DNA from: Daejeonella sp.
Lineage (GTDB): Bacteria; Bacteroidota; Bacteroidia; Sphingobacteriales; Sphingobacteriaceae
DNA: 64,000 nt
Assembly: GCF_017495225.1 (NCBI RefSeq)
Contig: NZ_JAFEIG010000002.1
Coordinates: 62,001 to 126,000 of the forward strand
Direction of reading: 5' to 3'
The notes beneath the pieces were generated by a model. That model was not told where the DNA came from, did not search any database, and worked only from the letters and a program-made list of their open reading frames with translations. The position numbers and the translations under genes were made by a program. Below are positions 1 through 64,000 of this stretch, one piece after another; the first letter of the stretch is position 1, and each line of letters starts with the position of its first letter.

Positions 1-1195
1 TAAGCAATTACAGCAAATAAAAATTGAGGATCTTCTGGAAAGGGAACCTATTGTGATTCACAATGATATTATTAGCAATCAGATAAAAGGGAAGCGTATT
101 TTAGTAACAGGAGCTGCAGGTTCTATTGGCTCTGAAATTGTACGTCAATTAGTCAAATTCCATCCACAAATGATTGTTTTGAACGATCAATCGGAGAGCC
201 CCTTGCATGAATTACAACTCGAGTTAGAAGAAATGAATCTCGAGAATAATTTCCATACTTATATTGGTGATGTGCGAGATAATTGTCGCATGGATTTACT
301 ATTCCAAACCTTTAAGCCACATTATGTCTATCATGCCGCAGCTTATAAGCATGTGCCTATGATGGAGCATAATCCTTCGGAAGCGATAAGAACGAATGTA
401 TTGGGAACCAAAACCATTGCTGATCTTTCTGTAAAATATGGGGTAGATAAATTTGTGATGATCTCTACCGATAAAGCAGTAAATCCAACCAATGTGATGG
501 GTGCTTCTAAGCGTATTGCTGAGATTTATGTGCAGTCGCTTTTCAACTCTTTTAGGGAAAAAGGAAGCACCATTTACTCCAATGGATTAAGTCATTTGAA
601 CGATAAAGAAGGCGAAGTAAAAACTAAATTCATTACCACCCGCTTCGGGAATGTATTGGGATCTAATGGTTCGGTAATTCCGCGTTTTAAGGCGCAGATT
701 GAGCGTGGCGGACCGATAACCGTAACTCACCCAGATATTACACGTTATTTTATGACCATTCCGGAAGCTTGTCGCTTAGTGCTTGAGGCTGGTTCAATGG
801 GCGAGGGTGGCGAAATTTTTATTTTTGATATGGGCGAGTCGGTGAAGATTGTTGAATTAGCCAAGAAAATGATTCGTTTAAGCGGTTTGGTGCCAAATCA
901 AGATATTACCATTGAATATTCGGGCTTAAGACCAGGAGAAAAACTGTACGAAGAGCTATTAAATGATCTTGAAAATACGAAGCCTACACATCATGAAAAA
1001 ATCATGGTGGCACAAGTGAGGGAATATGATTTTCAAACAGTGAGTGCTTCCATCGCTAGTTTAATAAAGGTGAGTACGCAGTATAAAGATCGCCGGGTGG
1101 TTATGATGATGAAGGAGCTTGTCCCAGAGTTTAAGAGTAATAATTCCATTTATGAGGAGTTGGATGGGGTAATTATTCCCGTATTGGAAGAATAA
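1..1195 (+). CDS. Nucleotide-sugar 4,6-dehydratase of the FlaA1/PglF/CapD family (5' truncated by window edge)
   Basis: The enzyme probably converts a UDP-N-acetylhexosamine to a 4-keto-6-deoxy sugar, an early precursor step for capsule or O-antigen. The ORF track begins at a GTG at 53, but the frame is open to base 2 and encodes IEDLLEREP, the family motif just before the NAD domain. The real gene therefore starts outside the window and its N-terminal membrane part is missing here. A Rossmann motif TGAAGSIGSE lies about 20 residues into the listed ORF. The catalytic region reads STDKAVNPTNVMGASK, where Met replaces the usual Tyr of short-chain dehydrogenases, as is typical of this family. 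It is followed by the wzi-like genes on the same strand. The family assignment is firm; the exact sugar (C4 or C5/C6 chemistry) is inference. Confidence 0.93.
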   Translation, partial: KQLQQIKIEDLLEREPIVIHNDIISNQIKGKRILVTGAAGSIGSEIVRQLVKFHPQMIVLNDQSESPLHELQLELEEMNLENNFHTYIGDVRDNCRMDLLFQTFKPHYVYHAAAYKHVPMMEHNPSEAIRTNVLGTKTIADLSVKYGVDKFVMISTDKAVNPTNVMGASKRIAEIYVQSLFNSFREKGSTIYSNGLSHLNDKEGEVKTKFITTRFGNVLGSNGSVIPRFKAQIERGGPITVTHPDITRYFMTIPEACRLVLEAGSMGEGGEIFIFDMGESVKIVELAKKMIRLSGLVPNQDITIEYSGLRPGEKLYEELLNDLENTKPTHHEKIMVAQVREYDFQTVSASIASLIKVSTQYKDRRVVMMMKELVPEFKSNNSIYEELDGVIIPVLEE

Positions 1196-1248
1196 GTTTT
1201 TTCCTATTGCTATTCATTTATATCAAACAACAATAACATTAAATTTAT

Positions 1249-2808
1249 ATGTCGAGAATCAAATTTGTTGTTTTTTTAAGCCTATTTGTTACTTTTTCTG
1301 CCTTCTCTCAAAGCATCCCATTAGGCACTCCAGCCGTGGATGATTATTTGCGAAGAGCCCAATTAAGTGGAGAACTGAACCCTAATCTTTCTTTTACGGT
1401 AAGGCCCACCATGCCTTTTTCTGTAGATACTATTTCGGCTGAAAATTTCAATAATTTATTTTTACCCATGAGCCTTAGCTCTGAAAGATCAAAGAATAGA
1501 AATGGATTACATATACTCCCTGTTTCTTTGCTTCAGCGTTATAACAGTCATCCGTCTTATCATATGAATGATGGAGCTATGATTCCCGGTAAAGGTTATC
1601 AATCGCTTATTTCTGCTGGTGTTTTTGCAAAATTAGGTCCGATAAGCCTGCAATTAAGACCGGAATATATTTATGCGGCTAATGCCGATTTTAATGAGTT
1701 TAAGTCGCATAATGGGTCATCAGACCTACCCGTTCGTTTTGGAGAGGATCCCTATTCCAAATTATTATGGGGACAAAGTAGTTTTCGTATAAGTTTTGAT
1801 CCTGTTTCTCTTGGGATATCGAATGAGAATTTGTGGTGGGGTCCAGGGATTAAAAACTCCTTATTGATGAGTAATAGTTCCACAGGATTTAAGCATTTAA
1901 CCTTGAATACTACTCGCCCAATAAGAACGCCAATTGGTTCTTTTGAGACTCAAATAGTAGCAGGAAAATTGGAGGAGTCTGGTTTTTCAAATGTGAGGAG
2001 CGAAGATTGGAGATATTTATCAGGTATGGTTTTGAGCTATCAGCCACGCTGGCTGCCTGGAATATTTGTAGGTTTTTCCCGTGGTTTTCAAATTTATAGC
2101 AAAGAGAACGATGGTAGTTTTGGCGATTATTTTCCAGTTTTTCAGGCTTTTCAAAAAAAGAATACAAATGAGGATGCAAAGGCAAGAGACCAAGTTACCT
2201 CATTATTTGCACGTTGGTTATTTAAAGAATCAAAAGCTGAACTCTATTTCGAATATGGCTTAAACGATCATGCTTATGATTTACGTGATTTCCTTAATGC
2301 TCCAGAGCATGCTAGAGTATATACCTTAGGAATGAATAAGCTCGTTTCTTATCAAGGCAAAAAGGATGAGTTTATACAAATAGCTTTCGAGCTTTCACAT
2401 CTGGAGCAATCTATTGATCGTATTGTTAGAGATGCGGGTGAATGGTACACCCATAGTCAGGTATATCATGGATATACCAATCGTGGTGAGGTTTTGGGAG
2501 CAGGTATTGGTCCGGGGGGTAATTTCCAATCCCTACAAGTAAGCTGGGTTAAATCATTAAAGCAAATAGGACTACAATTTGAGCGTTATGAGCATAATGG
2601 AGACCTTGCAAATGCCTATGGATTAGGTCAGTGGGTAGATTTTAGTGCTGCTGCACTTTCCACATGGGATTATAAAAACTTCCTTTTGAATGCTAAATTA
2701 CAGGCTATACAATCGGTTAATTACCAATGGCTGTCGGGCCCTTATGGTTCGCCAAATAAGAATGCCTTTCATATCAATGCCGAGCTTGGAATAATGTATA
2801 GGTTTTAA
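1249..2808 (+). CDS. Wzi-like capsule assembly outer-membrane protein, paralog 1
   Basis: A 519-residue predicted outer-membrane beta-barrel. It opens with a signal peptide ending near FSAFSQS and finishes with the aromatic C-terminus IMYRF typical of BAM substrates. Family blocks include MNDGAMIPGKG (about residue 106) and SNENLWWGPG (about residue 190). Members of the Caps_assemb_Wzi family bind or anchor capsular polysaccharide at the cell surface. The gene lies 53 bp after the dehydratase and 14 bp before a lipoprotein gene, so the three genes with the next barrel look like one transcript. It is clearly paralogous to the gene at 3535-5208, sharing block after block. Polysaccharide specificity cannot be read from sequence. 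Confidence 0.85.
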   Translation: MSRIKFVVFLSLFVTFSAFSQSIPLGTPAVDDYLRRAQLSGELNPNLSFTVRPTMPFSVDTISAENFNNLFLPMSLSSERSKNRNGLHILPVSLLQRYNSHPSYHMNDGAMIPGKGYQSLISAGVFAKLGPISLQLRPEYIYAANADFNEFKSHNGSSDLPVRFGEDPYSKLLWGQSSFRISFDPVSLGISNENLWWGPGIKNSLLMSNSSTGFKHLTLNTTRPIRTPIGSFETQIVAGKLEESGFSNVRSEDWRYLSGMVLSYQPRWLPGIFVGFSRGFQIYSKENDGSFGDYFPVFQAFQKKNTNEDAKARDQVTSLFARWLFKESKAELYFEYGLNDHAYDLRDFLNAPEHARVYTLGMNKLVSYQGKKDEFIQIAFELSHLEQSIDRIVRDAGEWYTHSQVYHGYTNRGEVLGAGIGPGGNFQSLQVSWVKSLKQIGLQFERYEHNGDLANAYGLGQWVDFSAAALSTWDYKNFLLNAKLQAIQSVNYQWLSGPYGSPNKNAFHINAELGIMYRF

Positions 2809-2822
2809 ACATTAAGAGTCTG

Positions 2823-3530
2823 ATGGAATATACTAAAAATAAACGAGATTACCAAATATCTCTAAGAAGGGGCTTTATAGGATATTCTATACTATTATTC
2901 AGCATCTTTTTTTTGATGTCTTGCAAAGGATTACAAAAAGATACGGTTGTATATTTTAATGATTTTGAGGGAGAGTTACTTACCAATATTACAGATGGTA
3001 AGGTTGAGAAGTACAATGGGACTAAAGTATTGGGAAGATATTCTCAACATGGTTTTACTTTAAATTTAAAGGACTTGCCAGTTCATAACATGATGCAAAT
3101 AACTTTTGATTTGTACATTCATGATACCTGGGATGGTAATACTGTGAAGCCCGAGGGTCCGGATATTTGGATTATGAATATTGATCGTTGGAGTGCCGTT
3201 TATGCAACATTTGCCAATGGTTTATTTACAGACTACAGGCAATCTTATCCTGTTTTGCAGCCCAATTATGATCCTAATACAGGCTTTTTATTTATAAACA
3301 ATAAGCCCAATAGTAATGCGATTAAAACTGACCTACCGGGTGCATGTAAATTAAGCGATAAGAAAGGAGGGACAAGTATGTACCGAATTACTCGTACCAT
3401 TGAGCATCATGAGAGTAGTTTTGAATTGGGTTGTTATGCCCAGTTAGAAGACTCAGATTTGCCTAATAAAAACTGTAATGAGAGTTGGTCTGTTGACAAC
3501 CTTAAAATAATGACCATTGAACTTAAATAG
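2823..3530 (+). CDS. Predicted lipoprotein of unknown function between two wzi-like genes
   Basis: 235 residues with a charged N-terminus, one hydrophobic segment and a lipobox ending FLMSC, so Cys34 would be lipidated. The mature part begins with VVYFNDFEGE and is rich in beta-strand-like and aromatic stretches, reminiscent of concanavalin-like or carbohydrate-binding sandwiches; this resemblance is impression only. I do not recognise the family. Three cysteines sit in the C-terminal third. The gene lies 14 bp after wzi-like 1 and 4 bp before the preferred start of wzi-like 2, so co-expression and a surface-polysaccharide role are reasonable inferences. No catalytic motif was seen. Confidence 0.7.
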   Translation: MEYTKNKRDYQISLRRGFIGYSILLFSIFFLMSCKGLQKDTVVYFNDFEGELLTNITDGKVEKYNGTKVLGRYSQHGFTLNLKDLPVHNMMQITFDLYIHDTWDGNTVKPEGPDIWIMNIDRWSAVYATFANGLFTDYRQSYPVLQPNYDPNTGFLFINNKPNSNAIKTDLPGACKLSDKKGGTSMYRITRTIEHHESSFELGCYAQLEDSDLPNKNCNESWSVDNLKIMTIELK

Positions 3531-3534
3531 CTTT

Positions 3535-5208
3535 ATGCCACTAAATAGAGTTTGGAATTTTTTGCTTTTGATGCTATTCGCTTCTTTGGAGGTATTTAGT
3601 CAGACATTACCTGTTGGCACTCCCGTATTGGAGGATGCCTACCGTAGATCACAATTATTGGGTCAAAGCGATTCACTTAGCTCATTTACTATCCGTCCTA
3701 TTTCTAATGATGGAAATCAATTTATGGAGACTAAAGCTTCAGTTGATAGTGTAAAAAAGGTTTTAGATCTTTTGTATATCAGTAATAAGTATCAATTCCA
3801 TGGAGGCAAAGGTGTTATTCGTTTGCTTCCTATAACTTATCAGCGTCAGTATAATTCGCTACTTCCTTATGGTTGGAATGATGGAGCCATGATTCCATCA
3901 AAGGGAATTCAAACGCATTTAAGTACGGGTGTTTATGCTCAATATGGTCCATTGAGTATTCAACTTAAACCAGAGTATGTCAATGCTGAAAATTTGGAAT
4001 ATGATGGTTTTGCAGCAGAGCAATTTGATATAGTTTGGGCAAATTATTATGATAAATATTATAATGTTTCTGAGATTACTGATCGTTTTAACGATGAGGT
4101 TTATAATAAGTTGAATTGGGGTCAGTCAAGTATTCGCTTAACATTTGATCCTGTTTCTATTGGTTTATCTAATGAGAATTTGTGGTGGGGACCAGGGCAT
4201 AGGAATTCCTTAATTATGACGAATAATGCACCGGGATTTAAGCATATAACATTAAATACCTCTCGTCCTGTTCAAACCAAAATTGGTTCATTTGAGGCGC
4301 AAATTATTGCAGGTCGGCTAGAAAATTCGGGTGTTTTACCTCCGGAAGTTAATCGAGTTTATGAGCAACAGGCGCTATATATTCCGAAGCGCGATGATTG
4401 GCGTTACCTTTCGGGATTGGTTTTTACTTTCAATCCGAAATGGACTCCGGGACTATTTATTGGAGCTAGCCGAGTTTCGCAGATGTATAATCAGGATTCG
4501 GGTAAGAGTCCCGCAGATTTTTTACCACTCCTTCAGCCTTTTGAAAGTAAATTGGCAGCAGAAGCCAGAGACCGCTATTCTACGCTCTTTTTTAGATGGG
4601 TATTAAAGGAGGCACATGCTGAGATTTATGGCGAGTATGGCCATCAGGGTAAAAAGTCTTTTGGAGATTTCTTGAAGGAGCCTGATAGAAATGCAGCCTA
4701 TATGTGGGGCGTAAGGAAATTATTCCCTTGGAGCAGAAGACGTGCTGAATTTTTGCAAGTGTTTTTAGAGTTCACAGAATTACAACAAGCTTATGTACCT
4801 GTTAAGGGTGGATGGTACACTAGCACTAATATCCGACAAGGATATACGCATAATGGGCAGGTGCTAGGTGCTGGAATTGGTCCCGGTAGTAATTTGCAAA
4901 CCCTTAATATTAGCTGGGTGAAGGGCCTAAAGCGTATTGGTGTTCAAGGAGAACGCTATCTCCACAACAACGATTTTTATTATCAGATGTTTATCAATCC
5001 GCCGGATTATAGAAAGCATTATGTAGATATGAGTGCTTCTGCATTTCTAGATTGGGACTTTAAAAACTTTATTCTTAGTGCAAAAGGGACTGTGGTACGT
5101 TCATTAAACTATCAATATGTTTTATATAATAGACCAACGGCATATTTTGTAACTGGCTGGGATCGAATTAATTATCAAGCGAGTTTTGGTTTAACCTATC
5201 GCTTTTAA
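3535..5208 (+). CDS. Wzi-like capsule assembly outer-membrane protein, paralog 2
   Basis: Outer-membrane barrel of about 557 residues with a signal peptide ending LEVFSQ and a terminal GLTYRF. It shares WNDGAMIPSKG, YGPLSIQLKPEY and SNENLWWGPG with the paralog at 1249-2808. The ORF track starts at a TTG (3517) inside the preceding lipoprotein gene. ATG 3535 gives a normal signal peptide beginning MPLNRVWNF and sits 4 bp after the upstream stop, so I prefer it. The 3' end overlaps the opposite-strand flippase gene by 41 bp (5168-5208), so the last strand of the barrel and the flippase tail are encoded on both strands of the same DNA. It has a longer middle region than paralog 1. Confidence 0.85.
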   Translation: MPLNRVWNFLLLMLFASLEVFSQTLPVGTPVLEDAYRRSQLLGQSDSLSSFTIRPISNDGNQFMETKASVDSVKKVLDLLYISNKYQFHGGKGVIRLLPITYQRQYNSLLPYGWNDGAMIPSKGIQTHLSTGVYAQYGPLSIQLKPEYVNAENLEYDGFAAEQFDIVWANYYDKYYNVSEITDRFNDEVYNKLNWGQSSIRLTFDPVSIGLSNENLWWGPGHRNSLIMTNNAPGFKHITLNTSRPVQTKIGSFEAQIIAGRLENSGVLPPEVNRVYEQQALYIPKRDDWRYLSGLVFTFNPKWTPGLFIGASRVSQMYNQDSGKSPADFLPLLQPFESKLAAEARDRYSTLFFRWVLKEAHAEIYGEYGHQGKKSFGDFLKEPDRNAAYMWGVRKLFPWSRRRAEFLQVFLEFTELQQAYVPVKGGWYTSTNIRQGYTHNGQVLGAGIGPGSNLQTLNISWVKGLKRIGVQGERYLHNNDFYYQMFINPPDYRKHYVDMSASAFLDWDFKNFILSAKGTVVRSLNYQYVLYNRPTAYFVTGWDRINYQASFGLTYRF

Positions 5209-6436
5209 TTCTATTCTTTTTTATATAAATCCAATAAATACTTGCAGCAATAAGTATTAAAATTTCGCATGCGATAGTAGCAATGGCTGCTCCTAATGCG
5301 CCATAGTTAGGTATGAGGAAGAAGTTTAATGCGATATTAATTAGGATCATGATTAGGTTTAGCAGAACCAAGAATTTGACTTTTCCGATGGCTACCAGGT
5401 TATTGCTGATAGAGCCGTAGATAAAAACAATTGCCAAATACCAGACTAATACCTTAAATGTGGGGATAGATTGATCATATTTTAGCTCAAAGAAGAATTT
5501 AAAGATGATATCTGAGCCTAGGAATAGAAAGCTGCTTAGCAATATACCAATTCCGCCTAAATAGTAAAGTGCGATATACTGAATACGATTGAATTTATCT
5601 TTTTGCTGTGAATACTTAGCTAAGCTTGGGAAAATGGCAGTCATGAATGCCCCTGAGATGAACATGAAAGGATAAATAAAGCGTGTTGCCCCCGAATAAT
5701 ATCCTACCTCTGTGCTGCCCACCATTTTTTCTAGCATAACAATATCAATTTTATTATAAATGATATTTGCGGCCATTAAAACAGTGAATAATAGTCCCTG
5801 TTTAATAAATGAAAAGCTTGATGAAAAGTCAATTTTTATTTCAAATAAATAGGAGAATTCTTTTTTTAGCTTGGTATAAATTAAGAGAAGTGAAAGAACA
5901 ATGCAGTTGATAAATCCTAAGAAAATAAAATATTGAAGTGGGGCTTTATAGTAAATCCCAAAGAGCATAAATAGTAATTTTAAGGCGCTCAGAGTAATGT
6001 CTTTATAAAAGACAAGGTCTTTTCTGTCCGATGCAATAAGAATGGCAAGCATGGGCGCAAACAGGCTGCTAGCAACCACGCTCAAGCCGAAGACAATAAG
6101 TAAATAGAAATCTGTGGTCGAATTTGTGGTATAACTGAATAATACAATTAAAAGGAGCATAATCGCACTGATTAGTATTTGTGCTGATTGTGCTTTGGAG
6201 TAGATACTTTGAATTTTATCGGGATTCTGACTACTTTCTTTAATGATGTGCTGAGTAAAGCCACCATCAGCGAAAAAGGCAAATATTGAAATAAACTCGA
6301 TGATATAAATGTATTTCCCATATTCAGGGATGGGGAGGTATCGCATCAAAAATACTAAACCGATAAAGCCTAGTACTTGTACAATCATGCTTCCTGCTAC
6401 ATATACCGCCGAATTTTTCAGTAATTCTTTTTGCAT
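5168..6436 (-). CDS. Wzx-type polysaccharide flippase
   Basis: 422 residues with about 12 to 14 hydrophobic segments, the layout of the MATE/MOP polysaccharide transporters that flip undecaprenyl-linked repeat units across the inner membrane. The N-terminus (AVYVAGSMIVQVLGFIGLVF) and the motif IDIVMLEKMVGSTEVGYYSGA near residue 230 fit this family. The start overlaps the upstream glycosyltransferase stop by one base (TAATG at 6436), implying translational coupling. The C-terminal hydrophilic tail is antiparallel to the end of wzi-like 2. With the WcaJ-type transferase, Wzy-like and Wza-like genes nearby, it supplies the export step of this locus. Confidence 0.9.
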   Translation of the reverse strand: MQKELLKNSAVYVAGSMIVQVLGFIGLVFLMRYLPIPEYGKYIYIIEFISIFAFFADGGFTQHIIKESSQNPDKIQSIYSKAQSAQILISAIMLLLIVLFSYTTNSTTDFYLLIVFGLSVVASSLFAPMLAILIASDRKDLVFYKDITLSALKLLFMLFGIYYKAPLQYFIFLGFINCIVLSLLLIYTKLKKEFSYLFEIKIDFSSSFSFIKQGLLFTVLMAANIIYNKIDIVMLEKMVGSTEVGYYSGATRFIYPFMFISGAFMTAIFPSLAKYSQQKDKFNRIQYIALYYLGGIGILLSSFLFLGSDIIFKFFFELKYDQSIPTFKVLVWYLAIVFIYGSISNNLVAIGKVKFLVLLNLIMILINIALNFFLIPNYGALGAAIATIACEILILIAASIYWIYIKKNRIKSDRLNQNSLDN

Positions 6437-7590
6437 TAGCTATTCAGTTTTTCGGCTAGTTTTTTAACAATTTTAGTCCACACGAAATTATTCATCGAAA
6501 AATCCCTAATGGCTCTAAATTTTTCTTCAGATAAATAATTTGGAGCGATACTTTTTTGTATTGCCATAGCAAAGTCTTGTGCAGTGGGTTCAGCAATTAT
6601 TCCGTACTGGCCATTTTCAGTAATGTGCTTAGCACTTGATACGGGGCTAGTTATGATGTGGTTTCCAAAGTAAAGTGCTTCTGGAAAGGCGATAGGGAAG
6701 CCCTCATGTCTGGAGCTTAAACAAAATATTTTAGCTTTATTATACCAATCGAACAATTCAAGCCTATCGCTAATGTTTCCAGTGAAAATCACTTTATCTT
6801 TTAGCTGAGGAAGCTCTTGGAAAAAAGTATTTATATGTGATTTAAATTCTTCTTCAATTGGCCCTATGATATACACTTTCCAATCCTTTAAATCGATTAA
6901 TTTTAATGCATCAAGAAGTAATTCGGTGTTTTTCTGATCTGTTCCAATTCTTCCTACTGTTAGGATGATATTTTCTTTCTCTTGATATGGCTTAACTAAA
7001 ATTTCTTGTTGTATGGATATATCATCTATACCATTGGGAATACAGATGAGTTTATCTTTTAATTCGGGATAAACTTGAAGCAGATATTGTTTTGCATCTT
7101 CACTTTCAACGGATAGGATATCAGTGAATTTAAAAATCCAGCTTGTAAGAATCTGAAGAAAATAGTTTTTGATTTTATAATTGGAGAAGAAAAAGGAGTT
7201 ATACTTTTTAAAGAAGAGGATATCCATATCTAGTTTGATATAAGATTTACCTTTAGGATTAAGCAATTTATAGATAAGAAGATAGAGGAAATTCCCTTTT
7301 TTAAAATGGAATAGATTTAATACATCGATTGTTTTTGAGTGGGATAATAGATAGCTTAAAATGCCAATCTCAAAATAAAATATTCGTCCTTTTTTGGGGA
7401 TCAATGTTAATTCTAAGCCTTTTACTTCTTTATTTAGAAAGCTATAACTTTCGGTATTTTTATAGCTCACAAGATTGGAATGAAAGCCCTCTGTTTTAAA
7501 CATAAAATAGGGAAGCTGACCTACATCTTTAACGAGGTGAAAGTTCTCCGCATCGGTAAATATAGTTGTAAAGGTTTTTTTTTGCTTCAT
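6436..7590 (-). CDS. Family 4 glycosyltransferase (GT-B)
   Basis: 384 residues. The C-terminal half carries the GT4 nucleotide-sugar-binding signature, including ILTVGRIGTDQKNTELLLDAL and the E-x7-E motif in HEGFPIAFPEAL near residue 300. The N-terminal half is divergent and rich in Lys, Phe and Tyr, as is common for acceptor-binding domains of capsule glycosyltransferases. It would act at the cytoplasmic face adding one sugar to the lipid-linked repeat unit. It is coupled to the flippase by a TAATG junction. Donor and acceptor sugars cannot be inferred. Confidence 0.88.
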   Translation of the reverse strand: MKQKKTFTTIFTDAENFHLVKDVGQLPYFMFKTEGFHSNLVSYKNTESYSFLNKEVKGLELTLIPKKGRIFYFEIGILSYLLSHSKTIDVLNLFHFKKGNFLYLLIYKLLNPKGKSYIKLDMDILFFKKYNSFFFSNYKIKNYFLQILTSWIFKFTDILSVESEDAKQYLLQVYPELKDKLICIPNGIDDISIQQEILVKPYQEKENIILTVGRIGTDQKNTELLLDALKLIDLKDWKVYIIGPIEEEFKSHINTFFQELPQLKDKVIFTGNISDRLELFDWYNKAKIFCLSSRHEGFPIAFPEALYFGNHIITSPVSSAKHITENGQYGIIAEPTAQDFAMAIQKSIAPNYLSEEKFRAIRDFSMNNFVWTKIVKKLAEKLNS

Positions 7591-7819
7591 CTATAAATTA
7601 GCCCCAAAAATGTGTGCATTAAAATTGAAAAAAGGGAAAGCTACCAATCAAAATTTTTCATTTTCTTTCAAAGCTACGATTTCTTGTTAATTTGTAAGAG
7701 GTGGATGTGAGGCTTTTTGTTTGGCATTATTCTATCAAATGTGCGCTGATATTTTTGATAATTAAAGGTATTTTTGTTTTTTAATAAATTTTATTCTGTT
7801 TTTACCGCTTATTGCTGAA

Positions 7820-8746
7820 ATGATGAAGAGTGAGCCGCCATCTTTTATTTATCCACCAATTTCTGTTGCCATAGCAACTTATAATGGAGCAAAATATCTT
7901 GAGGCGCAGCTTGATTCTATACTTTCTCAAACGCTAAAACCTGCCGAAATTATTGTTTGTGATGATAATTCTACTGATGGCACTCAAGAAATTCTTGAAA
8001 AATATCAGTCGAGGGGTGATTTAAAATTTTTTGTCAATGCCGAACGATTGGGCTTTATTGGCAATTTTAAGCGTGCGGTATCGCTCACAGCTCCTGAAAA
8101 TTATATCGCTTTATCCGATCAAGATGATATTTGGCTAGACACTAAAATTGAGTCGGCGGCTAAGCTTTTACTCAAAATTGATGAGGTAAATAGGCCAAGT
8201 ATGGTTTATTCCGATTTGGTTCTTGTAGATGAAAACTTAAACGTCTTAAATCCATCTTTTAGGGATGAGTTGGGTCAGAGTACTTATAAGCACTGCTTAG
8301 AAACGCTTTTATTTGGTTGTTTTGTAAATGGCTGTACCATGTTGATGAATCCTAAAATGAGGGCTTATTTTCCTAGTATTCCGGAGCAGGGGACTTTAAA
8401 TCATGATACTTGGATGTCATTAATTGCTTATACTTTTGGGAAGGTATCGGTTGTGCCAGAATCTTTGATTTTATATCGAAAGCACACTAATAATGCTACT
8501 GATTTAGTCAGTTTAAGTAAAATGACTCGGTTCCAAAGATTATGGCATGAGGTAAAAAGGTCCTTCAAGCAAAATGATCTTTTTGAAGATCAGATTAGTT
8601 TTGTTGCAGAATTTTATCAGGCCTTTAACAAGGAGCTTAGTCAAGAACAGGACCTTTTACTTCAAAAATTCATAAAGTTGAAGGCTAAGTCCTATTTAGA
8701 AAAGAAAATTGCCTTGAGAAGTTTTTTTCGTGGTAAATGGAAGTAA
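7820..8746 (+). CDS. Family 2 glycosyltransferase
   Basis: 308 residues with a GT-A fold signature from the N-terminus: SVAIATYNGAKYLEAQLDSI, then IIVCDDNSTDGT and ALSDQDDIW, the acidic metal/nucleotide-binding motif. The family includes rhamnosyl- and galactosyltransferases of O-antigen and capsule clusters. The start is at tandem ATGATG codons; TATTTTTG boxes lie at 7750-7757 and 7769-7776 upstream. The gene is divergent from the neighbour at 7590 across a 229-bp gap and converges with the Wzz-like gene with one base between stops. The sugar is unknown. Confidence 0.9.
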   Translation: MMKSEPPSFIYPPISVAIATYNGAKYLEAQLDSILSQTLKPAEIIVCDDNSTDGTQEILEKYQSRGDLKFFVNAERLGFIGNFKRAVSLTAPENYIALSDQDDIWLDTKIESAAKLLLKIDEVNRPSMVYSDLVLVDENLNVLNPSFRDELGQSTYKHCLETLLFGCFVNGCTMLMNPKMRAYFPSIPEQGTLNHDTWMSLIAYTFGKVSVVPESLILYRKHTNNATDLVSLSKMTRFQRLWHEVKRSFKQNDLFEDQISFVAEFYQAFNKELSQEQDLLLQKFIKLKAKSYLEKKIALRSFFRGKWK

Positions 8747-8747
8747 T

Positions 8748-9815
8748 TTAAAGCTTTGATGAATTAGATTTTGTAATCAAAACATAGAGGCAAGCAATTA
8801 ATCCCATAATCATCATCCCATAAACTATTGATTTTAAATATCCTGTTCTGTTCTTTAAAAGGGGGAGTTCAGGTTCATCAACTATTTGAAATGTAGGGGT
8901 TTCTTGTAGGAGCAAGGTGCGACTTACCTCCAAATTTTTTACTATCTCTGTATAAATTGATTGTAGCACAGTTTTATCTCTCTGCTTTAATTCGATGTTT
9001 ACATTTTGTGTAACATAGGCAGGATTTTTATCAAGCATAATTTCATTTGCTGCTATGGCCGTATAGGTTTTACGGTTTAATAAGTTTTCGATGCTATCGG
9101 CACGTGCTTGCAAGCGATTAATATTGTTTTTTTGACGCTTGGTCTTTGTTTCAATATAAAAATTGGTTGCCTGATCAATTAATCTTAAAGTAAATAGCTG
9201 CGCAACTTTTTCATTGTGCATGGTTACTGAGGCTTCGAAGAAGCTTAGTTTTTTATCAGTTTTTCCAACGGCAAGTTCTTTTTCTTTGATTCTTAGGATG
9301 ATTACTTGCAGCAAACTATCTTGTAATCTTGAATATGAATCTGGGTTGGCTGGGAAGTTAATGGCTGTACCATTATTATACTTATCGCCCCAGGTCTGAC
9401 TTAATTTTGCTGTTTTAGCGTATTGATCGGCAATGGTGATATTGCTTTTCTCATCATAGGGGCTAAGCAGCGTATTTTTAATCATTTTATTACTTCGAAG
9501 TAATTGCTGAACATTGTCGCCAGCAAGCACTCCTCCTGTTCCAGAAATCCCACCAATATCGAATCCTAATTGCCCGGCAAGTCCAGAAATTAATGATCCG
9601 CTACCACCTTTGGCTTCCTCTACAACAAATGAAAGTTTTGCGGTATAGCTAATTGGTTTTAGCCAAGCATAAACTATTCCGAATACAGCTCCTAAAATAG
9701 AGATAGCTATGATTTTAAATCGAGATTGCCATAAGTAAAGAAAATCTGCCTTTCGTTTTTCAAAGATATCTCTGAATGAAAATTCAGGTTCATATGGGTA
9801 TATTTCCTTACTCAT
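8748..9815 (-). CDS. Wzz/Wzc-like chain-length determinant without a kinase domain
   Basis: 355 residues. A transmembrane segment is seen near residues 33-52, a long periplasmic region is rich in charged helices (about 170-300), and a second transmembrane segment lies near 325-347, ending in a short cytoplasmic tail. This is the polysaccharide co-polymerase layout controlling chain length. A Gly-rich stretch (GGSGSLISGLAGQLGFDIGGISGTGG) sits after the first membrane segment, as in Bacteroidetes homologs. No Walker A or tyrosine-rich tail follows, so this is not a Wzc-type kinase. It starts one base after the stop of the Wza-like gene, so the two are surely co-expressed. Confidence 0.87.
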   Translation of the reverse strand: MSKEIYPYEPEFSFRDIFEKRKADFLYLWQSRFKIIAISILGAVFGIVYAWLKPISYTAKLSFVVEEAKGGSGSLISGLAGQLGFDIGGISGTGGVLAGDNVQQLLRSNKMIKNTLLSPYDEKSNITIADQYAKTAKLSQTWGDKYNNGTAINFPANPDSYSRLQDSLLQVIILRIKEKELAVGKTDKKLSFFEASVTMHNEKVAQLFTLRLIDQATNFYIETKTKRQKNNINRLQARADSIENLLNRKTYTAIAANEIMLDKNPAYVTQNVNIELKQRDKTVLQSIYTEIVKNLEVSRTLLLQETPTFQIVDEPELPLLKNRTGYLKSIVYGMMIMGLIACLYVLITKSNSSKL

Positions 9816-9816
9816 T

Positions 9817-12144
9817 TTATTTATTTAAAATTGCGATAAGTCCGATAAGTGCCGTCACAGCCGATGTGATGCCAGATATTTCGGCAAAGCCGAGTCTGAA
9901 TTTACTATTTGGATTCCTCTTTGGGACAGTAATTGTACTTCCAGGTTTAACTGCAGGATAGGTTCTGAAAAAGAGGAAGTTATTTACTGGCTTGTTCAAG
10001 CCATTTGGATATTGAACATAGGCTCCTTTCATGAAAGCATCTTCCGTTGCTCCACCAGTAGAATTAATGTAGTATTTAAACCTTCGCCCTTGATAACTGA
10101 TGTATTGAGGATTGCTAACGGCACCAGAAACCTTTACAAATGAGATTACTCGAGGCACATATAGACTATCGCCAGGTAGTAAGATCATGCTTTCTCGCGC
10201 TCTTGCATCTAAATTGCTTTTACTTAAATCAAGATCTACTCTAATTCCATTTCTATAAATTTGTGTACTCTCTAAAGAACCGTAAGGGTTAATTCCGCCA
10301 GCTCTTTCTAAGAAATCTAATGCTGTTTCATCACGCTTTTGTACTGCATATTCTCCTGGGAATAAAACTTCACCAGTTACGCTAATATTACCTAGAGGTC
10401 TGAAATTTACGAGTCGCGGAACATTCACATAATCCATTGATTGAAGCTCAATATCTGCCTCAGCTTTATCAATATTTATATTGAATGTTTCTACCAGTTG
10501 ATTTGCTACGCTATCAGATTTGTTTTTTATGATTCTTGATATTTCAATATTATGACCCGCCGCCTGCTCGTTTAGTCCGCCAGACATGGCAATTAAATCC
10601 GAAAGTTTCATCCCTTTACGGAAGAGCACTCTTCCTGGGTTTCTCACATTCCCATTAATAACTACGTACTGATCGCTTATGAATTCAGATATGCTTTGAA
10701 TAACAACAGAATCTTCTCTAAGTAGGGGAATATCTTTTAGTCCTTTAACAATTTCAGAAGGTTTGAAAGAAATTAGTTCTTTATCTAAGTTAGGGAGTGT
10801 TCTTTTGATGTAGGCACTTTCTAAATAGGCGTCTTCTGTTAAGCCTTCGGCTTTTTTCAAGAGTGCTGAAAGGCTAAAGCCGGCACTTAGCTCATAAGTC
10901 CCTGGTCGGTTTACTGCTCCTTGTAAATTAACTCGGTTTGCGTATCTGTTTTGAATTGAGCCAATGTGTATGATATCTCCATTTTTAGGTACAAAATTGC
11001 TGAACAAATTGGCAGGAACATCTTTTACTTCTCTTTCCTTTTCATTTATTTGATCAATTTTAGCAATGCTTTTGTAGGCTATATCTGTAAAACCACCCGC
11101 ATATTGAATTAAGTCATCCAATTGCTCTTCAGCTTTTAGCTCATAAATTGCTGGTCTTTTTACCTCACCTTTAATGGCTACTCTCTTTTTGTAAATAGGG
11201 AAATTGATAACATCTTGATCTTCAAGGCGTATATTTCCTTCCATTAGTCCTTTTTGTAAAAAAGTATAAAAATCGACTGTCTTATAAATTTTGTTATTTC
11301 TGATAATTTCGATATTTCTTAAAGAGCCATTTATTGCTGGTCCGCCTGAATGATAAAGAACATTAAATAGTGTTGCTAAGGAAGTAATTGTATAAGAACC
11401 TGGTGTTTTAACCTCACCTACAAGAGTAACTTTTATTGTTCTTGGGTTTCCTAAATTTATGCTCAGCTGACTTTGACCGCTATTTAATGCGGGATAGACA
11501 GTAACCATTTTCTTTTTTATAATTGATGTTGCTTGCTCAATGGTAAAACCATTTAAAAATACTATGCCAGCATAGGGAATTTGAAGTCTGCCCTCCGGAC
11601 TAATTTTTGTGCGGACGCTACTTTCATTGAGTCCGGTTAGTAAGATGATTAATTCATCTCCTGGACCCAGAATATAGCCTTTTGGAGTTGCAACATTAAA
11701 GTCGGGGTCAAATTTGATGTTTGTTTGGTTAAAGAAATCGGTTCCAAAAATGCTTAAATCAGAAAACTGATCGGTATTTACAGGAGCGATAGCCTTTGGT
11801 TTTTTAACCATATTTAAGGTGTCTCTACTAAAGTCAATATTGTCTTTTTTGTTTATTTCAGAGATTTTAACGCCACCTTTATTGAGTCCAAGCACATTAA
11901 TTCTTTCTTTAAAAAGATTAATTTCTATTGGATCCATACCTTTTTGCTCCAAAAGTTTGTAGGCGTCTTTTTCAGTTAATCCAAGGTCTTCTATTTTTTT
12001 CCATGCCTCTGTAATTTGAGAATCTGAGAGCTGGTTTACTTTAATAGCTTGAAGTTTATCGAGCGATATATTTTGGGCTAAACCTTGTTGAAAGGAAAAG
12101 ATAAGACCAGTTAAAAGTATAATTATTAGAGCTTTGATTCTCAT
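9817..12144 (-). CDS. Wza-like polysaccharide export protein with SLBB repeats
   Basis: 775 residues. A signal peptide ends near FQQGLAQ, followed by a helical segment, the Poly_export domain near 140-230 (GYILGPGDELIILLTGLNES) and then a series of about five or six SLBB domains marked by repeats such as VTLVGEVKTPGSYTI, VAIKGEVKRPAIYEL and VNLQGAVNRPGTYEL. A hydrophobic C-terminal segment (SAVTALIGLIAIL) could be the membrane-inserted helix. Such proteins form the periplasm-spanning or outer-membrane channel for capsule. At roughly twice the length of E. coli Wza it is the multi-SLBB form common in Bacteroidetes. A TATATTTG box on the minus strand (12175-12182) lies about 30 nt upstream. Confidence 0.92.
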   Translation of the reverse strand: MRIKALIIILLTGLIFSFQQGLAQNISLDKLQAIKVNQLSDSQITEAWKKIEDLGLTEKDAYKLLEQKGMDPIEINLFKERINVLGLNKGGVKISEINKKDNIDFSRDTLNMVKKPKAIAPVNTDQFSDLSIFGTDFFNQTNIKFDPDFNVATPKGYILGPGDELIILLTGLNESSVRTKISPEGRLQIPYAGIVFLNGFTIEQATSIIKKKMVTVYPALNSGQSQLSINLGNPRTIKVTLVGEVKTPGSYTITSLATLFNVLYHSGGPAINGSLRNIEIIRNNKIYKTVDFYTFLQKGLMEGNIRLEDQDVINFPIYKKRVAIKGEVKRPAIYELKAEEQLDDLIQYAGGFTDIAYKSIAKIDQINEKEREVKDVPANLFSNFVPKNGDIIHIGSIQNRYANRVNLQGAVNRPGTYELSAGFSLSALLKKAEGLTEDAYLESAYIKRTLPNLDKELISFKPSEIVKGLKDIPLLREDSVVIQSISEFISDQYVVINGNVRNPGRVLFRKGMKLSDLIAMSGGLNEQAAGHNIEISRIIKNKSDSVANQLVETFNINIDKAEADIELQSMDYVNVPRLVNFRPLGNISVTGEVLFPGEYAVQKRDETALDFLERAGGINPYGSLESTQIYRNGIRVDLDLSKSNLDARARESMILLPGDSLYVPRVISFVKVSGAVSNPQYISYQGRRFKYYINSTGGATEDAFMKGAYVQYPNGLNKPVNNFLFFRTYPAVKPGSTITVPKRNPNSKFRLGFAEISGITSAVTALIGLIAILNK

Positions 12145-12241
12145 GCAGACTTTTATAAAATTATAGAAATATTACAAATATAAATATTTAATACAATAAG
12201 CACTCTTGCTTAAATTTAGCAATTAATAACAAACAACAGTT

Positions 12242-13906
12242 TTAAAAGCCGTATGATATTCCAAATCTGAATTCGTTAGGGATAGCCTTGGGTTGAAGAT
12301 TTGGGCGAATAATACCTGCTTGTTTGAAATAAGTGGCTCTTAAATTAAGTTCATTTAATAATTGAAATTTCACTTCAACTAATAATTGTTTTTGAGGAAC
12401 GTAATTATTGGCAAGAAATTTAGGTTGAGGCTCGGCATAATATTGATCTTCGAGGCTTCCATCTTCGCCTTTACGGATATAATCATATTGTACCCGGGTA
12501 CTTAAGCGGGCGATAGGATTATACTTGAACCACAGGGTAAATCGATCTGCATTTTGGCCTATCCAGTCGCCAAGTGTATAATTCTGATTGGTATAATTTT
12601 GTGCCGGGATTAAATTTTGGTAAACAAATGGGTTGATTCTTGCATACTCTGTCCCCAAAGTGAGGTAAGGAATAATAAGATCTGTTATTGATGCGCCAAA
12701 ATTAAAGCCGATTTGATTTCTGTTTTTCTGACTATTAAAAGCTTCAGAGATTCTTATTTCATCAATAAAAAGACTAGAATAAAAATGAGTGTTTTTAATA
12801 TGGTTTCTTGATGAAGCTTGAAAGAAAAACTGACCATTGGAGCCTGAATTTATACGATAACGACTAGAATATTGGTCGTAAGCTTTAAAGAACATCAGCG
12901 GAATGAGGTAACCTGCATCAATTCGATCACTATAAATGATAGATTCACCGATGCTTAATGATAAGCCTTTTGTTGGGAAAAAGTTTAAGCTATGTGTGGC
13001 CATAAATTTATGGACAAATAGTTCTCGCTCAGTCCCATAAATATCGTTTCCTTTGCCGTATGTGCGGTTAGAATCAACAATTGCAGATTGCAGCCAAGCA
13101 TGTGCATAATGAAACTTAAGCCATTTTAATGGTTGATAATCTAGTCGTATAAAGGGGTAAGCCGGTGCTTTATCCGACATTACTATCCTGCCACTTTCTC
13201 CATAGCCCCATAATAAATTATCATGCCCGATACTCATTGAGCCATTTTGCCAAGCATAGGTTATATTTCCTCTGAACTTGGTATAGTTAAGAATTTTAGG
13301 GTTTTTATCGACATTTTCAGTCTTAACTATTCCACCTTCATTATTAAATTGTTTGATGGTGTCGATACCAGTTCCAGTTTCGGTATTATCAGTAAAATAG
13401 GTTTGGAATGAGAAGTTTTTCCCAGCATGTCCCCAAAATTTGAGTCCGTTGCTTTGCTTGATAATGCTCTTTTCTAGTCCCTGTGTAGTTTCTAAGCCGA
13501 TAACTGCATCAGCCCTCAGCAAAAAATCATTTTTTTTAATGGATAGCATTCCCAATCTATTATTGGCATCTTTTTTAAAAAAGTTTGTCTGCTCTTTCAT
13601 TTCAGGCTTAAATTCTGAAAATTCTTGCTCATAAAAAGCGAGTTCCTTTTTTTCGGTGTTAGTGAATTTATGGGAAGAGTCTCTAAGAATGGAGAGGCTT
13701 TGAGAAATATTCTTTCTGCTTAGAGGGAGAATAAAATCTGAAAGCTCAATATATCCTTTTTGTGATTGACGGGTTAGGAAATCATGTATGGGATGTTTGG
13801 GGTTTTCCCAAACAACTTGAGCATTTAGTTCATTAGTATTGGTTACTATCAGAGAAACTAATAGAAAAAAGATAAAAAATAATTGCTTTTTAATGTTAAT
13901 AAGCAT
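12242..13906 (-). CDS. Wzi-like outer-membrane protein, third and most divergent
   Basis: 554 residues with a signal peptide ending near NELNAQ and a C-terminal FRFGISYGF fitting a beta-barrel. The block HDNLLWGYG followed by IVMSDKAPAYPF lines up with NENLWWGPG followed by LIMTNNAPGF in the two wzi-like genes at 1.2-5.2 kb, which is why I place it in or near the Wzi family. The N-terminal 110 residues (HDFLTRQSQKGYIELSD) are different and may be a periplasmic extension. The start overlaps the stop region of the WcaJ-type gene by 11 bp. Its position beside wza and wzz supports a role in surface attachment or export. Confidence 0.75.
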   Translation of the reverse strand: MLINIKKQLFFIFFLLVSLIVTNTNELNAQVVWENPKHPIHDFLTRQSQKGYIELSDFILPLSRKNISQSLSILRDSSHKFTNTEKKELAFYEQEFSEFKPEMKEQTNFFKKDANNRLGMLSIKKNDFLLRADAVIGLETTQGLEKSIIKQSNGLKFWGHAGKNFSFQTYFTDNTETGTGIDTIKQFNNEGGIVKTENVDKNPKILNYTKFRGNITYAWQNGSMSIGHDNLLWGYGESGRIVMSDKAPAYPFIRLDYQPLKWLKFHYAHAWLQSAIVDSNRTYGKGNDIYGTERELFVHKFMATHSLNFFPTKGLSLSIGESIIYSDRIDAGYLIPLMFFKAYDQYSSRYRINSGSNGQFFFQASSRNHIKNTHFYSSLFIDEIRISEAFNSQKNRNQIGFNFGASITDLIIPYLTLGTEYARINPFVYQNLIPAQNYTNQNYTLGDWIGQNADRFTLWFKYNPIARLSTRVQYDYIRKGEDGSLEDQYYAEPQPKFLANNYVPQKQLLVEVKFQLLNELNLRATYFKQAGIIRPNLQPKAIPNEFRFGISYGF

Positions 13907-15293
13907 TTTGATCCCCTTTTATTGTCAGAATGATAGTTTGCAATATAATTTGACAGTCGAGCCAAAATGTCCAGCTGTGGATATAATAAAGATCATAATT
14001 AACTCTCTTTTGCATGGAGCCTGGAGCTGAAGTTTCCCCTCTACATCCATTAACTTGTGCCCAGCCAGTAATTCCTGGTTTTACCAAGTGTCGGAGCATA
14101 TATTTATCTACATGTTGAATGGACGATATATTTAGTGGGGTTACATGTGGTCTGGGACCAACAACAGACATATCGCCTTTAAGAACATTCCAAAATTGTG
14201 GGAGCTCATCGATGTTTAATTCTCTAAAAATTTTCCCTAGAGGGGTGATGCGGCTATCGTTTTTGGTAGCTTGTAAAAAGTCGCCATTTTCATCTGTCTC
14301 CGGACTCCCATGGTGCATTGTTCTAAATTTGTAGCAATTAATTTTCCGATTATTTAGTCCCCATCTTTCTTGTTTAAAAAACACGGGGCCTTTAGAACTT
14401 AGTTTAATTAATAATGCAAAAAAGGGCATGATCCAGATACCGATGAATATGAAAAATGCAATAGAAAATGCGATATCAAAGCTTCTTTTCAGCAATTTAT
14501 TTCCCCATCTATCTTGAGGTAGGGAACGAAAATTGATTACTGGCAATAGCCCTATGGTATTAATGCTGATGTTACTTGATGCATAGAGGTAGAGATCTGG
14601 AATAATTCTTACTCTTTTAGCATGATAATCGCAAGTTTCTATGCAGGCACTAATTTGTTCGTGTTGTGAATTCGGTAAAGCAATAATTACCTCATCTACC
14701 GTTGTTTCGCTTAGTATGGTATTTAAATCACTTATTTTTCCGAGGTATTTGGATCCATTGAGTTTTGTATTTTCATCATCAATAAATCCAATACATTTAT
14801 AGCCATAATAAGTGTGAAGGTTTATGGTATCATAAAAATCTTTTGCTGAGGGTGTAGAACCGACCAATATGATTTTTTCCTGCAAACGTCCGCTATAAAA
14901 TACACTATGCAGATATTTTCTAAAAATATACCTAAATAGAATTGTGAGTATAAAGAGAGTTGGGAAGTAAGTGAACAGAAAGTTATTGCTTAATGTGAGT
15001 GTATTTCTAAAGAAAAAAAGGAAAGAAGTTAGAACAATAGCAAAGAGAATTAAAGTTACTAAAATATAGATTATTTCTTCTGCAAACCTATTGGATCTGA
15101 GGTCTTTAGATAAGCCTGATACCGTTGCTGCGCCGTACCAAGAAATCATTGAAATTAGTATAAAAACGAAAGAATCTTGACTGCTAGTTAGGACTCCATT
15201 GCTAAAATAATCCGCTATCAAAAAAGACAGAATGAGTAGAGGAATATCAATTAAATGTTTAAATCCGTTATAAAGAAAATAAGGTCTCGTCAT
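13896..15293 (-). CDS. WcaJ-type undecaprenyl-phosphate glycosylphosphotransferase
   Basis: 465 residues. Four or five N-terminal membrane segments (1-120) are followed by a Rossmann-like CoA-binding-type region (about 140-240: IILVGSTPSAKDFYDTI) and the Bac_transf catalytic domain (about 270-465) with KRSFDIAFS, YKFRTM, LNIDELPQFWNVL and SVVGPRP. It transfers a sugar-1-phosphate to undecaprenyl phosphate and so starts each repeat unit at the inner membrane. The full-length architecture matches the glucose/galactose type more than the short N-acetylhexosamine type, but substrate is inference. It lies 6 bp after the DUF1972 glycosyltransferase gene, in operon arrangement. Confidence 0.93.
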   Translation of the reverse strand: MTRPYFLYNGFKHLIDIPLLILSFLIADYFSNGVLTSSQDSFVFILISMISWYGAATVSGLSKDLRSNRFAEEIIYILVTLILFAIVLTSFLFFFRNTLTLSNNFLFTYFPTLFILTILFRYIFRKYLHSVFYSGRLQEKIILVGSTPSAKDFYDTINLHTYYGYKCIGFIDDENTKLNGSKYLGKISDLNTILSETTVDEVIIALPNSQHEQISACIETCDYHAKRVRIIPDLYLYASSNISINTIGLLPVINFRSLPQDRWGNKLLKRSFDIAFSIAFFIFIGIWIMPFFALLIKLSSKGPVFFKQERWGLNNRKINCYKFRTMHHGSPETDENGDFLQATKNDSRITPLGKIFRELNIDELPQFWNVLKGDMSVVGPRPHVTPLNISSIQHVDKYMLRHLVKPGITGWAQVNGCRGETSAPGSMQKRVNYDLYYIHSWTFWLDCQIILQTIILTIKGDQNAY

Positions 15294-15299
15294 GGAGAA

Positions 15300-16412
15300 T
15301 TATGCTCGCGTTTTATTAGTAATATTATTCATTGCTAACTGATAAGCCGTTGTAACAGCATCCCAGTTATATTTATCAGTTAATCCAGAGGCGACTTCTT
15401 TTTTAAGTTTTTGCACCAATTCTGGTTTACTTTCAAGTATATTAAAAGCGTAATTTAATGATTTCGTATCCTCATCAAAGAATAGGCCAAGTTCGCCATT
15501 TCTTAGCATTTCTTTATTAAATTTTGTATTTAAAGCAAGTATCGAACAATTATTAGACATGGCTTTTAGCATTGCAGGGTTTGTTCCACCAAATTTATGT
15601 CCATGAATATAAGTAAAACAGTTTTGATATAAGGCCATAAGTTCCTCATTATCTCGAACATAGCCAATAAAATTAACCCTATGGCCTGCATTTTTCTTTA
15701 AAGATTCTGCATAAACATCTTTATAGGGTACATCACCAACTACAACTAGCTTTTTTTGCGAGTTAGACTCTAAATATGCTTTAATAATTAAATCAGCATT
15801 ATTATCGGGTATTAACCGACCCACAATGAGGTAATAATCGTCTGGGAGAATATTAAAACGGCTTAATAGAGAAGAATCAGCTTTTTTAAAGGCTGGTGCA
15901 CCATAGGCAATAACTAAAGAATCTTTTTTAAATTCTTCTAAATACACATCGCGCATTGCCTCGGCATCAGTAATTATCAAATCGTATAATTTTGTAGCAA
16001 GTTTTGCTGCGAAACGAAAGTATAATGCCCCTAAACCTTTCCATTTTGGCCTAAGCCATTCTAATCCATCAACATTAATGATTGTTTTTTTGCCAGTTAT
16101 TTTAGGTATCCATCCCATTGGTCCGGCAGCTAGATTAACCACCAAAATAACATCTACACTACTAAATGTGGCATGTAGAATAGATAAAAAAGAATGAACT
16201 ATTTGATTTAATGATTTAGTTTGAATTGTTGGAATATAATGAAGATGAATGCCATTTATCATTACTGGCTTTTTATCAAAAAGGTCTCGCTGACAGTAAA
16301 TATGTACGTCTACTCCTTTTTTAACTAAACGTTCGCTTAATTCCTTTACAAATGTTTCAAAACCTCCATAAACATAAGGATAGCCGCGCGTGCCAATGAT
16401 AGCTACTTTCAT
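15300..16412 (-). CDS. DUF1972-type family 4 glycosyltransferase
   Basis: 370 residues. The N-terminus VAIIGTRGYPYVYGGFETFV is the hallmark of the DUF1972 branch of GT4 enzymes, often annotated as rhamnosyl- or beta-1,4-glycosyltransferases. The donor-binding region includes YLIVGRLIPDNNADLIIKAY and HGHKFGGTNPAMLKAM. At the second Glu position of the usual E-x7-E motif this protein has Lys, in keeping with the branch, where the motif is relaxed. It is probably the second enzyme acting after the WcaJ-type transferase located 6 bp downstream. Confidence 0.88.
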   Translation of the reverse strand: MKVAIIGTRGYPYVYGGFETFVKELSERLVKKGVDVHIYCQRDLFDKKPVMINGIHLHYIPTIQTKSLNQIVHSFLSILHATFSSVDVILVVNLAAGPMGWIPKITGKKTIINVDGLEWLRPKWKGLGALYFRFAAKLATKLYDLIITDAEAMRDVYLEEFKKDSLVIAYGAPAFKKADSSLLSRFNILPDDYYLIVGRLIPDNNADLIIKAYLESNSQKKLVVVGDVPYKDVYAESLKKNAGHRVNFIGYVRDNEELMALYQNCFTYIHGHKFGGTNPAMLKAMSNNCSILALNTKFNKEMLRNGELGLFFDEDTKSLNYAFNILESKPELVQKLKKEVASGLTDKYNWDAVTTAYQLAMNNITNKTRA

Positions 16413-16582
16413 TCAATTGGTTAAATCACTCTGATGAGGTATTGGTTAAAAGCATCAATGGAATTGTAAACCCATGATTTTTTTGCTATTTTAATTTTTA
16501 ATAATAAATCAAAATCAGCCTATTCTTCAAAAATATTAAATTATTTGTAAAATGTGCGCTTAATAATTCCTTTTGATATTTA

Positions 16583-17746
16583 TTAAAGATTATTAATCAA
16601 AATATCTTGATAGAGGTTTAATATTTTCTTTTTATGGATTTCTAAGGTGAAATTTTGCTCTACTCTTTCGATAGATCTTAATCCAAATATTTGAAGTTGA
16701 TGTTTATTATTTAGAAAATATTCAAGTTTCTCGAGAAGGTCCTTAGAGTTTTGATTTTCAAATAAAAAACCATTCCAAGCGTCAGAAATTTGCTCTGTAG
16801 TGCCTCCTAAATTGGATCCAATAACAGGTAAACCCATACTCATCGCTTCAATAATTACTCCCCCAAATGGTTCAGGTTCGCCTGAAGGCAATACAAAAAC
16901 ATCAAATAATCGATAAAATGGAAGCGGATCATCTAAATGCCCTAAAAAGTGAATGCGATCTTCTAGATTAAATTTTCTAATTAAGTTGTTAAATTCCTCT
17001 TTTTGGGATTCATATCCAGGTACATAGTCTCCAATTAGGATTGCTTGAATATTCCTTCCTGTTTTTTGACTTAATAAGCCAATGGCCTCAATTAAATATT
17101 CTTGGCCTTTTCTTATTAAACGTATTCTTGATGTGCATCCGATAATAAGATCCGCATCTTTTAATTTATTTTCAAGTTCGGCAGAGGGCTGCGCTACTTT
17201 AGGTATCTCTGGGATTTCAAATCCGTTATGAATGGATTGAACGTTTTTGGCCTGTTTAAATTGAATAGCCATTGCTTGGGAAACGCAAACAACTCTATCT
17301 GAAAATCTTGTCATGTATGCAGCGTAAAGCGGCCAAAACTTTTTGAAATCGCCAAACCACTCTCTAATGTGCCAAATATGTTTTTTGCCACTTAATTTTG
17401 CAGCGAGTGCAGGTGCAGGCACTACTCCAGAATTAGTATGGATGATTTTAATATCATATTTTCTAATGGTTTTTGTTAAAAAGATTAAATTTTTAAAAAA
17501 ACGCAGGAGGGTGGGTAAAAGATATTTTATTCTAAATGACTTTCGAGTAAAAATATAAAGGCCATCATAAACTATTATTCTTTCAGCCGAAATTAGCTTA
17601 TTTAAGTTAGTGTATAATTGCCCCATTTCTGGGATTAAAACGAAAACATTATAATTTTCATTTAGAATTTTTGTCAATTTTAGTAATGAACGACTCGCGC
17701 CATACATATCTCCACTATGGCCAACTAAAAGGATATTTTGTTTCAT
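16583..17746 (-). CDS. Family 4 glycosyltransferase (GT-B)
   Basis: 387 residues. The N-terminus ILLVGHSGDMYGASRSLLKL and the C-terminal donor domain with EPFGGVIIEAMSMGLPVIG (E-x7-E near residue 293) are classical GT4. IIHTNSGVVPAPALAAKLSG lies in the acceptor domain. Its ATG overlaps the asnB stop by four bases (ATGA), so translation of the two is likely coupled. A 170-bp AT-rich gap follows before the DUF1972 transferase. Sugar specificity is unknown. Confidence 0.9.
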   Translation of the reverse strand: MKQNILLVGHSGDMYGASRSLLKLTKILNENYNVFVLIPEMGQLYTNLNKLISAERIIVYDGLYIFTRKSFRIKYLLPTLLRFFKNLIFLTKTIRKYDIKIIHTNSGVVPAPALAAKLSGKKHIWHIREWFGDFKKFWPLYAAYMTRFSDRVVCVSQAMAIQFKQAKNVQSIHNGFEIPEIPKVAQPSAELENKLKDADLIIGCTSRIRLIRKGQEYLIEAIGLLSQKTGRNIQAILIGDYVPGYESQKEEFNNLIRKFNLEDRIHFLGHLDDPLPFYRLFDVFVLPSGEPEPFGGVIIEAMSMGLPVIGSNLGGTTEQISDAWNGFLFENQNSKDLLEKLEYFLNNKHQLQIFGLRSIERVEQNFTLEIHKKKILNLYQDILINNL

Positions 17747-19653
17747 GAATTGAATCCAAATTTAGTTTCATGCTGTCTATACCATTCTAAAAAGCAAAAT
17801 AAATTCCAAACTAAGCGTTTGTTAGTTCCTATTTTCTGCCCTTTGTAATCTGTCCAAAGTTGCGCAATTTTTTCAGTAACCAAATAGGGGTTATTTTTTA
17901 AATTTTCATTTGAAAATAAAAAGCTTGAAAGGTCTGATAGGCTCGAATTTAACCACTTATCATTGGGAGTTAAAAATCCATGTTTTGGCCTTTGAGAAAT
18001 TGAGTCTGCTATTGAAGCAGGAAGTTTCTTTTTTAAGAGCTGTCGTAAGTAATTTTTTGATTCGAAATTATGCGAATTAAAATGCCTAGAAGAGCTTAGT
18101 ACAATTTCTATAAGCTCATGGTCTAAAAATGGGGTACGTGCTTCTACGCTACATGCCATCATCATGCGATCGGTTTTTACCAATAAATCATCTGGAAGCC
18201 AAGTAAGAAGATCAAGCATTAAGCTTGATTCCAATTTACCTGCTTTCTTATGAAATTGATTTAAAAAACTATGAAATTGATTCTCATAATTACCTATTTC
18301 TCGATTTTTTCTATTTAAAAATTGTTTGCCTAAATCGGGACTTATAATTGAGGTCCAGCGGGATGTTCCAATATCCTTTTTAAATGAATTGATGCTTTTT
18401 AGTTTATTTTTAATTTTATCGAATTTGTGGATTCCTAAACTAGAGATTACATTAAAAATTTGCTCTGCTCCTTCAAAAGGCAGCTTCCCAAGTCCGTAAT
18501 AATATTTTTCATATCCGTAATGTTCATAACCATGAAAAAGTTCATCTGCACCTTCTCCCGATAAGACCACTTTGACATGTTTACCTATCGATTTGGAAAT
18601 GAGATAGGTGGGTATCATTGCCGAATCACCAAAGGGCTGATCGGCATGAAACACAGATTGCGAAAAATTGTCGGCGCTTATATCCTCTAGATTGAGACTA
18701 ATTAAATCAATATTGAGTGCAGAACTAACTTGTTTGGCATAGCTTGATTCATCTATATTTTGGTCTGAAAATCCAACATTAAAAGATTTAACTTTTGTTT
18801 GAGATAATTCAGTCATGTAACAAGCTAATAATGAAGAATCTACTCCTCCACTAAGCAAAAGCCCTACATCAACATTGGAAACGAGTCTGTATTTTACACT
18901 TTGTTCAATCAATTGATCAATTTCATCTAGACTGGGTATTTGTTTTCTAGTTCCTACATGATCAAGCATGTCCCAATAGACAATTGATTTTTTTTGTTTG
19001 GTTTTCAGGTTATAAATTAAAACTTCACCTGCTTTTACTTGATTAACGTTTTTATAAATGCTTTGTGGACTAGGAATATATTGAAGGGATAAGAAGTTGA
19101 GTAAACTTTCTTCATTTATTTCTAGTGGGATATTTTTAAATGCATGAAAGAATTTGACTTCAGAGGAGAAAATCAATGTTTCTTCATTTTCATAGATGAA
19201 CAATGGTTTTTTCCCTATTCTATCACGAGCAAAGATTATTTCATTTTTTTCTTGATCGTAAATAACAAGGGCAAACATTCCTCGTAATTGCTTGCAAAAA
19301 TCTGCCCCGAATTGGGCATAAGCACCTAAAATTACTTCTGTATCTGTGTTGGTTCTAAATTTTTGACCATGGTTTTGTAAGGTCGTGCGGAGTTCTTGGT
19401 AATTATAGATTTCGCCATTAAATACGATGATATAGCGTTTACAGCTTGATTCGAAGGGTTGGTTCCCATTAGAAGAAAGGTCTAATATCGATAGACGTCG
19501 ATGTCCTAAACAAAGTATTTCATTAGACCAAATATCTTTATTGTCGGGTCCCCGATATTCCATCCTATCTAAGGCATGGTTAAGCGGATCGAGAAAATTA
19601 GATTGAAAGTCAGGATCTTTTTTTTTTGTTATTGCTCCAATTATCCCACACAT
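17743..19653 (-). CDS. asnB: Asparagine synthetase (glutamine-hydrolysing) family, capsule-locus type
   Basis: 636 residues. Cys2 after the initiator Met is the glutaminase nucleophile (MCGIIGAI), with a class II amidotransferase domain to about residue 210. The synthetase domain carries the PP-loop SGGVDSSLLA near residue 270 and SGEGADELFHGY. AsnB-like proteins in capsule loci amidate uronic acids or other sugar carboxylates, whereas general AsnB makes asparagine. Sequence alone does not separate these, but the setting between glycosyltransferases and an acetyltransferase favours polysaccharide modification. It shares a four-base overlap with the next gene. Confidence 0.92.
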   Translation of the reverse strand: MCGIIGAITKKKDPDFQSNFLDPLNHALDRMEYRGPDNKDIWSNEILCLGHRRLSILDLSSNGNQPFESSCKRYIIVFNGEIYNYQELRTTLQNHGQKFRTNTDTEVILGAYAQFGADFCKQLRGMFALVIYDQEKNEIIFARDRIGKKPLFIYENEETLIFSSEVKFFHAFKNIPLEINEESLLNFLSLQYIPSPQSIYKNVNQVKAGEVLIYNLKTKQKKSIVYWDMLDHVGTRKQIPSLDEIDQLIEQSVKYRLVSNVDVGLLLSGGVDSSLLACYMTELSQTKVKSFNVGFSDQNIDESSYAKQVSSALNIDLISLNLEDISADNFSQSVFHADQPFGDSAMIPTYLISKSIGKHVKVVLSGEGADELFHGYEHYGYEKYYYGLGKLPFEGAEQIFNVISSLGIHKFDKIKNKLKSINSFKKDIGTSRWTSIISPDLGKQFLNRKNREIGNYENQFHSFLNQFHKKAGKLESSLMLDLLTWLPDDLLVKTDRMMMACSVEARTPFLDHELIEIVLSSSRHFNSHNFESKNYLRQLLKKKLPASIADSISQRPKHGFLTPNDKWLNSSLSDLSSFLFSNENLKNNPYLVTEKIAQLWTDYKGQKIGTNKRLVWNLFCFLEWYRQHETKFGFNS

Positions 19654-19709
19654 AATTAGATATTGCCTGTTTTAATCATACAATTGAATAATTAGGATTG
19701 ATCATATCT

Positions 19710-20405
19710 TTATTTACGGCTTTTAATAACTTTAGCTGGCACACCACCAACAATGCTGTAAGGTGGAACATCCTTTGTTACCACACTTCCGGCGGCAATA
19801 ACTGATCCACGGCCGATAGTAACACCCGCTAAGATCACGGTATTTGCTGCAATCCAACAGTCATCTTCAATTTTCACAAATTCTCTTTTAACGCCTTGCT
19901 CTTTTATGGTTAAGTCGGGGTGGTCAAATAGATGGTTTTCGGCATAGATACTTACTCTAGGCGACATCATAACATTATCGCCTATTTCGATATATCCAGA
20001 ACAACCGATGTATGAATATGGGCCAATGCTAGAATTATTCCCAATTTTCAGTCCCTCACCAATTGCTGAACCGTAAATATTTGTCGGTCTGATAATTGCA
20101 TGTTTGCCAATAGTAACCCGATTGCCAACTACAATACCTCTATAGGTCATGCAATTTACCTCAGCATAATCTTCCACGATAAAATCTCGACCAGCACTTA
20201 AATGTCGTGCATATCGGATAGACGCGCCTTTGCCAACCATTACCCATCCACTTGATTTTTTAAAGAATAATCGTTGGAACATTCCACGAATGAAAAAAAA
20301 TGAAAGGCGAAAAAAGGTGTTTAGAATATCTTTACTATGCCATTCGGATGGAAAACGTTCCACAATAAATTTGTATCGTCGAAGGAATGAAGTTTCTGAT
20401 TTCAT
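19710..20405 (-). CDS. Left-handed beta-helix acetyltransferase (WcaF/CapG-like)
   Basis: 231 residues. The body from about 60 to 225 is built of hexapeptide repeats ([LIV]-G-x4), with the acyltransferase block [15 protein letters not shown] and the terminal [21 protein letters not shown]. The family uses acetyl-CoA to O- or N-acetylate sugars, with His in the NH-F-D block as likely catalytic base. The first 45 residues are a basic amphipathic extension. The probable role is acetylation of the repeat unit. Confidence 0.9.
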
Positions 20406-20492
20406 AAAGTTTTGACAAATCGATATAAATTTGAATTTCCTAATCGGTTTTTTTCAAAAATTTATCTTTACAAATTTAATAATCTATCTAAA

Positions 20493-21476
20493 TTATAAAT
20501 AAGAGTTTGGTTCACTATAATCTGAATAGGTTAATTCATGTTCAATCATATTCTCAATGATTTTATTGAGCCCTATTTTTGCCTTCCATTGTAGCTCATC
20601 ATTTGCCTTACTTGGGTCGGCTCTGCCTATTTGAAGATCAGTTGGTCTTCTAAGAACTTCATCTATGACTACGTGGTTTTCCCAATCAAGGTCTAAAGCT
20701 TTAAAAGTAATATCTATAAATTCTTTAAGGGTATGACTTTTTCCAGTGGCAATGATATAATCACTAGGCTGATTTTTCTGCATCATTAGCCACATGGCCT
20801 CAACATAATCAGGAGCCCAGCCCCAGTCGCGTTCAATATTGATATTACCTAGGCTGATCTTATGCGATTTGTCGCGATAGATTTTGCAAGCACCAGAAAT
20901 GATTTTTTTTGTAACAAAATGCTCAGGCCTTAAGGGCGATTCATGGTTAAAAAGAATCCCTGTACATGCAAAAAGATTATAAGCTTCACGGTAATTATCA
21001 ATTTGCCAAAATGCTGTTGCTTTTGCAATGGCATAGGGGCTTCGGGGGTGGAAAATAGTATTTTCATTCGCAGGAATGCTACTGTCTCCAAAACATTCGC
21101 TTGATCCTGCATTGTAAAGTTTAATGGGTAAATTACTGAATCTAATGGCCTCTAAAAGGTTAAGATTTCCTGTACTGATGCTATCATGAGTTTCATGAGG
21201 TTGCTCAAATGAAAGTCGCACAGAGCTTTGTCCCGATAAATTATAAATTTCGTCGGGCTTAATTCTATTTATGTATTCTAGCGTATTGCCAAAGTCTGTG
21301 ATATTAATAGAAATTAGCGTTATTTCATCTTTTATACCAAGAATTTTCAAGTTATTGAATGAACAGGTGTGGGCATCACGCGATGCACCAAAAACTTGAT
21401 ATCCCTTTTCTAATAAGAATTTAGCAAGGTATGAACCATCTTGTCCTGAGACTCCACAAATTAAGGCTCTTTTCAC
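20493..21476 (-). CDS. gmd: GDP-mannose 4,6-dehydratase
   Basis: 327 residues starting at GTG (21476), with the diagnostic N-terminus ALICGVSGQDGSYLAKFL. It contains the active-site block NAGSSECFGD, the Tyr/Lys pair in SPYAIAKA, and NHESPLRPEHFVTKKI, matching Gmd rather than the Rmd/Fcl reductases. It converts GDP-mannose to GDP-4-keto-6-deoxymannose, precursor of GDP-fucose, GDP-rhamnose or GDP-perosamine. It is shorter than the roughly 370-residue enzymes of enteric bacteria. No epimerase-reductase (fcl) or perosamine aminotransferase gene is visible in this window, so the final sugar is undetermined. Confidence 0.92.
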   Translation of the reverse strand: MKRALICGVSGQDGSYLAKFLLEKGYQVFGASRDAHTCSFNNLKILGIKDEITLISINITDFGNTLEYINRIKPDEIYNLSGQSSVRLSFEQPHETHDSISTGNLNLLEAIRFSNLPIKLYNAGSSECFGDSSIPANENTIFHPRSPYAIAKATAFWQIDNYREAYNLFACTGILFNHESPLRPEHFVTKKIISGACKIYRDKSHKISLGNINIERDWGWAPDYVEAMWLMMQKNQPSDYIIATGKSHTLKEFIDITFKALDLDWENHVVIDEVLRRPTDLQIGRADPSKANDELQWKAKIGLNKIIENMIEHELTYSDYSEPNSYL

Positions 21477-21535
21477 TTATTTATTTTTAATGTTTACCTA
21501 GTAATTTAGTGATTCATAAATAGAGCATAAAAATG

Positions 21536-22663
21536 CTAATTTTTATTGACAGCTTCTTTAAATATTTTGATTAATTCTTTGGTAGTTTTCTCCCATGAAA
21601 ATAATTTAAGTCTTTTGCTGCCTTTTTGAATGAGCTCATCTCGTAGTTCTGCTTGCTCTATAACTGCTTTTATTTTGTCAGCAATTTCTTGAGTGTTAAA
21701 TGGATTAAATGATAAAGTAGCCTCTGCGCCAACTTCTTTTAAGCAGGTATTATTGGATACAATTACGGGTATTTGGTAATGAAAAGCCTCTAATACTGGA
21801 AGGCCAAATCCCTCATTGGTAGAAGGAAACACGTATAAAAATGCATTTTTATAAAAAAAGCTTAGCTCTTCTTCACTTGCATAACCATGCAATAAAACGA
21901 AATCCTGCAAATTTAGTCTTTTTATAGTTTCAAGTATTTCAATGCTACCGTCAAGTTCATTCTTGGAACTGGGTAGCCCTACAAGCACCAAGGAATATTC
22001 TGTGTGGCCGGTATCTCTAACAAGCTTCAATGCTTCGATAAGTCTGACTAGATTTTTTCTTTTTTCAAGGACCCCAACATGTAGCAGATATTTTGTTGTA
22101 GGCAGTTTGAATAAAGGTTTGAAGTTTGGGTTTGCTTCAATTTGGGAATTAATTTTTGGAGCCAGATGGATTGGGATTATCTTTTCTGAATCAATGCCTG
22201 TAAAATGTACAAGTCTGCTCTTTGAATATTCAGATAATGTGATGATGTATGGACATCTTCTCGCAGCTCCAATTCCAATTGTATGGAACATTTTTAACCA
22301 ATATGGATTACACTGCTCAGGATATTCATAAAAAAATGAATCGTAAAACATTGGAATAGGCTTAAAGCCAAGGTGTAAATAAGGTACGAAATAATCGGTG
22401 CAGAAAAGAATATCACAATTATTATAATATGCTTTTACTGGTAATACAATTTGTTTCCAGACAAAAAACCTTAAATGTTCTATTATTTTTAGGAACTTAT
22501 TAGGGCCTGAATAAACTTTGAAAGGAGAGTCTAAATATTTAATTTCACAATCATATGTATTCTTTCTAAACTCAATAAGTATTTGTTCTAAATAGGTTCT
22601 AGCACCAGTCTTGGCAATTTTAAGATCCCTTATATCAATACCAACAGTGAGTCTTTTTGTCAT
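21536..22663 (-). CDS. Family 4 glycosyltransferase, mannosyltransferase-like
   Basis: About 375 residues beginning MTKRLTVGIDIRD. The ORF track starts at an upstream TTG (22672), but that codon overlaps a TATATTTG promoter box (22670-22677, minus strand), so ATG 22663 is preferred. The donor domain shows LLHVGVLEKRKNLVRLIEAL and the E-x7-E motif in EGFGLPVLEAF. The Asp-rich start GIDIRDL resembles mannosyltransferases of the WbaZ/MtfB type, a weak hint that fits the neighbouring gmd. It has a 59-bp gap to gmd. Confidence 0.88.
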   Translation of the reverse strand: MTKRLTVGIDIRDLKIAKTGARTYLEQILIEFRKNTYDCEIKYLDSPFKVYSGPNKFLKIIEHLRFFVWKQIVLPVKAYYNNCDILFCTDYFVPYLHLGFKPIPMFYDSFFYEYPEQCNPYWLKMFHTIGIGAARRCPYIITLSEYSKSRLVHFTGIDSEKIIPIHLAPKINSQIEANPNFKPLFKLPTTKYLLHVGVLEKRKNLVRLIEALKLVRDTGHTEYSLVLVGLPSSKNELDGSIEILETIKRLNLQDFVLLHGYASEEELSFFYKNAFLYVFPSTNEGFGLPVLEAFHYQIPVIVSNNTCLKEVGAEATLSFNPFNTQEIADKIKAVIEQAELRDELIQKGSKRLKLFSWEKTTKELIKIFKEAVNKN

Positions 22664-22669
22664 ACCATG

Positions 22670-22677
22670 CAAATATA
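22670..22677 (-). promoter_or_regulatory. Bacteroidetes -7 box upstream of the 22663 glycosyltransferase
   Basis: TATATTTG on the minus strand matches the TAnnTTTG consensus and ends 6 nt before ATG 22663. No TTTG element is seen at the expected 19-21 nt upstream, so the call rests on one box plus position. Confidence 0.5.
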
Positions 22678-22876
22678 GGCTTCTAAATCATTAAAATATG
22701 AAACATTAATTTGATAGTAATAAATATTCGATTTACGTTTATTAAATTTCTCTTAAATTAATTTATTTTTTTGACAATGCGTTTTTTGAAAGCAATTTTT
22801 ACTGATGTATATAATGTTTAAAGAGTTCAATTGATTTAGGATTGCAATTATTAACGAGCCATCCGACTAAATAGAT

Positions 22877-22884
22877 TATATTTG
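22877..22884 (+). promoter_or_regulatory. Possible -7 box upstream of the 22932 methyltransferase
   Basis: TATATTTG matches TAnnTTTG and lies 47 nt before ATG 22932 in the divergent gap. There is no clear -33 partner. The rest of the 268-bp gap is AT-rich and holds nothing else I can name. Confidence 0.4.
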
Positions 22885-22931
22885 CATATTTAGTAATTAC
22901 CAATAACCTTTAAATAAGGAAAACCACATTA

Positions 22932-23588
22932 ATGTCAATAAAGGATATATTTAAATCATCTGATGATCCACAATCTTGGGGTAGTAAATTCAGAGACAAG
23001 AGATTTAAATTCTTAAGTGCAAAGCTTGAAACTATGCCCAAGCCAGTGAAAATTCTTGATATAGGGGGGCTCGAATCTTTTTGGACTAATAGGGGTTATG
23101 GTAATAATCCAGATTATCTCATAACTATTTTAAATTTAGAGAAAGGAGAGTCTTTGTACACCAATATCAATATGATATCAGGTAATGCAATAGATCTTAA
23201 GGAGATAGGGGATAGAGAATTTGATCTAGCATTTTCTAATTCGGTAATTGAGCATCTCCATACCTTTGAAAATCAAGTTAGTATGGCTTCTGAAGTGCGA
23301 CGTGTTGGTGTTTTATATTTTGTTCAAACACCAAACAAACATTTTTTGGTTGAACCACATTATGTATTGCCTTTTTTCGACTATCTACCAGCTAAGATTA
23401 AATATTTTATTCTAACAAAAACAAAGTTTAGTCGACTAAAAAAATGGACTGATAGTGATGCGAGGCAATATATTTCAGAAATAAGGCTGTTAACATTGTC
23501 AGAATTCAAACAAATCTTTCCTGGGAGTAAGATGGATAAAGAGTATTTTATGGGACTTTTAAAATCATTTACCGCTCATAATTTTTAA
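22932..23588 (+). CDS. Class I SAM-dependent methyltransferase, capsule-locus associated
   Basis: 218 residues. Motif I reads VKILDIGG (about residue 39) and the post-I/motif IV region FDLAFSNSVIEHLHTF places it in the UbiE/Methyltransf_11 type. YVLPFFDYLPAKIKYFI near residue 145 is typical of small methyltransferases in O-antigen clusters. It could methylate a sugar of the repeat unit or a glycan terminus; the target is not readable. It is one of few plus-strand genes here and converges with the Wzy-like gene with only 3 bp between stops. Confidence 0.8.
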   Translation: MSIKDIFKSSDDPQSWGSKFRDKRFKFLSAKLETMPKPVKILDIGGLESFWTNRGYGNNPDYLITILNLEKGESLYTNINMISGNAIDLKEIGDREFDLAFSNSVIEHLHTFENQVSMASEVRRVGVLYFVQTPNKHFLVEPHYVLPFFDYLPAKIKYFILTKTKFSRLKKWTDSDARQYISEIRLLTLSEFKQIFPGSKMDKEYFMGLLKSFTAHNF

Positions 23589-23591
23589 CAA

Positions 23592-24953
23592 TTACGTTTT
23601 AGGAGTCTCTTTTTTCATAATCATATTAATGAAAAGTCCAGCAAGTAACCAGCTGATATAGGTTATGTATGAGTAGGAGTCTAAATTTGCTGTAATGAGC
23701 GGTAATGTAGAGCCGATTTTAAAGAGGAATAGCGTTAGTGCTACAGACCTTTCCTTACCATCAAGATGCGGATACCATTTATAGGTGTAAAATATTAATG
23801 CGAAATGCATGAACACATAAATGATCACTGCAATAATTCCTGCTTGAACTCCTAGAATGATAAATTGATTTTCGCCGCCAATTGTTGAGCCGAGACTAAC
23901 AGCAACCCTTCCTGAGGTGCCCAATCCGAGACCAAGAGGATTACTCATAATTGCTTCAAGCCCTGATAACCAGGCAAGCCAGTGACCCATGCCAGATTCA
24001 TCTTGTAGGGTTATAGTTGAGATTATATAATTATAAATGTCTTTATCGGCGAGTATGTATGTTACGTAAAGCATGCATATTAAAATAAAAACATTGCATC
24101 CTAAAAGTAGCTGCTTCTTTTTTGCAATTAGTGCATAAACGTAAATAATAAAAAAGTAGCTCGCCATTGATGATCGCGAAATTGAAAAGATCATGGAAAT
24201 GAGGGTAGCTGCAATTGCCATCATTCCCAATTTACTTACATTAAATTTATTTTCGCGATTGGTAAATAAACCAGCTATAACAGATAATGACAGAAGTGTT
24301 GCTGAGGCATGCTCAAGGGGGTCTGAAAAGAAACTTGCAAAACGTTTAACTCCACCCTCTGAGCGCTCAAAAGTCCATGTTAATCCATAATTCCCTTCAA
24401 CTTCTTGGCCAAAAAAGTAATACACATATTCTGAGTAACCGGTTGATGATTGGAAGTGTTTATCATTTATAACCTCCAAAATAACAAGTGCTGCTGCTGC
24501 GATCGCAACTATAAGGATATAATGAAAATATTTTTTTATGTAGATGAGTTTTGGATCTATCAGTCGGCCGCAAAAGTAAATTAATACAAAAAATGATGTG
24601 CTTTTAAAGGCCAGAAGGCGTTCCATAAAACTGAAACTACCTATTGGAAAAACAACATAAGAAAATGTATATAAAAAGTAGCCAAGTATGGCGTAATCGA
24701 TTACATGTAATCTTATTTTTTCCTTTAAATTCCATAATACTGAGCCTAGCATACCCAGTATGATAAGCTCTTTTAAGGGCTGAAAAAGAGGAATGTATGA
24801 TTTTAAGCCAAAATTAAATAATATGGAAAGTGTAGAATTGTAAATTGATAATCCAAAGATTAGGAAGAAAAATCCTCCTTGTGGATTTTTTTGTAAAATA
24901 GCTCTAATTGAAGTAAAAAAAGCAGAAATATACAGTAATGGAAAAATTAACAT
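23592..24953 (-). CDS. Wzy-like O-antigen/capsule polymerase or ligase
   Basis: 453 residues with about 11 to 12 hydrophobic segments and a large extracytoplasmic loop near residues 165-220 (QSSTGYSEYVYYFFGQEVEG). The segment ISRSSMASYFFIIYVY and the Gly-rich loop NPLGLGLGTSGRVAVSLGS are typical of the O-antigen ligase/polymerase superfamily. As the only such protein in the locus it is most simply the Wzy polymerase joining flipped repeat units in the periplasm. A WaaL ligase role cannot be excluded. Confidence 0.85.
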   Translation of the reverse strand: MLIFPLLYISAFFTSIRAILQKNPQGGFFFLIFGLSIYNSTLSILFNFGLKSYIPLFQPLKELIILGMLGSVLWNLKEKIRLHVIDYAILGYFLYTFSYVVFPIGSFSFMERLLAFKSTSFFVLIYFCGRLIDPKLIYIKKYFHYILIVAIAAAALVILEVINDKHFQSSTGYSEYVYYFFGQEVEGNYGLTWTFERSEGGVKRFASFFSDPLEHASATLLSLSVIAGLFTNRENKFNVSKLGMMAIAATLISMIFSISRSSMASYFFIIYVYALIAKKKQLLLGCNVFILICMLYVTYILADKDIYNYIISTITLQDESGMGHWLAWLSGLEAIMSNPLGLGLGTSGRVAVSLGSTIGGENQFIILGVQAGIIAVIIYVFMHFALIFYTYKWYPHLDGKERSVALTLFLFKIGSTLPLITANLDSYSYITYISWLLAGLFINMIMKKETPKT

Positions 24954-25054
24954 ATTGTATATTATATCATGTTATGATTTGTGAGATATATGGTTTTGTG
25001 TGGTAAATGCTAAAGATAAATAAAGCATTTTCTTTTCAAAACTAAATAATCTTC

Positions 25055-25062
25055 TATTTTTG
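25055..25062 (+). promoter_or_regulatory. -7 box of the 25071 glycosyltransferase
   Basis: TATTTTTG matches TAnnTTTG and ends 8 nt before ATG 25071. No good -33 element was seen. A transcript from here would have almost no leader. Confidence 0.5.
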
Positions 25063-25070
25063 CCAATATC

Positions 25071-26048
25071 ATGAATGTAATTTATACAGTATGTAGTATT
25101 AATCATCTGGGAAGGGCTTTGTCTCTAGCAGATTCAGTTGCTATTCACTGCAAGCAGACAAGATTTTTGATTTGCTTGACTGATACATTAGACCATGATC
25201 TAATTTCTAAAGGCAGCGAGTTTATCTTCGCTAAAGACATGAATTTACCTTTTTTAAATGAAATGTTTTCGAAGTATACTCCTTTGGAACTAAATAGTGC
25301 TTTAAAACCCTATTTTGGAAATTTCATTTTTGAAAAATATAGTGATGTAGATCAGCTCATTTTTCTTGACAGTGACATTTTGCTTTTTTCTGATCTTTCT
25401 CCTGTTTTTGAAGCATTAAAATCTGATAGTATTATCCTAACTCCTCATTCTTTCACTTCTATATCTGCTGGTAATGGTTTTGACGACAGAGATTTTTTGA
25501 GATCAGGGATATATAATGCCGGTTTTTTTGCACTGAAGAGAGATAAAAATGCATTTGCTTTTCTAGATTGGTGGATGGTAAAACTTCGTAATCAAGGTTT
25601 TTTTGACTCACGGCGTGGCATGTTTGCAGAGCAATTATGGATGAATTTAATTCCATTGTATTTTGAAAATGTTCATGTATTGAGACATCTGGGTTGTAAT
25701 GTTGCTCATTGGAACATGCATGAGCGTTTTATTACACAAGTAGATAGTCGCTGGTATATTAATGAGAATACACCTTTGATCTTTTTTCATTTTAGCGGTG
25801 CAACAATTACCTGTTTAGAAGATAATTTGGTTTCTAAACACCATAAAAAGTATAATTTTGAAAATAGACCGGATGTTTATCCTTTATTTAAGATTTATAT
25901 TGAATCACTTAAAAAACATTCATTCGAAAAATACAATCAGTATTATTCTGTAAGTTCCAAATTAAGAGTGAAATCGGTTTTAATCATTAAAATAGCTGAG
26001 TTTTTGAAAAAGCTTACCAAGCGAATGCTTTATAGTTTTCGGAATTAA
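25071..26048 (+). CDS. Glycosyltransferase, GT8-like (GT-A, DxD)
   Basis: 325 residues. The N-terminus NVIYTVCSINHLGRALSLADS followed by LIFLDSDILLFSDL (DxD motif near residue 103) fits GT8-like enzymes with retained metal binding. AGFFALKRD and WHMHERF-like aromatic blocks lie in the C-terminal half (NVAHWNMHERF). A positively charged tail of about 45 residues may bind the membrane. It is on the plus strand, flanked by convergent and divergent minus-strand genes, and probably has its own promoter. Donor unknown. Confidence 0.8.
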   Translation: MNVIYTVCSINHLGRALSLADSVAIHCKQTRFLICLTDTLDHDLISKGSEFIFAKDMNLPFLNEMFSKYTPLELNSALKPYFGNFIFEKYSDVDQLIFLDSDILLFSDLSPVFEALKSDSIILTPHSFTSISAGNGFDDRDFLRSGIYNAGFFALKRDKNAFAFLDWWMVKLRNQGFFDSRRGMFAEQLWMNLIPLYFENVHVLRHLGCNVAHWNMHERFITQVDSRWYINENTPLIFFHFSGATITCLEDNLVSKHHKKYNFENRPDVYPLFKIYIESLKKHSFEKYNQYYSVSSKLRVKSVLIIKIAEFLKKLTKRMLYSFRN

Positions 26049-26186
26049 ATCAAACTCTTTTTATGGTTATAGTTTAATTCTATGTCTATCATGAGCCATA
26101 ATAGATTATTTTACTAGCTCTTTTATTATAAATTTTTAGCTGATTTGTGAAATTATAATTTTAACAAGGTTTAGAAATATACCTTA

Positions 26187-27158
26187 TTATTTTTCAGATG
26201 AATACCTGAAGCCACTATAAGAATTCAGGAGTTCTTTATCACTTAATAGGTATCCATCTTCTTTTCTTCCAAGAAAATAGAGTCCACTTGCAGCATCAAT
26301 ACTTCCTTTTGTTTTATTGAGTATTATATCGAAGTATTTTACCCAAAAGAATAGAAAAGTACCTGTATAACTTAATATACGATCTACTTTTTTACTGTTG
26401 GCAAAGCTTGTAAGAAAATATTTTAATGACCAAGTAAGTGAGGAAGCAGCACCAGCAATAACACCACGCTGTATTTCTCTAAAATTTCTAAACATCCGTC
26501 GATGGCCGATATCTGTAAATCGAAGAAAATCATATTTGCCACCATGTACTTGTTGCATAAATGGTGTTTCAGCATAAATTAGTCCACCGTTTTTAAGCAC
26601 CCTATTCATTTCATTAACACATTTAAAAGGATCTAGAACATGCTCTAAAACTGCTTGAGCTATAATTAAATCGAAACTGTTATCTGCAAAAGGAATTTCG
26701 TGAGCATCACAAATAATCGTTGTATTAGGTCCGTATGAAACATCTGTTTCAATCAATAGATCCTCGTCTTTGAGAATATTTTTCAGGTGTTTTATCCCTA
26801 CTCCATCAACACTTCCACCTAGAATTAGAATGCGATTATTGGAGTTTTTCTTGATGAGTTCACTTATATTAAGATAATTTTTTTCACTTATATTATTGAA
26901 AGTGATATCGGGTTGTATCCTTTTAAGGAAGCCAATAACGGGATTTTTGTAAGTTTTAAAAAAGATATCCTCTTTTTGTTCAAAATCTTTTTGTTCAAAT
27001 AAATCGTTGTGCGGGTTGATTAGTATAGGTATCCCATGGTAAACTGGATAGCTTGAATCACAAGAATCATCTGAGCATAAATACTCCTCATTATTTTTTA
27101 ATAGTGGTTTTTTGCAACATGGGCAGGCAATGATTTGTTCGAGTGAATTAAAATTCAT
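26187..27158 (-). CDS. SAM methyltransferase with N-terminal Trm112-like zinc ribbon
   Basis: 323 residues. Residues 11-50 hold CPCCKKPLL and CSDDSCDSSYPVYHGIPILI, a Trm112/YcaR-type zinc ribbon. The methyltransferase core follows: motif I-like NRILILGGSVDGVG, then FDLIIAQAVLEHVLDP and NRVLKNGGLIYAETPFMQQVHG. Such fused proteins occur in polysaccharide loci and may modify glycan or lipid-linked intermediates. It lies 77 bp upstream of dxs in the same direction and marks the right end of the polysaccharide region. Confidence 0.82.
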   Translation of the reverse strand: MNFNSLEQIIACPCCKKPLLKNNEEYLCSDDSCDSSYPVYHGIPILINPHNDLFEQKDFEQKEDIFFKTYKNPVIGFLKRIQPDITFNNISEKNYLNISELIKKNSNNRILILGGSVDGVGIKHLKNILKDEDLLIETDVSYGPNTTIICDAHEIPFADNSFDLIIAQAVLEHVLDPFKCVNEMNRVLKNGGLIYAETPFMQQVHGGKYDFLRFTDIGHRRMFRNFREIQRGVIAGAASSLTWSLKYFLTSFANSKKVDRILSYTGTFLFFWVKYFDIILNKTKGSIDAASGLYFLGRKEDGYLLSDKELLNSYSGFRYSSEK

Positions 27159-27235
27159 TTAAGGAATAATCTATCTTTTTAATATTTTCTGGAATTGTGA
27201 ATTTTAAATAATTGAATTTTAGAATTAAACATTCC

Positions 27236-29164
27236 CTACGATGCCATCACCCTCGATGCCCTACTAATAGCAAAAGATTTAACCGTTTTTACTATTCCCT
27301 GAGCATCAAATCCGCATTCAGCCCATAATTCAGGCTGTTCACCATGTTCTACAATACGATCTGGAATACCTAATCGTACCACTTTTGCTGCATAATTATG
27401 ATCGGCCATAAATTCTAAAACTGCAGAGCCCATTCCGCCTTGTAGGCAACCGTCTTCTACGGTGACTACATATTTGAATTTTTTGAAGACCATGTGGAGT
27501 AATTCTTCATCAATGGGCTTTGCGAAGCGCATATCGTAGTGAGCAGGATTAATACCTTCGGCATTCAAATCAGCGCAAGCCTTAACTGCCTCATTACCAA
27601 TGTGACCGATGCTAAGGATTGCTACTTCATCGCCCTCACAAACTGTTCTACCTTTTCCAACTTCAATGGCTTTTAGCGGACGACGCCATTCAGGCATCAC
27701 CCCATTTCCGCGTGGGTAGCGAATGCTAAAAGGACCCATGTTTTCTTGCTGGGCGGTGTACATTAAATTTCTTAATTCCTCTTCATTCATTGGAGCAGAA
27801 ACCACCATGTTTGGAATGCAACGCATGTATGCCAAATCGTATGCACCATGATGTGTTTGTCCGTCGGAGCCCGCAAAACCCGCACGATCCAAGCAGAAAA
27901 CAACATTTAATTTTTGGATGGCCACGTCATGAATTACCTGATCATAAGCTCTTTGCATAAATGAAGAGTAAATATTGCAAAAAGGAACCATTCCCTGAGT
28001 AGCTAAACCGGCCGAGAAAGTAACTGCATGTTGCTCGGCAATACCCACGTCAAAAGCACGGTCAGGCATAGCCTTCATCATGATGTTTAGTGATGAACCT
28101 GAAGGCATCGCCGGAGTGATACCCATGATTTTCGAGTTCTTTTCTGCCAACTCAACTATGGTATGCCCAAAAACATCTTGGTATTTTGGTGCCGTAGGTT
28201 TATCGTTAACGGTTTTTTGGATTTCTCCAGTAATTTTATCGAAAAGTCCCGGTGAGTGCCATTTTGTTTGATCTTTTTCTGCCAAAGCATAGCCTTTGCC
28301 CTTCACTGTTACGCAGTGGAGCAATTTGGGACCGGGAATATCTTTTAAATCCTTTAAAACTTTTGCAAGGTGTTTAACATCGTGGCCATCTATCGGACCG
28401 AAATATCTGAATTTAAGAGCCTCAAAGAAATTACTCTTTTTTAAGAGTCCGCCTTTAATACTTTTCTCAATTTTCTTAACAATGTCATGCGCATTGGGTC
28501 CGAGTTCAGAGATTTTGGTTAATACACTAGAAATATCATCTCTAAAGCGATTGTAAGATTTAGAGGTAGTAATATCTGTTAAATATTCTTTTAAAGCACC
28601 AACATTTGGATCGATCGACATACAGTTATCATTCAGGATAACCAAAACGTTTGAATTTTCTATCCCTGCATGGTTTAGCGCTTCGAAGGCCATTCCGCCA
28701 GTCATTGCACCATCGCCAATTACAGCCACATGCTGTCTGTCTTTTTCACCTTTATATTGAGAGGCAACAGCCATTCCTAAAGCCGCCGAGATTGAGGTTG
28801 ATGAATGTCCTACACCAAATGTATCGTACTCACTTTCAGACCTTTTCGGAAATCCACTGAGACCTTTATAAATCCTGTTAGTGTGAAAAGAAGCTCTTCT
28901 GCCAGTTAAAATTTTATGTCCGTATGCCTGATGTCCTACATCCCATACCAACTGGTCGTAAGGTGTATTTAGCACATAGTGTAAGGCCACAGTTAATTCC
29001 ACTACCCCAAGGCTAGAACCAAAATGTCCACCATTTACTGATACGGTATCAACAATAAATTGTCTGAGTTCAGAACATATACGCTCAAGATCCTCTTCTT
29101 TAAACTTTTTCAAGTCTGAAGGATAATTGATTTGCTCTAAAAGTGCTCCTGCCTTAACTTCCAT
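27236..29164 (-). CDS. dxs: 1-deoxy-D-xylulose-5-phosphate synthase
   Basis: 642 residues, the usual length. Thiamine diphosphate-binding GDGAMTGGMAFEALNHAG ends in LNDN (about 150-182), with GHQAYGHKILTGR upstream, DRAGFAGSDGQTHHG near residue 430 and a transketolase C-terminal domain (VVTVEDGCLQGGMGSAV). It condenses pyruvate and glyceraldehyde-3-phosphate in the first step of the MEP isoprenoid pathway, ultimately feeding undecaprenyl carrier synthesis. A TATTTTTG box on the minus strand lies 23 nt upstream. Confidence 0.98.
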   Translation of the reverse strand: MEVKAGALLEQINYPSDLKKFKEEDLERICSELRQFIVDTVSVNGGHFGSSLGVVELTVALHYVLNTPYDQLVWDVGHQAYGHKILTGRRASFHTNRIYKGLSGFPKRSESEYDTFGVGHSSTSISAALGMAVASQYKGEKDRQHVAVIGDGAMTGGMAFEALNHAGIENSNVLVILNDNCMSIDPNVGALKEYLTDITTSKSYNRFRDDISSVLTKISELGPNAHDIVKKIEKSIKGGLLKKSNFFEALKFRYFGPIDGHDVKHLAKVLKDLKDIPGPKLLHCVTVKGKGYALAEKDQTKWHSPGLFDKITGEIQKTVNDKPTAPKYQDVFGHTIVELAEKNSKIMGITPAMPSGSSLNIMMKAMPDRAFDVGIAEQHAVTFSAGLATQGMVPFCNIYSSFMQRAYDQVIHDVAIQKLNVVFCLDRAGFAGSDGQTHHGAYDLAYMRCIPNMVVSAPMNEEELRNLMYTAQQENMGPFSIRYPRGNGVMPEWRRPLKAIEVGKGRTVCEGDEVAILSIGHIGNEAVKACADLNAEGINPAHYDMRFAKPIDEELLHMVFKKFKYVVTVEDGCLQGGMGSAVLEFMADHNYAAKVVRLGIPDRIVEHGEQPELWAECGFDAQGIVKTVKSFAISRASRVMAS

Positions 29165-29187
29165 GTAGGATTTAGATTTTTGAACCG

Positions 29188-29195
29188 CAAAAATA
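29188..29195 (-). promoter_or_regulatory. -7 box upstream of dxs
   Basis: TATTTTTG on the minus strand, 23 nt before the dxs ATG. A TTTG lies only 10 nt further upstream, which is too close to be the usual -33 partner, so the call is tentative. Confidence 0.4.
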
Positions 29196-29332
29196 ACTTA
29201 TTTGTCAAACATTTTCTTTTTTTGACTAAGAAAGATCAATGAAAATCAATAAGCTTTAGTAATACTATTGTAATATATCAATAATTCTTAAAATATAAAA
29301 TGAGGGTTGAATATATTTTGATTTTCCTGTTT

Positions 29333-29352
29333 GGACAGGTCGCGACCTGTCC
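29333..29352. repeat. Palindromic repeat, copy a
   Basis: GGACAGGTCGCGACCTGTCC is a perfect 20-bp palindrome. It is one of six family members between 29.3 and 34.9 kb. Confidence 0.9.
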
Positions 29353-29379
29353 TCAAAGACACGTATGATATATATTAAA

Positions 29380-29399
29380 GGACAGATCTCGACCTGTCC
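29380..29399. repeat. Palindromic repeat, copy b (diverged)
   Basis: GGACAGATCTCGACCTGTCC differs from the perfect copy at two bases, both in the left arm, and is followed by CTAC as in other copies. It lies 27 bp after copy a. Confidence 0.85.
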
Positions 29400-29622
29400 C
29401 TACCTACGAATAATGCTTAAACATTAAGAAATTAAGATTATTAAGGAAGAAGCCCCTAAATAATCCTAATTTCAATCATCATAATTTTATCTAATAGGTT
29501 AAAGACTCAGCATTTTATTTCCTTCTTAATTTTTCTTAATTTCTTAATGTTTTTTAATTTTTAACATTGAATTTAAGGATAGCTTGCGAATTTCTATTAA
29601 TCTATTTCATTGGTATCAAAGC

Positions 29623-29642
29623 GGACAGGTCGCGACCTGTCC
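29623..29642. repeat. Palindromic repeat, copy c
   Basis: Perfect GGACAGGTCGCGACCTGTCC followed by CTACG. No gene overlaps it. Confidence 0.9.
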
Positions 29643-29754
29643 CTACGAAAAATTAAGAATTAATGTAAAACTATGTACTAACTACTATGTATTAACTACT
29701 ACCTACTAAGTACTAATTTCCCATATTCAATAGCGAAAACTGATTCCAATTTCT

Positions 29755-29762
29755 TATTTTTG
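29755..29762 (+). promoter_or_regulatory. -7 box of scpA
   Basis: TATTTTTG matching TAnnTTTG ends 7 nt before ATG 29770. No clear -33 element. It suggests a very short leader. Confidence 0.5.
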
Positions 29763-29769
29763 AAACAAT

Positions 29770-30531
29770 ATGCTTTCTACCGACGGTTTTGAGATACGCC
29801 TTCCTCAGTTTGAAGGTCCTTTCGATCTGCTTTTATTCTTTATTGAACGAGATGAGCTGGATATTCAGGATGTGCCAATTGCTCGTATAACGGACGATTT
29901 TCTGGATTATTTGCATCAAATGAATTCATTAAATATTGAAGTAGCGAGCGAATTTATTTTCGTGGCGGCAACTCTAATGCGCATCAAAGCCAAAATGCTC
30001 TTACCTCGCCCTGATTTGGATGATGAAGGCAATGAAATTGACTTGAAGCGTGATCTGATTCAAAAACTTATTGAATATAAAAAGTTCAAAGAAATTGCAG
30101 AGCACTTCAAAACGCTTGAAGATGAGCGTTTTAAGCAAGAAAAAAGAGGTAGTATTAGCGATGATTTGAAGCAAATTGCCCTCCAAGCTGAGCCTGGTGA
30201 AGAGCTTGAATCTTTAAATCTTTATAGGTTAATGCTCACCTTCCACAGAGTTTATGATAGGAGTCTGCAGCGCGATAATAAGCAGCAGCATGTGGTAGAG
30301 CAATATCCTTATCAAATTGAGACACAAAAGAAGGTAATTGATCAGCTTCTTGCAATAAACAAGAGACTGGATTACAATAATTTGCTGGCAAATTCGGATA
30401 ATAAAGTCCATTTTGTATATAATTTCCTTGCCATGTTAGAAATGCTGCAGCAGGATTTGATTACCATACAAACCGGTTTAGGTTATAATAATTTTTGGAT
30501 TGAGCCTAAAATCAGTTCAATCCATTCTTAA
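29770..30531 (+). CDS. scpA: Segregation and condensation protein A
   Basis: 253 residues. The N-terminus has the kleisin signature [23 protein letters not shown] followed by the helical stretch [24 protein letters not shown]. The C-terminal winged-helix region reads [22 protein letters not shown]. ScpA bridges the SMC heads with ScpB in chromosome condensation. No scpB is visible in this window. It is 56 bp before glyA on the same strand, so co-transcription is possible. Confidence 0.95.
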
Positions 30532-30587
30532 TTTGTATTTTTACACGTAGAAACCCATATTTACATCAACATATAATTAAACCATCC

Positions 30588-31862
30588 ATGAAGAGAGATA
30601 AACTTATATTCAGCCTAATAGATGAGGAGCAGGTACGTCAAGAAACGGGACTTGAATTAATAGCTTCCGAGAATTTTGTTAGTAAGCAGGTTATGGAAGC
30701 TGCAGGTTCTGTGCTTACCAATAAATATGCTGAAGGCCTACCTGGTAAGCGTTATTATGGTGGATGTGAGGTTGTTGATGAGGTTGAAAATATCGCTATT
30801 GAGCGTGCTAAGCAGTTGTTTAATGCTAGCTGGGCCAATGTGCAGCCACATTCAGGCGCACAGGCAAATGCAGCGGTATTCTTAGGATTGTTAAATGCAG
30901 GAGATAAAATCTTGGGTTTCGATCTGTCGCATGGTGGGCACCTTACGCATGGATCTCCAGTAAATTTTTCCGGTAAAATCTATAAGCCTCATTTCTATGG
31001 AGTTGATCGCGAAAGCGGATTAATTGACTACAAGAAATTAGAGCAAGTAGCTTTGAAAGAAAAGCCGAAACTTATTATTTGTGGCGCTTCGGCCTATTCG
31101 CGCGATTGGGATTATAAATTTATTAGATCTGTAGCTGATGAAATTGGCGCTTTAGTATTGGCTGATATTTCTCATCCTTCTGGCTTAATTGCCCGTGGTT
31201 TGCTAAATGATCCACTTCCGCATTGCCATGTGGTAACTACTACCACGCATAAAACATTGAGAGGCCCGAGGGGTGGAATGATCTTATTGGGTAAGGACTT
31301 TGAAAATCCTATGGGACATAAAACTCCGAAGGGAGACATTAGAATGATGTCTTCGGTATTGGATATGGCAGTTTTTCCGGGCACTCAGGGTGGACCGCTA
31401 GAGCATATTATCGCTGCAAAAGCCATTGCCTTTGGCGAAGCTTTGAGCGAAGATTATATGAAATATATTATTCAGGTGAAGAAAAATGCAGAAGCTATGG
31501 CCGCAGCATTTGTTAGTCGTGGGTATCAATTAATTTCGGGCGGGACTGATAATCACATGATGCTTATCGACTTGAGAAATAAAAATATTACTGGTAAGGA
31601 TGCTGAAAATGCTTTAGGCGAAGCGTCAATCACGGTTAATAAAAATATGGTTCCTTTTGATGATAAATCACCATTTGTAACTTCAGGTATTCGTGTGGGT
31701 ACCGCTGCTGTGACCACTCGTGGTTTAAAGGAAAAACACATGGAAAAGATTGTGGAGCTTATTGATGAGGTAATTACCAAACCGGATAGTGCTACTAATG
31801 CTAAAAAAGTAAGTAAGAAGGTGAATGAAATGATGGGAAAGCATCCGCTTTACGCGAAATAA
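30588..31862 (+). CDS. glyA: Serine hydroxymethyltransferase
   Basis: 424 residues, normal length. [21 protein letters not shown] and [11 protein letters not shown] near the N-terminus, [11 protein letters not shown] in the centre, and the PLP lysine in [16 protein letters not shown] near residue 230. It interconverts serine plus tetrahydrofolate with glycine plus methylene-tetrahydrofolate. The glycine cleavage H protein gene (gcvH) lies in the same window but not adjacent. A strong intrinsic terminator follows the stop codon. Confidence 0.98.
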
Positions 31863-31882
31863 TTTTATTATTAAATAGTATG

Positions 31883-31917
31883 ATCCCTCATTGCAATTGT
31901 GATGAGGGATTTTTTTT
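31883..31917 (+). terminator. Rho-independent terminator after glyA
   Basis: ATCCCTCAT (31883-31891) pairs perfectly with ATGAGGGAT (31902-31910), extended by wobble pairs and a C-G pair around an AATT loop, followed at once by seven T residues. It begins 21 bp after the glyA stop. This is the clearest terminator in the window. Confidence 0.93.
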
Positions 31918-31962
31918 GGGTAATAATTCTAAGCAAGACAGATTTTGTGTCGCTGTGCATGT

Positions 31963-32054
31963 CCCCCTCTCCGAGGGGGTAGGGGGAGGTTTAATAAATA
32001 ATCACTTTTCTGCCAAGTAGTTTCCACCCCCTTTTATTCCCCCGCCTGCGGGGG
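31963..32054. repeat. Paired G/C-rich hairpin element
   Basis: Two perfect 7-bp hairpins: CCCCCTC/GAGGGGG with a TCC loop (31963-31979) and CCCCCGC/GCGGGGG with a CT loop (32039-32054). Between them AGGGGGAGG (from 31981) and CCACCCCCT (near 32023) are complementary with one mismatch, so the element can fold as nested or alternative stems. It is far more G/C-rich than its surroundings. I recall similar C/G-run hairpins as dispersed repeats in Bacteroidetes genomes; that is memory, not shown here. The remainder of this 292-bp gap holds only the glyA terminator. Confidence 0.75.
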
Positions 32055-32154
32055 ATAAGGGCGCATATTCACCCCTGATAAATTAGCGTATTTGTTTTTA
32101 AAGCTCGATTTTAATTTTGTTTCAATCAAGGAGTAAAGTGTTAATTCAAACACC

Positions 32155-32853
32155 TCATTCCGCATAAGCAATTGTACAGATACTAATTTTTACTCCTTCA
32201 ATTTCCTGTAGTAAAAGACTACAAGCCTCTAAAGTTGCCCCAGTTGTCATTACATCATCAATGAGCATGATATGCTTGTTTATCAATTCTGATTTTTCTT
32301 TGACATCAAAGGCGCTGACTAAATTTTCATATCGCGCATAGCGTGATTTCTTGGTTTGAGTTTCTGTATTTTCAAGCCTCACCAAATTTTTGGTGTTGAT
32401 AGGGATATTCAGGATCGCTGAAAGTCCCTTAGCAATACATTCACTCTGATTATAACCTCTTTTTTTAAACTTTGCAGGATGCAGTGGAATAGGCATAATT
32501 AAGTCTGATTTTTTGAAAATATCTGACCTTTTTAGCTCATAGGCATAGAGTTCACCGAGGCGGATGCCGGTCTCCGGACTTTTCCTATACTTCAGTTTAT
32601 GCATCATGTTTTGTATTCTGCTGCCCTTGCGGAAATACAAGAAAGCAATGGTCTGCACAAAAGGGAATCTGCCCCATAATTGCCTGGCCATCTTGTTGTT
32701 AGGGTCTTCGTGAAAGTTTGTTTGTGGGAGATGATAGACACAGTTGGTGCATATTATACGCTCATTTTTGAATAAACTTTTGCCACAAGCAGCACAAAGT
32801 TCAGGAAAGAACAGAGCTAATAAATCTCCTAAATAGCCTAAATTTTTTTTCAT
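32155..32853 (-). CDS. comF: ComF family amidophosphoribosyltransferase-like protein
   Basis: 232 residues. A four-cysteine zinc ribbon (CAACGKSLF and CTNC, residues 18-39) precedes a phosphoribosyltransferase domain containing MPIPLHPAKFKKRGYNQS and the PRPP-binding motif IMLIDDVMTTGATLEAC near residue 195. ComF helps DNA import in naturally competent bacteria, but its exact role in Bacteroidota is not clear. It stands alone between two repeat-rich gaps, convergent with glyA. Confidence 0.92.
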   Translation of the reverse strand: MKKNLGYLGDLLALFFPELCAACGKSLFKNERIICTNCVYHLPQTNFHEDPNNKMARQLWGRFPFVQTIAFLYFRKGSRIQNMMHKLKYRKSPETGIRLGELYAYELKRSDIFKKSDLIMPIPLHPAKFKKRGYNQSECIAKGLSAILNIPINTKNLVRLENTETQTKKSRYARYENLVSAFDVKEKSELINKHIMLIDDVMTTGATLEACSLLLQEIEGVKISICTIAYAE

Positions 32854-32938
32854 GATTTAATTTAGGATTTGAGAATGGGATTGAACTCTAGTGTGTCGAC
32901 TTATTTAGTAAACGGTAGGTTTTGCCGCGATTTAACCG

Positions 32939-33114
32939 GGTACGGTGACAATATCGACCAGAGGAGCTCTCTGATGATTGATAGAATTCATCAAATAGGA
33001 AGGTAGGGACAGGTCGCGACCTGTCCTCTAACTCCATCAAAAAACCATCACCATTTTTATCTTTATGAACCTTAATTTCTTAATGTTTTTAATCTGAACC
33101 ATTAAGGGATTAAG
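32939..33114 (+). repeat. Long direct repeat A, copy 1
   Basis: About 176 bp nearly identical to 33606-33782, running from GGTACGGTGACAA through ATGATTGATAGAATTCAT, palindrome copy d, and CTAACTCCATCAAAAAACC to ATTAAGGGATTA. Differences are scattered substitutions plus one indel, concentrated in the AT-rich 3' part. Spacing between copies is about 668 bp. Confidence 0.92.
33007..33026. repeat. Palindromic repeat, copy d
   Basis: Perfect GGACAGGTCGCGACCTGTCC inside direct repeat A1, preceded by GTAG. Confidence 0.9.
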
Positions 33115-33170
33115 AAGAATTAAGAAATAGATTAATCACAATTATTTCACAGATTTTTTCGCGTCTCAGC

Positions 33171-33254
33171 GTCATTGCGAGGGTTAATTAATGTTATTAA
33201 AATCAATATAAATGACGTTAAATTGCAATGTACTAAATTTTCAACTGATTGATT
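33171..33254 (+). repeat. Direct repeat B, copy 1
   Basis: Shares GGGTTAATTAATGTTATT and the following AAAATCAATATAAATGACGT exactly with 33420-33504, with a diverged middle and a common end TTTCAACTGATTGATT. It lies immediately left of the multi-hairpin element. Confidence 0.88.
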
Positions 33255-33263
33255 TTATTTATT

Positions 33264-33389
33264 GCAATGGATTGAAATCCGTTGCTACAAGATGGGTCGT
33301 CCCGATGGGACTGGTAAATAGTTCAATACTGGTAAATACATAAAAGAGCCAAGGCTCGACCCATATTTTAAGGCAGGAATTTATTCCTG
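33264..33389. repeat. Multi-hairpin (cloverleaf-like) element
   Basis: In order: GCAATGGATT/AATCCGTTGC (33264-33285, one wobble); a closing stem ATGGGTCG (33292-33299) with CGACCCAT (33357-33364); inside it GTCCC/GGGAC (33299-33311) and GAGCC/GGCTC (33346-33357); then CAGGAAT/ATTCCTG (33374-33389). Two exact copies of ACTGGTAAATA (33310-33320, 33328-33338) sit between the inner hairpins. No protein is encoded. It could be a non-autonomous mobile element, a structured RNA or both; nothing here decides. Confidence 0.7.
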
Positions 33390-33419
33390 TTCTGTACCCA
33401 TGTGAATAGTTAATGGTTC

Positions 33420-33504
33420 GTCATTGAAAGGGTTAATTAATGTTATTAAAATCAATATAAATGACGTAAAACTAGAACTCGACATAAATTTCAACTGATT
33501 GATT
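33420..33504 (+). repeat. Direct repeat B, copy 2
   Basis: Second copy of the 33171-33254 repeat, directly right of the multi-hairpin element. The shared 5' part is exact over about 38 bp and both copies end TTTCAACTGATTGATT. Confidence 0.88.
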
Positions 33505-33605
33505 ATTAATGAAGTATAAAAAATGTCAATTGTAGAACATCCCTGTGAGATCCTCACTGCGTAAATCTCCTTAAATCTGTAGGAGAAAAAATGGAGCAAT
33601 TGGCT

Positions 33606-33782
33606 GGTACGGTGACAACACCGACCAGAGGAGCTCTCTGATGATTGATAGAATTCATGAAATAGGAAGGTAGGGACAGGTCGCGACCTGTCCTCTAACT
33701 CCATCAAAAAACCATCACCATTTTTATCTTGATGTGCCTTAATTTCTTAATATTTTTTAAAATGTACCATTAAGGGATTAAA
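33606..33782 (+). repeat. Long direct repeat A, copy 2
   Basis: Second copy of repeat A, ending 14 bp before the rlmN stop codon. It carries palindrome copy e. Confidence 0.92.
33674..33693. repeat. Palindromic repeat, copy e
   Basis: Perfect GGACAGGTCGCGACCTGTCC inside direct repeat A2. Confidence 0.9.
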
Positions 33783-33796
33783 AAAATTATTAAATC

Positions 33797-34840
33797 TTAA
33801 CTCTTCACAGCCAACTGCCCACAGGCAGCGTCAATGTCTTTCCCTCGGCTTCTTCTAATATTGGTATTGATGCCGTTTTTACGGAGATGTGCCGCAAATG
33901 CTTCAATTTTATCAATCCCCGCATTTTCATAATCGGCAAAGCTGATTGGGTTGTACTCAATAATATTTACCTTACAAGGGATATGTCGGCAGAATTTTAC
34001 AAGCTCCTCGGCATCGCTAATATTATCGTTGAAATCGTTAAAAACGATGTACTCGTAGGTAACGGGATTTTTAGTCTTGGAATAAAAATATTTCAAAGCC
34101 TCAGCCAATGCTTTTAAAGAGTTTTGCTCGTTAATAGGCATAATGGTATTCCGCTTTTCATCATTTGCAGCATGGAGAGAAAGGGCTAAATTAAATCGGA
34201 CCTCATCATCCCCCAGTTTTTTAATCATTTTGGCAATGCCTGCAGTTGATACCGTAATGCGCTTGGCAGCCATGTTTAAGCCGTCTTTTGCGGTAATTCG
34301 CTCCACCGACTTTAATACATTAGCATAGTTCAAAAGAGGCTCACCCATACCCATGTACACAATATTGCTCAATGGAATTCGATAGTTCTCCTTCGCTTGC
34401 TTATCTATTAAAACTACTTGATCGTATATCTCATCGGCATTTAAATTACGCTTACGATCCATGTATCCCGTAGCACAAAATTTGCATGTCAGACTACAGC
34501 CAACTTGTGAACTAACACATGCCGTCATGCGGTCGGTTGCCGGAATTAAAACGCCCTCAATAATATTATTATCATAAAGCATGAAGGTGCTTTTTATGGT
34601 TTTATCGGCGCTAAATTGCGATTGATGTACCTTTACATTATTAATTGTAAAGCTTTCCTTCAATTTCTCTCTCAATGCTTTGGAAAGATTACTCATCTCC
34701 TCAAAATCAGTACAGGATTTCTCCCATAGCCACTCATATACCTGCTTAGCCCTAAATGCAGGCTCTGCAATGGAGATGAAGTGCTCTTTTAGCTTATCAG
34801 GGGATAAACTGCGAATGTCTATTTTTTGAGAATCTTGCAT
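33797..34840 (-). CDS. rlmN: 23S rRNA (adenine-2503-C2)-methyltransferase, radical SAM
   Basis: 347 residues from the preferred ATG at 34840 (MQDSQKIDIRSL). The ORF track uses 34870, but a TATTTTTG box (34847-34854, minus strand) lies between the two starts and family members begin near the DIRSLSPDKLKEHF region. The radical-SAM cluster motif is CSLTCKFC near residue 110 and the catalytic second cysteine is in AACGQL at the C-terminus. YMGMGEPLLNYANV is also typical. It methylates A2503 of 23S rRNA and A37 of some tRNAs. It is flanked on both sides by repeat-rich gaps. Confidence 0.95.
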   Translation of the reverse strand: MQDSQKIDIRSLSPDKLKEHFISIAEPAFRAKQVYEWLWEKSCTDFEEMSNLSKALREKLKESFTINNVKVHQSQFSADKTIKSTFMLYDNNIIEGVLIPATDRMTACVSSQVGCSLTCKFCATGYMDRKRNLNADEIYDQVVLIDKQAKENYRIPLSNIVYMGMGEPLLNYANVLKSVERITAKDGLNMAAKRITVSTAGIAKMIKKLGDDEVRFNLALSLHAANDEKRNTIMPINEQNSLKALAEALKYFYSKTKNPVTYEYIVFNDFNDNISDAEELVKFCRHIPCKVNIIEYNPISFADYENAGIDKIEAFAAHLRKNGINTNIRRSRGKDIDAACGQLAVKS

Positions 34841-34846
34841 TATTTG

Positions 34847-34854
34847 CAAAAATA
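34847..34854 (-). promoter_or_regulatory. -7 box deciding the rlmN start
   Basis: TATTTTTG on the minus strand ends 6 nt before ATG 34840 and lies inside the longer ORF, arguing for the shorter start. No -33 TTTG is visible. Confidence 0.5.
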
Positions 34855-34881
34855 CGAATTTTTTGTTCATTCACCGCGTAG

Positions 34882-34900
34882 GGATAGGTCGCTATCTGTC
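34882..34900. repeat. Palindromic repeat, copy f (degenerate)
   Basis: GGATAGGTCGCTATCTGTC preceded by TAG. The outline of the palindrome is kept but with several substitutions. Confidence 0.65.
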
Positions 34901-35170
34901 ATTAAGAGTACATAGTATTAAGTACATAGTATTTAGATAGAAAGGACGCAAATCAGTAAAATTTATTTTTTTGGTACCTCCACCTTAATAACCTTAATGT
35001 TTGAACTATTTGTTCTATATTTTACTTTTTGTGTAAACCTATTTCAGGACAAGACAGTCGCCAGTCTGACAAAGATAACTCATTTCCTACCTCCAAGAAC
35101 TAGGCTTCGAGAACCTCAGCCACCGGGTAACTGATAACCTACATCTGTCAACAGACAACTCTCCACCTTA

Positions 35171-35208
35171 GATGTCGCTAGCCTGACAACTGACAACTGC
35201 CAACCGAT
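35171..35208 (+). repeat. Dispersed repeat, forward copy
   Basis: GATGTCGCTAGCCTGACAAC and the following TGACAACTGCCAACCGAT resemble the reverse complement of 61222-61268 (GTCGCAAGCCTGATAACTG then ACAACTCCCAACTGACAACT). The sequence is simple, so common descent is likely but not certain. Confidence 0.55.
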
Positions 35209-35222
35209 ACCACCCCCTACAA

Positions 35223-35253
35223 TTTGCCTTTCCACTTTAATCTCCTACTTTTG
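35223..35253 (+). promoter_or_regulatory. Full Bacteroidetes promoter of the amidohydrolase run
   Basis: TTTG (35223-35226), a 19-nt spacer and TACTTTTG (35246-35253) match TTTG-N19-TAnnTTTG exactly. The start codon is only 4 nt downstream, so the transcript may be leaderless. It may drive the co-directional genes that follow. Confidence 0.75.
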
Positions 35254-35257
35254 CTTT

Positions 35258-36433
35258 ATGCCTAGATACCTCAGCGCAGATTATATTTTTCCAATTAGTT
35301 CTGAACCTATCAAGGATGGAATAATCATGCTTCATGAGTCGGGCGAGATTCTTGATGTATTTAGCCCCAATCAATTTTCTGATCTATCCGCACCTATAGA
35401 ATATCATAAAGGCATCATTGTCCCAGGCTTTGTAAATGCACATTGCCATTTGGAGCTTTCGCATATGCTCGGTAAAATCCCCCAAAGAACTGGCTTAGTG
35501 AGTTTTATCAAGTCGGTAATTACTCAAAGAGCAGCCGATGAAGCAGAAGCTTTAGAAGCCATGAAAATTGCCGACCAAAGCATGTTTGATAATGGCATTG
35601 TTGCGGTTGGAGATATCTCAAATATGGCTCTATCGGCTTCAGTAAAAAGGAATAGCAAAATTTTTTACCATACTTTTATCGAGCTTCTTGGCTTTGATCC
35701 CCAAAGGGCTAAAATGGTATTCCAAAAGGCAATGGAACTGCAGACTGAATTTTTGCCGCTCAAAACATCTATCGCCCCTCATGCCCCATACTCGGTCTCA
35801 AAGCAGCTTTTCGGATTATTGAAATCCTATTCCGACGAGCATAATAACCTTTTTAGCATGCATAATCAGGAAAGTGAACCTGAAAACGAATTTTTCTTAA
35901 GTAAAAAAGGCTCTTTCATCGATTTCTATAAAATATTAGGTCTAAATATTGATTTTTTTGAAGCTCAGGGGCAGACTTCCTTACAATCGGTTTTGCCATT
36001 AATCTCTGATAATCAGAAGGTTCTGCTTGTTCATAATACCTTTACAAATGCTGAGGATATCGCCAAAGCGAAAGAATCAAACAAAGAATTAAATTGGTGT
36101 TTTTGTCCCAATGCAAATCAATATATTGAAGGTCAATTGCCTGATATTGAATTATTTATAAATTCGGGTTTTAATATCACCCTCGGGACTGATAGTTTAG
36201 CTTCGAATGAAAAACTGTGTATCTTATCTGAAATGCAAAGTATTAAAAAGTATTTCCCTCATCTGCCAACGAGCGAAATGATGAAGTGGGCAACTATTAA
36301 TGGGGCACAATTTTTAGGGATAGATAAGACTTTTGGATCCATTGAAAAAGGGAAAATTCCAGGCTTAAACCTTATTTCAGGTGTTGAAGGGATGGAGATA
36401 GGGCCTTTTTCAAAAGTCATGAGACTGATATAA
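35258..36433 (+). CDS. Amidohydrolase superfamily protein (cytosine/aminofutalosine deaminase-like)
   Basis: 391 residues. Metal ligands are visible: HCHLE near residue 66, then APHAPYSVS, FSMHNQESEPENEF (about 207), LLVHNTF and the Asp in TLGTDSLASN (about 312). The overall order is that of the ATZ/TRZ and S-adenosylhomocysteine/aminodeoxyfutalosine deaminase group, enzymes that remove an amino or chloro group from purine-like or triazine rings. Substrate cannot be read. It is preceded by a full promoter and followed 12 bp later by a flavoprotein gene. Confidence 0.82.
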   Translation: MPRYLSADYIFPISSEPIKDGIIMLHESGEILDVFSPNQFSDLSAPIEYHKGIIVPGFVNAHCHLELSHMLGKIPQRTGLVSFIKSVITQRAADEAEALEAMKIADQSMFDNGIVAVGDISNMALSASVKRNSKIFYHTFIELLGFDPQRAKMVFQKAMELQTEFLPLKTSIAPHAPYSVSKQLFGLLKSYSDEHNNLFSMHNQESEPENEFFLSKKGSFIDFYKILGLNIDFFEAQGQTSLQSVLPLISDNQKVLLVHNTFTNAEDIAKAKESNKELNWCFCPNANQYIEGQLPDIELFINSGFNITLGTDSLASNEKLCILSEMQSIKKYFPHLPTSEMMKWATINGAQFLGIDKTFGSIEKGKIPGLNLISGVEGMEIGPFSKVMRLI

Positions 36434-36445
36434 ATCATTTTAGCC

Positions 36446-37390
36446 ATGAATGCAATAAAAAAACTATTCAATATTGAGTATCCCATTATCCAGGGGGGTA
36501 TGGTTTGGTGTAGTGGCTGGCGTTTGGCTTCGGCGGTAAGTAATAGCGGCGGACTAGGATTGATTGGGGCGGGATCGATGTATCCAGAGGTTTTGCGAGA
36601 GCATATTCAGAAATGTAAGCTTGCAACAGATCGTCCTTTTGGCGTAAATGTTCCTCTCTTATATCCTGATATTGAGCAGATTATGAATATAATCGTTGAG
36701 GAAAAGGTGAATATTGTTTTTAGTTCGGCGGGGAATCCTGCCTTGTGGACTCCCTTTTTGAAGGAGAATAATATTTCTGTGGTACATGTTATTGCCAATA
36801 AGAAATTTGCTCAAAAGGCGGAGCAATGTGGCGTTGATGCTATCGTTGCCGAGGGATTTGAAGCTGGCGGGCATAATGGACGCGAAGAAACTACAACGCT
36901 ATGCTTAGTGCCCGAAATTTGTGATGCGGTATCTATTCCGGTTATTGCTGCCGGTGGAATTGGGAGTGGAAGAGCCATGCTCGCTGCCTTTGCCTTAGGT
37001 GCTCAAGGAGTACAAATAGGTTCTTTATTTGCGGCTTCAAGCGAATCATCGGCACATGCAAATTTCAAAAATGCAATTATTGAAGCCCAAGAAGGGGATA
37101 CCAAACTTAGTTTAAAGTCGCTCGTGCCAGTCCGTTTGCTCAAAAATGATTTTTACTCTCAGGTAGCTAAGGCTGAGGCCGAAGGGGCCAATAGACAAGA
37201 ATTAATGGATCTTTTAGGCAAGGGAAGGGCAAAAAAAGGAATGTTTAATGGTGATTTGGTAGAAGGTGAGCTTGAAATCGGACAAATTGCATCGGCTATT
37301 CATGAAGTTAAACCTGCTTCCCAAATTCTTAATGAATTATGGACAGAATTTCTGCTAGAGAAAGATCGATTGAGTAATTTAAAATTTTAA
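36446..37390 (+). CDS. Nitronate monooxygenase / FabK-like flavin oxidoreductase
   Basis: 314 residues forming an FMN-binding TIM barrel. Motifs: YPIIQGGMVWCSG at the N-terminus, AEGFEAGGHNGREETTTL near residue 136 and IPVIAAGGIGSGRAMLAAFA with GAQGVQIGSLF for the phosphate-binding end. Family members oxidise alkyl nitronates or reduce enoyl-ACP (FabK), and the sequence does not separate the two. It ends 3 bp before the acylphosphatase gene, so the two are co-transcribed. Confidence 0.85.
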   Translation: MNAIKKLFNIEYPIIQGGMVWCSGWRLASAVSNSGGLGLIGAGSMYPEVLREHIQKCKLATDRPFGVNVPLLYPDIEQIMNIIVEEKVNIVFSSAGNPALWTPFLKENNISVVHVIANKKFAQKAEQCGVDAIVAEGFEAGGHNGREETTTLCLVPEICDAVSIPVIAAGGIGSGRAMLAAFALGAQGVQIGSLFAASSESSAHANFKNAIIEAQEGDTKLSLKSLVPVRLLKNDFYSQVAKAEAEGANRQELMDLLGKGRAKKGMFNGDLVEGELEIGQIASAIHEVKPASQILNELWTEFLLEKDRLSNLKF

Positions 37391-37393
37391 TAG

Positions 37394-37666
37394 ATGAAAC
37401 ATTTAGATATTGTAGTAAGCGGCAAGGTGCAAAAAGTATCGTATAGAGCTGTGATTAAGGCAGTTGCCGATCAGCTTGGGATAAAAGGGACTGCACTAAA
37501 TAAGCCTGATGGGACTGTTTTCATTGAAGCCGAGGGTGACGATTTTTCTTTAGAGCTCTTTCTTGAATTTTGCGAAAAGGGTTCAGATAGGTCGGTAGTA
37601 GAAAATGTAAGTCCGACGGAGGGCGAATTAAAAAACTATCGTAATTTTGAAATTGTAAAGAAATAA
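37394..37666 (+). CDS. acyP: Acylphosphatase
   Basis: 90 residues, normal for the family. The phosphate-binding loop reads SGKVQKVSYRAV with the catalytic Arg18, and Asn36 in GTALNKPDGTV is the second catalytic residue. The loop is GKVQKVSYR where GxVQGVxFR is usual: Lys replaces Gly and Tyr replaces Phe, but the catalytic pair is intact. It hydrolyses acyl phosphates in the cytoplasm. Confidence 0.92.
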   Translation: MKHLDIVVSGKVQKVSYRAVIKAVADQLGIKGTALNKPDGTVFIEAEGDDFSLELFLEFCEKGSDRSVVENVSPTEGELKNYRNFEIVKK

Positions 37667-37693
37667 TTTTATTCATGCTAAACCATAACCTCC

Positions 37694-39196
37694 TTGTCAG
37701 CAATTAAGAAATTTGCCGGTCAGACTGCGATTTACGGGTTTACCACTGTAATTACTCGTTTTCTAAACTTCTTTCTTACCCCAATTTATGTGGGGCTCTA
37801 CTCCCCAAAAGTGTATGGTATCTTTTCGGTGATGTATAGTTGGGCCTCCATGCTCAATGCGGTGCTGGCTTTTGGGATGGAAACAACCTATTTCCGCTAC
37901 TTAAACAAGTATGAAAACGATAAGCAGAAGGTGTATAATAATACCTTTTTCACGATTTTCATGTTGGCATTAATTTTCCTGCTTTTTAGTGTTTTATTTG
38001 TCGATGATATTGCTGCATGGATGCAAATGGGTGATGTTTATGACCCCGATTATGCCCGGTATATCAATTATTTTATTTATATTCTTGTACTTGATGCCTT
38101 GGCAGTCATTCCTTTTGCCAAATTAAGAGCCGATGGAAAACCTATCCGCTATAGCTTCATCAAAGTGCTTAATATTTTAACTTTTGTAGGATTTAACCTG
38201 CTATTCATTTTTATTTTACCCCTAATTATAAAAGAGAATTGGTATGGTGCAGAGTTTATAAGCTCTTGGTATAGAGATTCTTGGGTTGGATATGTATTTA
38301 TTTCAAACCTGATTGCGAGTTTGATAACCCTATTACTTTTATTACCCGAACTATTTAAATTAACCTTCAGTTATGATTTCAAATTGCTGAAAGAGATGTT
38401 TATTTACAGTCTGCCGGTTTTAATTGCCAATATCTCCTTCATCATCAATGAAAATATCGACAAGGTTTTTTTAGGAAAATTATTGCCTCCAGGGATATCT
38501 GATCAGGAGGTAGGAATTTATGCGGCATGCTGTAAAATCGCTATTTTTCTAAGTATTTTCATTAATGCATTCCGCCTCGGGGCTGAGCCATTTTTCTTTA
38601 GCCATGCGAAGAATAAAAATTCGGGCGAAACCTATGCCAAAATCATGAATTATTTTGTGATTGCTGTATGCTTGATCTTTGTTTTTCTGGTAGCCAATAT
38701 TGAACTTTTAAAGTATTTTATTAAGGGTAAAGATGCGGCAGAACAGGCTATGTACTGGTCGGGATTAAAGATTGTACCTATTTTACTATTCGCTTATGTG
38801 AGTCTTGGAATTTATATCAATCTTTCCATTTGGTATAAATTATCTGATCAAACACGCTATGGTTTATATATTTCGGGTATTGGGGCGATTTTAACAATCA
38901 TCCTAAACCTAATTTTTATTCCCCAATACGGCTATTTAGCTTCCGCATGGATTTCACTAACAGCTTATACGGTGATGATGGTACTTTCTTATATCTGGGG
39001 ACAACAAAATTATCCCATTCCTTATAATCTTAAAAGGAATTTGGTCTATCTGCTAAGCTCCCTTTGTATTGTTTTTGTCGCATTTGTAGTATTTGACCGT
39101 AATTTACTGATTGGGAATGCCCTCTTTCTTATATTTGCCGGAACAATAATTTTTATTGAACGTAAAGAGTTAAAAGCAATTTTCGGCCTAAAATGA
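37694..39196 (+). CDS. Second Wzx/MOP-type flippase, outside the capsule locus
   Basis: 500 residues with about 14 hydrophobic segments. The N-terminus [22 protein letters not shown] is typical of oligosaccharide flippases. The start is TTG 37694: an in-frame stop lies at 37679-37681 and the next ATG is far inside the first membrane helices. Its ATGA stop overlaps dut by four bases. Location among housekeeping and envelope genes rather than glycosyltransferases suggests a conserved substrate such as an envelope lipid-linked precursor; this is inference. Confidence 0.88.
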
Positions 39197-39624
39197 CAAT
39201 CAGGATAATAAATAAATCGGAGCACCCACTGCCAGCCTATGAAACTTTAGCTTCGGCAGGGATGGATTTGAGAGCAAACTTAAGCGAGCAAGTGCTATTA
39301 AAACCTATGGAACGTAAATTAGTCCCAACCGGTTTATTTATCGAGCTACCCCTAGGTTTTGAGGCTCAAATCAGACCTAGAAGCGGTTTAGCATTGAAGT
39401 ATGGCATTACGGTTTTAAACTCTCCTGGTACCATTGATGCCGATTATAGGGGTGAGATAAAAATTCTGCTTATCAATTTCTCTGATACCAATTTTGAGAT
39501 TAATAATGGTGATCGAATTGCTCAAATGATTGTGGCTAAGCATGAGCAAGTAATTTGGGAGGCTGTAGAATCACTTTCAGACACCCTTCGTGGTGCGGGT
39601 GGATATGGCCATACGGGATTATAA
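39193..39624 (+). CDS. dut: dUTP diphosphatase
   Basis: 143 residues. All trimeric dUTPase motifs are present: AGMDLRA (motif 1), PRSGLALK (2), [11 protein letters not shown] (3), GDRIAQMIV (4) and the flexible C-terminal [10 protein letters not shown] (5). It hydrolyses dUTP to dUMP, keeping uracil out of DNA and supplying thymidylate synthesis. It is translationally coupled to the flippase. Confidence 0.98.
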
Positions 39625-39629
39625 AAGAC

Positions 39630-41369
39630 ATGAAGAGCGCCGGATTACTTATTATCATTTCGATTTTTAGCTCATTATTTGCTTTTTCGCAAAAAAATGA
39701 GTATATTAAGGATAATGTTAATCCCACAGCAGAAAAAACACTAAGCTTTTCTGAAAATCAACAAGAAAAAGAATTGTTTTTTGCAGGCCTAGAAGAAAAA
39801 ATCGCTTCTAATTATCCTAAAGCACTTATCCATTTCGAGAAGGCTTTAAAGTTAAATTCTAATAATCATGCCGTTTTATTTGAAATGGCTACTATTCATT
39901 TGGAAGCAAAAAGCTTAGATCAAGCCGAGTTCTACATTAAAAAAGCCCTTAGTCTAAAGTCTGATAACGAATGGTACTGGATTTTACTTGCCGATATTTA
40001 TAAAAAGTCTAGTAAAATCTCCCAGCTGATTCCCGTTTTAGATGAAATTTTGAAGCTTTCATCCCAGCAGGAAAACCATCTTTATGATAAAGCAATGGCC
40101 TACCTAGCTCTAGATGAGATTGATAAAGCATTAGATGTTTACCGTGAGATAGAGAATAAATTTGGCTCTTCAGAGGATCTTAGTTCCATGAGGCTGGCTG
40201 TTTTAATGCAAAATAATAGGTATGGGGAAATCGAGAAAGAGATTAACAATCAGATACTTGCAAAACCTCAAGAGGTAAAAAATTATATCTATCTGAGCGA
40301 GGTGCTTGTTAAATCAGGTAATCGTAGCAGGGCCATTGATATCCTGCAAAAGGCAAAAACTCAATTTCCTGCAAGTGGTATGCTTCGATTGGCGCTTGCC
40401 GATCAATTTACTGCATTAAAACAGATGGAAAATGCATTTGTAGAGCTTAAAGTAGCTTTTGAAGATGCTAATTTAAATATTGATGAGAAGGTAAGGATTG
40501 TCCTTTCATTTTTTCCCATGTTTGCTGAGATGAAGGCTAGAGCTTATGCCAATGAGCTTGCCAAAATCACAGTAAAAGTTCATCCTAATGAAGCGAAAGC
40601 TTTTGCGCTTCAAGGTGATGTGCTTTTTCAGGAGCGTAAATTTGAGGAAGCTAAAATATCATATAAGAAAGCATTAGAAATTAATGATCAGGTATATCAA
40701 ATTTGGGAACAATTATTGAGTATTGAGCTTAATCTTGGCCGTTTTAACGACTTAATTGCGGATGGGAATAAGGCTTTAACTATTTTCCCTAATCAAGCCA
40801 ACCTATACCTTTACACCGGGATTGGCTATGCTCAACTTAGGAACCATGAAAAAGCAATTGTATTTTTAAAGGGGTCCTTAGAGCTCGAACCGAGTGATAA
40901 AGAAATAGTGGTGCAGATTTATGCGAGTTTGGGTGACTCATTTAATGCATTGAAAAAATATTCTGAATCAGATGATGCTTATAATCGCGCACTTGTGCTT
41001 GATCCCAATAATTCCTATGTATTAAATAATTATGCGTATTATTTATCGTTAAGAGGAGAGAAACTTGTGGAAGCAGAGAAAATGTCGAGGAAGTCATTGG
41101 AGCTTGATCCTAATAACCCCTCTTCAGAAGACACCTATGCTTGGATTTTATTCCGCTTAAAGAGATATTCGGAGGCAAAAAAATGGATTGAAAAATCAAT
41201 TCAAGGAAAGCCTGAAAATAATGCTACCCAGCAAGAACATTATGGAGATATTTTATATTTCCTTGGGGATGAGATGAATGCGATTGAAAAATGGAAAAAT
41301 GCGAAGGCTCAGGGTGGTGGATCAGAAAAATTGAATAAAAAGATAGATGAGAAAAAATACATTGACTAA
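39630..41369 (+). CDS. Exported tetratricopeptide-repeat protein
   Basis: 579 residues from ATG 39630. The ORF-track start at 39555 lies inside dut; ATG 39630, 5 bp after the dut stop, gives a clean signal peptide (MKSAGLLIIISIFSSLFAFSQ). The mature protein is almost entirely TPR units, for instance YPKALIHFEKALKLNSNNHAV, FEEAKISYKKALEINDQ and YSESDDAYNRALVLDPNNSYV, about ten or more. TPR solenoids scaffold protein complexes; periplasmic or outer-membrane-associated location is expected. The end overlaps the DUF4292 gene by 23 bp, so the two are coupled. Confidence 0.88.
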   Translation: MKSAGLLIIISIFSSLFAFSQKNEYIKDNVNPTAEKTLSFSENQQEKELFFAGLEEKIASNYPKALIHFEKALKLNSNNHAVLFEMATIHLEAKSLDQAEFYIKKALSLKSDNEWYWILLADIYKKSSKISQLIPVLDEILKLSSQQENHLYDKAMAYLALDEIDKALDVYREIENKFGSSEDLSSMRLAVLMQNNRYGEIEKEINNQILAKPQEVKNYIYLSEVLVKSGNRSRAIDILQKAKTQFPASGMLRLALADQFTALKQMENAFVELKVAFEDANLNIDEKVRIVLSFFPMFAEMKARAYANELAKITVKVHPNEAKAFALQGDVLFQERKFEEAKISYKKALEINDQVYQIWEQLLSIELNLGRFNDLIADGNKALTIFPNQANLYLYTGIGYAQLRNHEKAIVFLKGSLELEPSDKEIVVQIYASLGDSFNALKKYSESDDAYNRALVLDPNNSYVLNNYAYYLSLRGEKLVEAEKMSRKSLELDPNNPSSEDTYAWILFRLKRYSEAKKWIEKSIQGKPENNATQQEHYGDILYFLGDEMNAIEKWKNAKAQGGGSEKLNKKIDEKKYID

Positions 41370-42150
41370 ACTAATTTGCGGAATTGCATTATTGGCATTT
41401 TTTGCATCCTGTAAGGCTAAAAAACAGCTTTTACCGGCTACTCTTATTCCTAAAGTGATGGCAGAAGAGCCTGAGTCTGATTTAGCAAAAATTGCTAAAA
41501 TTAATGCGATAAAGCAGATGAACACTGTTTTTAACACCCTTTCGATTAAGGCAACAGCCAATCTAAACATTGATAATAAAAACAATGAGGTAAATATGAA
41601 TATCCGAATCAGAAATAAGGAGGTGATTTGGGTATCTGTAACGGCCATTGCTGGATTAGAAGTTGCTCGTGCATACATCACTCCAGATAGTGTTAAAATT
41701 TTAAACCGTTTAGATAATATTTACATTCAGAAACCATTTAGCTATATTTATGACTTTACCAATGAGCGCATCAATTTTCAAACCTTGCAGTCCGTTTTGC
41801 TGGGAAATGCAATAGATGAGTTTATTAATGAGGATACAGCGGTAAATTTGGAAGGAGAAAATGCTTTTTTGAAAAGTGTTTTGACCTCCATGATTTATGA
41901 TTTCAAGGTTGACTCGCAGAATAAAGTACTAGTAAATCAGCTGAATGATTCGGAGGCAGGGCAAGAGCTTTTAGTGAATTATTCTAATTTTATGGCTATT
42001 AATGAGCAATTGATACCTCATTCGGTAAGCATGAATTCAAAGGCAAAAAATAAGGCTATTAGTCTGGATTTAAATTATTCAAAGGTAGATATGGATACCA
42101 AATTTGAGTTACCTTTTAGGGTTCCAGAGCGCTTTTCGATAAAAAATTAA
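41347..42150 (+). CDS. DUF4292 lipoprotein, LolA/LolB-like fold candidate
   Basis: 267 residues. Signal sequence with lipobox ending LAFFASC (Cys22). The mature part matches DUF4292 by eye: LSIKATANLNI, MNIRIRNKEVIWVSVTAIAGLEVARAYITPDSV and KPFSYIYDF. I recall this family as having a LolA/LolB-type half-barrel, a fold that carries lipids or lipoproteins to the outer membrane. Bacteroidota lack an obvious classical LolB, so a LolB-like role is an attractive inference. It sits between an exported TPR protein and an EnvC-like protein. Confidence 0.82.
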   Translation: MRKNTLTKLICGIALLAFFASCKAKKQLLPATLIPKVMAEEPESDLAKIAKINAIKQMNTVFNTLSIKATANLNIDNKNNEVNMNIRIRNKEVIWVSVTAIAGLEVARAYITPDSVKILNRLDNIYIQKPFSYIYDFTNERINFQTLQSVLLGNAIDEFINEDTAVNLEGENAFLKSVLTSMIYDFKVDSQNKVLVNQLNDSEAGQELLVNYSNFMAINEQLIPHSVSMNSKAKNKAISLDLNYSKVDMDTKFELPFRVPERFSIKN

Positions 42151-42164
42151 ATACATTTGTTAGA

Positions 42165-43430
42165 ATGAAGAGTTTAAAGTGCATTTTTTTCTTGTTTTTC
42201 TTCAGCCTAGCTTCCCAGGCTTTTGCTCAGAGTAGTTCTGATCTTAGAAGGCAAAAGGAGGCTTTAACGCGGGAGATAGAGTCACTTAATCGCAGTTTAA
42301 ATCAAACAGCGAACAATAAAAATTTATCCCTAAAGGAGATTAGGGCATTGAATGCACAGATACGTTTGCGTGAGAAAAAAATCAATGTCATTAACTCGGA
42401 GGTTAAACTGTTAGACAATCAAATTTCCGATAATACCAATACTGTCAGGTCGCTACAATCTCAACTAAATAAGCTTAAAAAAGAATATGCGGCCATGGTT
42501 TTATTTGCCTTCCGCAACCAAAGTGCTTACAATAAGCTCATGTTTATTTTTGCTGCCGAAAATTTCAACCAGTCTTATAAACGCTTAAAATATTTGCAGC
42601 AGTTTAGCGAGTATCGTAAAAAGCAAGCACGTTATATTGAAGGAACGCAGAAAGACCTCAATGTAAAAATTGTAGAACTTGATCGTAATAAGCAGGAGAA
42701 GAATAATTTGCTGTCTGATCAGCAAAAGGAAAAAAAGACACTTGGTATTCAAAAAAATAGTAAGTCGAAGGTTTTAACTAGCTTAACCACTCAGGAGAAA
42801 AAGCTAAAGCAGGAGCTTACGCAAAAGCAGAAAGAATCGGCGAGATTGAATCGTGCCATTCAGAATGCGATTAATCGTGAAATTGAGGAGGCTCGAAGAC
42901 GGGCTGAAGCAGAGGCTAAGGCTGAACTTGCTAAGGCTAAAGCAGAAAATAGAGCCGCTCCAGATGCAAGGCCAGTGGCAAGTGGGTCGAGTATTTTATC
43001 GGCCACCCCTGAATCTGCCAAATTATCGTCCGATTTCCTTGGCAGTCGTGGTAATTTACCTTGGCCTGTAAGCAATGGAATGGTTATTGAAGATTTTGGT
43101 AATCATACAATCGGCAGAAATGTGACTGTTGAAAACAATGGTGTAGATATTAAAACGGCTCCAGGATCACAGGTAAGGGCAGTATTTGCAGGTGAGGTTG
43201 CTGCCGTACAAAACATTTCTGGGTCTTATGCAGTTTTAATCCGACATGGTGAATATTTCACGGTTTATTCCAATTTAAAAAGTGTTACTGTATCAAGAGG
43301 ACAGAAAGTTACGTTAAAGCAAAGCATTGGGGTAGTAATTACTGACCCTGTAGATGGAACAACTGAAGTACACTTTGAGGTTCGTAAAGGTGCCACTCCT
43401 CTGAACCCTTCAAGTTGGCTATCAAATTAA
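42165..43430 (+). CDS. EnvC-like murein hydrolase activator with degenerate LytM domain
   Basis: 421 residues. A signal peptide ends ASQAFAQ; a long coiled coil runs from about 25 to 265 with many Gln/Lys heptads, then an Ala/Glu-rich linker and a LytM/M23 domain (about 300-421). In the LytM domain the usual HxxxD appears as NNGVD and the HxH as EVH, so two zinc-binding residues are missing. That matches non-catalytic activators of cell-division amidases such as EnvC and NlpD. It lies 14 bp after the DUF4292 gene. Confidence 0.88.
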   Translation: MKSLKCIFFLFFFSLASQAFAQSSSDLRRQKEALTREIESLNRSLNQTANNKNLSLKEIRALNAQIRLREKKINVINSEVKLLDNQISDNTNTVRSLQSQLNKLKKEYAAMVLFAFRNQSAYNKLMFIFAAENFNQSYKRLKYLQQFSEYRKKQARYIEGTQKDLNVKIVELDRNKQEKNNLLSDQQKEKKTLGIQKNSKSKVLTSLTTQEKKLKQELTQKQKESARLNRAIQNAINREIEEARRRAEAEAKAELAKAKAENRAAPDARPVASGSSILSATPESAKLSSDFLGSRGNLPWPVSNGMVIEDFGNHTIGRNVTVENNGVDIKTAPGSQVRAVFAGEVAAVQNISGSYAVLIRHGEYFTVYSNLKSVTVSRGQKVTLKQSIGVVITDPVDGTTEVHFEVRKGATPLNPSSWLSN

Positions 43431-43458
43431 TTTTAAAATTTAAGGTGTTTAAATTGCT

Positions 43459-43466
43459 TATATTTG
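43459..43466 (+). promoter_or_regulatory. -7 box upstream of the first tatA-like gene
   Basis: TATATTTG matching TAnnTTTG lies 18 nt before ATG 43485 and overlaps the TTG start used in the ORF track (43464), arguing against that start. Confidence 0.5.
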
Positions 43467-43484
43467 TATATTGATTTTTGTAAT

Positions 43485-43922
43485 ATGTATAATTTGATAA
43501 TGTTATTTTTGAATATGGGCGGGCCTGAGCTCGTACTGATATTCGTTGTAATTTTACTTTTATTTGGAGGGAAAAAGCTTCCTGAGCTTGCTCGTGGACT
43601 AGGAAAAGGATTGAGGGAGTTTAAGGATGCCTCGGATGGCATTAAGCGTGAAATTCATAATAATATCAATACCGTTACAGAGGCTGCAGAATTAGAAAAA
43701 GCAGCCGCTTCAAATCCTGTGAATAATTATCGGGATACGGAAAATTCTTATTCAGAATCACCAAATAGTTATGGTGTGCCTTCAGGTGGTGCGACTTATC
43801 CAGACATGGATGCGCCAACATCAGATAGTCATACTACAGAAAATAATTCAAGCGATGAAGCCGCTTCAGGCGAGGTTATGCCTGGCGAAAATGCTTCTGA
43901 AAACACAAAAAACGCACATTAA
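43485..43922 (+). CDS. TatA/TatB-like twin-arginine translocase component with long acidic tail
   Basis: About 145 residues from ATG 43485 (ATG 43500 is also possible). A single membrane helix (GPELVLIFVVILLLFGG) is followed by the amphipathic helix KKLPELARGLGKGLREFKDA, the TatA signature. The remaining 85 residues form a Ser/Asn/Glu-rich, probably disordered tail, longer than in a typical TatA. TatA/B proteins form the pore that exports folded proteins with twin-arginine signals. A second short TatA gene follows after 10 bp; no tatC is in the window. Confidence 0.9.
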   Translation: MYNLIMLFLNMGGPELVLIFVVILLLFGGKKLPELARGLGKGLREFKDASDGIKREIHNNINTVTEAAELEKAAASNPVNNYRDTENSYSESPNSYGVPSGGATYPDMDAPTSDSHTTENNSSDEAASGEVMPGENASENTKNAH

Positions 43923-43932
43923 ATAAATTATC

Positions 43933-44127
43933 ATGTTAAATTCAATTTTATTGTTCATGGGACTTGGAGTTACGGAAGCAGTGCTTATCGTAGTGGTTGT
44001 CCTATTAATGTTTGGCGGTAAAAAAATTCCGGAACTTATGCGCGGATTAGGCAAGGGTATTAAGGAATTTAAAACGGCCTCAAATGGCGAAGGTGAAACA
44101 CCTTCAAAAGATCAGGACGCTAAATAA
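43933..44127 (+). CDS. tatA: TatA/E-type twin-arginine translocase subunit
   Basis: 64 residues. One membrane helix (GVTEAVLIVVVVLLMFGG), then KKIPELMRGLGKGIKEFK and a short charged tail, a standard minimal TatA. It is a tandem paralog of the preceding gene. The hydrophobic hinge GGKKIPEL is identical in style to the neighbour, indicating local duplication. Confidence 0.95.
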   Translation: MLNSILLFMGLGVTEAVLIVVVVLLMFGGKKIPELMRGLGKGIKEFKTASNGEGETPSKDQDAK

Positions 44128-44312
44128 TTATATTTTGAATGATCTTTTTGTTTGTCATTTTTATGACGATCAGGAGGATCATTTTGTCATTTTGCCTTTT
44201 GGGAATCTTTAGAGACGATAGAGAGCCAAACCCTGGCTGGCATATAAATGGAATCTCATTTCAAAAATGAAGATCTTCATATTTTTAAATTTCTAATCAC
44301 ATCAACCAAGGC

Positions 44313-45743
44313 ATGGAAGGTATTTCTTCTCTTTCCACTATTCAGTCGGCATTAGCAAAGCAGGATAAAAACTTTACTTTACCCATTTTGCTTGAGCATT
44401 ACTTAAATCGTATTGCCAAAAATCAAGATTTAAACGCTTTTGTGGAGGTTTTTGCCGATGAAGCACGCAATCAAGCTCAAGTAGTTCAGTCGAAAATCAG
44501 CGCCGGTACCGCCGGTAAACTGGCAGGAATGATTATCGGCATTAAAGATAATATCTGCTTTCAAGGTCATCAAGTTTCTGCTAGTTCAAAGATTCTTGAA
44601 AATTATGTTTCTCCATTTTCTGCTACAGTAGTTGAGCGTATTCTGGCTGAGGATGCCATTATCATCGGGCGTCTCAACTGCGATGAATTTGCAATGGGGG
44701 CCTCAAATGAAAGTTCATATTATGGTCCCGTAAGGAATTTTGCAGATCAAAAAAGGGTCTCAGGTGGCTCATCAGGTGGCTCAGCAGTGGCTGTACAAGC
44801 TGGATTGTGCCTTGCAGCTTTGGGGACTGATACGGGTGGATCTGTCAGACAGCCGGCTTCTTTTTGTGGTGTTGTGGGACTAAAGCCTAGCTATGGCAGA
44901 GTTTCACGTCATGGAATTATTTCCTATGCCTCCTCATTCGATCAAGTTGGTCCTATAACAAATTGTGTGGAGGATGCAGCTCTTCTCTTAGAGATCATTG
45001 CCGGTCCCGATCAATACGATAGCACTGCCTCAAGTAAAACTGTCCCAGTTTATTCAAAAGAGCCTCAGTCAAATGAGAAGCAGAGAATTGCCTATTTATC
45101 GGAGGCTTTGAGCTCTGCGGGACTAGATCCGGAAGTAAAACAAGCTTTTGAAAGAAGTATTGCATTACTCAAGGATGCGGGGCATGCGGTTGAGCCTGTT
45201 TCTTTTGAGTACCTCGACTATGTAGTTCCTACTTATTATATTTTAACGATGGCAGAGGCATCCTCCAATTTAGCAAGATATGATGGGGTGCACTATGGAT
45301 ATCGGAGTGCACGTGCTCTCGACCTAGAATCGACTTATAAAAGCTCACGATCAGAAGGTTTTGGTGCAGAAGTTAAGCGCAGAATTGTTTTAGGAACTTT
45401 TGTGCTTAGTGCGGGTTATTATGATGCATATTATGCCAAGGCACAGAAAGTTAGGCGATTGATTCGTGATAAAACCGATGAGATTTTAAGAAATTATGAT
45501 CTAATTATGCTTCCAACAGCACCTACACCGGCATTTACCATTGGTGAAAAAAGTGATGATCCTATAGTTAGTTACTTAGCTGATATTTTCACCGTTCAGG
45601 CATCCTTAGCTGGAATTCCGGCTATTTCATTGCCTGCAGGCAATAATAAAGAGGGTTTACCGTTAGGGATACAGTTTCTAGCTCCTCGCTTTGGCGAGAG
45701 TAATTTGTTAAACTTTTCAAAAATGTACTGCAAGCTTATATGA
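44313..45743 (+). CDS. gatA: Aspartyl/glutamyl-tRNA amidotransferase subunit A
   Basis: 476 residues. The amidase signature is complete: Lys in GIKDNICF (about 77), the cis-Ser region RVSGGSSGGSAVAVQAG and nucleophile Ser in GTDTGGSVRQPASFCG. With GatB and GatC it converts Glu-tRNA(Gln) to Gln-tRNA(Gln). gatB and gatC are not in the window. It is preceded by a 185-bp gap with small inverted repeats (GTCAT/ATGAC at 44154-44167; AATGATC/GATCATT at 44138 and 44177) which could end the tat transcript. Confidence 0.97.
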   Translation: MEGISSLSTIQSALAKQDKNFTLPILLEHYLNRIAKNQDLNAFVEVFADEARNQAQVVQSKISAGTAGKLAGMIIGIKDNICFQGHQVSASSKILENYVSPFSATVVERILAEDAIIIGRLNCDEFAMGASNESSYYGPVRNFADQKRVSGGSSGGSAVAVQAGLCLAALGTDTGGSVRQPASFCGVVGLKPSYGRVSRHGIISYASSFDQVGPITNCVEDAALLLEIIAGPDQYDSTASSKTVPVYSKEPQSNEKQRIAYLSEALSSAGLDPEVKQAFERSIALLKDAGHAVEPVSFEYLDYVVPTYYILTMAEASSNLARYDGVHYGYRSARALDLESTYKSSRSEGFGAEVKRRIVLGTFVLSAGYYDAYYAKAQKVRRLIRDKTDEILRNYDLIMLPTAPTPAFTIGEKSDDPIVSYLADIFTVQASLAGIPAISLPAGNNKEGLPLGIQFLAPRFGESNLLNFSKMYCKLI

Positions 45744-45806
45744 TCTAATAATTGGGGGTGGAGAAGAATAATATTCTTTAATTATTAATTACCTTTAATC
45801 AAACCT

Positions 45807-47036
45807 ATGCTTAAAACGGTATTTTCTCTCTTATTTTTATTTTCTCTCTCTTGTGGGATATTGACCGCATCCGAGAAAGATAGTCTTATAGTTTTCGATG
45901 CTAATCATTTAAATATCAATAAATTACAGCTAAATCAGGACTCAATTCCTAAAAGTGTTTTCATCGGAAATCCGATTGTGCCACTTTCTAATGGTATTTT
46001 TCAAACTAGGTTGGAGTCTATCCGGAAAGAGGTGGATCTATCTTATAATGAGCATGTTCAGAAATATATTGATACCTATCTCAAGAGAAAAGAACATATT
46101 GGTAAAATGCTGGGATTGTCGAAGTATTATTTCCCAATTTTTGAAAAGGCATTGAAAGAATTTGGACTTCCTGATGAGTTAAAGTATATCACGGTTGTTG
46201 AATCAGCCTTAAATCCCAATGCTGTATCTAGATCGGGTGCTGTGGGTCCTTGGCAGTTTATGTACACTACAGCCAAAGGCTATGGTTTAACAATGGATAG
46301 CTATACCGATGAGCGGAAAGACCCTCAAAAGGCAAGTCTCGCTGCTGCACAATATCTTTCGGATGCCCATAAACGTATTGGCGATTGGCTTCTGGCAATA
46401 GCTGCATTTAATTGCGGTACGGGTGCCGTTACGCGTGCTATCGCCAAATCTGGTGGCGTAGCAGATTTTTGGAAAGTCCGTCCTTTTTTGCCACTCCAAA
46501 CTCAAAATTATGTGCCTGCTTTCATTGCTACAGTATATACTATGAGTTATCATCAGGCGCATGAAATTGCTGAAAAACCTGCCGATTTTAGTACTAGTAC
46601 TGATATTTTTCCTGTGACTAAGCGAATTTCAATTAGCAGTATCGCTAAAGCTACTGAGCTGGATGTGAATGAATTATTAATGTTAAACCCTTCTTATAAA
46701 AAGCAAATTATTAATGGAAGCAATCTCCTGCCGATGCCCTTGGTGGTTCCATCTTTGGCCAGTGCGAGCTACTCGTCTCTTTATGAGCTGTTTAATGGGC
46801 AAGACGAGGACACAACTGCTAACTTAAGTATTAGCGCGAATCCTGAGAATAAATCTAAAATCGGACAAAAAAACAATGAAAATTCTTATTTTCAATACAT
46901 TGTGAAGGCTGGAGATACACTTTCGGGTATTGCTGGTAAATTTAAGGGAACTACAGTTTCAGGCATCAAAGTACTTAATGGATTGAAAAGTACTGTATTG
47001 AAACCTGGAATGCGCCTCAAGATACCTAAAATCTAG
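45807..47036 (+). CDS. mltD: MltD-like lytic transglycosylase with LysM domain
   Basis: 409 residues. A hydrophobic signal ends near SLSCGILTAS, which might be a weak lipobox. The SLT domain (about 105-230) has the catalytic Glu in VVESALNPNAVSRSGAVGPWQFM and AAFNCGTGAVTRAI. A single clear C-terminal LysM (YIVKAGDTLSGIAGKFKGTT) binds peptidoglycan, and a second degenerate one may lie near 265-305. It cleaves glycan strands to 1,6-anhydro products in the periplasm. Confidence 0.92.
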   Translation: MLKTVFSLLFLFSLSCGILTASEKDSLIVFDANHLNINKLQLNQDSIPKSVFIGNPIVPLSNGIFQTRLESIRKEVDLSYNEHVQKYIDTYLKRKEHIGKMLGLSKYYFPIFEKALKEFGLPDELKYITVVESALNPNAVSRSGAVGPWQFMYTTAKGYGLTMDSYTDERKDPQKASLAAAQYLSDAHKRIGDWLLAIAAFNCGTGAVTRAIAKSGGVADFWKVRPFLPLQTQNYVPAFIATVYTMSYHQAHEIAEKPADFSTSTDIFPVTKRISISSIAKATELDVNELLMLNPSYKKQIINGSNLLPMPLVVPSLASASYSSLYELFNGQDEDTTANLSISANPENKSKIGQKNNENSYFQYIVKAGDTLSGIAGKFKGTTVSGIKVLNGLKSTVLKPGMRLKIPKI

Positions 47037-47095
47037 TTTTATTAAGATTCATGTTAGATAGTCAATGTTTATAACATCAGTATAGAAAAGAATTG

Positions 47096-47103
47096 TAATT
47101 TTG
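47096..47103 (+). promoter_or_regulatory. -7 box of maeB
   Basis: TAATTTTG matches TAnnTTTG, 24 nt before ATG 47128. No -33 partner was identified. Confidence 0.5.
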
Positions 47104-47127
47104 CGCCACTGATCAATTTCCAATTTA

Positions 47128-49455
47128 ATGAGCAAGACTAATCGTAAACAAGACGCACTAGATTATCATTCACAGGGCCGCCCTGGGAAAATCCAGGTTG
47201 TACCTACAAAGCCTACAAATTCACAACGTGATTTATCACTGGCCTATTCGCCAGGGGTAGCTGAGCCATGTTTGAGGATTGCCGAGAATAAGGAAGATGT
47301 TTATAAATATACCGCTAAAGGCAACCTTGTTGCTGTAATTAGCAATGGTACAGCCGTTTTAGGCTTGGGCGATATCGGTCCGGAGGCTGGAAAACCAGTG
47401 ATGGAAGGTAAGGGATTGTTATTTAAGATATTCGCTGATATTGATGTATTTGACTTAGAATTAGATACACAAAACATCGATGAATTTGTGATGATTGTGA
47501 AGGCTTTGGAGCCTACTTTCGGTGGAATAAATCTGGAGGATATCAAAGCTCCTGAATGCTTTGAAATTGAGAGTCGCTTAAAGGAATGTATGTCTATTCC
47601 AGTAATGCATGATGATCAGCATGGTACAGCAATTATTTCTGCTGCTGCCTTGATTAATGCCTGTGAGCTTCAAAAGAAAAAACTTGAAAAAATTAAGATT
47701 GTTGTAAATGGGGCAGGTGCCGCAGCAATCTCATGTACCAGACTTTATGTAAGTCTTGGTTGTAAAAAAGAAAATATTGTAATGCTCGACCGTTCGGGCG
47801 TTATTCGTAATGATCGCGATAAGCTGGAAGGTACTAAAGCAGAATTTGCTACTAGCCGTAAGATTGATACCCTAGCTGATGCGATGAAGGATGCAGATGT
47901 ATTCATTGGTTTATCATCACCGGATGTATTAACTGCCGAAATGCTTAAAACAATGGCTAAAAACCCTATTGTTTTTGCCATGGCAAACCCTGATCCTGAA
48001 ATTGCCTATGACCTTGCTATAAAAACAAGAAAAGATATCATTATGGCCACTGGTCGCTCTGATTATCCAAATCAGGTGAATAATGTTCTTGGTTTCCCTT
48101 ATATTTTTAGAGGTGCCTTGGATGTTCGTGCAACGGGTATCAATGAGGAAATGAAAAAAGCAGCAGTAATTGCGATAGCTGAGCTTGCTAAGAAGAATGT
48201 TCCTGAAGCAGTAAATCTTGCCTACAATTCAAAAAATCTGAAATTCGGTAAAGATTATATTATTCCTAAGCCTATTGATTTGCGACTTATTACTTCGGTA
48301 TCTCCAGCTGTTGCAAAGGCGGCAATGGAGTCTGGTATAGCTCGCAAGCAAATTACAGATTGGGAGGCTTATAAAGAGGAGTTAAAAAGCAGACTTGGTT
48401 TAGATGATAAATTATTGCGTACAATTACCAATAAAGCTAAATCATCGCCAAAGCGTGTTGTATTTGCTGAAGCCGATAATTATAAAATATTAAAAGCTGC
48501 TCAAATTGTTCGTGATGAGGGTATTGCTATTCCTATTTTATTAGGAGATAAAGAAAAAATCTTCAATATAATGTCGGAGCATGATCTTGAGCTTGATGGC
48601 GTAACTATTATTAATCCACTTGATGATATCAATACTTGCGCTAAATATGCCGAATTTCTTTATGAGAAGCGCCAGAGACGAGGAATAACACTCTTTGAAG
48701 CTAAAAGGCTGATGAGAGATCGCAATTACTTTGGTGCTGCAATGGTGCAGTTTGGTGAGGCTGATGCTTTGATCTCTGGATTAACCAAGGATTATGGATC
48801 AACGATAAAACCCGCTCTTCAACTAATCGGTATTGAAGAAGGTGTAAATAGAGTAGCTGGGATGTACATGATGCTTACCAAGAGAGGCCCTGTATTTTTT
48901 GGCGATACCACGGTAAATGAGAATCCTACCGTTGATGAATTAGTTGATATTACAGCTTTGCTTGATCATTCTGTAAAGCGTTTTAATATTCAACCAAGAA
49001 TTGCCATGCTTTCTTACTCGAATTTTGGCTCTAACGATGGAATAGTGCCACAAAAGGTGCGTCAAGCAGTAAAAATACTTCATGAACAGCGTAAAGATAT
49101 CATCGTAGATGGTGAGATGCAGGCTAATTTTGCCATGAACCCTGACCTTTTAAAGGATAATTACCCTTTCAGTACTTTGGCTGGATCGCCTGCCAATGTG
49201 TTGGTTTTCCCGAATCTTGAATCAGGTAATATTGCCTATAAATTATTACAAGAATTGGGTGGAGCAGAAGCGGTTGGTCCGATTTTACTTGGCTTAAATA
49301 AACCAGTTCACATTTTGCAATTAGGCAGCTCGGTGCGTGAGATAGTAAATATGGTAACCATTGCTGTGGTTGATGCTCAAACAAAAGATGACCTGAAATT
49401 GCCAGTTGTTAAGCGAATGAAGGATGTGATAAAAAGAGCGCTAAAGTCAAAATAA
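47128..49455 (+). CDS. maeB: NADP-dependent malic enzyme fused to phosphotransacetylase-like domain
   Basis: 775 residues, the full MaeB length. The N-terminal malic enzyme domain (1-420) shows [51 protein letters not shown] and the Rossmann [12 protein letters not shown]. The C-terminal third (about 430-775) is PTA-like ([33 protein letters not shown]). The enzyme decarboxylates malate to pyruvate; the PTA-like part is regulatory in characterised MaeB proteins, binding acetyl-CoA. Single-gene unit with its own promoter box. Confidence 0.97.
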
Positions 49456-49499
49456 TCGATTTTTAGAAATTATTTTAATTTAAACTAAACTTTTTAAAG

Positions 49500-50084
49500 A
49501 TGTATGCGTATATAGATGGTAAATTGGTATTTAAATGTCCTACCTACGTAGTTATTGATGCGGGAGGTGTGGGTTATCAAATTAATATATCATTGAATAC
49601 CTATGGGTCTTTACAAGAAACAGAGCGTTGTAAATTATACACTTGGCTTCATGTTAAAGAAGATGGGCATACTTTGTATGGCTTTCATGATGAAGGTGAG
49701 CGCCGTTTGTTTTTACATCTTATTTCGGTATCCGGAATTGGACCGAATACCGGCAGAATGATTTTATCATCAATTACGCCGGCAGAGATACAAACTGCAA
49801 TAGTGAAGGGTGATGTTCCTTTAATTCAAAGGATTAAAGGAATTGGGCCTAAATCTGCACAACGAATGATTTTGGAGTTGCAGGATAAGTTAAAGAAAGA
49901 GGGACCTGATTCATTAATCAGCATGCCAAGCCATAGTACCGCTAAGGAAGAGGCATTGTCGGCTTTAGTGATGTTAGGTTTTTCAAAGAGTGTTGCTGAA
50001 AAGGCTTTAGATTCGATTATTAAGTCGGGAGCTGAAGATTTATCGGTTGAAGTTTTAATAAAAACCGCTTTAAAGAGTTTATAA
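49500..50084 (+). CDS. ruvA: Holliday junction branch migration complex subunit RuvA
   Basis: 194 residues. OB-fold N-terminus MYAYIDGKLVFKCPTYVVIDAGGVGYQINIS, helix-hairpin-helix motifs SVSGIGPNTGRMIL and RIKGIGPKSAQRMILEL, and a C-terminal RuvB-binding domain (EALSALVMLGFSKSVAEKAL). It binds four-way junctions and drives RuvB. It is 23 bp before sprA, an order I recall as conserved in Bacteroidota. Confidence 0.98.
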   Translation: MYAYIDGKLVFKCPTYVVIDAGGVGYQINISLNTYGSLQETERCKLYTWLHVKEDGHTLYGFHDEGERRLFLHLISVSGIGPNTGRMILSSITPAEIQTAIVKGDVPLIQRIKGIGPKSAQRMILELQDKLKKEGPDSLISMPSHSTAKEEALSALVMLGFSKSVAEKALDSIIKSGAEDLSVEVLIKTALKSL

Positions 50085-50107
50085 TTATTTTACAGATTGT
50101 TCGAAAA

Positions 50108-53100
50108 TTGAAGAGTGCAGCTACGTTTTATTTCAAGATTTTTTTAAGTGTCTTGATTATGCTTTATGCAGGGCAATCTTATGCTCAAACTGTTCCTGCA
50201 AAAAAAGATACGTCAAAGCTGGTATATCCTTTTCAAGACTCAAAGGGTATAGAATTAAAAAAGCAAGCGGGAATTTTCCTTCCCAAACCTTCTAATATCC
50301 AAAGAAGTGTTGAGTTTGATCCAATTTCTAAGCGATATATTATTCGTGAAAAAATTGGCGATCGACTTTATCGCGAGCCTCAATATTTAAGTATTGAAGA
50401 ATATCAGAAGTATGAAAATCAGCTCATTAAACGTAATTATTGGCGTGAATTAGCCGATTTACCCCTTGCCGAAGCACGTGAGCCTGGCTTTATCCCTCCA
50501 GTAAAAATAAATAGTCGCTCGTTTGAACGAATTTTTGGTGGAAATATCATTGATATTCGTCCACAAGGTTCTGCCGATCTTACCTTCTCTGGACGACTAA
50601 CCCGCAATGAAAATCCGATGTTCAACGAACGTCAGCGCCGTCAGGGTAATTTCGATTTCAATCAACGTATCCAAATGAATGTGGTTGGCCAGATTGGTGA
50701 AAGAATGAAAATTGCTACCAATTATAATACAGAGGCGCAATTTGATTTTGAAAATCAGGTAAAAATTGACTTTACGGGTAAAGAAGATGATATTATCAAA
50801 AAAATTGAGGCGGGGAATGTGAGTCTCCCACTTAGTTCTTCACTAATTACGGGTAGTCAGGCGCTATTCGGACTAAAAACGCAGCTTCAGTTTGGTCGTT
50901 TAAATGTCACTAGTATTTTCTCTCAGCAAAAGTCGCAGCAACGTGAAATAACCATTACAAATGGTTCTCAGCAGAATGAATTTGCTATTTCTGCGGATAA
51001 TTATGAAACTAATAAACACTATTTCTTAGCTCAATATTTCAGAGATAATTACAATAAATCGCTTCAAAATATTCCTATTAATAGTTCGCCTGTAAATATT
51101 ACTAAAATTGAAGTTTGGGTAACCAATCGTGCCAATACTACCTCAAATTCTAGAGACGTTTTGGCATTTCTTGATCTCGGTGAAAACAAAGTTTACAATA
51201 CTACTCAAGTGCAAGGTGGATCCGGCTATTCTGTTTTGCCTGCGGGCTTTGCGGGACCAGGCTTTGCACAACAATCGAACAATCTATTGCAGGTGCTGCC
51301 TCCCGGATTAAGGCAAACAAATTCAAACGATGCAAACTCCTTTTTTCAATCCGCTCGTGGTGGAACAGACAACTTCGCCAAGCTTACTTTTGCTCGTAGT
51401 TTAACTGAAAGAGAATATATTTTAAACCCTCGTTTAGGATATATTTCCCTCAATACAGCCCTTAATGCCGACGAAGTACTCGCCGTAGCATTCCGCTATA
51501 CCATCAATGGTCAGGAATATCAAGTCGGTGAGTTTTCTACCGATATTTCTGTGAACAATTCCACTCCGGAAGTGCTCTACGTGAAATTATTGAAAAATGA
51601 AACCCTCAAAACGAGTCTGCCAACCTGGGATTTGATGATGAAAAACATCTATACTCTTGGCGCTTATCAGGTTAGTCGTAACGACTTTAAACTAAATATT
51701 TTCCGTCTTGATGAGGAAACGGGTATTGAAAAACCTCAAATTACGGAGGGTCAAAATACAAACAATAAACTATGGATTCAAATGACCAATCTGGATAATT
51801 TGAATCAGCAAAACGACCGAAAGCCAGATGGTTATTTCGACTTTTTGGAAGGCATAACCATTGATCCGCTAAACGGGCGCATTACTTTTCCTTTGGTGGA
51901 GCCTTTTGGTTCTGATCTCGCCAAGCGATTTAATCCAGTGTCTGAAGCTGCGCTCATCGAAAAATATGTGTACCAACCGCTCTATGATTCTACAAAGGTT
52001 ATTGCACAGCAGCTATTTGCTAAGTTAAATAGGTATCAAATTCGTGGGACATATCAGTCACAAGGAGGCTCCGAATTTCAGCTGAATGCAATCAATGTGC
52101 CACCAGGTTCGGTGCAGGTTATTGCGGGTACTTTACCTTTGCAAGAAGGAGTTGATTTCACCGTTGACTATAATATTGGCTTGGTAAGGATCTTAAATCA
52201 GGCATTATTGAACTCTGGGCAGCAGATTAGAATCAAAATGGAGAATAATGAGCTTTTTGGGATGCAACAGCGCTCGCTCACCGGCTCCAGGTTTGATTAC
52301 AAGGTTAGTGATAAGCTTAATTTGGGAGGTACAATCATGAACCTTACTGAAAAGCCACTCACACAAAAGGTAAATTATGGCGAAGAGGCTATTTCAAATA
52401 CTATTTGGGGCTTTGACGTAAATTATAGCTCTCCTTCAAGATGGCTGACCCGCATGGTTGATAAAATACCATTTATCAATACGAAGGAGCCTTCAAGTAT
52501 TACCTTTTCGGGCGAATATGCACAGTTTATTCCGGGACATCCAAAGGCATTAAATTTTGCAGGAAGTAGAAATGGTGCCAGTTATTTGGATGATTTTGAG
52601 GCTAGTAGATCATTAATTGATATAAAAAGTGCTATTCCTTGGCAAATTTCTGGTACACCTAAGCTTTTTCCTGAATCTAACCTGAATAATGACCTTGCCT
52701 ACGGCTATAATCGGGCGCGATTAGCTTTTTACAATATAGACCCTATATTTTTTGTTACTGGTAATACGCTTACCCCCGAGAATATTAAAAGAGATAAAGA
52801 CGAAATGTCTAATCATTATGTAAGGCAAGTATTTGAACGTGAGGTATTTCCTTTCAAAGAGTCGAATACTGGTCAAGCGATTATCCTGCCCACTTTCGAC
52901 CTCGCTTATTATCCAAACGTTCGTGGACCTTATAACTTTACAACTACTGGTTTAACACCAAATGGTAATCTTCTAAACCCAAGAAGTAGATGGGGAGGCA
53001 TATTTAGAAAGCTTGATACCAACGACTTTGAAGCTCTAAACATCGAATTTATTGAGGTGTGGATGCTAGATCCATTTATTTATAATAAAAACAGTCAGGG

Positions 53101-56100
53101 TGGCGATTTATATTTCAACCTAGGAAATATCAGCGAAGACATTCTGAAGGATGGACGTAAAGCGCTAGAAAATGGTCTTGCGCCAGATGGTAATCCCGCT
53201 AAAACTGATCAAACAGTTTGGGGTAGAGTCCCAAAGCTTCAACCAGTGATTCAGGCTTTTGATAATAACCCTACAGCCAGACAGTTTCAAGATGTAGGTA
53301 TTGATGGATTAAGCTCAACAGACGAACGCCAGCAGTTTGGCACTTTCATAAACCAAGCTAAAGGTATTTTAAGTCCGCAGGCTGCAAGTGAATTGGAAGC
53401 AGATCCTGCATCCGATGATTTTCAATATTATCGTGGATCTAACCTCGACCAGGCAAATGCCGGCATTTTACAAAGATACTTAAAGTATAATAATACCGAG
53501 GGGAACTCCAAAACACCGCAACAATCCTTAGAGCAAACAGGAATAGAAACTACAGCGGCAACTCCTTTCCCTGATGGGGAGGATATTAACCGTGATAATA
53601 ATTCAACGCAGGCTGACGAGTATTTTCAATATAAACTATCCATTCGCCCGAAAGATTTACAAACTGTTGGGAATAATTATATTTCAGATATTCTTACAAC
53701 TACAGTGAAACTTGCTAATGGTAAGCAGGAATCAGTACGTTGGATTCAATTTAAAATTCCTATTACTGAATACATTCAAAAAGTAGGAAATATCGAAGAT
53801 TTTAAATCCATTCGTTTCATCAGAATGTTTACCACAGATTTTGCGGATACCACCATCATGCGCCTAGCAAAATTACAATTGGTGCGTGGTGAATGGCGTA
53901 GATACAATGCCGAAAATAGTCCCGCAAAAGTTATTGTTGATCCTTTATTAAATAATCCAGGTATCGACAATTCTACCATCGATGTAAGCACAGTTAATAT
54001 CGAAGAAAATGGTAAACGTTCGCCAATTCCTTATGTGCTCCCTCCAGGAATTACAAGAGAGATTGATTTTACCAATTTTAGAGGTGAATCACGCCAAAAT
54101 GAGCAGTCGCTAGCCCTAAATGTTAAAAATTTAAGAGATGGATATGGGCGTGCTACCTTTAGAACTACCTCCAACGACTTCCGTTCTTATAAACGTATGG
54201 AAATGTTTATTCATGCCGAGGGTAATCAGTTGAAAGACAATGATTTACGTGCATTTTTAAGGATAGGGTCAGATAATCAAGATAATTATTATGATTTTGA
54301 TATTCCCTTAAAGGTGACAAATCCTGGTACAAACGACCCTGGACTAATTTGGCCGGAACAAAATAAGATGAATGTGGAGCTAAAGCTGTTTTTAGAAGCT
54401 AAGGCTGCTCGAAATCTTGCCAAACTTAACGGACAGCCATGGCCTATAAATGTTCCATTTACCTTTCAGGATGGGGTAAATGTGGTTACTGTGAAAGGTC
54501 AGCCTGATCTCAGTAGAGTTCGTGTTTATATGCTTGGGGTTCGAAATCCTTTGAGGAATGAGGCTAATCCGGGACTAGATGATGGGCTAGACAAATCGGC
54601 ACAAATTTGGTTTAATGAGTTGAGGCTTACTGATTTTGATGAAGGTGGCGGCTGGGGAGCTACCGCACGTATGAATGCAAAGCTTGCCGATTTTGCTGAT
54701 ATCACCATTTCTGGAAGTAAAAGCACCTTTGGCTTTGGCTCTATCGATCGTAGAGTGAGTGAGCGTAATCGTGAAGATAATGTGCTTTTTGATGTTTCTG
54801 GAAATGTGGAATTAGGTAAATTCTTCCCAGAGAAAACAGGACTTAAAGTCCCAATGTTTGTGAATTTCTCTACTCAGATAGGTTCACCACAATATGATCC
54901 TCGCAATAGAGATACCGAGTTTAAAACTACTCTTGAAAATGCTACTAAGCAGGAAAAAGATTCTATTCGTTATATTACCGAAGATTTTACATCGCGCAAG
55001 GGTATCAATTTTACCAATGTTCGTAAAATAAAAACAAATCCAGAGAGTAAATCTTACCCTTGGGATATCGAAAATCTAAGCGTAACTTATGCCTTTAATG
55101 AGTTTAGTCACCGCGATTTTATCAATGAAAATAATATTCAGAAAACCTATCGCGCCGGACTCCAATATAGTTATTCTAGTCAGGCGAAGCCAATCACTCC
55201 ATTTGAAAAATTAATTAAATCGAAGAGTCTCGGACTTATAAAGGATTTAAATTTTAATCTTTTACCATCTATTTTAAACTTTAGTATTGACGTGAACCGA
55301 TTGTATTCTGAAAATACACTTCGAAATAACGATCCTAATAATTTCTTGCCAATCAATACCAATTTTAATAAGAATTTCCAGATGTCGCGTATTTATGGCA
55401 TTAGCTGGAATCTTACTAGATCCATGCAAATCGATTTTAATGCAACAAATTATTCGGTTATTGATGAGCCAGAGGGTCGTATCAATGGATTGAAGCGCGA
55501 TACACTTTGGGAGAATTTAAAGAAATTGGGCCGGACTACAGATTATGGTCATACGCTAAACCTGACTTATAATGTTCCAATTAATAAGGTGCCTGGACTA
55601 GATTGGGTTACGGTTGCAACACGTTATGGAGCAGGCTTTAATTGGCAAACTGAGCCTTTGCTTACACTAAATGATCCAAGTATCGATATCGGAAATAACA
55701 TCCAAAATTCACGTACTATCCAAATTAATCCAACCTTGAGTTTGATAGCTCTCTATAATAAATTCGGATTTATAAGGAGCATGAACGGACCCGATAAAAA
55801 ATCGAAAGCCGCATTTTTAGTTAATTTATTAACAAGCTTAAAAAATGTGAGTGGGGCCTATACAAGGTCGCAGGGCACATTCTTGCCCGGATATTTACCT
55901 AAAACGAACTTCTTTGGGCAGGATTTTAATACTGGAGCTCCGGGCTACGACTTCCTGATAGGTGGTCAGGGTGATATTCGAAACCGAGCATTACAAGGTG
56001 GATGGATTACCAGAGATTCACTTCAGAACCAATTGTATATTAATACCTCTAAGGAGGATATGAACTTTAGAGGCTTGGTTGAACCGATTAGTGATTTACG

Positions 56101-57160
56101 AATCGAATTGACGGCAATTAAGAGTCAGAGTTTTAACTATTCCACCAATTTCAAATTCTTACCATCTAGCAATAGCTTCGAGAATTTAAGTCCCGTAACC
56201 ACCGGCGACTTTACCATGTCCTATTTCACCTTGTTCACAGCCTTTAGTAAAGAGAATAAATTAACAAATACTTCGGCTTTATTTAGGCAGTTTCAAGAAA
56301 ATAGAATGATTATTTCAAAGAGACTTGGAGCACAAAATCCAAATTCTGCCGGATCAACTGGTGGATTTGCGGATGGCTATAATAAAAGCTCTCAAGATGT
56401 CTTAGTATCTTCATTTTTAGCGGCATACACCGGTAAGGATGCTAATAAAGTGTCTTTAAGTCGTTTCCCTAAAATTCCAATTCCTAACTGGCGTTTGAGT
56501 TATAATGGTTTAAGTAAATTGCCAGTATTGAGTGATATTTTTACTTCTATCGATATTAACCATGCTTATCGTTCAACTTATACGGTTAATGGTTTTAACT
56601 CTTTAGTACGTTATCAAGAAGCTAATGGGGGTGTTAATGTGAGAGATGCTAATGGTAACTTCTTACCTTATTATCAATTCTCCCAAATTACCTTATTTGA
56701 GCAGTTTTTACCCTTGCTAGGGGTAGATGTGCGTCTTAAAAATAATATGACTCTGAATTTCGAATATCGTAAATCAAGAGCTTTAAGTTTTAGCTTATCA
56801 AACGGACAACTAGCGCAACAGAATGAGAACGGCGCTGTTTTTGGTATGGGCTATCGTACCAACGAATTCCGCTTTCCTTTCGGTTTGTTTAAATCGTTAA
56901 AGCTTGATAACGACATGAATTTCAAACTTGATTTTGCCTTGAATGATCGTAAGATGCTTATTTATCGTGCTGATATCGACGAAGCAGAGGTTTCATCAGG
57001 TGCTAAGAATATCACAGTTAGGCCATCAGTGGATTATGTTCTAAATCAGCGTTTTACCATGCGCGTATTTTATGATGGGAATATTACTAAGCCTTATACT
57101 TCTCAAACATTTAATACATCATTCAGTAATTTTGGGGTTAATTTAAGGTTTAACTTATAA
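50108..57160 (+). CDS. sprA: SprA/Sov, type IX secretion system outer-membrane translocon
   Basis: 2350 residues, the usual giant size. It starts at TTG 50108 and has a signal peptide ending GQSYAQT. Typical SprA segments are visible, such as NIIDIRPQGSADLTFSG and ERMKIATNYNTEAQFDFENQVKIDF near the N-terminus, GSRNGASYLDDFEASRSLIDI in the middle and an outer-membrane barrel C-terminus FGVNLRFNL. SprA forms the 36-strand pore through which proteins with C-terminal T9SS signals cross the outer membrane, as used for gliding adhesins and surface enzymes. No other T9SS gene is in the window. Confidence 0.97.
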   Translation: MKSAATFYFKIFLSVLIMLYAGQSYAQTVPAKKDTSKLVYPFQDSKGIELKKQAGIFLPKPSNIQRSVEFDPISKRYIIREKIGDRLYREPQYLSIEEYQKYENQLIKRNYWRELADLPLAEAREPGFIPPVKINSRSFERIFGGNIIDIRPQGSADLTFSGRLTRNENPMFNERQRRQGNFDFNQRIQMNVVGQIGERMKIATNYNTEAQFDFENQVKIDFTGKEDDIIKKIEAGNVSLPLSSSLITGSQALFGLKTQLQFGRLNVTSIFSQQKSQQREITITNGSQQNEFAISADNYETNKHYFLAQYFRDNYNKSLQNIPINSSPVNITKIEVWVTNRANTTSNSRDVLAFLDLGENKVYNTTQVQGGSGYSVLPAGFAGPGFAQQSNNLLQVLPPGLRQTNSNDANSFFQSARGGTDNFAKLTFARSLTEREYILNPRLGYISLNTALNADEVLAVAFRYTINGQEYQVGEFSTDISVNNSTPEVLYVKLLKNETLKTSLPTWDLMMKNIYTLGAYQVSRNDFKLNIFRLDEETGIEKPQITEGQNTNNKLWIQMTNLDNLNQQNDRKPDGYFDFLEGITIDPLNGRITFPLVEPFGSDLAKRFNPVSEAALIEKYVYQPLYDSTKVIAQQLFAKLNRYQIRGTYQSQGGSEFQLNAINVPPGSVQVIAGTLPLQEGVDFTVDYNIGLVRILNQALLNSGQQIRIKMENNELFGMQQRSLTGSRFDYKVSDKLNLGGTIMNLTEKPLTQKVNYGEEAISNTIWGFDVNYSSPSRWLTRMVDKIPFINTKEPSSITFSGEYAQFIPGHPKALNFAGSRNGASYLDDFEASRSLIDIKSAIPWQISGTPKLFPESNLNNDLAYGYNRARLAFYNIDPIFFVTGNTLTPENIKRDKDEMSNHYVRQVFEREVFPFKESNTGQAIILPTFDLAYYPNVRGPYNFTTTGLTPNGNLLNPRSRWGGIFRKLDTNDFEALNIEFIEVWMLDPFIYNKNSQGGDLYFNLGNISEDILKDGRKALENGLAPDGNPAKTDQTVWGRVPKLQPVIQAFDNNPTARQFQDVGIDGLSSTDERQQFGTFINQAKGILSPQAASELEADPASDDFQYYRGSNLDQANAGILQRYLKYNNTEGNSKTPQQSLEQTGIETTAATPFPDGEDINRDNNSTQADEYFQYKLSIRPKDLQTVGNNYISDILTTTVKLANGKQESVRWIQFKIPITEYIQKVGNIEDFKSIRFIRMFTTDFADTTIMRLAKLQLVRGEWRRYNAENSPAKVIVDPLLNNPGIDNSTIDVSTVNIEENGKRSPIPYVLPPGITREIDFTNFRGESRQNEQSLALNVKNLRDGYGRATFRTTSNDFRSYKRMEMFIHAEGNQLKDNDLRAFLRIGSDNQDNYYDFDIPLKVTNPGTNDPGLIWPEQNKMNVELKLFLEAKAARNLAKLNGQPWPINVPFTFQDGVNVVTVKGQPDLSRVRVYMLGVRNPLRNEANPGLDDGLDKSAQIWFNELRLTDFDEGGGWGATARMNAKLADFADITISGSKSTFGFGSIDRRVSERNREDNVLFDVSGNVELGKFFPEKTGLKVPMFVNFSTQIGSPQYDPRNRDTEFKTTLENATKQEKDSIRYITEDFTSRKGINFTNVRKIKTNPESKSYPWDIENLSVTYAFNEFSHRDFINENNIQKTYRAGLQYSYSSQAKPITPFEKLIKSKSLGLIKDLNFNLLPSILNFSIDVNRLYSENTLRNNDPNNFLPINTNFNKNFQMSRIYGISWNLTRSMQIDFNATNYSVIDEPEGRINGLKRDTLWENLKKLGRTTDYGHTLNLTYNVPINKVPGLDWVTVATRYGAGFNWQTEPLLTLNDPSIDIGNNIQNSRTIQINPTLSLIALYNKFGFIRSMNGPDKKSKAAFLVNLLTSLKNVSGAYTRSQGTFLPGYLPKTNFFGQDFNTGAPGYDFLIGGQGDIRNRALQGGWITRDSLQNQLYINTSKEDMNFRGLVEPISDLRIELTAIKSQSFNYSTNFKFLPSSNSFENLSPVTTGDFTMSYFTLFTAFSKENKLTNTSALFRQFQENRMIISKRLGAQNPNSAGSTGGFADGYNKSSQDVLVSSFLAAYTGKDANKVSLSRFPKIPIPNWRLSYNGLSKLPVLSDIFTSIDINHAYRSTYTVNGFNSLVRYQEANGGVNVRDANGNFLPYYQFSQITLFEQFLPLLGVDVRLKNNMTLNFEYRKSRALSFSLSNGQLAQQNENGAVFGMGYRTNEFRFPFGLFKSLKLDNDMNFKLDFALNDRKMLIYRADIDEAEVSSGAKNITVRPSVDYVLNQRFTMRVFYDGNITKPYTSQTFNTSFSNFGVNLRFNL

Positions 57161-57236
57161 GAATAAGCTCAGATCATTAGATTTGTGAAAAGAAGATACA
57201 ATTTCTATAAATCAGCCCCAACTATTCTATAATTAA

Positions 57237-57266
57237 TTGGAAGTCTGACCAAATAAAGTATTTTTG
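57237..57266 (+). promoter_or_regulatory. Promoter of gcvH
   Basis: TTG (57237-57239), a 19-nt spacer and TATTTTTG (57259-57266) match the Bacteroidetes consensus; ATG 57289 is 22 nt downstream. Likely also drives the vanZ-like gene and the small lipoprotein. Confidence 0.65.
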
Positions 57267-57288
57267 TAAAAATTAAAAAGACAATAAA

Positions 57289-57669
57289 ATGGAATTTCCT
57301 GCTGAATTAAAATACACTAAAGATCACGAATGGATTCGCGTTGAAGGCAATCAAGCCTTTGTTGGTATTACTGAATTTGCTCAACATGAATTGGGTGATA
57401 TCGTTTATGTAGATATCAATACCTTAGGCAAAGAGGTAAATAGCGAAGATGTTTTTGGTACTGTTGAAGCCGTAAAAACAGTTTCAGATCTATTTATGCC
57501 TTTGAGCGGGAAGATTCTTGAAATCAATAAAAAATTAGATGCCAATCCGGAGCTAGTTAATAGCGACCCTTATGGTGATGGATGGATGGTTAAAATTGAA
57601 ATTTCTGATGCAGCTCAGGTTGCTGGTTTACTAAGTTCTGCCGACTATCAATCACTTATCGGAGTTTAA
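57289..57669 (+). CDS. gcvH: Glycine cleavage system H protein
   Basis: 126 residues. The lipoyl-lysine Lys63 lies in [16 protein letters not shown] and the C-terminal block is [14 protein letters not shown]. The lipoyl arm shuttles the aminomethyl group between the P, T and L proteins. It overlaps the VanZ-like gene by one base (TAATG). P and T proteins are not here. Confidence 0.98.
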
Positions 57670-58064
57670 TGCTAAAAACATTAAGATACCAGTATTTGTC
57701 CATTTTATGGGCCATTTTTGTAGTTATTATTTGTGAAATCCCTTCTTCAGATATTTCTCCAGATAGTATTACATTTTTTGAAGGCTTCGATAAATTGGCA
57801 CATACTGGTTTCTTTTTTGTGTTAACTGTACTCTTGTTCCACGGTAAAATAAAAGAGCAAGGAAGCTATAATTATCGTATAATCACCATTCTTAAAATAT
57901 TGCTAATTACCCTATTTTTAGGGGTATTGATTGAGGCTTTGCAACATTTTGTATTTACCTACCGCTCTGCCGAATGGTGGGATCTGTTTGCAGATCTGAC
58001 CGGCGTAGGAATGGGTATCTTCAGCTATATCTTTTTGCATAGAAATCACCTCAATGAGAAATAA
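57669..58064 (+). CDS. VanZ-like family membrane protein
   Basis: 131 residues with four hydrophobic segments. Characteristic VanZ spacing is seen: FEGFDKLAHTGFFFVLTVLL, LFLGVLIEALQHFV and RSAEWWDLFADLTGVGMG. The molecular function of this family is not settled despite the link of the founding member to teicoplanin resistance. It starts within the gcvH stop and overlaps the small lipoprotein gene by 11 bp, so all three form one unit. Confidence 0.87.
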   Translation: MLKTLRYQYLSILWAIFVVIICEIPSSDISPDSITFFEGFDKLAHTGFFFVLTVLLFHGKIKEQGSYNYRIITILKILLITLFLGVLIEALQHFVFTYRSAEWWDLFADLTGVGMGIFSYIFLHRNHLNEK

Positions 58065-58188
58065 ATACCTCTTTATTTTCTTAATATGCTTGATCAGTTT
58101 AAGCTCTTGCGGTATTTTTAAAAAATCTTGTGATTGTCCTCGATTTATAAAATCACAATACCCTAATAATCAACCGATTAAAAGATAA
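58054..58188 (+). CDS. 44-residue small lipoprotein (missing from the ORF track)
   Basis: ATG 58054 opens a 44-codon frame: MRNKYLFIFLICLISLSSCG, then IFKKSCDCPRF and a short tail ending in PIKR. The N-terminus is a textbook lipoprotein signal with lipobox SLSSC (Cys19), and the mature peptide is only about 26 residues with a CDC pair. It overlaps the VanZ-like gene by 11 bp in another frame, supporting real translation by coupling. Function unknown. The signal peptide plus operon position make chance unlikely. Confidence 0.72.
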   Translation: MRNKYLFIFLICLISLSSCGIFKKSCDCPRFIKSQYPNNQPIKR

Positions 58189-58221
58189 TTCACATCCATT
58201 TGTCAAATTCATATTTTCTTA

Positions 58222-58253
58222 TTTGGAATTAATTCAAATAAGCTTTATTTTTG
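58222..58253 (+). promoter_or_regulatory. Promoter of feoAB
   Basis: TTTG (58222-58225), a 20-nt spacer and TATTTTTG (58246-58253) match the Bacteroidetes consensus. ATG 58274 is 20 nt downstream. No Fur-box palindrome was recognised. Confidence 0.72.
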
Positions 58254-58273
58254 TTTAAGATTTAGACAGGGAT

Positions 58274-58489
58274 ATGAAGCTTTCACAATTTTTACCAGGG
58301 CAAACAGGTATTATCAAAGAATTTACGGATTTAGAAATGTCTGTGAAATTAATGGAAATGGGTTGTTTACCAGGCGAATCCATTGTAGTTGAGCGCTTAG
58401 CACCACTTGGTGATCCTATGGCAATTACCGTGTCTGGATATCAATTGAGTCTCCGTAAGCAGGAAGCTTCTACCATCATTATGCAATAA
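58274..58489 (+). CDS. feoA: Ferrous iron transport protein A
   Basis: 71 residues, an SH3-like small protein: LMEMGCLPGESIVVERLAPLGDPMAI is the FeoA signature. It is thought to modulate FeoB. It ends 6 bp before feoB. In some Bacteroidetes feoA is fused to feoB; here it is separate. Confidence 0.95.
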   Translation: MKLSQFLPGQTGIIKEFTDLEMSVKLMEMGCLPGESIVVERLAPLGDPMAITVSGYQLSLRKQEASTIIMQ

Positions 58490-58495
58490 TCCTCT

Positions 58496-60610
58496 GTGGA
58501 GCGCGATTTAAAAGTTGCATTAGTTGGTAATCCCAACTCCGGAAAATCTACCCTATTTAATGTCCTTACCGGATTAAACCAAAAGATTGGTAATTTCCCA
58601 GGTGTTACCGTCGAGAAGAAGATTGGTTTTTTTAAAATTCCTGAAAATCGTAACGTACAAATAACAGATCTTCCAGGCACCTATAGCATTTATCCCAAGA
58701 GTAGGGATGAAAGCATTGTGATGGATGCACTTGCGGATAAAAACAATCCAGACTATCCAGAACTGATTATTTTTGTTGCCGATGCATCGAATCTAAAGAG
58801 AAATCTGCTGCTATTTTCACAGGTTGCTGATCTACAAATTCCCATCATTATTGCTTTAAATATGATGGATTTGGCCAAGCAATCGGGAATTGAAATTTCT
58901 GTTGATGAGCTTGCACAAAAGCTTGGTGTTCAGGTTATTCCAATTTCTGCACGTAAGCAGGAGGGTATCGACCGATTAAAAGAAGCTATTCAAAATGCCA
59001 GCGCTATTCCGCTGCAATTGCCATCCATCGAGGTTGAAGCATTAGCGCCAGAAATTATCCAAAAAATTCAATTGGATTTAAATATTGAGCATCCTTATGT
59101 GGCGCTACAGATTGCTCATCAATACGAAAGCATGCCTTTCTTGTCTGCTGAGCAGAAAAAGCATGTTCAGGAGCTAAATTCTGCGCATGATTTCCACTCC
59201 CAAAAATTACAAGCCGCCGAAACCATTGCTCGATATAATTTTATTAACGATGTGCTTTTCGATACGGTTAAAATACATTCAGACCCGAAAAGTGAAACAT
59301 ATAGCAATAAAATCGATAAAATATTAACTCATAAGATATTTGGCTTTGCGATATTTTTCGCCATTTTATTCCTGATTTTCCAATCTATTTTTGCGTGGTC
59401 GGAATATCCCATGACTCTCATTGAGGATCTTTTCATGTGGCTTACAGATCAGGCGACACAAATTTTACCTCCCGGACTTTTCGCTGATTTGCTCATTGAT
59501 GGTGTTCTTGCGGGATTGAGTGGTGTGATTATTTTCATCCCACAGATAGCCATTTTATTTGCTTTTATCTCCATTTTGGAAGATACGGGCTATATGTCGC
59601 GCGTAACCTTCATGATGGATAAAATCATGCGTAAGGTAGGATTGAGTGGCAAATCAATTGTTCCTTTAATTGGTGGTTTTGCTTGTGCCGTGCCATCTAT
59701 TATGAGTGCCCGCAATATTGAGAGCTGGAAAGATCGGATGATCACCATCATGGTAACGCCTCTCATTGCCTGCTCTGCGCGTTTGCCGGTTTATACCTTA
59801 TTAATTTCTTTGGTGGTTCCTGATGAAAAGGTCTGGGGACTCATAAACATGCAAGGAATAGCCCTTATGTTTTTATATGTACTCAGTATTTTGGGCGCTA
59901 TTTTGGTGGCTTGGGTGATGAAACAAATCATCAAATCGAAAGAGAGAGGTTATTTCATTATGGAGCTTCCGGTGTACAGAATGCCACGCTGGAATAATGT
60001 GCTTTTGACGATGTACCGTAGTGTGAAAGCCTTTGTTTTTGAAGCTGGAAAAGTGATTATTGCGGTCTCCATTATTCTTTGGGTACTTTCATCTTTTGGT
60101 CCTGGAGATCGTTTTGAAAAGATTGAAGCCAAATATAATTCTGAATCTTTGATACAGCAACATCCTCAAGATGAGCTTGGTAGGTTACAAGCATCAGAAA
60201 AACTAGAAAATTCTTATGCTGGAATTTTAGGAAAATCGATAGAGCCAGTCATCAAGCCTTTAGGATTTGATTGGAAGATTGGTATTGCCCTAATTACCTC
60301 TTTTGCTGCGCGTGAGGTGTTTGTAGGTACCATGGCGACCATTTACAGTGTGGATGCGGATGATTCGCAAGTGGAATCGGTAAGAGAGAAAATGCAGTCG
60401 GCAAGAAATACGGAAACTGGTCTGCCAGTCTTTACTACCGCCGTAGCATTTTCATTGATGATGTTTTATGCGTTCGCGATGCAATGTATCAGTACCATTG
60501 CGGTGGTATATCGTGAGACAAAGAGTTGGAAGTGGCCTGCAATTCAATTTGCTTACATGACTGTACTAGCTTATCTTGCAAGCTTTATTGTGTACAATCT
60601 GCTAAAGTAA
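58496..60610 (+). CDS. feoB: Ferrous iron transporter FeoB
   Basis: 704 residues starting at GTG. The N-terminal GTPase domain has G1 GNPNSGKST, G3 DLPGTYS and G4 NMMD, followed by a helical GDI-like region (about 190-260). The membrane domain contains two Gate-type units with IIFIPQIAILFAFISILEDTGYM and CAVPSIMSARNIESWKDR. It imports Fe(II) across the inner membrane. Co-transcribed with feoA. Confidence 0.97.
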   Translation: MERDLKVALVGNPNSGKSTLFNVLTGLNQKIGNFPGVTVEKKIGFFKIPENRNVQITDLPGTYSIYPKSRDESIVMDALADKNNPDYPELIIFVADASNLKRNLLLFSQVADLQIPIIIALNMMDLAKQSGIEISVDELAQKLGVQVIPISARKQEGIDRLKEAIQNASAIPLQLPSIEVEALAPEIIQKIQLDLNIEHPYVALQIAHQYESMPFLSAEQKKHVQELNSAHDFHSQKLQAAETIARYNFINDVLFDTVKIHSDPKSETYSNKIDKILTHKIFGFAIFFAILFLIFQSIFAWSEYPMTLIEDLFMWLTDQATQILPPGLFADLLIDGVLAGLSGVIIFIPQIAILFAFISILEDTGYMSRVTFMMDKIMRKVGLSGKSIVPLIGGFACAVPSIMSARNIESWKDRMITIMVTPLIACSARLPVYTLLISLVVPDEKVWGLINMQGIALMFLYVLSILGAILVAWVMKQIIKSKERGYFIMELPVYRMPRWNNVLLTMYRSVKAFVFEAGKVIIAVSIILWVLSSFGPGDRFEKIEAKYNSESLIQQHPQDELGRLQASEKLENSYAGILGKSIEPVIKPLGFDWKIGIALITSFAAREVFVGTMATIYSVDADDSQVESVREKMQSARNTETGLPVFTTAVAFSLMMFYAFAMQCISTIAVVYRETKSWKWPAIQFAYMTVLAYLASFIVYNLLK

Positions 60611-60614
60611 AATC

Positions 60615-61220
60615 TTGGATAAAATTAGTGTTCTTATTAATTACATGCCTTCGGATGCAGCACCTGTGATTGCCCGATGGATAGATTATTTTAAGTGTGA
60701 ATTCAAGATTTCAAGAAATAGGAGCACCAAATTTGGCGATTACCGCCATCCTTTCAAAGATGCGGGGCATCGTATTTCCGTAAATTATAATCTCAATCCT
60801 TACGCATTCTTAATCACTACGGTGCATGAATTTGCGCACCTCTTAACCTGGAATGAGCATAAAAGAAAGGCTAAGCCCCACGGACAAGAGTGGAAAGATA
60901 ATTTCAAAAAAATGATGCGTCCTTTTTTTGAGCAATCAATTTTTCCACCCGATGTGAAGCAAGCTATTGTAAAATACCTCGAAAATCCGGCAGCCTCCAG
61001 CTGCACCGACCTCAACTTATTTAGAATTCTGAAAGCTTATGACCGCAAGGCTGAAGGAGTATTCTGCGTGGAGAATATTGAGATGAAGGCACTATTTTCG
61101 ATCAAAGGCGGCAGAATCTTTAGAAAAGAATGTCTGGTTCGCAAACGCTACAGATGTGTTGAAATTAATACTGGAGCGGTTTATTTGTTTCCTCCGCTGG
61201 CGGAGGTGAGTAGGGTGTGA
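60615..61220 (+). CDS. SprT-like zinc metalloprotease domain protein
   Basis: 201 residues from TTG 60615, 4 bp after the feoB stop. The zinc motif is HEFAHLLTWNEH (HExxH near residue 72), preceded by FKISRNRSTKFGDYRHPF, matching the SprT-like family. The C-terminal part has VRKRYRCVEINTG, part of the usual zinc-ribbon region, though only a few cysteines remain. The biological role is unclear. Despite the name it is unrelated to the gliding protein SprT. Confidence 0.85.
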   Translation: MDKISVLINYMPSDAAPVIARWIDYFKCEFKISRNRSTKFGDYRHPFKDAGHRISVNYNLNPYAFLITTVHEFAHLLTWNEHKRKAKPHGQEWKDNFKKMMRPFFEQSIFPPDVKQAIVKYLENPAASSCTDLNLFRILKAYDRKAEGVFCVENIEMKALFSIKGGRIFRKECLVRKRYRCVEINTGAVYLFPPLAEVSRV

Positions 61221-61221
61221 G

Positions 61222-61268
61222 GTGAGTTGTCAGTTGGGAGTTGTCAGTTATCAGGCTTGCGACCTCTG
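61222..61268 (-). repeat. Dispersed repeat, inverted copy
   Basis: Read on the minus strand, GGTCGCAAGCCTGATAACTG and the following ACAACTCCCAACTGACAACT resemble 35171-35208. The copy lies in the 132-bp convergent gap between the SprT-like gene and higA. No terminator was seen here. Confidence 0.5.
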
Positions 61269-61352
61269 AAATACTCATGTGTGTTTTTTTGTCCTTAATC
61301 TTTGCTCTTTATTCCTTGTTCTGAATCAGTTATCAGTTGACTAGCTGAATTT

Positions 61353-61709
61353 TTAATATTCCTTTATTAGTACTTCTGTTGGAATTCCTAATGTGTCATG
61401 AAGCTTTCTAATCATGTCAATAGTGAGTTTTCTTTTTTTATTTAAAATTTCGCTTACTCTGCTTTTTAAGCCGATGGCTTGAGCCAAATCTTTTTGTTTG
61501 TAACCAAGTTGCTCCATTCTGAATTTGATTGCTTCGATGGGGTCTGGTAAGTCAATCGGACTTATTTCATTTTCATATTTTTCAATCAATAGGGATAATA
61601 ATTCAAGTTCATCGGCAGTTTTTGAATCCTTTTTGCTATCAAATATTTCTTCAAGTCGGTTTAGAGCTGCTTGATATTCATTCTCTGTTTTAATTACTTT
61701 CGTTATCAT
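61353..61709 (-). CDS. higA: HigA-type antitoxin, HTH-XRE
   Basis: 118 residues. An N-terminal helical region (TENEYQAALNRLEEIFDS) is followed by a linker and a C-terminal helix-turn-helix of about 55 residues (MEQLGYKQKDLAQAIGLKSRVSEILNKKRKL). This is the HigA form with a C-terminal DNA-binding domain. It would neutralise HigB and repress the operon. It starts 4 bp after the higB stop. Confidence 0.92.
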   Translation of the reverse strand: MITKVIKTENEYQAALNRLEEIFDSKKDSKTADELELLSLLIEKYENEISPIDLPDPIEAIKFRMEQLGYKQKDLAQAIGLKSRVSEILNKKRKLTIDMIRKLHDTLGIPTEVLIKEY

Positions 61710-61713
61710 GGTT

Positions 61714-62010
61714 TCAGATTGTTGATGCGTTTATTTTATCATATTCTGCGTGAGTTCCAATGAATCGTATCCAAACTATTCCAAAATCATAGTTAATTTT
61801 CACAATCAAGCGATATTTGTTCCCTTTAATATTAAAAACTACCCTATTGTCTTGAAGAAAACTAGCGGAGGGATAATCATTTTTTATATCCTGAGGTGAA
61901 TTCCAAAAGGCTTCTATGGCTTCCTTATGCCAAGACTTCAATTGTTCTTCACAATCGCTGTGTTTGATCCAAAACTCTCTTAGAGTCTTTTTTGCAATAA
62001 CTCTCACCAT
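61714..62010 (-). CDS. higB: HigB-type mRNA interferase toxin
   Basis: 98 residues. IAKKTLREFWIKHSDCEEQLKSWHKEA and NKYRLIVKINYDFGIVWIRFIGTHAEYDKI match the HigB_toxin family, RelE-fold ribosome-dependent mRNA endonucleases. Toxin precedes antitoxin, as usual for higBA. The next codon after ATG 62010 is GTG (62007), which would give MRVIAKKTL, the more typical family start. A TATCTTTG box ends one base from the ATG. Confidence 0.93.
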   Translation of the reverse strand: MVRVIAKKTLREFWIKHSDCEEQLKSWHKEAIEAFWNSPQDIKNDYPSASFLQDNRVVFNIKGNKYRLIVKINYDFGIVWIRFIGTHAEYDKINASTI

Positions 62011-62011
62011 G

Positions 62012-62041
62012 CAAAGATAATAAAAGTTCCCGAATTGGGAA
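62012..62041 (-). promoter_or_regulatory. higBA promoter box and candidate operator palindrome
   Basis: TATCTTTG (62012-62019, minus strand) matches TAnnTTTG. Just upstream, TTCCC-GAATT-GGGAA (62027-62041) is an inverted repeat placed where an autoregulating HigA would bind. Position and symmetry are seen; binding is inference. Confidence 0.55.
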
Positions 62042-62190
62042 TATTTTATAAACTATTCAATTAATTTTAAGGATGATTGTGTATTTTTTTCTTCTATTGT
62101 TTGTTTAAATAACTTGCATTTACCTCCCCAATTTTCTCTGAAATGGAAATATGAGTTTTAAAATTTTCGGATTAATGTCATATGGAGTCC

Positions 62191-62222
62191 TCAATGATAA
62201 TATCATTTGATACTATCATTGA
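62191..62222. repeat. Inverted repeat TCAATGATA/TATCATTGA
   Basis: Perfect 9-bp arms around ATATCATTTGATAC, itself partly symmetrical. It could be a regulator site or hairpin. No adjacent promoter box was identified. Confidence 0.5.
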
Positions 62223-62339
62223 TATTGTAATTTAGAGGGTATCTCCAAAAAATGTTGTTTTTAAGGGTTTTTAGCTTGGCTTTCCTGTGCCTGCTGCACG
62301 TTTTACGCTCCTCCAAAATATTATTTAGCAAATTGCAAT

Positions 62340-62876
62340 TTACTCCAAGCCTATCCAATCAATCAATAATTTGAAGTCTTCGTCTTGCTTATTGGCAATC
62401 AAGAAACTCAATTGCTCTATGCTTCCAAAATTAAAATTTGGCATGTTCATTTTACGTCCTCGAAACTGTGGGTAAAATTCCTTGATTTCCAGCTTGATTG
62501 TTTCCCATTCTCCTGAAGTGCTAAATTGCTGCACGTATGACTCATATTGCAAAGTACGGCCCTTCAAGCGGAACTCATATTTCTTAGCATCGCCTTTTAC
62601 CCGAAAAACAACAAATCTCTTTTCTTTTGCTAGATTGATTGTTTTGTTCAATTGAATCGAGGCAAATCCTCCATTGTTCGCCAATGAAACGTGACCTGAA
62701 AATTGTCCATGTCCCGCCTCACTAAGTACTAATGAACTTCTGGATATACCACCCATCACGCCATCATTTACAATATCCCATTCTTTGATGTTTGATTGAC
62801 TTGAGAAATTATAAATATCTGTCATGTTTGGATGTGCGAATAAGCCGATTAGGAGTGAAATTATCAAAATTTTCAT
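62340..62876 (-). CDS. CIA30-domain protein (NDUFAF1-like beta-sandwich)
   Basis: 178 residues. After a short hydrophobic N-terminus (possible signal peptide) the domain shows IKEWDIVNDGVMGGISRSSLVL, SLANNGGFASIQL, FVVFRVKGDAKKYEFRLKG and WETIKLEIKEFYPQFRGR, which is the CIA30 pattern. The human relative assists complex I assembly, but bacterial members are uncharacterised and often carbohydrate-binding-like. It stands alone in the accessory right end. Confidence 0.85.
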   Translation of the reverse strand: MKILIISLLIGLFAHPNMTDIYNFSSQSNIKEWDIVNDGVMGGISRSSLVLSEAGHGQFSGHVSLANNGGFASIQLNKTINLAKEKRFVVFRVKGDAKKYEFRLKGRTLQYESYVQQFSTSGEWETIKLEIKEFYPQFRGRKMNMPNFNFGSIEQLSFLIANKQDEDFKLLIDWIGLE

Positions 62877-63074
62877 TTCTTAGATATTTATTGAGACAAT
62901 TTACAGCTTTCTTTGCGTCGATTAGAATGTAGTCTGTTTATTTTCTTTTGAATCAATAGTACATGGGTTTTTATGATTATTGATTTGCCTTACTTGTTTT
63001 AGCTTGTTTGATAGGGGTTTTGCAGCCAGCCCCAAAAAGGCGGGACTTCCACTTTCATTTAGGTCTTTATAGCT

Positions 63075-63877
63075 CTAATTTTTCTTGGTCGCTGTTACTG
63101 AATAAACCATTGGGATATTATTGTTCAAATGCTTTATTCTAAATTTCTTCGGTTCAAACTCTATGGTTTTGTTAAAGCAATTGTAAGGTGAATAATCAAA
63201 TTCGTCAAGAGAATTAATTTCAAGTCCGTTACCGATTAAATTATTTATTACCTCAATAAACCATGATTCCACATGACATATGATTGGCTTATGTCTGCGT
63301 TTTTATCGGCATAAGTTCCATTTTCGGTTTCTATTATTGCGCCTGAATTAAAATATCTGTAAGCAATTTTTTCAAAGTTGTCGTCAAACATCCAAACAAC
63401 AGGATGAAATTCTACAAATACAAATTGTCCACCAGGTTTTAAAAACTTTGAAATAATTTTTGCCCACTTGTCTAAGTCGGGCAACCAACCAATTGTCCCA
63501 TAACTTGTAAAAACTAGATCAAATTTTTCGTCCAGATGCTTTGGTAGGTCGTAAATATCGCAACAAATGAACTTTGCATTTGAATTTGTGTCTTTTGCAA
63601 TTTGTTTTGCACTTTCAATTGCTTTGTCTGATAAGTCAACGCCTGTAACGTCTGCACCTAATCTACTCAAGGAAATGGAGTCTTGTCCGAAATGACATTG
63701 CAAATGCAAAATTGTTTTTCCTTTGATGTTTCCAAGCAAGTTTAATTCAATTTCATTTAAAGAGGTTTTTCCACTCAGAAATCCGTCTAGGTCATAAAAA
63801 TCCGATTTTAAGTGCGTTTCAGTTCTATTATTCCAAGACTGCCGGTTTATTTCTATGTAATTTTGTTCGGGGTTCAT
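63075..63877 (-). pseudogene. Class I SAM methyltransferase interrupted by a frameshift
   Basis: The first ORF (63248-63877) encodes motif I KTILHLQCHFGQDSISL, then FDLVFTSYGTIGWLPDL and LKPGGQFVFVEFHPVVWM, and runs to QSYVMWNHG before hitting a stop. The second frame (63075-63272) continues the same family with EVINNLIGNGLEINSLDEF and IPMVYSVTATKK. The interval is 803 bp, so one missing base near 63251-63262 (RC of GGTTTATTG) restores a 267-residue protein. Either the gene is a recent pseudogene or the read has an indel. Substrate unknown. Confidence 0.85.
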
Positions 63878-63903
63878 TTTTTCTATGGTTGGTTTTCTAA
63901 ATA

Positions 63904-64000
63904 ACCGCTAACGGGTTGCGGCTTGGCGGATTTCAAAGCACAAATGTTCAGTTTTGCACAAAACTTAATTTAAACACTGAATCGCCACTTTGGGCTAGGT
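63904..64000. repeat. Structured sequence at right edge, possible attC-like recombination site (truncated)
   Basis: It begins CCGCTAACGGGTTGCGGC and contains bulged inverted arms TGGCGGATTTCA (63924-63935) and TGAATCGCCA (63978-63987), with an inner weak hairpin. It is G/C-richer than its surroundings, lies just before a promoterless-looking methyltransferase and is cut by the window end. The core is not a perfect RYYYAAC, so integron membership is only a possibility. Confidence 0.4.

Follow-up and report, generated by a model that had tools for sequence, protein, structure and literature searches.

The locus examined herein is the gap between a comF-like phosphoribosyltransferase gene and rlmN, the gene of a radical-SAM rRNA methyltransferase, in a 64-kb window (the whole stretch of Daejeonella sp. 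DNA that was analyzed) of a 3.1-Mb assembly of 36 contigs that is 98.6% complete. Both genes are adjacent across the genus, and the gap between them measures 943 bp in Daejeonella sp. Synteny was readable in 14 genus relatives, where the same gap is shorter and holds unrelated filler; in the two closest relatives (G134 and G098), it is ~140 bp long. Only the ~75 bp next to comF resemble the gaps of relatives by eye (e.g., ...TTTAGTAAACGGTAGG; L085–L090). The remainder is an insert containing all repeats, with a length of ~740 to 860 bp according to the placement of its junctions. In two of the 14 relatives (L093 and L094), the gap has independently received inserts that are longer but unrelated; the one of L094 comprises a long fragment with recurring GCAAAGT-type repeats. 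The rlmN–comF gap may be an insertion-tolerant site. In agreement with the preliminary description of this DNA, the gap encodes no plausible protein, the only longer ORF (33381–33707, TTG start) having no Pfam match above the cut-off. A plasmid or phage origin of the insert was rejected since no similar DNA was found among 72,556 plasmids and 50,697 phages. The gap is made up of stacked repeats of known kinds, among them several sorts of short mobile palindromes (Table 1).

Table 1. Features of the comF–rlmN gap and its two neighboring genes (positions are those of the window)
Feature	Position	Strand	Basis
comF-like phosphoribosyltransferase gene, left neighbor	32155–32853	-	Pfam Pribosyltran and DZR_2
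Upstream region of comF, kept from the ancestral gap	32854–32929	.	By-eye comparison with intergenic regions L085–L090
Lineage-specific insert with all repeats	32930–33796	.	Gap comparison with 14 genus relatives
Repeat A1, mosaic of three dispersed repeats (TACGGTGACAA..., GTAG-REP, CTTAATTTCTTAATG...)	32939–33114	+	Self-comparison and genome search
GTAG-tagged REP palindrome GTAG-GGACAGGTCGCGACCTGTCC inside A1	33003–33026	+	36 exact genome copies
Composite dispersed unit B1–core–B2, ~362 bp	33170–33531	+	Copies elsewhere in the genome
B46 motif in B1 (GTCATT...AATGAC, 46 bp)	33171–33216	+	Family-wide motif search
Two-hairpin module U: 9-bp hairpin 33265–33284, linker CTACAAGATGGGTC 33285–33298, 5-bp hairpin 33299–33311	33265–33311	+	
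5' arm of the closing stem, pairing with 33357–33364	33292–33299	+	Folding and direct reading
Second module U', inverted: hairpin 33346–33357, linker 33358–33371, hairpin 33372–33391	33346–33391	-	
B46 motif in B2	33420–33465	+	Self-comparison
Repeat A2, with GTAG-REP at 33670–33693	33606–33782	+	Self-comparison and genome search
rlmN radical-SAM rRNA methyltransferase gene, right neighbor	33797–34870	-	Pfam RlmN_N and Radical_SAM

The outer repeats A1 and A2 align gap-free at 95% identity over 152 nt (32939–33090 versus 33606–33757), and their similarity extends to 33116/33784 with 87% identity over the final 31 nt, which bears out the direct repeats described earlier. Full-length A occurs twice genome-wide, both times in the comF–rlmN gap, while its component repeats are dispersed. 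Among these, the palindrome GTAG-GGACAGGTCGCGACCTGTCC is found in 36 exact copies, as opposed to none for a reversed-pattern control. When up to three mismatches are allowed, 72 matches are obtained, some of which represent one palindrome read on both strands (control, 0). The GTAG tag is constant on one foot of the palindrome and variable on the other. With its GTAG foot and many dispersed copies, the palindrome fits the GTAG-tagged REP superfamily (PMC3733652). A cognate RAYT flanked by GTAG-GGACAGGTCGCGACCTGTCC was not detected in the own genome, of which the sole Y1 gene found has other flanks; the RAYT L210 of a relative is flanked by GTAG-GGATAACCCTCGGGTTATCC. A second GTAG-REP cluster with CTTAATTTCTTAATG repeats is located at 29315–29663 of the window, between a dxs-like gene and scpA. 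Elsewhere in the window, two 254-nt stretches (1734–1987 and 4083–4336), 2.3 kb apart, are 70% identical; this pair is perhaps paralogous coding sequence.

The inner repeats B1 and B2 are likewise direct, as had been reported (33171–33254 and 33420–33504). They share 94% identity over 53 nt (33170–33222 versus 33419–33471) as well as a second block of 19 nt (33236–33254/33486–33504), and the entire B is 86% identical. Together with the core in between, they form one composite unit that is present in three full copies in the genome, the other two being located at G000:C12:6422–6781 (96% identity) and C21:92946–93318 (92%). In addition, B1 and the core without B2 are found at C24:68063–68298, and the core alone, without intact B46, at C27:9931–10065, adding up to five sites of the core. 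At the C21 copy, the neighboring gene is not adjacent in relatives, and the empty-site comparison is that of the comF–rlmN gap. The check for further copies proposed in the preliminary description was positive for the core and for B. Its nested layout A1–B1–element–B2–A2 stands, but not the view of A and B as nested flanks of equal rank, as B1–core–B2 is one dispersed unit and full A is local.

The core contains four hairpins (33265–33284 with one T·G wobble, 33299–33311, 33346–33357, and 33372–33391) and an 8-bp closing stem formed by ATGGGTCG (33292–33299) and CGACCCAT (33357–33364). Folded as DNA, it reaches z = −2.8 with one of 200 shuffles being equally stable, and folded as RNA z = −3.3 with none of 200. 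The closing stem with internal and flanking hairpins proposed earlier is hence recovered, its positions having been read directly. One module consists of a first hairpin with a 9-bp stem and a 2-nt loop, joined through the 14-nt linker CTACAAnATnnnyC to a second one with a 5-bp stem and a 3-nt loop. The apparent cloverleaf of the core is an inverted dimer of this single two-hairpin module, and the closing stem forms between the feet of its two inverted copies, which are complementary.

A strict module pattern gave no match genome-wide; a looser pattern, used in its place, matched in Flavobacterium, Arcicella, and Mucilaginibacter. Y1 (PF01797) genes were gathered from the module-bearing genomes as well as from 101 family genomes, and two kinds dominate. 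Genes of ~150 aa with a HuH motif and Y...Q..HH (n = 61) fit TnpA-Y1 subclass 1.2 of PMC6006769, and genes of ~180 aa with NH[VIL]H, WQ, and Y(I/L)HxNP fit subclass 2.6 therein. The module of the core is found in the flanks of seven of the 61 subclass-1.2 genes. These seven constitute exactly one clade with a support of 100/99, in which every member has the module; this distribution requires one change on the tree, and none of 500 label shuffles was as clustered. The clade comes from Flavobacterium, [Flexibacter], Arcicella, Mucilaginibacter, and two family members. All seven proteins contain the HuH motif and Y...Q..HH, six being 153 aa long and L268 being read as 131 aa. The three that were tested match the NCBIfam IS200/IS605 transposase, and one clade protein matches ISHp608 TnpA (PDB). 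Core and clade-flanking arrays have the same layout of 9-bp/2-nt hairpin, 14-nt linker, and 5-bp/3-nt hairpin, and the transposase of L231, from Flavobacterium tegetincola, is surrounded by the CAACGGATT and the AACAGnnGGAATAAATTCC module types together, which are the two types found in the core. A structural module detector yielded 16 matches near 40 loci versus 0.45 expected after shuffling. The PF01797 search detected no subclass-1.2 gene in the own genome, where a 36-contig assembly of 98.6% completeness could miss one.

Across Bacteroidota, 42 distinct modules were compared. Twelve of the 14 module pairs show two-sided changes, and the covariation score is 0.517, compared with 0.150 ± 0.013 after shuffling and no more than 0.10 with slid partners, in line with the selection on structure that had been suspected from the gap alone. 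Because these modules were picked with a pairing filter, their percentage of paired bases is biased upward, and the bare linker serves as the unselected check. Without any filter, CTACAAnAT occurs near the clade genes at 41 distinct sites in 20.9 kb, 39 of which have at least six of the nine stem pairs, versus eight sites in 156 kb around the other genes, none of these sites having a stem. Among the changed cells, 105 are two-sided and only two are one-sided. RNA helices usually evolve through G-U intermediates. Since the two-sided changes of the module occur almost without such intermediates, the sequence comparison points to DNA palindromes rather than RNA hairpins.

Hairpins are not confined to the flanks of this clade. 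The 61 subclass-1.2 genes have 4.93 perfect hairpins per locus within a 600-bp flank, versus 0.99 after shuffling and 1.06 around rlmN of relatives. Recurring flanking stems are present at 44 of the 61 genes, versus 0.3% of shuffles and one of 18 control loci of relatives. Below 40% protein identity, 0 to 4% of gene pairs share hairpin stems, and above 60% identity, 59% of them do. Hairpin type correlates with protein similarity (Mantel r = 0.41; 0 of 2000 permutations), a relationship that is in part due to gene and flank having descended together and is not by itself proof of recognition. According to PMC6006769, subclass 1.2 is generally devoid of typical terminal IS200 structures, and none are given for the subclass.

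Taken together, the gap is probably a stack of non-autonomous REP-like elements, the core of which is an inverted dimer of a module belonging to one subclass-1.2 HuH (Y1) clade. The core copies are best read as non-autonomous, REP-like arrays that have been orphaned, their subclass-1.2 transposase being absent from the assembly. This explanation is based on the module at all sampled clade members, the covarying hairpin, the five gene-less sites, and the absence of the insert from the gap of relatives. The successive insertion of non-autonomous elements, one of two ideas put forward initially, is thereby upheld: relatives lack the insert in this gap, its parts are dispersed, and the core type flanks transposases. 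IS608 TnpA and TnpA-REP recognize folded single-stranded DNA. By analogy, the transposase would have recognized the module as folded single-stranded DNA, namely a hairpin together with the unpaired linker or foot, and would have copied or moved the arrays, mobilizing them in trans. The array, joined to two B46 repeats, may then have spread as the ~362-bp unit in the Daejeonella lineage. Subsequently, the transposase gene would have been lost, unless the arrays arrived without it. The A copies could have been added by the separate GTAG-REP system and by local duplication. Against the orphan-array reading, the only Y1 gene of the genome is a RAYT of subclass-2.6 type with other flanking hairpins, and a cognate enzyme was not seen in the genome that has the copies. 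Moreover, the dispersed unit has B46 ends, whereas the transposase loci elsewhere are without B46, and the exact module is rare, being found in only two of 201 family genomes.

The strongest rival, although unlikely, holds that the 362-bp unit shares its means of movement with B46, the core being only a passenger between two B46 copies. Both B46 ends are present in all three full copies, and the borders of the unit coincide with B46. B46 (GTCATNNNGAGGGNTAATTNATNNTATNAAAATCAATATNANTGAC) is furthermore an abundant dispersed repeat of related genomes: among 301 genomes of the family, 28 contain it, at up to 63 copies each (control, 0). Across loci L045–L128, it appears as a strongly conserved 46-bp intergenic repeat with GTCAT/TGAC ends, reaching the 63 copies in one related genus. 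Structurally, a terminal stem of 5 to 7 bp encloses an AT-rich interior, and CGTCATT is found at both copies of the window. The CGTC foot is therefore present, but the 8- to 9-bp stem, the 4- to 5-nt loop, and the CCA tail of CGTC-REPs are not. IS110-family transposase genes adjoin B46 in two related genomes and are 77% identical between them; such genes were seen at L071 and L102 and at the contig ends L046, L053, L068, and L072. No transposase is consistently linked to B46, however, IS110 standing beside only two of the 51 loci scanned. IS110 was rejected as its cognate enzyme. Its proximity was read as a possible relationship of element and target and suggests that bridge-RNA-type elements insert at B46. 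Further points against a B46-driven spread are the C27 core without intact B46, the C24 copy without B2, and B46 copies in relatives without the core.

Mobilization of the core in trans by the resident RAYT is improbable. This gene, L036 (G000:C35:95053), is a REP-associated tyrosine transposase (NCBIfam NF047646) of subclass-2.6 type and the one Y1 gene that the PF01797 search found in the genome. It is flanked by inverted GTCCGTAGAGTTAAGCGCAGCGTCTCTACGGA/GAGTCTTCAGACTC units, and a similar arrangement surrounds the genes of many relatives. The proposal draws on its being the sole Y1 gene found and on the inverted two-hairpin units around it, of which the layout is similar to that of the core. 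However, these hairpins and linkers are unlike the core in sequence and length, as are in sequence the inverted two-hairpin units that flank many 2.6-type genes. The core module was not found near the scanned 2.6-type genes, the flanks of which are other hairpin types, and a link of the core to the resident enzyme was rejected on these grounds.

The second initial idea, a locus of structured RNA between recombination repeats, is now very hard to maintain. A regulatory or riboswitch-like RNA selected for its folding would agree with an RNA fold that beats its shuffles and with covarying base pairs. Against it, Rfam gave no match at the gathering score in the 64-kb window, the one-sided (G-U) changes are far outnumbered by two-sided ones, and the same modules flank a DNA transposase. 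The copies also lie at unrelated loci and are absent from the same gap in relatives, i.e., there is no conserved gene context. The RNA reading was therefore rejected on the missing Rfam match and the wobble-free covariation that favors DNA. Equally implausible is a neutral local duplication of random DNA devoid of mobility, to which the restriction of full-length A1/A2 to this gap would correspond. Neither the core nor the REP inside A can have arisen in this way, given three loci with B1–core–B2, five with the core, 36 exact GTAG-REP copies, and a module that is phylum-wide; the duplication of A itself may have.

In a broader sense, subclass-1.2 HuH transposases may well form a second REP-like system in Bacteroidota, in which a clade-specific hairpin-array code co-evolves with the enzyme and disperses as gene-less arrays; the core would be an orphan outpost thereof. 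In the open-access literature, to which the search was confined, the link of the two-hairpin array to the subclass-1.2 clade is not described. Few non-coding repeats are as common in bacteria as REP sequences with their domesticated HuH transposases. The array provides a candidate partner for a transposase subclass that has been without one, and part of the palindromic "junk" between Bacteroidota genes may be explained by it. For the question of how enzyme and hairpin stay matched, the 61 genes with enzyme-tracking hairpins represent a natural experiment on single-strand hairpin recognition.

Compared with known systems, the gap resembles REP/REPIN sequences and their RAYTs (TnpA-REP) in that its palindromes are short and intergenic, occur as inverted pairs, and are linked to a HuH Y1 transposase; the GTAG foot of the palindrome in A is that of the GTAG superfamily (PMC3733652). 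The core module differs in that two hairpins are joined by a fixed 14-nt linker. The transposases of its clade belong to subclass 1.2 with Y...Q..HH, as opposed to Y...NP in class-2 TnpA-REP. TnpA-Y1 subclass 1.2 (PMC6006769) corresponds in its HuH motif DHVH, WQ, Y...Q..HH, size of ~150 aa, and occurrence in Bacteroidota; no terminal structures are given there, whereas recurring hairpin arrays are present at 44 of the 61 genes of the present sample. In TnpA-REP subclass 2.6/RAYT group 5 (atypical structures), inverted two-hairpin units flank the gene, including the RAYT of the own genome, but hairpins, linkers, and protein subclass are others than in the core system. The start of B46, (C)GTCATTGCGAG, is like that of many CGTC-tagged REPs (PMC3733652), for which no dedicated transposase is known; these have an 8- to 9-bp stem, a 4- to 5-nt loop, and a CCA tail, whereas B46 spans 46 bp with a conserved AT-rich interior. 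Finally, although the gap element has no internal gene and several hairpins per side, it shares with IS200/IS605 (IS608 and ISDra2) the transposase homology and the subterminal hairpins that are read as single strands.
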